A DNA stretch of 23,307 bases. It comes from a virus. The stretch covers positions 1-23,307 of IMG/VR virus record IMGVR_UViG_3300044655_000474; one strand, written 5' to 3'. The notes under the pieces are model-generated. The model saw nothing but the letters and a program-made list of their open reading frames with translations, did not search any database and was not told the origin of the DNA. Both the position numbers and the translations under genes were made by a program. Of the stretch, positions 1-23,307 are shown one piece after another. The stretch's first letter is position 1, and each line of letters opens with the position of its first letter.

Positions 1-38
1 AACCTTTTGTTTTTTCATTTTTTTTTGGAGTCATTATC

Positions 39-1301
39 ATGGCAAATAATTTGCTCACGATATCCATGATCACAAATGAGGCGCTCCGCGTTCTTACCAA
101 CCAGTTGGTATTTACTCGCGCAGTATCTCGTCAATATGATGATAAGTTCGCGATTGAAGGCGCGAAAATCGGGACTACTATAAATCTCAGGAAGCCGCCG
201 CGTTATGTCGGTCGTACCGGCCCTGCGCTTCAGGTTGAATCCTCTGTTGAAACCTATGTACCGCTGACCCTGGGAACCCAGTTCGGCGTAGACATGGCGT
301 TTACGACTCAGGATCTTACGATGAACATCAGTGATTTTTCTGATCGTTTCATCAAACCCGCTGTAGCGGCTGTTGCGAATAAGATCGACTATGACGGTCT
401 TCAGCAGTTCCTGAATGTTTACAACCTTGTTGGTACTCCTGGTCAGCTGACTAACAGCGTTACTCCTCCGACTCAGGCACAGTCTACGGCTGCAATTCTT
501 GCTGCTCGCGCACGTCTGAATCAGGAAGCTGCTCCGGTTGACGAAGATCGTCATTTTGTTGTCGATCCCGCAACTGAAGTAGGTATTGTTTCTGGTCTGA
601 CTAATCTGTTTAACCCGACTGGAACCATCTCTCGCATCTTTGAAAAGGGTGCGCTTGGTGACTCTACCTTGGGCTTTAACTTTGCAATGGATCAGAACGT
701 AGGAAACTACACTGCTGGTACTTTCATTGTTGGTACGGATACCTTTGCAGTTGCTGCACAGGCTGGCGGATCAGTTCAGACCAATGCACAGACTGCATTC
801 TCTCTGACTGGCACGATCACTAACACCAAGACGCTGACTCAGGGCACTGTATTCACCATTCCTGGTGTCTATGCAGTCAACCCGCAGAACCGTCAGTCTA
901 CTGGTGTCCTGCGTAACTTCGTTGTCACTAGCGCTGTTACCGGTACTGGTTCTTCTCAGACCATCTCAGTCTTCCCGACTCCGGTGTTCTCTGGTCAGTT
1001 CCAGAACGTCACTAGCTCTACTGGCACGATTCCGTCAGGCAATGCCACGATCATCTCTGGCTCTAACGGTGCAAGCTACGCCAACTCTCTTGCTTTCCAC
1101 AAGGACGCATTTGCATTTGGTACGGCTGATCTTATTCTGCCGCAGGGTGTTGACATGGCCGGTCGCGCATCAGCAGATGGCGTGAGCATCCGTCTTGTTC
1201 GTCAGTACGACATTAACAGCGATCAGCTGCCTTGCCGTCTTGACGTTCTTTACGGCTGGTCAACCGTCTATCCCGAACTTGCTACCCGCGTAACTGGTTA
1301 A
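39..1301 (+). CDS. Major capsid (coat) protein, P22 gp5-like
   Basis: This 420-residue protein is very likely the coat subunit that builds the icosahedral head. It starts MANNLLTISMITNEALRVL and continues with the conserved KPPRYVGRTG region (residues 52-61), which is the N-terminal arm of the P22 coat family; P22 coat has 430 residues, so the length fits. Residues about 222-345 are rich in Thr, Ser and Gly, with a GTVFTIPGVYAVNPQ stretch (269-283). This lies where P22 coat carries its I-domain beta-barrel and has a similar pattern (compare FTIAGVKFLGQ in P22, from memory). The C-terminal part (365-420) ends RLDVLYGWSTVYPELATRV, again typical. A Shine-Dalgarno GGAG at 27-30 sits 8 bases before the ATG. 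Portal, scaffold and terminase genes would be expected upstream, outside the window. Confidence 0.93.
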   Translation: MANNLLTISMITNEALRVLTNQLVFTRAVSRQYDDKFAIEGAKIGTTINLRKPPRYVGRTGPALQVESSVETYVPLTLGTQFGVDMAFTTQDLTMNISDFSDRFIKPAVAAVANKIDYDGLQQFLNVYNLVGTPGQLTNSVTPPTQAQSTAAILAARARLNQEAAPVDEDRHFVVDPATEVGIVSGLTNLFNPTGTISRIFEKGALGDSTLGFNFAMDQNVGNYTAGTFIVGTDTFAVAAQAGGSVQTNAQTAFSLTGTITNTKTLTQGTVFTIPGVYAVNPQNRQSTGVLRNFVVTSAVTGTGSSQTISVFPTPVFSGQFQNVTSSTGTIPSGNATIISGSNGASYANSLAFHKDAFAFGTADLILPQGVDMAGRASADGVSIRLVRQYDINSDQLPCRLDVLYGWSTVYPELATRVTG

Positions 1302-1313
1302 TAGGAGGTTACT

Positions 1314-1682
1314 ATGTCTAATCCTGGTCCTAATATCGTCACTCCAAGTATTCAACGCGGTCAGGCCGTTCTGTCTGTTGCTGTAACTCCTTCCGCTGCT
1401 GCGGCTGGTATTACCACTCAGACCTTTACGGTTTCTGGCATTGCTGTTGATGACTTTGTGTCTGTCAACCCCTCAGTAACTCCTGGCTCTGGTATTGCAA
1501 TTGTCAGTGCTTACGTTTCAGCAGCTAACACGCTGTCTGTTGTGTATAGCAATTCTGGCTCATCTGCAACGCCCGCGGCTGATACCTATCTGGTATATGT
1601 TGCTAGGTCTTATCCGGTACAGTCTGACTTCGGTGTTACGAAGTTCAATAACGTCGGTATCGTTGCTGGAACAAACCCGTAA
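1314..1682 (+). CDS. Small Ser/Thr/Ala-rich structural protein, possible head decoration protein
   Basis: This 122-residue protein has no signal peptide or membrane segment. Alternating hydrophobic and Ser/Thr stretches (for example QTFTVSGIAVDDFVSVNPS) suggest an all-beta fold. It follows the coat gene by 12 bases with an excellent AGGAGG ribosome binding site, and both genes end at the same intrinsic terminator, so it is probably made in large amount together with coat. A strongly expressed small beta protein next to coat suggests a capsid decoration or stabilising role; this is an inference from position and composition, not from a recognised family. Confidence 0.8.
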   Translation: MSNPGPNIVTPSIQRGQAVLSVAVTPSAAAAGITTQTFTVSGIAVDDFVSVNPSVTPGSGIAIVSAYVSAANTLSVVYSNSGSSATPAADTYLVYVARSYPVQSDFGVTKFNNVGIVAGTNP

Positions 1683-1695
1683 AAAGGTTGGAACG

Positions 1696-1720
1696 GAGGG
1701 GCTTCGGCCCCTCTTTTCTT
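1696..1720 (+). terminator. Rho-independent terminator after the coat operon
   Basis: A perfect 7-bp GC-rich stem GAGGGGC/GCCCCTC (1696-1702 with 1707-1713) closes a TTCG tetraloop and is followed by TTTTCTT. It lies 13 bases after the stop codon of the 122-residue protein and should end or attenuate the coat transcript before the appendage genes. Confidence 0.9.
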
Positions 1721-1734
1721 ATAAGGAGTAAAGA

Positions 1735-1932
1735 ATGATTGATTTTCCATGTGCAGTGCATCTTGAAGACTACAATGACATCAAGATTGCAACTGATGAA
1801 TCACATCTCAAAGAATTGCAAGCGCTTGGTTACATAACCAGTGCTGAATGGTACGAAAAGTATCTGAATGTAGTAGAATCTGACTTAGTTTCAGACAAAC
1901 CAAAACGGGGCAGACCGGCAAAATCTGATTAG
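1735..1932 (+). CDS. Hypothetical 65-residue protein with a basic RGRPAK tail
   Basis: This small protein has a good ribosome binding site (AAGGAG at 1723-1728, 6 bases before the ATG) just after the terminator. The N-terminal two thirds are acidic and helical in character (HLKELQALGYITSAEWYEKYL). The C-terminus is strongly basic, KPKRGRPAKSD, which resembles an AT-hook-like RGRP core and is a common ending of short phage proteins. I do not recognise a function. DNA contact through the basic tail is possible; a head-associated role is suggested only by position. Confidence 0.75.
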   Translation: MIDFPCAVHLEDYNDIKIATDESHLKELQALGYITSAEWYEKYLNVVESDLVSDKPKRGRPAKSD

Positions 1933-1978
1933 TTATTTCTGGGCTTAATGCCCATTCCTTACCGATAGTAGGTTAGCG

Positions 1979-4288
1979 ATGTCAAACGTCAAGATTTCTC
2001 AGCTTCCAGTCGCAAGCACGATCAATCCTGCGGCGGATGTCGCACCAATAGTGCATTCTGGTGTAACCCAGAAAGCAACGCCTAACCTCATTGTCCAATC
2101 AGTTCTTCCTAGTCCCGGTCCTATTGGCTCTGTAACGCCAAATACGGCGCAATTTGCATCATTAACTCTTTCTGGCGCATCTGGTTTACAAAAAGCTGTT
2201 GCAGGATTATTTACTGATGCAGTTGCTGGCACTGATTACCTTGGACCGACTGCTGGATCTGCGATTCAGAAAGCGAATGGCTCAGGAGGTCTAACAAGTG
2301 CAGTATCTGGGACTGATTATGCGCCAGCTACTAGCGGCACTAGTATTTTGTACGGTAACGGCGCTGGTGGCTTCAGCAATGTTACTGTTGGGTCTGGTCT
2401 GTCATTTAGCGCTGGAACTCTTGCTAGTACCTCTAGTGGCGGATCTGTAACTAGTGTTTCTGTTGTCACTGCAAATGGACTTGCAGGAACGGTTGCAAAT
2501 GCAACTTCAACGCCAGCGATTACACTCTCTACGACTGTTACTGGGCTACTCAAAGGCAATGGCACTGCAATCAGTGCTGCAGTTGCTGGTACTGACTATG
2601 CAGCAGCGCCTACGGGTACGAATGCTCAGTTGCTTGCTAACAATGGCTCAGGCGGATTCTCTAACGTCACGGTTGGATCAGGTCTGACCTACACCGCTGG
2701 TACGCTTGCTGTCACTGGCGGCGGTGGTACGGTTACGGATGTCTCTGTTGTTTCCGCTAATGGCTTTGCTGGCACTGTAGCAACTAGCACAACCACTCCA
2801 GCCATTACGCTATCAACGTCTGTCTCTGGCCTTCTCAAAGGCAATGGTACGGCTGTCTCTGCGGCTGTCTCTGGCACGGATTACGCACCAGCTACGTCCG
2901 GTAGTTCAGTTCTTTACGGCAATGGTGCTGGCGGATTCAGCAATGTTTCTATCGGCTCCAACATGACGTTCTCTGGTGGTGTGCTTAACGCTAACGCCAC
3001 TACGTCAATTGTCGGTTCTCCGGGCTATTACGGATCTTTTTACGACAATAACGCAACTCAGGTCGCTGCAAATACGACCACTGCGTATCCGATCAAGATC
3101 AACAGCACGTTTGAAGCTAATGGCGTAAGCATTGCTAACGATGGATCAGGCAATCCGACGCGTGTTACGTTTGCAAATGCTGGTGTATACAACTTTCAGT
3201 ATTCAATTCAGCTCACAAATACTGATTCGTCGATTCACAACGTCAATGTATGGCTGAGAAAAAATAACACCAGCAATGTTGCAGATTCAAACAGCCAATA
3301 TGCTGTAGTTGGATCACATGGCGGCATTAATGGTCAGTTGATTGCGGCTGTAAATTTCGTTTTCACTGCTGCTGCTAACGATTTCTTTGAGATCATGTGG
3401 CAACCGGAAAGCACTCAGGTCTATATTGAGACTATTCCTGCTGGCACAACGCCAACAACGCCGGTAGCGCCAGGCGTTATCGTTACTGCATGTCAGCAAG
3501 CGCAGATTGGTGTTGGTTACTATGGCCTAACTAGCTCTACGTCAACGCTAATTGGCACTGGATCAAAGACTTTTACGACTAATTTTGACTCAACAGCCAC
3601 TGCATTCACGGTTGGCACTAGAGTTCGCTTGGCTTACAGCGTTACGCCAGCAAATTACATGGAAGGCGTTATTACGTCATTCTCTGGAACGACTCTTGTT
3701 GTCAATGTAGACAACACTGGCGGATCAGGAACGTATGCTTCTTGGACTGTTTCTGTTGCAGGCAATCTAGCTTCAATGGTCTATCCCGGCGCTGGCATTC
3801 CGAACAGCACTGGATCAGCCTGGGGGACTAGCTACAGCACTACTGGGTCAGGCACTGTTGTAGCGCTTGCGACTTCGCCAACGCTTGTTACTCCTGTCCT
3901 TGGTACGCCAACTAGCGGAACTTTGAGCAACTGTACGGTTGATGGCACTGATTCCGTCGGCTTCCGCAACATTCCACAGATCAGCCAGTCAGCAAACTAT
4001 ACGACTGTACTTACTGACTCTGGCAAGCATATTTTCCATCCGTCAACGGATACGAATGCTAGGACATTCACGATTGATAGCAATGCTAACGTAGCGTATC
4101 CGGTAGGAACGGCTATCACGTTTGTAAACATGTCATCGAGCGCTGTCACGATTGCAATCACATCAGACACGATGTATCTAGCAGCTACTGGGTCTACAGG
4201 CTCTAGGACGCTTGCCCAGTACGGTACGGCTACTGCACTCAAGATTGCATCAACAACTTGGCTTATCAACGGCAATGGGCTGACCTAA
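1979..4288 (+). CDS. Tail fibre / appendage protein with tandem repeats and C1q-like domain
   Basis: This 769-residue protein is a probable virion appendage. Residues 1-45 (MSNVKISQLPVAST then PIVHSGVTQKAT) match the short anchor found at the N-terminus of many phage fibres. Residues about 111-330 hold tandem repeats of roughly 93-95 residues built from the units GTDYAPATSG, LYGNGAGGFSNV, ANGLAGTVA and GLLKGNGTA. Residues about 348-505 (YGSFYDNNATQ, later NAGVYNFQYSIQLTN and NDFFEIMWQ) resemble the C1q/TNF-like jelly roll of fibres from aquatic phages. The last 130 residues (SANYTTVLTDSGKHIFHPST to LINGNGLT) are a portable beta-rich C-terminal module common in such proteins. It is the first of three appendage genes in a row and overlaps the next by one base (TAATG). 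Host-receptor binding is inferred. Confidence 0.85.
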   Translation: MSNVKISQLPVASTINPAADVAPIVHSGVTQKATPNLIVQSVLPSPGPIGSVTPNTAQFASLTLSGASGLQKAVAGLFTDAVAGTDYLGPTAGSAIQKANGSGGLTSAVSGTDYAPATSGTSILYGNGAGGFSNVTVGSGLSFSAGTLASTSSGGSVTSVSVVTANGLAGTVANATSTPAITLSTTVTGLLKGNGTAISAAVAGTDYAAAPTGTNAQLLANNGSGGFSNVTVGSGLTYTAGTLAVTGGGGTVTDVSVVSANGFAGTVATSTTTPAITLSTSVSGLLKGNGTAVSAAVSGTDYAPATSGSSVLYGNGAGGFSNVSIGSNMTFSGGVLNANATTSIVGSPGYYGSFYDNNATQVAANTTTAYPIKINSTFEANGVSIANDGSGNPTRVTFANAGVYNFQYSIQLTNTDSSIHNVNVWLRKNNTSNVADSNSQYAVVGSHGGINGQLIAAVNFVFTAAANDFFEIMWQPESTQVYIETIPAGTTPTTPVAPGVIVTACQQAQIGVGYYGLTSSTSTLIGTGSKTFTTNFDSTATAFTVGTRVRLAYSVTPANYMEGVITSFSGTTLVVNVDNTGGSGTYASWTVSVAGNLASMVYPGAGIPNSTGSAWGTSYSTTGSGTVVALATSPTLVTPVLGTPTSGTLSNCTVDGTDSVGFRNIPQISQSANYTTVLTDSGKHIFHPSTDTNARTFTIDSNANVAYPVGTAITFVNMSSSAVTIAITSDTMYLAATGSTGSRTLAQYGTATALKIASTTWLINGNGLT
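2309..2960 (+). repeat. Tandem 93-95-codon repeats within the fibre gene
   Basis: The GTDYA unit begins at 2309, 2588 and 2873, giving spacings of 279 and 285 bases. A second unit (VSVVTANG/VSVVSANG followed by TPAITLST and GLLKGNGTA) occurs twice, starting near 2441 and 2726, 285 bases apart. The copies are clear in protein but have drifted at many third codon positions, so they are old duplications under protein-level selection, or shuffled modules, rather than a recent tandem expansion. Confidence 0.85.
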
Positions 4289-5892
4289 TGTCTGGAATTC
4301 TTCAGCTAATCAATACGTTTCCGTCTGGCGGGTTTGCTGTAAAGAATTCCCTCCGCTTCCGCTCAAGCGCCAGTGCGTATTTGAATAGGACCCCTGCAAG
4401 TGCTGGAAGCCAAACTACTTGGACATGGAGTGGTTGGGTTAAGCGTGGAGCTATAGGCACTTCTTCTCGTCAGGTTTTATTTGGTTCAGTTACAGGAACT
4501 TCTGACTCAACTTGGCTTGAATTTGGATTTCAAAGCGGATCTTCAGATCAATTTTTTATTACAACCTATAATTCTCAAGCCTACTCAACGTCTGTATATC
4601 GTGATCCTTCAGCTTGGTATCACGTACAAGTTGCTTTTGATACGACTCAAGCAACATCTACAGATAGAATAAAAATCTACATTAATGGCGTACAAATTAG
4701 TTTGCCGAATGGAAGTTTTGTTCCCACACAAAATGCAAATTACGGTGTAAATGCCGCGCAAATTCATTGGGTTGGCGGGGATTCGTCTGCACAATACTTC
4801 GACGGCTACATGGCCGAGGTCAACTTCATCGACGGCCAAGCACTAACGCCATCATCCTTTGGCGCATTTGATGCAACATCTGGTGTATGGCAACCAGTTA
4901 AGTATTCTGGAACCTACGGCACAAACGGCTTCTATCTGAAGTTCACGGACACCACCAGCACCACTACGCTCTGCTATGACTACTCTGGCAACAGCAACAA
5001 CTGGACGCCGAACAACATCAGCCTGACTTCTGGATCAACCTACGATTCCATGCTGGATTCGCCAACGAACTATGACAATGGCGGGAATGGTGTTGGGAAT
5101 TATGCGGTGATGAATCCGTTAGATACTTCTGGATCTACAACCAACGCTAATCTAAGTGTAAGCACATCTGGATTTTCTGGGTATGGAACAACCAGAGCCA
5201 CGTTTGGTATGTCCTCTGGCAAATGGTACTGGGAAGTCACGCCTACAAGTTTTGGTGATGGTGGAACGATAGGCGTCGCAACGGCTGCTGCCGCTATATC
5301 CTCACAGCTTGGCGCAAATGTATATGGCTGGGGATATCTTGAGGGTGGGTCAAAATACAATAATGCTTCAGCAACATCTTATGGTGCTTCGTATACGACC
5401 AACGATGTCATCGGTGTAGCTTTTGATGCTGATGCTGGAACGCTGACGTTCTACAAAAACAATACAAGCCAAGGGGTTGCCTTTAGCGGTCTGACTTCTG
5501 GTCCTTACTTTCCAGCAGTAAGCGACAACGGTGGAGGTACAACTGGATCGGTTTTTGCTGTTACTTTCGGCCAACGCCCATTCAGCTACACGCCTCCGAC
5601 TGGATACAAAGCACTCAATACGCAGAATCTACCAGCGGGAATTGTAATCACAAGCGGATCATTTACAGGCAACGCATCTATTGACGGACCTTTTGTATGG
5701 CTAAACGGTTTGCCGACTGCAATGACAATTAACGGCAACGCCGTAACATTTGGAACTGATGCAGACAAATTAGCAAATGGATTTAAAATAAGATCATCAA
5801 GTTCTAGTTATAATTCATCAGGAACAAATACTTACAGCATAACAACAACTGGTGCTGTATTTAAATATCAAATTGCACAGCCAAATCCGTAG
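4288..5892 (+). CDS. Appendage protein with LamG-like and SPRY/B30.2-like domains
   Basis: The protein has 534 residues from the ATG that overlaps the previous stop (TAATG at 4286-4290). An in-frame ATG at 4258 lies inside the previous gene without a ribosome binding site, so I chose 4288. Residues about 11-210 look like a concanavalin/LamG sandwich: NSLRFRSSASAYLNRT, TWTWSGWVKRG, WYHVQVAFDTTQ, IKIYINGVQ and YFDGYMAEVNFIDG. Residues about 290-430 look like SPRY/B30.2: GKWYWEVTPTSFG, GIGVA-type strands, YGWGYLEGG, DVIGVAFDADAGTLTFYKNN and YFPAVSDN. The last 100 residues (ITSGSFTGNASIDGPFVWLN) form another fibre-type module. Both main folds are carbohydrate- or protein-binding, so an adhesin role in host recognition is likely. 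No catalytic motif is visible. Confidence 0.82.
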   Translation: MSGILQLINTFPSGGFAVKNSLRFRSSASAYLNRTPASAGSQTTWTWSGWVKRGAIGTSSRQVLFGSVTGTSDSTWLEFGFQSGSSDQFFITTYNSQAYSTSVYRDPSAWYHVQVAFDTTQATSTDRIKIYINGVQISLPNGSFVPTQNANYGVNAAQIHWVGGDSSAQYFDGYMAEVNFIDGQALTPSSFGAFDATSGVWQPVKYSGTYGTNGFYLKFTDTTSTTTLCYDYSGNSNNWTPNNISLTSGSTYDSMLDSPTNYDNGGNGVGNYAVMNPLDTSGSTTNANLSVSTSGFSGYGTTRATFGMSSGKWYWEVTPTSFGDGGTIGVATAAAAISSQLGANVYGWGYLEGGSKYNNASATSYGASYTTNDVIGVAFDADAGTLTFYKNNTSQGVAFSGLTSGPYFPAVSDNGGGTTGSVFAVTFGQRPFSYTPPTGYKALNTQNLPAGIVITSGSFTGNASIDGPFVWLNGLPTAMTINGNAVTFGTDADKLANGFKIRSSSSSYNSSGTNTYSITTTGAVFKYQIAQPNP

Positions 5893-5901
5893 GAACAAAC
5901 T

Positions 5902-8466
5902 ATGTCAAATCTAGGACCACAGAAACAAAACGCTTCCTATGCTGGCTTGCTACAGGTTCCAGGTGGAATTACTTCAACTTTGCAGACTGTCACTGATGGT
6001 GATGGAAATGCAACTGGATTATCACTCAGTACAACGGCGGTTAGCGCTCTTGGACTTGTTAGCTCTACGTCGCAAAACATCTATGGCGGAACAGCAGGAT
6101 CTATTGTTTATCAGTCTGCTGTCAGTGCAACTAGCTTTGTAACGCCAGGCACTACAGGGCAATTGCTTTCAACCAACGGCGTACTAGCGCCTACGTTTGT
6201 CACTGTTGACGCTAACTATGTTGATGCTGTTGCAACGACTGGCGATGCAATGACGGGCAATTTAAGCATGTCAGGCAACATGGTAACGAACCTTGGCACT
6301 CCAACGGCTTCTACTGATGCTGCTAGCAAGGCTTACGTTGACTCTGTTGCTTCTGGATTGCAAATCAAAGCGCCAGTCACTTGCGCTACAACGACAAATC
6401 TAGCTTCTTTGTCTGGATTGCTGACGATTGACGGCATTACGTTGCTTGCTAATCAGCGCGTACTGGTTAAGGATCAGTTTGTCTCAGAGCTAAATGGCAT
6501 TTACAGCGCAGCAGTTGGCGTATGGTCAAGAACGTCTGATGCTAACACTTGGTCAGAGCTTGTTGGTGCTGCAGCTTTTGTCTCATCAGGTTCGCTGAAT
6601 GCGTCTACAACATGGGTATGTAATGTATCCGCTGGCGGCACTCTTGGAGCAACGCCAGTCACGTTTGTACAGTTTGGTTCATCAGGAACATATACGGCAG
6701 GATCTGGCCTTACGCTGGTTGGAAATCAGTTTTCAATTACAGCGCCAGTCAGCGTTTCTCTTGGTGGAACTGGTGTAACGTCTTTAACTGGCATTCCGTA
6801 TGGCAACAACACTAGCGCATTTACTGTAGCTACAGGATCGCAAATTGTTGGTGAAATCGGATCAACTGCTGTCAGTAGAGCAACTAATCTTGCTAACGGA
6901 GGTGCAAATAGACTTCCAGTGCAGCTAGCAACTGATACGACTGGTTTTCTGCCTACTGGGTCTGCTGGTCAAGTGCTAACGTCTAATGGCGCTGGCTCTT
7001 TGCCTTCGTTTACAACGCCATCTGCAATTATTTCAAATTACAGTAATGTTGCTTTCACTGGTGCTATTAGCAGACCTATTGCAAGCATCTTAGGTGATCG
7101 CGTTAGTGTTCTTGATTTTGGCGCTGATCCTACTGGAGCAACTAATTCAAACGCAGCATTTCAAGCAGCTTTTAACACTGGAAGGCTTGTTTACGTCCCG
7201 GCTGGAAATTATACGCTATCGTCAGGTGTGACTACTTCTGGCCCAGGCATGGTTGGCGATGGGCAAAGAGGCACTTACATTTATGTAGACAACGCATTTA
7301 CCAGTGGTGATGTCATCAGGTGGAACGGAACACCGACTGCTGGCGCTCATGGGCCTATGTTTGCAGATTTTACAATAGAGTGTTTTGCCGGCATCAGAAC
7401 CAGTGGCGCATTAATAAACATTACACCAGATCCAGATACACCATCTATTGATTACACTTATATTTCAAACATTCATTTAAGCAATGGATATATTGGATTA
7501 AAGCTAAAACATGCTTGGTATTTTAAAGTTATAGGATGTAATTTCACTGGCGCGTCATTTGCTTGTGTTCATGTATCAAGTCCTGGCGATTCTGATGGCG
7601 GAGATGGTGCAATTAGTTCCTGTCATTTTGGTAATGCTTTCTGCTGTATTTACCAAGAATCAAGTGGCGGTTTAAAAATAACAAACTCAAAATTGCTTGG
7701 CGGAACTTACGGATACTGGCTCAACGCCGTTTTGCCAAACAAAAACATGGCTGATTTGCTTATTTCTAATTGCTCTATTGAAGGTTTTTCTGTAGCTGGT
7801 ATTGCTCTAAATAGAGATGCTTCATCTGGTTCTTATTTTTTTGGTGGCATAGTTATTTCTGGCAATCAATTTGGCACAACAGTAAATCCTGTCGGATCTT
7901 GGTGCATCATTTGCAATGACTCTGATAATTTTATTACTGATTTAACTATCAGCGGAAACACTTTTCTTGCGTCTGAAGGAAATTATTGTGTAGGTCTTGA
8001 TTATCAAAACTATCTCTATGTAGGCGCAAATCAATTTCAAGCCGCTTCACCAACAGGCACTGTTGGTTTGTCAATTGGTGCAAATGTTCAGAATTGCGTT
8101 GCTGATGGCAATCAATATCAATCTTTTGCTGCTGGCAATGGTCTGCAATGCACTAGCACATCTGCAAAAGGATCTGATTTCTATCAAAGAGGATCAATCA
8201 CAATCGCACAGACTTCAACGCCTTATGGTGGTGGCTTCTACACAAGTGGATTTCAAACAATCACGTTCTCATCTGCTTTTCCTTCTGTGCCATTTATTAG
8301 CGTAACTGCTAACGCCGGCACTGGTACCTCATACACTGGTGGCGCACTTACGTTCATAACAAATAACATTACTACTACTGGATTTCAGATCGGAACTATT
8401 GGAATCAATCCGTCTGGTTCATCCATAGCCCTCTGGGAAGCAAAGTTAGATGTTGAAAGATCATAG
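5902..8466 (+). CDS. Tailspike-like protein with pectate-lyase-superfamily beta-helix
   Basis: This 854-residue protein has good spacing to an AGGA ribosome binding site. Residues 1-100 are a Ser/Thr-rich stalk. Residues about 105-240 carry a module common in tail fibres (AMTGNLSMSGNMVTNLGTP, DAASKAYVDSVASGLQIKAP, LLANQRVLVKDQ). At residue 401 begins VSVLDFGADPTGATNSNAAF, the hallmark start of the pectate-lyase-3 superfamily, followed by LVYVPAGNYTLSSGV and a right-handed beta-helix reaching about residue 740. The last 100 residues form a separate beta-rich tip (FQTITFSSAFPSVPFISVTA). P22 tailspike uses such a helix to cut host polysaccharide, so glycan binding or cleavage is likely here, but catalytic residues cannot be assigned by eye. 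The helix-coding DNA (about 7340-8100) looks more AT-rich than its flanks, which suggests a swapped module. Confidence 0.85.
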   Translation: MSNLGPQKQNASYAGLLQVPGGITSTLQTVTDGDGNATGLSLSTTAVSALGLVSSTSQNIYGGTAGSIVYQSAVSATSFVTPGTTGQLLSTNGVLAPTFVTVDANYVDAVATTGDAMTGNLSMSGNMVTNLGTPTASTDAASKAYVDSVASGLQIKAPVTCATTTNLASLSGLLTIDGITLLANQRVLVKDQFVSELNGIYSAAVGVWSRTSDANTWSELVGAAAFVSSGSLNASTTWVCNVSAGGTLGATPVTFVQFGSSGTYTAGSGLTLVGNQFSITAPVSVSLGGTGVTSLTGIPYGNNTSAFTVATGSQIVGEIGSTAVSRATNLANGGANRLPVQLATDTTGFLPTGSAGQVLTSNGAGSLPSFTTPSAIISNYSNVAFTGAISRPIASILGDRVSVLDFGADPTGATNSNAAFQAAFNTGRLVYVPAGNYTLSSGVTTSGPGMVGDGQRGTYIYVDNAFTSGDVIRWNGTPTAGAHGPMFADFTIECFAGIRTSGALINITPDPDTPSIDYTYISNIHLSNGYIGLKLKHAWYFKVIGCNFTGASFACVHVSSPGDSDGGDGAISSCHFGNAFCCIYQESSGGLKITNSKLLGGTYGYWLNAVLPNKNMADLLISNCSIEGFSVAGIALNRDASSGSYFFGGIVISGNQFGTTVNPVGSWCIICNDSDNFITDLTISGNTFLASEGNYCVGLDYQNYLYVGANQFQAASPTGTVGLSIGANVQNCVADGNQYQSFAAGNGLQCTSTSAKGSDFYQRGSITIAQTSTPYGGGFYTSGFQTITFSSAFPSVPFISVTANAGTGTSYTGGALTFITNNITTTGFQIGTIGINPSGSSIALWEAKLDVERS

Positions 8467-8475
8467 GAGAAAGAA

Positions 8476-9597
8476 ATGAGCAGATTTTTCACATTAACTC
8501 TTGTCCCTCCGGTTGGCGCATACATTGGAGACACGGCATACGGGGAGTTTCTTTATGAAGGAACATCGACTGTTGTGCCTGTCTACAGTGATTCAGCTTG
8601 CACACAGCTTATAGAACAGCCAATTAACATTTCTACTGGGCTTGTAGAGTGTTATTTTGTGGACGGATCAATTGATTACGATTTCCGTATTGCTGGCGGA
8701 AACCTTGTGCGCGTTCATACGATCACAAACATTTTCGCTTTGCCTAGTACGATCTGGGACATGGCGATTACGCTGTGGCAAGACAATCCGTTGCAATGGG
8801 ATGCTGTTACGCCAGTCGCTGTCAGCACAAAGACTGCACAGAATGTTGGTCAGATGTATACCGGCAACGACATCATTCGTGCGGCTATGCGTCTTATCCA
8901 GGTATCAGCGGTTGATACGGATCTGACAGCATCAGAACTGCAAGACGGTCTTGAGTCTCTGAATCGTATGCTTGATAGCTGGTCAGCGGATGAATTGACG
9001 CTGTATCAGGTGATCCGTGAACAGTTTCCGCTAGTCTCTGGTCAGAATCCGTACAGCATGGGCTACGGTGGAGACTTCAACACTTCTAGGCCAATGAAGA
9101 TTGTTGATGCGTATCTGATCCTAAATAACGGATCGATTCCGGTCAGCTATCCAATGCAAGTGCTAGGTTATGATGACTACAACGCAGTCCGTCTCAAGAC
9201 TCTAAGCACTAATTTTCCTAACTATATTTACTATCAGCCTTCTTTTCCGCTGGCTGAAGTCTATATTTATCCGATCTTTGCGCCAAACGATCCCAGTACA
9301 CAAGGGCCAGCATATATCAATCTGACTTCTTGGAAGCCGTTTGACATGATCTTAGATCCGACATCTTACATGTCATTCCCTCCTGGCTACTGGGAAGCGA
9401 TTGTATTCAATCTTGCAGTGCGTATAGCTGAAGAGTATCAGTTTGATATTCGGCCTACGACTGTACAGTTAGCTGCTAGTGCCATGAAACGCATTAAGCG
9501 CCTCAATCAGCGCACGGTCACATTGCAGACAGATGTGGCGTTAATGAACACATCCCAACTACGTTATAATATATATAGTGACGGATACGGACGATAA
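8476..9597 (+). CDS. Tail accessory factor, P22 gp4-like, with extra N-terminal fibre-anchor-like domain
   Basis: Residues about 127-373 resemble the P22 gp4 head-completion family, which binds below the portal and helps close the DNA-filled head: YTGNDIIRAAMRLIQVSA, LTASELQDGLESLNRMLDSW, FPLVSGQNPYSMGYGGDFN, RPMKIVDAYL, and a C-terminal helical part with FPPGYWEAIVFNLAVRIAEEY. P22 gp4 has only 166 residues; this protein has 373. The extra N-terminus (about 1-87: YGEFLYEGTSTVVPVYSDSA, then VECYFVDGSIDYDFRI) resembles the first 100 residues of the fibre encoded at 17396-18583 (GLIWFYEAGTSTPLLAYTTP, then EIWLKSGSAYKIIL). An AGGAGA site precedes the ATG. Its place after coat and before gp10 matches P22 synteny. 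Confidence 0.85.
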   Translation: MSRFFTLTLVPPVGAYIGDTAYGEFLYEGTSTVVPVYSDSACTQLIEQPINISTGLVECYFVDGSIDYDFRIAGGNLVRVHTITNIFALPSTIWDMAITLWQDNPLQWDAVTPVAVSTKTAQNVGQMYTGNDIIRAAMRLIQVSAVDTDLTASELQDGLESLNRMLDSWSADELTLYQVIREQFPLVSGQNPYSMGYGGDFNTSRPMKIVDAYLILNNGSIPVSYPMQVLGYDDYNAVRLKTLSTNFPNYIYYQPSFPLAEVYIYPIFAPNDPSTQGPAYINLTSWKPFDMILDPTSYMSFPPGYWEAIVFNLAVRIAEEYQFDIRPTTVQLAASAMKRIKRLNQRTVTLQTDVALMNTSQLRYNIYSDGYGR

Positions 9598-9605
9598 TAT
9601 TGTAA

Positions 9606-10133
9606 TCAAATATGAGTATACGTTTTACGTTTTACAATCATTTGAATTGGAACCCAAGATGTGCGATTTCCAAAATGTGCGGTAATTTTGTGATAGCTCA
9701 TGCCAGATGCGTGAAGTTTGCGAATTTCAAGAACTTCCTCATCAGTGTAATTTGCTCTCCAATGAACGCCATGTCCTCTTGGTCTAGATTTAATGTTTCC
9801 CAATATTTCGTATGAATGTGTGGCTTGCTCGCTTCTTGTCATCCATTCAAGATTTTCTGGCTTATTGTTTAATTTATTTCCGTCCTTATGATTGACTGTA
9901 TGAAGTTCTGTTGGAGGAAAGCCAACAAAAGTTAAGCACACCAAAATATGAACTTTTCTTGTAACTCTATTTCTTTGTGCTCCTTTTTTTGTTAATCCAA
10001 CTTGATAATATCCATTTTTGTTTGGATGATTTTTGCAAACTGACATGATGCGTTTTGTTTCAAAATTCCTTATGTTGCCTTCAGAAGAAGCCTCATAATT
10101 CTCATAACCGGGTATAATTTTCCAGACTTCCAT
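9606..10133 (-). CDS. Free-standing HNH homing endonuclease, NUMOD4 type
   Basis: This 175-residue protein is encoded against the direction of its neighbours. Residues 2-23 (EVWKIIPGYENYEASSEGNI) are a NUMOD4 DNA-binding motif. Residues about 61-105 form the HNH nuclease core (VHILVCLTF, then HTVNHKDGNKLNNKPENLEW). Residues about 132-160 (YTDEEVLEIRKLHASGMSYH) look like a resolvase-type helix-turn-helix that would read the target. It fills the space between the gp4-like and gp10-like genes, which adjoin in P22, and interrupts neither. The reading frame is intact. It probably promotes spread of its own DNA into related phages. No clear ribosome binding site precedes the ATG, so expression may be weak. 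Confidence 0.92.
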   Translation of the reverse strand: MEVWKIIPGYENYEASSEGNIRNFETKRIMSVCKNHPNKNGYYQVGLTKKGAQRNRVTRKVHILVCLTFVGFPPTELHTVNHKDGNKLNNKPENLEWMTRSEQATHSYEILGNIKSRPRGHGVHWRANYTDEEVLEIRKLHASGMSYHKITAHFGNRTSWVPIQMIVKRKTYTHI

Positions 10134-10179
10134 TGCGGTGTACCGTGTATGTTTAACAAGATTGTAGGATACACCAATG
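10131..10179 (+). promoter_or_regulatory. Inverted repeat covering the start codons of gp10 and the HNH gene
   Basis: CATTGcGGTGTA (10131-10142) can pair with TACACCAATG (10170-10179), giving 5 plus 6 base pairs around a one-base bulge and a 27-base loop. The 3' arm contains the gp10 start codon; the opposite arm contains the HNH start codon on the other strand. In a + strand transcript from upstream the gp10 ATG would be paired while its AGGA (10166-10169) stays in the loop. A regulatory effect is inferred only. Confidence 0.35.
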
Positions 10180-10189
10180 CCTGAAACAA
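10161..10189 (-). promoter_or_regulatory. Possible promoter for the minus-strand HNH gene
   Basis: On the minus strand TTGTTT (10184-10189) is separated by 17 bases from TACAAT (10161-10166), a 5/6 match to the -10 consensus. It would start transcription roughly 20 bases before the HNH ATG. The -35 match is weak (3/6), so this is only a candidate. Confidence 0.3.
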
Positions 10190-12081
10190 TGCAATTACCG
10201 ATCCTAGGCCCTGGTGTTGCAGGACGTTCTCGCGCCGTTACTGCTCAAAAACGCCAGAATCTTTTTCTTGAAATTAAGCCAGAGAAAGATAAGTCTAATC
10301 TTGTTGCATACGGCACTCCTGGGCTAAAGCCGTTTATCTCTCTTGGCGCTAATCCTATCCGCGGTCTCTGGTGGTTCCAGTCCCAGAATCGTTTGTTTGC
10401 GGTTGCATACGATCAGCTTGTTGAAATCTTTCCAGACGGCACACAGAAAAATCGTGGTACGTTGCTAACGACTGTTGGCACTGTGTCCATGACTGACAAT
10501 GGTCAGCAATTGATGATTGTTGATGGATTGTCTGGCTACATTTATCAGCCGACTACTGGTAATCTTCCGTACAGCAAAGTTAGCGCAACGATCACGATCA
10601 CTGAGACTTTGACTACGCGCCAGACGGGTCAGATTATTCATGTCATTGGCGATAACTACAATGTCTTTGAGAATGACTACACGGTGCAATTGATTACGGT
10701 TAATGCAACCGCTCTTGTCACTAACACTGAATATGTCATTCAATCTGTTGGCACGTCAGACTTTACGCTAGTCGGTGCTGCGGCTAATGAAGTTGGCGTT
10801 GTCTTTACTGCAACTGGCACTACGCCTGGTACTGGCGTATGTACGAACGCTAATCAGTTTACGATCAGTTCTGGCACTGTCTCTACTGCCACTGGTACGC
10901 TTCAGATCGTTAATAACTTTAGAACGATTGCATCTGCATACACTGGAACAAACTTTCCAAAGGCTACGACTGTCACGTTCCTAGATAGTTATTTCATTGT
11001 CAATGTTGTCGGCACTAAGCAGTTCTGGCTATCAGGTTCGTATGACGGCTTCTACTGGGATCCGCTACAGTTTGCCAGCAAAGAAGCGTACACGGATAAC
11101 TTGCAAGCAGTAACCGTAGACAATGGCGCTTTAGTCCTACTGGGCGCAGCATCTCAGGAATACTGGCAAAACACTGGCGCATATCCTTTCCCTTTGCAGA
11201 GAATTGCTGGCTCTCCGACTGACGTAGGTCTGGTTGCTATTCGATCTTATGCTCGATGTGCAGGACAACTGTTTTATCTTGGACGTTCTAGGCGCGGTGG
11301 CATCTCAGTCATTCGTGTTGAAAACTATCGTTGTATTCCGGTATCCACTCCAGACCTAGACTTTTTGTTTAATAGCTATCAGTCTCCAGAGGATGCAATT
11401 GCTTACTCTTATCGTCTTGCTGGGCATGATTTCTACGTCATATCTTTTCAGGCTGAAGCAAAGACTTGGATGTATGACGCAACGTCTGATGTCTGGTCTG
11501 ATCTGACATCTGGCGCAGACACTAGGCATTACGGATTGCGTTCTACACAGTTTCAGAATGAAATTTATGTGTCTGACTATCGCAATGGCAATCTGTATAC
11601 CTATGATGTCAACACTTACACGGATAACGGCGATTACATTGCTAGAGAGCTAATTACTCCTCATTTCTTTGCTACAACGTCTTTTGACAAACTTCACATA
11701 TACAGGCTTAGGCTTGATATGGAACAAGGAACAGGCAATGCTACTAGGCTGGTTCCAACTCAAGTTGAAGTATTTTTAGCAACAGAAAATGATTCAATTT
11801 TAGACACAGAAATTGGACAAGAAATAATTTCTGGATACAGCACAGAAAATGTGCCAATGCTCTATAACCCGCAAGTTATGCTTCAAGTCTCAAGAGATGG
11901 CGGATTTACTTACGCCAACGAAATGTGGACAACTTTTGGACAAGCTGGAGAATATCTAAGAAGGGCGGAATGGCGTAGATTGGGTGTTAGTCGTAACTAT
12001 GTGTTTAAGTTCAGAATCACAGATCCTGTGAAAGTAGTTATGATGTCAGCAGCGGCATACGCAGCAAAAGCCGCAAAATGA
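10177..12081 (+). CDS. Packaged-DNA stabilisation / head-tail protein, P22 gp10-like
   Basis: This 634-residue protein resembles P22 gp10, the hub that binds gp4 and plugs the portal channel. The N-terminus MPETMQLPILGPGVAGRSR with QKRQNLFLEIKPE and GLKPFISLGANPIRGLWWF is typical, as are DSYFIVNVVGTKQFWLSGSY (270-289), QEYWQNTGAYPFPLQRI and the Tyr-rich beta-propeller-like middle. P22 gp10 has 472 residues. Part of the excess is an inserted module at residues about 180-222 (NTEYVIQSVGTSDFTLVGAA, then VGVVFTATGTTPGTG) that I recognise as a portable unit of phage tail proteins. The ribosome binding site is AGGA with 7-base spacing. The last 27 bases are imperfectly repeated at the end of the downstream HNH gene. 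The 3' part (from about 11640) is more AT-rich than the rest. Confidence 0.9.
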   Translation: MPETMQLPILGPGVAGRSRAVTAQKRQNLFLEIKPEKDKSNLVAYGTPGLKPFISLGANPIRGLWWFQSQNRLFAVAYDQLVEIFPDGTQKNRGTLLTTVGTVSMTDNGQQLMIVDGLSGYIYQPTTGNLPYSKVSATITITETLTTRQTGQIIHVIGDNYNVFENDYTVQLITVNATALVTNTEYVIQSVGTSDFTLVGAAANEVGVVFTATGTTPGTGVCTNANQFTISSGTVSTATGTLQIVNNFRTIASAYTGTNFPKATTVTFLDSYFIVNVVGTKQFWLSGSYDGFYWDPLQFASKEAYTDNLQAVTVDNGALVLLGAASQEYWQNTGAYPFPLQRIAGSPTDVGLVAIRSYARCAGQLFYLGRSRRGGISVIRVENYRCIPVSTPDLDFLFNSYQSPEDAIAYSYRLAGHDFYVISFQAEAKTWMYDATSDVWSDLTSGADTRHYGLRSTQFQNEIYVSDYRNGNLYTYDVNTYTDNGDYIARELITPHFFATTSFDKLHIYRLRLDMEQGTGNATRLVPTQVEVFLATENDSILDTEIGQEIISGYSTENVPMLYNPQVMLQVSRDGGFTYANEMWTTFGQAGEYLRRAEWRRLGVSRNYVFKFRITDPVKVVMMSAAAYAAKAAK

Positions 12082-12093
12082 TATAGTTTACAA

Positions 12094-12143
12094 GCGTGGC
12101 GGGGACGGCCATCCCGATTGTTACCATCAGCAATCAGCCACGC
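12094..12143 (+). ncRNA. Three-way-junction RNA structure candidate upstream of HNH gene
   Basis: A 50-base segment folds completely: an outer 7-bp stem GCGTGGC/GCCACGC (12094-12100 with 12137-12143), a 4-bp hairpin GGGA/TCCC (12102-12105 with 12112-12115, loop CGGCCA), and a 7-bp hairpin GATTGTT/AGCAATC with one G-U pair (12116-12122 with 12129-12135, loop ACCATC). Only positions 12101 and 12136 are unpaired at the junction. It lies between the gp10 stop and the HNH ribosome binding site. There is no U-run, so it is not a standard terminator, and no T-arm, so it is not a tRNA. I know no family for it. It could act in mRNA processing, translation control or as part of the mobile cassette. Confidence 0.55.
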
Positions 12144-12175
12144 ATTTTATGATGGGAATCAGATGGAGATTCAAC

Positions 12176-12661
12176 ATGTTGACACAAAATTATTTAAAAG
12201 AATTGTTGTTTTGGGACGGTGAAAAATTTATTTGGAACAAACAGCCAAGACAAAGAAGCATGAGCAACATTGCTGGATGTGTTGGCAAGAAGGGTTACAA
12301 GCAAATTTGCATACATCAAAAATTATATAGTGAGCATCGTCTTGTTTGGCTTTACCACTATGGATCTTTTCCAGATGGAACAATAGATCATATTGATAGA
12401 AATCCATTAAACAATTCAATAAAAAATTTAAGAGTTGTAAAGCATGCTGAGAATTGTCAAAACACAAAAAAGCATGTTGACAACACTTCTGGATACAAAG
12501 GCGTTTATTGGAATAAACAATGCAATAAATGGATGGCAAAAATTGTGGTTAATGGCAAGCAACATCATTTAGGTCTTTTTTCTACGCCAGAAGAAGCAAG
12601 CGTTGCTTACATTGAAGGTCAAAAAAAATATCATCCATACGCTACTGAGGCTGCAAAATGA
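12176..12661 (+). CDS. HNH endonuclease with C-terminal AP2-like DNA-binding domain
   Basis: The ATG at 12176 has GGAG at 12165-12168 with 7-base spacing; upstream in-frame ATGs at 12149 and 12152 have no such site, so I take a 161-residue product. The HNH core spans about residues 43-90: EHRLVWLYHYGSFPDG (H54), then TIDHIDRNPLNNSIKNLRV (D71, H72, N79, N84). Residues about 103-145 (TSGYKGVYWNKQCNKWMAKI, then HHLGLFSTPEEASVAY) form an AP2-like DNA-binding fold, a frequent partner of phage HNH enzymes. It is a free-standing homing-type nuclease. It overlaps the next gene through ATGA. The protein resembles the HNH at 19895-20377 in architecture and motif spacing but is clearly divergent, so the two were probably acquired separately. 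Confidence 0.92.
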   Translation: MLTQNYLKELLFWDGEKFIWNKQPRQRSMSNIAGCVGKKGYKQICIHQKLYSEHRLVWLYHYGSFPDGTIDHIDRNPLNNSIKNLRVVKHAENCQNTKKHVDNTSGYKGVYWNKQCNKWMAKIVVNGKQHHLGLFSTPEEASVAYIEGQKKYHPYATEAAK

Positions 12662-12888
12662 GTTTGCCAAAGGCTCCTTTTCAATCTGCAATACAGAATG
12701 CTGCGAATCGCGTAGAAGTTGTTTGGCAGCAATGGTTTGACAGGGTACAGGAAACAATTAGCGCAAACACAAGCTCTGGTCCTACATCCGGTAGGCCAAC
12801 GCAGAATCTATTTGTTGGTCAGCAGTATTTTGATACGACTCTAGGCAAGCCTGTTTATTGGAATGGTTCAACTTGGATTACATGGTGA
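12658..12888 (+). CDS. Small structural protein, 76 residues, function unknown
   Basis: The protein has a helical N-terminal half (FQSAIQNAANRVEVVWQQWF) and a C-terminal patch TQNLFVGQQYFDTTLGKPVYWNGSTWITW that resembles a short beta motif common at the tips of phage virion proteins. It lies directly after gp10 apart from the HNH cassette; P22 encodes the tail needle gp26 at this position. At 76 residues it is far too short to be a full needle. A minor virion or head-completion role is inferred from place only. Its start overlaps the HNH stop by ATGA, implying translational coupling. Confidence 0.75.
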   Translation: MSLPKAPFQSAIQNAANRVEVVWQQWFDRVQETISANTSSGPTSGRPTQNLFVGQQYFDTTLGKPVYWNGSTWITW

Positions 12889-12891
12889 TTT

Positions 12892-13038
12892 ATGCCGCTA
12901 AAGAAAGGTTCATCTCAGAAAACGATCTCTAAGAACATTGCGACTGAAGTTAAGGCTGGTAAGCCAGTCAAACAAGCCGCTGCCATTGCTTATTCAAAAG
13001 CTAGAGAGTCTAAGTCTGGATGCTGCAAGAAAAAGTAA
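12892..13038 (+). CDS. Lys-rich 48-residue hypothetical protein
   Basis: This short ORF begins 3 bases after the previous stop and encodes [20 protein letters not shown] followed by [18 protein letters not shown] and a Cys-Cys-Lys3 ending. Short basic proteins with the same KxxISxNIxxEVxAGKPxKQAxAIA pattern recur in phages, so I regard it as real despite the weak ribosome binding site (GGTGA). The overall charge is strongly positive, and nucleic-acid binding or internal packaging with DNA is possible. It overlaps the cupin-like gene by 19 bases in another frame. Confidence 0.72.
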
Positions 13039-13475
13039 GCACTGATCTTGTTCCTATTGGCATAAAGCGCATAGAGACATTGCGTCATGTCATGGAGGAG
13101 TCCTGCAAGCGCGGATTGATGCAGGAATTTGAACCGCCAGTGGATCATTTGTTTTGCAAAGGAATGTATGCAAGACGTAACTACGTTCCTGCTGGCATAA
13201 CGGTGATTACAAAGGTTCATGCAAAAGAGCATGTTTGCATTGTCTTATTTGGCAAGTGCCATGTTTATAACGAACATGGTAAAAAGAGTATAATCATTGG
13301 ACCTGATATGTTTATTACGAAGCCTGGTACGCAAAGAGCGATCTATTGCGAGACAGACACTAGTTGGATAAACGTACATTGCTCTGACACTGACTCAGTT
13401 GATGAAATTGAAGAGCAGATATTCACTGAAACGTATGATGAATATCAGAAACGCATTGAACTTTTAGAGGTATAG
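13020..13475 (+). CDS. Cupin-like protein in the position of P22 gene 14
   Basis: This 151-residue protein has a central stretch [20 protein letters not shown] then [20 protein letters not shown] and [20 protein letters not shown], which is the strand-glycine-strand pattern of a single cupin barrel. Cupin-type metal ligands are only partly visible (H-x3-H in VHAKEHV), so metal binding is uncertain. It lies between the gp10-like and gp7-like genes, where P22 has the small gene 14 needed for ejection-protein assembly; that comparison is positional only. The start at 13020 has a weak ribosome binding site; an internal ATG at 13092 is possible. The stop is 2 bases before the next ATG. Confidence 0.75.
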
Positions 13476-13477
13476 CT

Positions 13478-14272
13478 ATGGCTGGAGCAGCAATTGCTGG
13501 CGGAGTAATAGCCGGTGTAGGATCAATGGCTGGTGCTGGCATCTCAGCGGGTGCAAGTAGCGCGGCAAACGCAGCGAATCAGCAAATGATGCGAGACATC
13601 TGGGCTGGATCTTACAAAGACATGCAGCCTTATCGCAGACTTGGCAGAGAAGGAGCGCAACGCTACCGGGAGATGTTGCCAGGTTTGTTACAGCAGTCTC
13701 AATATCAGGAATATACGCCTGAGATGTACGCACAATCGCCACTGTATACGCCAATGGTGCGTAACTTGGCTGAATTGCAAGCAACACCAGGCTATCAGTT
13801 TCAGCTTCAGCAAGGACAGAAAGAGCTAGCACAGTCAGCAGCAGCGCGTGGCGGATTGCTCTCTGGCGCTCAGTTGCAAGCAGCGCAGGGATTTGGACAG
13901 AGACAAGCAGCTACTGGGTTTCAAGACGCATGGCAAAGGGCGCAAAATGCGTACATGAATGCGTTCAATGCAAATACTGTTGGACAGAAAATGCGTATGG
14001 CTGGCGCTTCACAGCAATCCGGTATGCTTGGCGATATCACTAAGTTAGGTTACACGGCTGCACAGGCTCCTTGGGCGCTTGCACAGGGTATAACTCCTAG
14101 TGCTATGCAATCAAACACTAGCGCAGGAAATCAGCAAGGAAACATGTGGGGAACTATGGGTTCAACGCTTGGCAATCTTGGTAGTTTTGCAGTCAATCAA
14201 TTTGGCAACACTGCTCCAATATCCTCATACGATCAATTACAGACTCCTGGCCAAAAGACAGTAGTTCTTTAA
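13478..14272 (+). CDS. DNA-ejection protein, P22 gp7-like
   Basis: This 264-residue protein begins with a glycine/alanine-rich hydrophobic segment (MAGAAIAGGVIAGVGSMAGA) that could insert into a membrane, followed by Gln- and Ala-rich helices with ATPGYQFQLQQGQKELAQSA and AARGGLLSGAQLQAAQGFGQ. These motifs are typical of gp7/DNA-transfer proteins of podoviruses, which are packaged in the head and released into the cell with the DNA. It is the first of three such genes in P22 order. A GAGG ribosome binding site overlaps the end of the preceding gene. Confidence 0.8.
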   Translation: MAGAAIAGGVIAGVGSMAGAGISAGASSAANAANQQMMRDIWAGSYKDMQPYRRLGREGAQRYREMLPGLLQQSQYQEYTPEMYAQSPLYTPMVRNLAELQATPGYQFQLQQGQKELAQSAAARGGLLSGAQLQAAQGFGQRQAATGFQDAWQRAQNAYMNAFNANTVGQKMRMAGASQQSGMLGDITKLGYTAAQAPWALAQGITPSAMQSNTSAGNQQGNMWGTMGSTLGNLGSFAVNQFGNTAPISSYDQLQTPGQKTVVL

Positions 14273-14283
14273 AGGTAAATATC

Positions 14284-15744
14284 ATGGCTGATCCCGAAAT
14301 CTGGAAGGCATTAATAGAAACTGGCAATCCTTATGTGCAGCAGGAGCGTCAGCAGAAAGGTCTGATGGGCATGATGTTGCTACAGGAAAAGCAGCGTGAG
14401 ATGGAGGATACGCAGAAATTGCGCGATCTGTACTCCTCTGGTCAGCCGGTGAATCCAAATCAAGTTATGGCAATTAATCCTAAACTTGGGATTGAAATGC
14501 AACAGGCTGGAAACCAAGCCTTCATGCAACAGCTTCAAGCTGAAGACATGATGCGTAAAAAAGAAGAATATGAATCAAAAGTGTATGCTCAACACATGGC
14601 TCCAGTAGCTCAGGCATACCATGATGCTGTAAAGGCTGGAACAGATCCAAAAGTTGCTGAATCTCAATTTAGATGGGCTGTTGGTGATGCTCAAAAAAAC
14701 ATTCAAGAGCGATTTGGAATTACACCAAAAGCTGACTTTACAAAGTTTAGCCCACAAGAAATTGCAACAAGATCGCACATGCTTGGTGTTGATGTTCCTT
14801 GGATTAAAGAGATTCAAGAAGAAGAACAATCGCGCAGGGCGGTGCAACAAAAGCAAATGCCTAGTTTCTCCGACCGTTACTTTACTGGCCCAGATGGATT
14901 GCTACATCCGAATCCATATTTTCAGCAGGGTGGCGGCGGTCAACAGCCTGAAGTGCAATCAAAAATACAACCGTATCCAGTATTTAAATTTGATGGCAAA
15001 ACGTATCAAGGCCTTGAATTCATGCGTATGGCGATTCGTGAAAAAGATCCTGCAAAAAAACAGCGCATGGAAGAAATTATGGATTCTGGATTCCAACAAC
15101 AGCAAGAAGGAACATTGACTGATCCGAATGCTGTAGAAATGCCTAAGACCAAGCAACAGCTTGAGGTTGAAGCTGCGCGTGAAAAGAAACAGGCAGAGCT
15201 AGAAGTCGAAGGAGCGCATGAAGCCGAACAGCAATTGACTACTTTGAAAGCTCTTAACGAACAGAATGTTGAATCTCTGATTGATAAGTCATTCCATAGC
15301 AAGCCAGAAGCATTAGCAAAAGGCGAATATGGATTATCAGGAATGGCTGGTATGCCTACTGAGGCAAATACGGCGTACAAGGATCTTGTTGTGATTGAGG
15401 CGCAAATGCGTGACATGGCTAAGGCTATTGTCGGTGCGGGGCCTATTTCAGAAGGCGAACAGAAGATCATTAAAGACGCACTTGGTGGAGTTTCAACTCC
15501 GGGCGATGCAACGTCTAGGAAATCCGCCTACCGTCAATTTGTGAAGTTGGCGAAAACTAAGATCGCTAGATACCCTCATCTTGCACAGCAAATGAAGGCG
15601 ATTGATGAGATGTCTTCAAAGCAAAGTGCTGCTCCGTCATCACAACCTTCTGGAGCATCACTTAAAATTGGCGATATTGATGAGGGGATGGAGTATCTTG
15701 GCGGAGATCCGAATAGCCAATCTAGCTGGAAGAAGGTGAAATAA
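14284..15744 (+). CDS. Internal virion / ejection protein (gp20 position)
   Basis: This 486-residue protein is Gln-, Met- and charge-rich with long predicted helices (QERQQKGLMGMMLLQEKQRE; later a coiled-coil-like stretch EVEAAREKKQAELEVEGAHE). It has no membrane segment. Its location between the gp7-like and gp16-like genes, its length (P22 gp20 has 471 residues) and its composition support a role as the second ejection protein. Direct sequence similarity to gp20 cannot be judged by eye, so the assignment is mainly contextual. The middle part (about 14540-15100) is more AT-rich than its flanks. The stop overlaps the next start (TAATG). Confidence 0.72.
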   Translation: MADPEIWKALIETGNPYVQQERQQKGLMGMMLLQEKQREMEDTQKLRDLYSSGQPVNPNQVMAINPKLGIEMQQAGNQAFMQQLQAEDMMRKKEEYESKVYAQHMAPVAQAYHDAVKAGTDPKVAESQFRWAVGDAQKNIQERFGITPKADFTKFSPQEIATRSHMLGVDVPWIKEIQEEEQSRRAVQQKQMPSFSDRYFTGPDGLLHPNPYFQQGGGGQQPEVQSKIQPYPVFKFDGKTYQGLEFMRMAIREKDPAKKQRMEEIMDSGFQQQQEGTLTDPNAVEMPKTKQQLEVEAAREKKQAELEVEGAHEAEQQLTTLKALNEQNVESLIDKSFHSKPEALAKGEYGLSGMAGMPTEANTAYKDLVVIEAQMRDMAKAIVGAGPISEGEQKIIKDALGGVSTPGDATSRKSAYRQFVKLAKTKIARYPHLAQQMKAIDEMSSKQSAAPSSQPSGASLKIGDIDEGMEYLGGDPNSQSSWKKVK

Positions 15745-17390
15745 TGGCTAATCCTTGGGAAAAAGAATGGTCAACTGGAGGTCAATCTAATCCTTGGGAA
15801 AAAGATTGGTCTGGTGTTAAGTCTGCTCCAAGATATGAATACAAAGCTAATCCGTTAGAATTTCAGCTAGATATTTCATCTCCTGAGACTGAATCGCCAG
15901 TTAAGCAATTCCTTAAAGGCGGCGCTATTGGCCTTCGTCAAACACGCATGGGTTTACAGGGTTTATTTGGACAGCCGTCAGAAAGCGATCTGGCTGAACA
16001 AGAAGCCATGAAAAACTATCTTGAGCGTTCAGGCTGGGGAACTGCTGGCAAAATTGTAGAACAGCTTCCTCAGTATGCCGCTGCTACTGGTCTTGGTCCT
16101 GCAACCACTATTGGCCGTGGCGCTATGTCTGGTTTAACTGCGTTTCTTACTTCGCCAGAAGATCGTGCTAAAGAAGCTGCACTTGGCGCTGTTGGATCTA
16201 TTGGCGGCGAACAAGCTGTAAGACTGGGCGGCAAAGCATTGCGTGGACCAGTAGCTCAAGATTTTGTGGCTGGATTGTATGAGAAAGGTGTGAGGCCAAC
16301 TCTTGCACAAGCGCTTAGCGGCGGCTGGAAGGAAGCTGAAGAAAAAATGACTAGCTTGCCGTTTGTTGGATCTGCTGTTCAGAGAGCGCAGAAACGATCA
16401 CTAGAATCATTTAACACAGCATCAGTAAAAGAGATCATTAATGAACTTAATACTGGATTGATGGAGTCTGGCGAAGGTAGAAATCTTATCCCTGCTGGCG
16501 CTAATGCCATCACGCAAGAGTTCACAAATATCGGCAAAATTGAACCAGGCGCAAAAGGTCTTGAACGCGCATACGATGCTGTCTCTAAGGTCTACGACGA
16601 TCTTGCCGCAAACACTAAAGGATCTGTAACGCCTCAACTTGCGGAGCAATTGACTGTTGCCAAAGACGCTATGCACGGCATTTCAAAACAAGCCGGGAAA
16701 AGTTTTGATGGTTTGTTTGATAAATACATTGCTGGACGCATTGATCCTAATGGATCTATTGATGGCAGGACAATGAAAGAAATTGATTCTGATCTTACTG
16801 GATTAATTTCTGATCTCAAGCGTGGCGATTCAGTTGATAAAAACATGGCAAATGCTTTTGAGAAAATCCAATCAGGATTTGATTCAATGATGGACGAAAT
16901 GAATCCTGGCTACCAAGCAGTTAAGCGGAATGCGGATGCTGCGTACAGAAAACTTGCGCTGCTTGGCAAGGCATCGACAAGCTCTGTCGGTAGTGAACTT
17001 GCGACTCCCGCAAACCTTGCACAGCAGCTACGCGCAGAAGATACGTCTAGTTGGAATAAGAACTTTGCACTTAACAAATCAGATTGGACAAACTGGGCGC
17101 GTCAGAATATTGATCTTATGGGCAATAAATTTCCAGAATCAGGTACTGCCGCCAGATCAGCATTACAAGATTTGGTGGTTGGTGGTATTTCTGCTGGCCT
17201 AGGACATATACCAGAAGCAATGGCTATCTATGGAGCGTCTAGAGCAGCATGGTCCCCACAGGTTCAAGACTTTCTTGTTCGCCAAGCAATGAAACAGCCT
17301 GGGCCTCAACGCGCTATTGCATTGCAAGGATTACGCAAACTTCTTGAGCCAGCCGGTGCTGTTGGCGCGTCTTACGCTACTACTAGGTAA
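15744..17390 (+). CDS. Internal virion / ejection protein (gp16 position)
   Basis: This 548-residue protein starts with two copies of the motif NPWEKxWS (residues 3-10 and 16-23). Residues about 50-170 include glycine/alanine-rich amphipathic stretches (FLKGGAIGLRQTRMGLQGLF; YAAATGLGPATTIGRGAMSG) that could meet membranes; the rest is helical (NAFEKIQSGFDSMMDEMNPG, YQAVKRNADAAYRKLALLGK). Its length is near that of P22 gp16 (609), and it is the third gene of the ejection block, so a pore- or conduit-forming ejection protein is the best guess. No lytic transglycosylase motif is visible. Translation is probably coupled to the preceding gene through TAATG. Confidence 0.74.
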   Translation: MANPWEKEWSTGGQSNPWEKDWSGVKSAPRYEYKANPLEFQLDISSPETESPVKQFLKGGAIGLRQTRMGLQGLFGQPSESDLAEQEAMKNYLERSGWGTAGKIVEQLPQYAAATGLGPATTIGRGAMSGLTAFLTSPEDRAKEAALGAVGSIGGEQAVRLGGKALRGPVAQDFVAGLYEKGVRPTLAQALSGGWKEAEEKMTSLPFVGSAVQRAQKRSLESFNTASVKEIINELNTGLMESGEGRNLIPAGANAITQEFTNIGKIEPGAKGLERAYDAVSKVYDDLAANTKGSVTPQLAEQLTVAKDAMHGISKQAGKSFDGLFDKYIAGRIDPNGSIDGRTMKEIDSDLTGLISDLKRGDSVDKNMANAFEKIQSGFDSMMDEMNPGYQAVKRNADAAYRKLALLGKASTSSVGSELATPANLAQQLRAEDTSSWNKNFALNKSDWTNWARQNIDLMGNKFPESGTAARSALQDLVVGGISAGLGHIPEAMAIYGASRAAWSPQVQDFLVRQAMKQPGPQRAIALQGLRKLLEPAGAVGASYATTR

Positions 17391-17395
17391 ACATC

Positions 17396-18583
17396 ATGTC
17401 CAACGCATATCTCTCTCCGATCCTTCAAGACGCTCAATTCAATGATGACGGTACGTTTCTAGTCGGCGGTCTGATCTGGTTCTATGAAGCCGGTACGTCT
17501 ACTCCTTTGCTGGCGTATACGACTCCAGTAGCTGACACTGCATGGACTAATCCGATTCAGCTAGATGCGCGTGGAGAGACTGGCGGAGAAATCTGGCTCA
17601 AGTCAGGATCTGCTTACAAGATCATTCTTGAGGGTCCGCCGCAATACGGTCAGACGCATGGTGTTGTCATTTCTACGTTTGACAATATCACTGGTGTCAA
17701 TGATCCTGGTACGACTAGCATACAGAACTGGATTTCTTTTTCCGGTACGCCGACTTATCTCAATGGCACATCTTTTTACGTTGTAGGCGATCAAAGAACT
17801 ACGTTCCTTACTGGGCGTAGATTGAAGATGAACAACAGCGTAGGCACAACTTACTATGGCACGGTTGTAAGCTCATCCTATGCGCTTGGCTCGACTACAA
17901 TTGTGGTCTCTCCTGATTACGGTCAAGAAGTTAGCGTTTACATTACTTCCGTTGCTTACGGGTTTATTGAAACTGGTGCTGTCTCTTCTATCCCAGTAGC
18001 TGTGCAAGCAGGATCTGCTGCTAGTGGCAGTGCTAGAACTCTGTGGATTGATTACGACATCGGCGGCAATTTGTTGAACTGGTCTTACGATGCAACCGTT
18101 TTAACAAACAATTGGCCGATTAACGCAACGACTGCAAACAATGCGGCTACAAATTCATTTAGCACTCAGCAGACAACATCTCAGGGTCTTTTTAATGCAA
18201 GAAGGACTGGCGTAGCTGATGTCTCTTTGTTCAATGACACTAACACTTGGGGATTGATTGAACAAGGTGTTGGCATTGGTATTGAATACAATAGATCAAC
18301 TCAGCAATTCAGCTATGGCGGATTTACGCTGCCAAATCCTTCGTCAACCAAATACATTAAATTGCCAAACGGTTTAATTGCACAGTTTGGACAAGGAACT
18401 GCATCGTCAGCCGGGACAACTGTGACATTTCCTACAACTTTTCCTACTCAGTGCTTTACTGTTGTTACTACGATGGTTGGTAATCCTGCTCTTGCAACAT
18501 CTGCAAACAACCTGACAACTGCGGCATTTACTGCGTATTGTAGTTCTACTAATCCAGTTTCTTACATTGCATTAGGATTTTAA
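17396..18583 (+). CDS. Tail fibre with N-terminal anchor domain and gp53-like tip
   Basis: Residues 1-100 (LSPILQDAQFNDDGTFLVGG, then LIWFYEAGTSTPLLAYTTPV and GGEIWLKSGSAYKIIL) form a podovirus fibre anchor module of the kind that attaches to the virion. Residues about 100-310 are a Ser/Thr-rich shaft with several beta stretches. The C-terminus (IKLPNGLIAQFGQGTASSAG, then VTFPTTFPTQCFTVVTTMVG) resembles the gp53-like C-terminal fibre-tip family that folds as a small beta sandwich and often binds the receptor. It is followed by an assembly-type small protein, as commonly seen with fibres. The anchor resembles the extra N-terminus of the gp4-like protein. Confidence 0.84.
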   Translation: MSNAYLSPILQDAQFNDDGTFLVGGLIWFYEAGTSTPLLAYTTPVADTAWTNPIQLDARGETGGEIWLKSGSAYKIILEGPPQYGQTHGVVISTFDNITGVNDPGTTSIQNWISFSGTPTYLNGTSFYVVGDQRTTFLTGRRLKMNNSVGTTYYGTVVSSSYALGSTTIVVSPDYGQEVSVYITSVAYGFIETGAVSSIPVAVQAGSAASGSARTLWIDYDIGGNLLNWSYDATVLTNNWPINATTANNAATNSFSTQQTTSQGLFNARRTGVADVSLFNDTNTWGLIEQGVGIGIEYNRSTQQFSYGGFTLPNPSSTKYIKLPNGLIAQFGQGTASSAGTTVTFPTTFPTQCFTVVTTMVGNPALATSANNLTTAAFTAYCSSTNPVSYIALGF

Positions 18584-18585
18584 TC

Positions 18586-18771
18586 ATGCGTTATTCAGCG
18601 TCTACAAAAGGATTTTACGCAAATGACATTGACTATCAGTCAGTGCCTGATGATTGTGTTGATATCAGCGATGATGACTATGTTTTGTTGATGGATGGTC
18701 AAGCATCTGGATACGAAATTGTTCCTGATCCTGATAAACCTGGTTATCCTAAGCTGATCCCAGTAGCATGA
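18586..18771 (+). CDS. Tail fibre assembly-like small protein
   Basis: The 61-residue product contains RYSASTKGFYANDIDYQSVP, then DCVDISDDDYVLLMDGQASG and a PDKPGYPKL ending. This is the pattern of the N-terminal domain of tail-fibre assembly chaperones (YSAxTxGFY...ISxxxYxxLLxGQAxG), here without the usual C-terminal part. It follows the fibre gene by 2 bases and overlaps the endolysin gene by ATGA. It may help fold or trimerise the fibre; alternatively it remains attached to the fibre. Confidence 0.75.
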   Translation: MRYSASTKGFYANDIDYQSVPDDCVDISDDDYVLLMDGQASGYEIVPDPDKPGYPKLIPVA

Positions 18772-19142
18772 GTTTTAAGCTATCTGAAAAGTCTCTACGG
18801 CGATTAGATGGTGTGCATCCTGATCTCGTCAAGGTAGTCAAACGCGCTATTGAGATTACGCCAGTAGACTTTGTTGTGATCGAAGGATTACGCACAAAAG
18901 CGCGTCAGGCCTATCTGCTAGACGCTGGCAAGTCTAGGACAATGAATAGCTATCATTTGACTGGGCATGCTGTAGATATAGCGCCAATAGTTGATGGCAA
19001 GGTATCCTGGGATTGGAAACACTACTATCCGTTAGCTGATGCTATGATGGAAGCAGCAAAGGAACTTAATGTTAAAATCACTTGGGGCGGCAGATGGAAG
19101 ACATTTCCTGATGCTCCGCACTGGCAAATTGATAGGAGCTAA
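18768..19142 (+). CDS. Endolysin, M15-family L-alanyl-D-glutamate-type peptidase
   Basis: This 124-residue enzyme has the full signature of M15 peptidases that cut peptidoglycan stem peptides. S61-x-H63-x2-G66-x-A68-x-D70 (SYHLTGHAVDI) supplies the zinc ligands H63 and D70, and D115-x2-H118 (FPDAPHWQI) supplies the catalytic acid and the third ligand, with the same D-x2-H spacing as T5 endolysin. The EGLRTKARQ motif (39-47) is also typical. There is no signal peptide, so release needs the holin encoded next. The start overlaps the previous stop (ATGA). Confidence 0.93.
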   Translation: MSFKLSEKSLRRLDGVHPDLVKVVKRAIEITPVDFVVIEGLRTKARQAYLLDAGKSRTMNSYHLTGHAVDIAPIVDGKVSWDWKHYYPLADAMMEAAKELNVKITWGGRWKTFPDAPHWQIDRS

Positions 19143-19144
19143 TT

Positions 19145-19324
19145 ATGAAATCATTATTCGTCTGGGCAATTAATCGTTTGCAAGAACGTTCTACTTGGCT
19201 TGGTATTGTCGGTGCTGCTAGCTCTATTGGTATTTATATCAGACCAGAACTTGCTTCTAGCATCACTCAGATTGGCGTAGGTGTAGCCAGTGCAATTGCT
19301 GTCTTCACTAAGGACAAGCCATGA
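19145..19324 (+). CDS. Holin-like small membrane protein
   Basis: The 59-residue product MKSLFVWAINRLQERSTWLG continues with two hydrophobic stretches: GIVGAASSIGIYI (about 20-32) and SITQIGVGVASAIAVF (about 39-54), then the polar tail TKDKP. A short charged N-terminus, two membrane segments and position directly after the endolysin make it a good holin candidate, which would permeabilise the inner membrane at lysis. The GGAG before the start lies inside the endolysin stop region. It overlaps the next gene by ATGA. Confidence 0.8.
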   Translation: MKSLFVWAINRLQERSTWLGIVGAASSIGIYIRPELASSITQIGVGVASAIAVFTKDKP

Positions 19325-19512
19325 CGGACGAAAATGAATCTTTGCGAGTCATTGATACTAGCAATAGCCTGACAAAAGAAGAACTGATTGAACTCAAGAA
19401 GCTAGCTGCCATGTCTAAGACAGCTAAATTTCTATTTGGCATGGTGTTCTCAGTTCTTCTCTTCATTGGCTTCGATCATTTATTTGAATGGCTCAAGCAT
19501 TCTAAGACCTGA
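19321..19512 (+). CDS. One-TM protein of the lysis cassette
   Basis: This 63-residue protein has an acidic, polar N-terminal half (MTDENESLRVIDTSNSLTKE, ELIELKKLA) and one membrane segment (about 39-55, LFGMVFSVLLFIGFDHL), with a short C-terminal tail. It starts within the holin stop codon. A C-terminal anchor with a long cytoplasmic N-terminus suggests an accessory lysis or antiholin-like function, inferred from position. No Rz/Rz1 spanin pair is recognisable. The 3' end overlaps the converging minus-strand gene by 33 bases. Confidence 0.75.
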   Translation: MTDENESLRVIDTSNSLTKEELIELKKLAAMSKTAKFLFGMVFSVLLFIGFDHLFEWLKHSKT

Positions 19513-19710
19513 GTCAAATGGCTGTATTGCTTCTATTATTGGTGTGGCTGGCAATTGCGGCTCTAATTGTCTGGAAGGCTGCTGATTAAACGTTTCTATC
19601 TGCATTTGATTGCCATAGCGATAGACGATTGTGCCATCTGAGCATTGTGTGACAGTGCCATAGTTATAACATGTGACGATTGGCGCTAAAGCTAGGATTA
19701 GTAAGTTCAT
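19480..19710 (-). CDS. Small secreted protein with Cys/Tyr/Gly motif
   Basis: The 76-residue product starts with a short hydrophobic segment MNLLILALAPIV, likely a signal sequence, followed by TCYNYGTVTQCSDGTIVYRY and GNQM, then a Pro/Gln-rich tail. Small phage proteins with a signal and the CxxYGxxTxCSxGxxxYxYGN pattern recur in early or accessory regions; their role is unknown. A strong GGAG site 7 bases before the start, and the ATGA overlap with the upstream gene, support it as the last gene of the minus-strand operon. Its 3' end runs into the lysis cassette by 33 bases. Confidence 0.78.
   Translation of the reverse strand: MNLLILALAPIVTCYNYGTVTQCSDGTIVYRYGNQMQIETFNQQPSRQLEPQLPATPIIEAIQPFDSGLRMLEPFK
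19518..19589 (+). CDS. Possible 23-residue membrane peptide
   Basis: An ATG 5 bases after the previous stop opens a frame for MAVLLLLLVWLAIAALIVWK plus AAD, a nearly pure transmembrane helix. It lies antisense to the well-supported minus-strand gene at 19480-19710 and has only a weak ribosome binding site, so it may be chance; but its composition and place at the end of the lysis cassette are suggestive. Confidence 0.3.
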   Translation: MAVLLLLLVWLAIAALIVWKAAD

Positions 19711-19898
19711 AGTTTGTCTCCTCTACAGCGTGACTGTAGGTCTATTGAGTCCGGGTCTGATGGGTTGATTCGGTTCTTCTCCGCAAGGCGATTTTCCACA
19801 GCGCAAATAGTTGAATACATATCGTAAGCAGACGTTAAGATTTCTGTGACTTCCTCCTCACTCAACCTCACAAATTGCAGTTCTTTTTCTCTGCTCAT
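19707..19898 (-). CDS. Hypothetical 63-residue acidic protein
   Basis: The product MSREKELQFVRLSEEEVTEI continues with a helical middle (LTSAYDMYSTICAVENRLAE) and a polar C-terminus. I do not recognise a family. It overlaps its neighbours on both sides by ATGA-type junctions and has a purine-rich AGGGGG leader, which supports translation as part of the operon. Confidence 0.7.
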   Translation of the reverse strand: MSREKELQFVRLSEEEVTEILTSAYDMYSTICAVENRLAEKNRINPSDPDSIDLQSRCRGDKL

Positions 19899-20377
19899 CT
19901 CATCCCCCTGCCAATCTCAGCTTTAAATGCTTCAACGGCTTTTAATGCGTCGTCTATGTTTTTGTATGACCCAAGATAGTTTTGCTTTCCGTTCCTTCTG
20001 CAAGCGGCTTGATATGATTTATCGCGCTCTCTCCATGTGACGTTCGGCACACCTGTTTTGCTATCCTTTCTTGCGCCTTTGTTGATGTTGTTTAACTGCA
20101 CCGTGGCATCTCTCAGATTCACAATGCGGTTGTCGTCCTTGATTCTGTTAATGTGGTCGATAACGCCAGTAGGCCAAACTCCATAGACATACAACCAAAT
20201 AATCCTGTGTAACTTGTAAGAAGCCTTTTCGATCTTGACATGCAAGTATCCTTCGCTGTTTTTCCAACCAGCTAACGCGCCTTCTTTTGCATTTCTTGCT
20301 ACAGACACCTTCCTTCGTACTTCACCAGTATTTGGGTCGTATGAAAAAAGCTCTTTTACTTTCTCTTGTGTAAGCAT
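19895..20377 (-). CDS. HNH endonuclease with AP2-like domain, minus strand
   Basis: From the ATG at 20377 the product has 160 residues (a GTG one codon upstream is possible). The HNH core includes SYKLHRIIWLYVYGVWPTG (H57) and VIDHINRIKDDNRIVNL (D74, H75, N83, N88). Residues about 105-150 (KTGVPNVTWRERDKSYQAAC, then NYLGSYKNIDDALKAVEAF) form an AP2-like DNA-binding fold. It resembles the plus-strand HNH at 12176-12661 in architecture. AGGAG precedes the start, and TGATG and ATGA overlaps join it to both neighbours, so the insertion has been fitted into the operon without breaking coupling. Confidence 0.92.
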   Translation of the reverse strand: MLTQEKVKELFSYDPNTGEVRRKVSVARNAKEGALAGWKNSEGYLHVKIEKASYKLHRIIWLYVYGVWPTGVIDHINRIKDDNRIVNLRDATVQLNNINKGARKDSKTGVPNVTWRERDKSYQAACRRNGKQNYLGSYKNIDDALKAVEAFKAEIGRGMR

Positions 20378-20715
20378 CACGGCATCTCCTGACCTATAGC
20401 TGCGGCGGCTCTTACGATGGCTCTACGGGTTGCGGCGTAGGGGTCGTTGTTGTGGGTATTAAAGTATTCATATACATCCATCGTCCCATCTTGACCGCAA
20501 ACCACACAAACACCACCAGATATCTGCACTAAGTCAATCTTCAACTTCACCGCAAGGCGCAGAGCCTGAGCATCATCCTTTAATGGATTCCACTGTTCTT
20601 TTAGTCTCCCATCTTCAACAATGAAAAAAGACTTGCTAGGCCCAAAATGGCCTAACTCAATCTCAATCCCCGCCGCTTTCGCCGCCAAGGTCAATAGTTC
20701 TTTGTCGTTATTCAT
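20377..20715 (-). CDS. Hypothetical protein of a phage early family (112 residues)
   Basis: The product has a central QWNPLKDDAQALRLAVKLKI motif followed by a VCVVCGQD segment and AATRRAIVRAAAAIG. The WxPLxDDxxALRLAVxL pattern is common in small phage proteins of unknown role, near phage-encoded DNA metabolism or regulatory genes. The C-x2-C could bind metal, but a second pair is missing. The start has GGAG with 7-base spacing and overlaps the upstream gene by 8 bases. Confidence 0.78.
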   Translation of the reverse strand: MNNDKELLTLAAKAAGIEIELGHFGPSKSFFIVEDGRLKEQWNPLKDDAQALRLAVKLKIDLVQISGGVCVVCGQDGTMDVYEYFNTHNNDPYAATRRAIVRAAAAIGQEMP

Positions 20716-20953
20716 TGTTTGTCTCCAACGCTTTCAGCGCGGCTCTGACTACGCTGTAGTCGGCCTTGCCTCTAGCGGTTGTTATTTTGTGCATATGAAA
20801 CGCAGATAGTTTCAACGCCTCAACCAACCCATCAACTAGGTCTGCGCGGATGTATTCAACGTCACGATGCAAAACCTTAACGGTTGAAACGCAGTCGGTT
20901 TCATCCTGCAAATAGTCAGGATCAATCCAAATCTTCTTCGGTGCTTCGTTCAT
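20708..20953 (-). CDS. Hypothetical protein with EYIRADLVDGL motif (81 residues)
   Basis: The product contains KIWIDPDYLQDETDCVSTVK and VEYIRADLVDGLVEALKLSA. The EYIRADL-xx-L motif occurs in many short accessory proteins of phages of Proteobacteria; the role is unknown. It starts by ATGA overlap with the zinc-finger gene upstream and ends overlapping the next start. Confidence 0.77.
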   Translation of the reverse strand: MNEAPKKIWIDPDYLQDETDCVSTVKVLHRDVEYIRADLVDGLVEALKLSAFHMHKITTARGKADYSVVRAALKALETNNE

Positions 20954-21213
20954 ACTCCATATTCCTCCCAGGTTCTAAAACTAGCACATTCGGTTGCACA
21001 GCTTAATTGTTTAAAACACATATCACAAGGGCGCTGAGTCTCTTCATACGCTTGCATCTCTCTAGCCTCTCTAGCGCGTCTGTTAATCAACGTATTTGCT
21101 TTTGCCCTGCATGTCTTGCATCTCGCTTCCTGATACGGCTTCTTGACTCCTTTGTATCGCCAGCCGAATGCGTCCAATGGCTTAGATACGTTACATGCAG
21201 TGCAAGTCTTCAT
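20950..21213 (-). CDS. Double zinc-finger protein (87 residues)
   Basis: Two Cys clusters are visible: C4-x2-C7 with C32-x2-C35 (CTACNVSKPLDAFGWRYKG and EARCKTCRAKAN), the zinc-ribbon pattern of HNH-associated and recombination-endonuclease-like phage proteins, and C63-x2-C66-x5-C72-x3-C76 (CDMCFKQLSCATECASF). No HNH catalytic histidines follow. A nucleic-acid binding role is likely; which one is unknown. The start ATG overlaps the preceding stop (AAATGA). Confidence 0.8.
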   Translation of the reverse strand: MKTCTACNVSKPLDAFGWRYKGVKKPYQEARCKTCRAKANTLINRRAREAREMQAYEETQRPCDMCFKQLSCATECASFRTWEEYGV

Positions 21214-21398
21214 TTAAGCCAACTGACAGCCGTGTACTGGGTACATGTTGCTTCAATGCCTTTAGTGCTAGTCTGAGTGCAGTTAAAGTGCTTTTCGTCA
21301 ATCTCAACGGTCTTAGGGCCTACAAACGCCATGTAAATGAGCGTCAGTGTTAGCAGGACACATGCACAACCTAGGACATATTCTTTGATCTTTTTCAT
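21210..21398 (-). CDS. Small membrane-anchored or secreted protein (62 residues)
   Basis: A basic N-terminus MKKIKEYV is followed by a hydrophobic segment LGCACVLLTLTLIYMAFVG (about 9-27) and a polar outer part with two further Cys (FNCTQTSTKGIEATCTQYTA) that could form a disulphide outside the inner membrane. The LGCAC segment could also be a lipobox, but its position within the hydrophobic core argues for a membrane anchor. The ribosome binding site GAGGAG is supplied by the last codons of the upstream gene. Confidence 0.75.
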   Translation of the reverse strand: MKKIKEYVLGCACVLLTLTLIYMAFVGPKTVEIDEKHFNCTQTSTKGIEATCTQYTAVSWLK

Positions 21399-21401
21399 GT
21401 C

Positions 21402-21653
21402 TTACTCCTCAATGTATGAAACATCTTTTTTATACAGATCATTCACAAGTTCTTTTGCTTGTAGCATTTTGCGCTTGTTAAGTTCTTTCATGACTAGCTC
21501 AAATGCTTGTCTTCTGCCTTCTAAACGTGATGGATCAACATTTAAGGATGAAGCCATCCATCCAGCCATTGCATCTAGTTTGTTAAATTTCAACTGTCTT
21601 TCTATTGAGAAAGTGTTCCAGTAATCTTCAAATGTTTTATATGGACCAATCAT
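21402..21653 (-). CDS. Tandem paralogue A: hypothetical helical protein (83 residues)
   Basis: The product reads YKTFEDYWNTFSIERQLKFN, then MAGWMASSLNVDPSRLEGRR and KDVSYIEE at the end. It aligns from end to end with the neighbour at 21657-21905 (shared TFxDxW, MASSLN, RLxGRR and a DVSxxEE ending), so the pair arose by duplication. It is mostly helical with no known motif. Its GAGGAGTAA ending doubles as the ribosome binding site of the following gene, as in its paralogue. Confidence 0.8.
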   Translation of the reverse strand: MIGPYKTFEDYWNTFSIERQLKFNKLDAMAGWMASSLNVDPSRLEGRRQAFELVMKELNKRKMLQAKELVNDLYKKDVSYIEE

Positions 21654-21656
21654 GTC

Positions 21657-21905
21657 TCACTCCTCATTGAAACTAACATCAGAACGATAAAACGCACGAA
21701 CCTGGTCACGTTCTTTGAACATATCGTGCATATCAAACTCTTGCCAGAGATCGCGTAAAGCGTCCCTTCTACCCTGTAATCGAGCTTGCTTGATGTTTAG
21801 CGACGAAGCCATGTAGCCGAATTCAACATCAGATTTGTTCATCCTGATCTTGCTGCTTTCTGACAAGCCTTCCCAGAAGTCATTGAACGTGCGGAAGATG
21901 CCCAT
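21657..21905 (-). CDS. Tandem paralogue B: hypothetical helical protein (82 residues)
   Basis: I start it at the ATG 21905 (MGIFRTFNDFWEGLSESSKI), which has AAGGAG at a 7-base distance; an upstream ATG at 21923 lies within the preceding gene and would place the site inside the coding part. Shared features with paralogue A: RTFNDFWEGL, GYMASSLNIKQARLQGRR and SDVSFNEE at the C-terminus. DNA identity between the two copies is only moderate, so the duplication is old. Function is unknown. Confidence 0.8.
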   Translation of the reverse strand: MGIFRTFNDFWEGLSESSKIRMNKSDVEFGYMASSLNIKQARLQGRRDALRDLWQEFDMHDMFKERDQVRAFYRSDVSFNEE

Positions 21906-21907
21906 GA

Positions 21908-22165
21908 TTATTCTCCTTTCCATACTGGGCGCGTACTGAGCTTTTTCTCATTCAAACAATCTGACACTAGCTTTCTCAGCATAAAATGCTCTGGACGCTT
22001 TGGCACAAACTCAGATCCTTCGTCTTTAAACGTCCAGTCAAATCGCCAGCTAATAACCTTTGGCTTGTGAACAGCTTTAATGCAAAAGTTGTCATCAGCA
22101 ATCAACATGACTGCATTCTGCTGTTCCATGATCGTCACGTTTGGAATTGTCTTTAGAGATTTCAT
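21908..22165 (-). CDS. Hypothetical protein (85 residues or shorter)
   Basis: The product includes VMLIADDNFCIKAVHKPKVI, SWRFDWTFKDEG and EHFMLRKLVSDCLNEKK. No family is recognised. If translation starts at 22165 it overlaps the upstream gene by 71 bases; an in-frame ATG at 22129 (MEQQNAVML) would reduce this to 35. Neither has a convincing ribosome binding site, so the start is uncertain. The frame itself is supported by its position just before paralogue B in a gap-free operon. Confidence 0.65.
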   Translation of the reverse strand: MKSLKTIPNVTIMEQQNAVMLIADDNFCIKAVHKPKVISWRFDWTFKDEGSEFVPKRPEHFMLRKLVSDCLNEKKLSTRPVWKGE

Positions 22166-22400
22166 AATGCTTTAGTCCTAGTTCGTAAAAGTTCTTGCAA
22201 TGCCAGCGCAAAGTTTCGTCACAAATGCTGATCCAGTGCGCGTCTGTAAAGTCATCAAACGCTACGGCCATTCCAAGTTTAATGATGTCAGCGTCATCAG
22301 GCCGATAGCCAAACTCTAGTAAATACAAAGTCTCCTCAAGAATGATCTGCTTCTCAACTTCTGGAATGCGCGAATCCTTTCTACCGTAGCCAGAGCGCAT
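22095..22400 (-). CDS. Hypothetical protein (101 residues)
   Basis: The product MRSGYGRKDSRIPEVEKQII continues with LEFGYRPDDADIIKLGMAVA and DETLRWHCKNFYELG. It is helical and acidic with no recognised family. The start overlaps the preceding stop (TGATG), with AGGA 7 bases upstream, which supports it well. The C-terminal 24 codons overlap the next gene in another frame; this tail is Asp/Lys/His-rich and may be unstructured. Confidence 0.72.
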   Translation of the reverse strand: MRSGYGRKDSRIPEVEKQIILEETLYLLEFGYRPDDADIIKLGMAVAFDDFTDAHWISICDETLRWHCKNFYELGLKHYEISKDNSKRDDHGTAECSHVDC

Positions 22401-22789
22401 CAGAGTTTCCTGAGCGCGTCTGCTGCATGGGTCAGGCTCGCAGCAATGTCATCAAACAACGTAGCCAGTACGATCTGCATAGGCGCATCTTTGCGTAAAC
22501 GGTTGATCTCATCACGGACAGCAGCCTTTGTCTCATTGGTGAGCCTTAAAACTGGCTTAGTGCTGATCTCTGATACATCCCAGAGTAGGATTCCGTCTTC
22601 GTCATGAGTGCTTTGCACTATGCCTCTTTTACGCATCCTAGCCAGTAGAGAAGAGATGTCTGCTCGCTCTCTAGCAATGTTGTGTCCTGCTACATAGCCA
22701 AGGCGCATCATACGGTTATAAACGTCAGCAGTGCTTGCAGGAAGGACCATCTGATCCATAGTTTCTAAGACTTTTTCTATCTGGTTCAT
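22400..22789 (-). CDS. Probable winged-helix DNA-binding protein (129 residues)
   Basis: Residues about 5-75 (LETMDQMVLPASTADVYNRM, GHNIARERADISSLLARMRK, RGIVQSTHDEDGILLWDVSE) fit a winged helix: three helices, then a two-stranded wing ending in a Trp-containing strand. The rest is helical (ETKAAVRDEINRLRKDAPMQ). Phage proteins of this kind act as regulators or replication accessories; which one cannot be told. It is the largest non-HNH gene of the minus-strand operon seen here. No clear ribosome binding site precedes the ATG. Confidence 0.72.
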   Translation of the reverse strand: MNQIEKVLETMDQMVLPASTADVYNRMMRLGYVAGHNIARERADISSLLARMRKRGIVQSTHDEDGILLWDVSEISTKPVLRLTNETKAAVRDEINRLRKDAPMQIVLATLFDDIAASLTHAADALRKL

Positions 22790-22796
22790 AATGTTA

Positions 22797-22886
22797 TTAC
22801 GGTTTTAGTATTAAAGGAAAAGTGCCAAGCCCACGCATTGAACCTATAGAGAGAGGAGTTCCGCACTGTCTTGGCTCTGGGATCAA
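22797..22886 (-). CDS. Coding-looking short frame, TTG start uncertain
   Basis: The frame is open from directly after the stop at 22917-22919 down to a double TAA TAA. Its translation (TTVRWLEQSLIPEPRQCGTP, then LSIGSMRGLGTFPLILKP) looks like a real protein. There is no ATG or GTG near its beginning; the first usual start is TTG at 22886, giving 29 residues, preceded by only a weak AGAG. It may be a non-AUG gene, the remnant of one, or in-frame continuation of the upstream small gene. Confidence 0.35.
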   Translation of the reverse strand: MIPEPRQCGTPLSIGSMRGLGTFPLILKP

Positions 22887-22916
22887 TGACTGCTCTAACC
22901 AGCGTACAGTTGTTCT

Positions 22917-23027
22917 TTACTTAGATTGCGCCTGGTGTGCTAACTGCGCGTCTTCGTAATCCATGTTTGATGCCATGGCGTACATGACAATAAGCGCTGT
23001 TGTGATAATGATTGCTTTAATGTTCAT
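22917..23027 (-). CDS. Small signal-peptide or membrane protein (36 residues)
   Basis: The product MNIKAIIITTALIVMYAMAS is followed by NMDYEDAQLAHQAQSK. A hydrophobic N-terminus followed by a MDYxxxxxA segment is shared with short phage proteins of unknown role that are usually longer (a Cys-Pro-Asp-Tyr type tail), so this one may be shortened. GTGAGGA precedes the start, and ATGA overlap couples it to the zinc-binding gene upstream. Confidence 0.65.
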   Translation of the reverse strand: MNIKAIIITTALIVMYAMASNMDYEDAQLAHQAQSK

Positions 23028-23194
23028 AAATATTCCTCACGGTTAAGTTTTGATGTTCTATCTGGCATTACGCCAACCCAGTTACAGAGGCAGCAACACC
23101 AGTGGTTGTGCGTTACGTCCCAGATGTTTGCTGGCATACCGCATACTGGGCAGTAGCCTGGTAGGACATTTGGTTGGTCTAGATCGTCTGTCAT
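23024..23194 (-). CDS. Small zinc-ribbon-like protein (56 residues)
   Basis: The product MTDDLDQPNVLPGYCPVCGM continues with PANIWDVTHNHWCCCLCNWV. The pairs C15-x2-C18 and C33/C34/C35-x-C37 suggest a zinc ribbon. Four residues of ordinary hydrophobic turn (WVGVMPDR) follow. Function is unknown; a nucleic-acid or protein interaction is likely. It is too short for many gene callers, but its ATGA overlap with the next gene supports it. Confidence 0.65.
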   Translation of the reverse strand: MTDDLDQPNVLPGYCPVCGMPANIWDVTHNHWCCCLCNWVGVMPDRTSKLNREEYL

Positions 23195-23230
23195 TGTTGT
23201 ATGTAGTGCGCCGTCCTTGGCGCTAAATTG

Positions 23231-23307
23231 TTAGTAAATTGGCTTGATGCAATCCAGAGAAAGAGCGATCTGTCCCGGAGCAGTTTGAGTAAAGTTTGCA
23301 GGATTGA
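23231..23307 (-). CDS. 3' end of an unidentified gene running off the window
   Basis: A minus-strand frame entering from the window end encodes NPANFTQTAPGQIALSLDCI plus KPIY before a TAA at 23231-23233. The reading looks protein-like, but two other minus frames are also open across much of this short stretch, so the frame choice is uncertain. The 36 bases between this and the zinc-ribbon gene hold no recognisable site. Confidence 0.4.
   Translation of the reverse strand, partial: NPANFTQTAPGQIALSLDCIKPIY

Follow-up and report, generated by a model that had tools for sequence, protein, structure and literature searches.

A candidate 'tail-swap' homing-endonuclease cassette with a structured leader RNA at the end of a phage gp10 gene

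The gp10 locus and its HNH genes

The window analyzed here is a 23,307-nucleotide stretch of viral DNA (IMG/VR record IMGVR_UViG_3300044655_000474, positions 1 to 23,307). At the locus of interest, a gp10-like gene is followed by an HNH homing endonuclease gene and then by a gene for 76 residues, with the following features:

10177-12081, plus strand: gene for a gp10-like tail / packaged-DNA stabilization protein, the host of the insertion, with 29 IMG/VR relatives
11855-12081, plus strand: foreign 3' part of gp10, ending AYAAKAAK-stop, 98-100% identical to contig L003, while the gp10 body groups elsewhere
12056-12062, plus strand: left CATACGC repeat, which when joined to the right repeat gives the ancestral gp10 end
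12176-12661, plus strand: HNH homing endonuclease gene, 161 aa, HNH_3 plus weak AP2
12636-12661, plus strand: resident ancestral gp10 tail, now the HNH C-terminus (PYATEAAK) and stop, identical or near-identical to L002, L004, L010 and L029
12658-12888, plus strand: 76-residue gene, its ATGA overlap kept as in uninserted relatives

The HNH_3 domain of the HNH gene product scores 59 bits (cut-off 24.8), and an AP2 domain of the HNH-AP2 subgroup is matched weakly, at 32.8 bits against a cut-off of 33.3. The true start of the gene is likely 12176 rather than 12149, based on an ATG that is aligned in the RNA model described below and on homologs that start at the same residue. At the C-terminus, HNH homologs read ...KYHGEFA, while the window protein has KYH followed by PYATEAAK. 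Used as a nucleotide query against known phages, the gp10-HNH region yielded no more than weak HNH matches. Relatives of gp10 in annotated phages bear the names stabilization protein or head closure Hc3.

The window has other HNH genes. A second HNH insertion (9598-10176) carries a NUMOD4 plus HNH_3 gene (9606-10133, minus strand) and lies precisely at the junction between gp10 and the tail gene that precedes it. It is missing in L002-L007 and L029 and present in L013 (83% amino acid identity), and given that L009 and L012 have a different HNH at this site, the site is one of recurrent homing. A third HNH_3 gene is found at 19895-20380, also on the minus strand.

Origin of the two gene ends

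The last 27 bases of gp10 (12055-12081) are identical to the last 27 of the HNH gene (12635-12661) at 20 positions, in register, with two fully identical blocks, CATACGC (12056-12062 and 12636-12642) and GCAAAATGA. Other pairs of gene ends in the window match at 14 of 27 positions or fewer. We also mispaired the ends of upstream genes and HNH genes from 75 phage HNH loci, obtained by profile search, and in 3000 trials the mean was 8.4 matches and the maximum 16; the match between gp10 and the HNH gene is therefore far beyond chance, and the similarity reported in the earlier sequence-only reading is real. Both genes do terminate in AAK-stop, as would be expected of a chance likeness between Ala/Lys-rich C-terminal codons, but the probability of that explanation is practically nil and we reject it, as none of the 3000 mispaired ends reaches 17 and descent, seen via the relatives described next, accounts for the match.

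Among the 29 IMG/VR relatives of gp10, the insert is absent from every one with a readable junction except L003. The four closest in arrangement (L002, L004, L010 and L029) are uninserted, so that inserted and empty alleles both exist at this site. In these four, gp10 ends in ...ACTGAGGC[TA]GCAAARTGA or, in longer form, ...GCATACGCAACTGAGGC[TA]GCAAARTGA (AYATEAAK-stop), with minor third-position differences, and overlaps the 76-residue gene through ATGA or GTGA. The sequence-only reading had predicted that in relatives free of the HNH gene gp10 would meet the 76-residue gene directly, and it does; therefore its proposal that the insertion leaves both flanking genes and their translational coupling undamaged is supported.

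The same relatives reverse the direction of copying that had been proposed, in which the 3' end of the HNH gene copies the end of gp10. The HNH gene end, CATACGCTACTGAGGCTGCAAAATGA, is the ancestral gp10 end: 25 of its last 26 bases are identical to the gp10 end of L004, a better match to the uninserted end than the present gp10 end gives. When the window flanks are joined at CATACGC, they give DPVKVVMMSAAAYATEAAK and a stop codon (AAAYATEAAK-stop) that overlaps the 76-residue gene exactly as it does in the empty relatives. Judged by these alignments, of the two copies the one at 12636-12661 is the resident tail of gp10 and the one upstream (AAKAAK-stop) is the newcomer. As for the stop-start overlap, which had been taken as rebuilt, it is still the original ATGA and there was no rebuilding. 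It could still be argued that the 3' end of the cassette arose, by evolution or by copying, to imitate the gp10 end and rebuild the coupling, since 20 of 27 bases are identical in register. We consider this highly improbable: the HNH end is closer to the uninserted gp10 end than the present gp10 end is, and it continues directly into the resident 76-residue gene, so that the uninserted relatives refute this explanation as to direction. The cassette edges given earlier (12082-12661) also need to be corrected. Between the two CATACGC repeats a net 580 bases have been inserted, and the imported stretch extends leftward inside gp10 to about 11855 or further.

That joining the flanks yields an intact gp10 is also what one would expect if the insert were a self-splicing intron or an intein, with gp10 restored through splicing. 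This is extremely improbable. Searched against Rfam, the insert matched neither an intron family nor any other known RNA; the gp10 end upstream of the insert is already complete and of conserved length; the HNH frame extends to the 3' edge; and an intein is excluded by the in-frame stop at 12079-12081.

The AYAAKAAK-stop ending was found in none of the empty gp10 relatives, and no donor of it was found among the gp10 relatives. It is present in L003, whose contig continues for 13 bases into the cassette and then stops, so L003 attests these 13 bases of the cassette only. From about 11855 to 12094, the window and L003 are 98-100% identical, versus 65-80% before that. A tree of the gp10 body groups the window with L002/L010 and L003 with L005 (support 1.0), whereas a tree of the gp10 tail (last 227 bases) groups the window with L003 (support 0.999). 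Given that a gp10 end of about 230 bases and the cassette start are near-identical across divergent backbones, the foreign gp10 end travelled with the cassette. The co-converted flank is present in two recipients, the window and L003, and the same foreign gp10 end and cassette start on two backbones are the signature of homing with co-conversion. As a separate observation, the L003 contig ends at position 5915, 13 bases into the cassette, which is expected if several backbones of one sample carry the cassette.

Two other explanations of the altered gp10 end have to be weighed against this. A target duplication of about 26 bases at insertion, with the upstream copy then mutated in place, would fit the 7-base direct repeat that marks the edges, but we regard it as quite improbable, as the upstream tail is changed at 5 of 9 bases within one block and belongs to the tract of about 230 bases that is common to L003 and foreign to both backbones. 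It is also unlikely that ordinary recombination, independent of homing, delivered the foreign 3' segment of gp10 at some time before the insertion or after it. Although gp10 is mosaic in general and the tract boundary is not the same in both recipients, the shared tract runs 13 bases into the cassette in L003 and stops at the insertion, and it is absent from all uninserted relatives.

Our preferred reading, to which we assign a probability of roughly 80%, is that the window element is a mobile homing-endonuclease cassette of a 'tail-swap' type with a structured leader RNA. The compared sequences show the order foreign gp10 end, cassette, resident end, where the resident end is read in frame as the C-terminus of the nuclease and the old overlap is kept. 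The cassette is located a few codons short of the gp10 end. Under this reading, the HNH enzyme would cut or nick the conserved gp10 end of uninserted phages, and repair from a cassette-bearing phage would extend to the left through homologous sequence, with co-conversion of about 230 bases of gp10 or more, while joining on the right would take place at CATACGC. The foreign end would complete gp10, which would then cease to be a target, and the new allele would be protected by its different tail.

A leader RNA in front of homing genes

The gp10 stop is separated by 94 bases from the probable start codon of the HNH gene (ATG at 12176, preceded by GATGGAG), and the following features were found within and around this stretch:

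12079-12087, plus strand: extended -10-like sequence TGATATAGT, overlapping the gp10 stop; putative promoter, read from sequence
12091-12172, plus strand: leader RNA, unannotated, with a three-way junction and a P3 loop that has two pairing partners
12091-12192, plus strand: match to covariance model R1, full length, from the RNA start into the HNH start
12094-12143, plus strand: three-way junction, with P1 (12094-12100/12137-12143), P2 (12102-12115, loop CGGCCA) and P3 (12116-12135, loop ACCAUC)
12150-12155, plus strand: X1 (UGAUGG), decoy strand, a potential partner of the P3 loop with its flank (CCAUCA)
12156-12172, plus strand: P4 hairpin GAAUC-AGAUGGA-GAUUC, whose loop holds X2 within the Shine-Dalgarno sequence GATGGAG (12162-12168)

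Covariation and model search show that this is a structured leader RNA common to the homing genes of several nuclease families. A comparison of HNH-gene leaders led to L077 and from there to the core TAGGACGGCCATCCGAA, which is present in 42 viral contigs. The block used for the first search, GGACGGCCATCC, was drawn from the window and L077; it was used to find the family and so is not independent evidence. A scan of genome contigs with TATARTT...GGACGGCCATCC gave no convincing members; it was in viral contigs that this pattern revealed the RNA family. In 34 aligned members, covariation is seen in P1, in P3 and in the helix between the P3 loop and X1, with double changes in 116 cells versus 32 expected; for paired cells, double changes and covariation score alike, 0 of 500 shuffles matched the observed value. 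The P3-loop/X2 alternative near the ribosome site has weaker support, with this helix paired in 64% versus 80%. Model R1, for which the window was left out of the training set, matches the window with a score of 27.4 bits (E 2.8e-7 in 2 kb), and the HNH ATG falls where the model has its start codon. The window RNA does not have the junction bases UA before P2 and GAA after it, but has CG before and CGAUUG after; the conservation of UA and GAA in the other members is overstated, because the core served as their search pattern.

In the window, the loop CCAUCA has two predicted alternative partners, UGAUGG (X1) and GAUGG (X2, in the P4 loop). This arrangement suggests that the leader may switch translation: with the P3 loop paired to the decoy X1, the ribosome site would be free, and with the loop paired to X2 in the ribosome site, the HNH gene would be off. 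Through its conserved junction, the leader may respond to a ligand, to a protein or to how far the infection has progressed. TATAAT-like boxes are found at the same place as TGATATAGT in several related leaders. For TGATATAGT itself, no -35 sequence was found, and a consensus promoter scan made no call there.

At least 24 of 40 phage contigs encode an endonuclease domain downstream of the RNA; for the 40 distinct downstream genes, 21 are above Pfam nuclease cut-offs and 24 are detected at E 0.01. The nuclease types are HNH_3, HNH/HNH_5, GIY-YIG (including T5orf172) and PD-(D/E)XK such as DUF559 and MTES_1575. Among annotated phages, Pseudomonas phage PfAn1, Klebsiella phage 6991 and Salmonella phage Seszw_1 have the RNA immediately upstream of HNH genes. 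A divergent relative of the leader, missed by the covariance model, was noted in L061 (2386-2503), where the P3 loop CCTTAAT is complementary to ATTAAGG at the ribosome site of an HNH gene. In L218, L198 and L212 the leader-type RNA precedes phage genes without nuclease domains, so it may regulate other genes too.

The L218 leader is of the type of int-alpA (RF02996 in Rfam), which shares with our family P1, P2, a GAAAAG-like joining stretch, P3 and a 3' stretch complementary to the P3 loop. With the int-alpA model, L218 passes at 63.2 bits and L159 just misses at 34.4 (gathering threshold 35.8), while the window has no match up to E 10 and most homing-gene leaders have none either. In contrast to int-alpA, which is filed as an sRNA gene, the RNA here runs into a ribosome-site hairpin before a homing gene. 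Masking of the ribosome site by RNA structure is known for some free-standing phage homing genes (PMC2988022, PMC8861465), and in T4-type homing genes it is done by simple hairpins (PMC2988022); unlike these simple stems, the window leader combines a junction with a decoy. In the literature that we searched, we found no description of a decoy-type leader shared across nuclease families.

Generality of tail swapping and comparison with known systems

It had also been proposed to test whether cassettes of this kind elsewhere end in a copy of their own upstream gene's end. As a rule for HNH genes at large this is rejected, with the window the only clear case among the 75 loci, and yet the pattern recurs in L208 together with the RNA leader. 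Among 32 contigs with the leader RNA, L208 stands out with 19 of 27 bases: its dnaB helicase gene ends in RVRDIKQEYSYQG and a stop, and the following homing-type gene ends in RVEDIKQEYNFQN and a stop, with several synonymous differences. The protein-level score of these ends is 50, versus a maximum of 37 in 6000 mispairs. On this evidence L208 appears to be a second tail swap in phage contigs, again with an RNA leader. The L208 gene, called a homing gene from its looks and its leader, has no Pfam match and is not an HNH_3 protein. The best relatives of the L208 dnaB are near 33% identical, with no close uninserted one among them to tell which tail is native.

In L103 (1817-3510), an annealing-protein gene ending KKAKEL-stop is followed by an HNH gene ending KKAKEM-stop and then by a second HNH gene. 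These ends match at 15 of 27 positions (null maximum 16), and the relative L231 has a different ending; L103 may be a third tail capture, one without the leader RNA. A 15-base match in L075 was rejected, as it involves two unrelated gene starts (MSKL). A search with the pattern GRTATARTTTACAAGYG gave mostly chance matches. L010 and L002 form a natural inserted/empty pair in which the cassette is bigger and tail capture is absent. In L034, L037 and L031, HNH genes overlap the beginning of the gene after them by 23-29 bases, and resident DNA of that downstream gene thus encodes the nuclease end.

The closest parallel is with the mobile-ORF gene hybrids of fungal mitochondria, known for Allomyces atp6 and for Glomus atp6, atp9, cox2 and nad3, in which the order is inserted C-terminal part, endonuclease gene, native C-terminal part, and where the foreign fused part has 64-81% identity versus 91-98% for the native downstream part (PMC3630166). 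As in these hybrids, the endonuclease gene in the window is near the 3' end of its host gene, with a foreign C-terminal part fused and the native part left downstream. The fungal enzymes are LAGLIDADG or GIY-YIG and mitochondrial, whereas ours is an HNH_3 enzyme of a virus, with a leader RNA in between, a native tail that is short (26 bases) and forms the in-frame end of the nuclease, and a translational overlap that is kept; the window element thus works alike but is not a member of that group.

Free-standing HNH homing endonucleases of phages, such as the T4 mob genes, Aeh1 mobE and that of Hafnia phage Ca (PMC2988022, PMC8861465), resemble the window gene in being small genes amid essential genes, with co-conversion of flanks and overlaps with neighbours. 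We found no description of tail replacement in these systems (PMC2988022, PMC8861465), nor any phage tail-swap case in the literature searched. The out-of-frame HNH insertion of the ShiLan type is similar in that an HNH lies within a phage gene, without splicing, and the host gene stays readable; it differs in that it sits inside the host reading frame, whereas here a newly supplied end terminates the host gene (PMC11855218).

The tail swap would be the phage counterpart of the fungal mitochondrial scheme, and it would mean that a selfish gene can invade an essential phage gene at the end of its coding sequence with hardly any cost. The invader would provide a new, probably cut-resistant gp10 ending, and would reuse the old ending, with its stop codon and coupling signal, for itself. 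The leader appears to be an overlooked RNA switch before many phage homing genes. We put at even odds the broader proposal that the P3-loop riboregulator is a shared, horizontally exchanged module of unrelated phage homing-endonuclease families which, together with tail swapping, makes up a common life style of invading gene ends without harm to the host gene.
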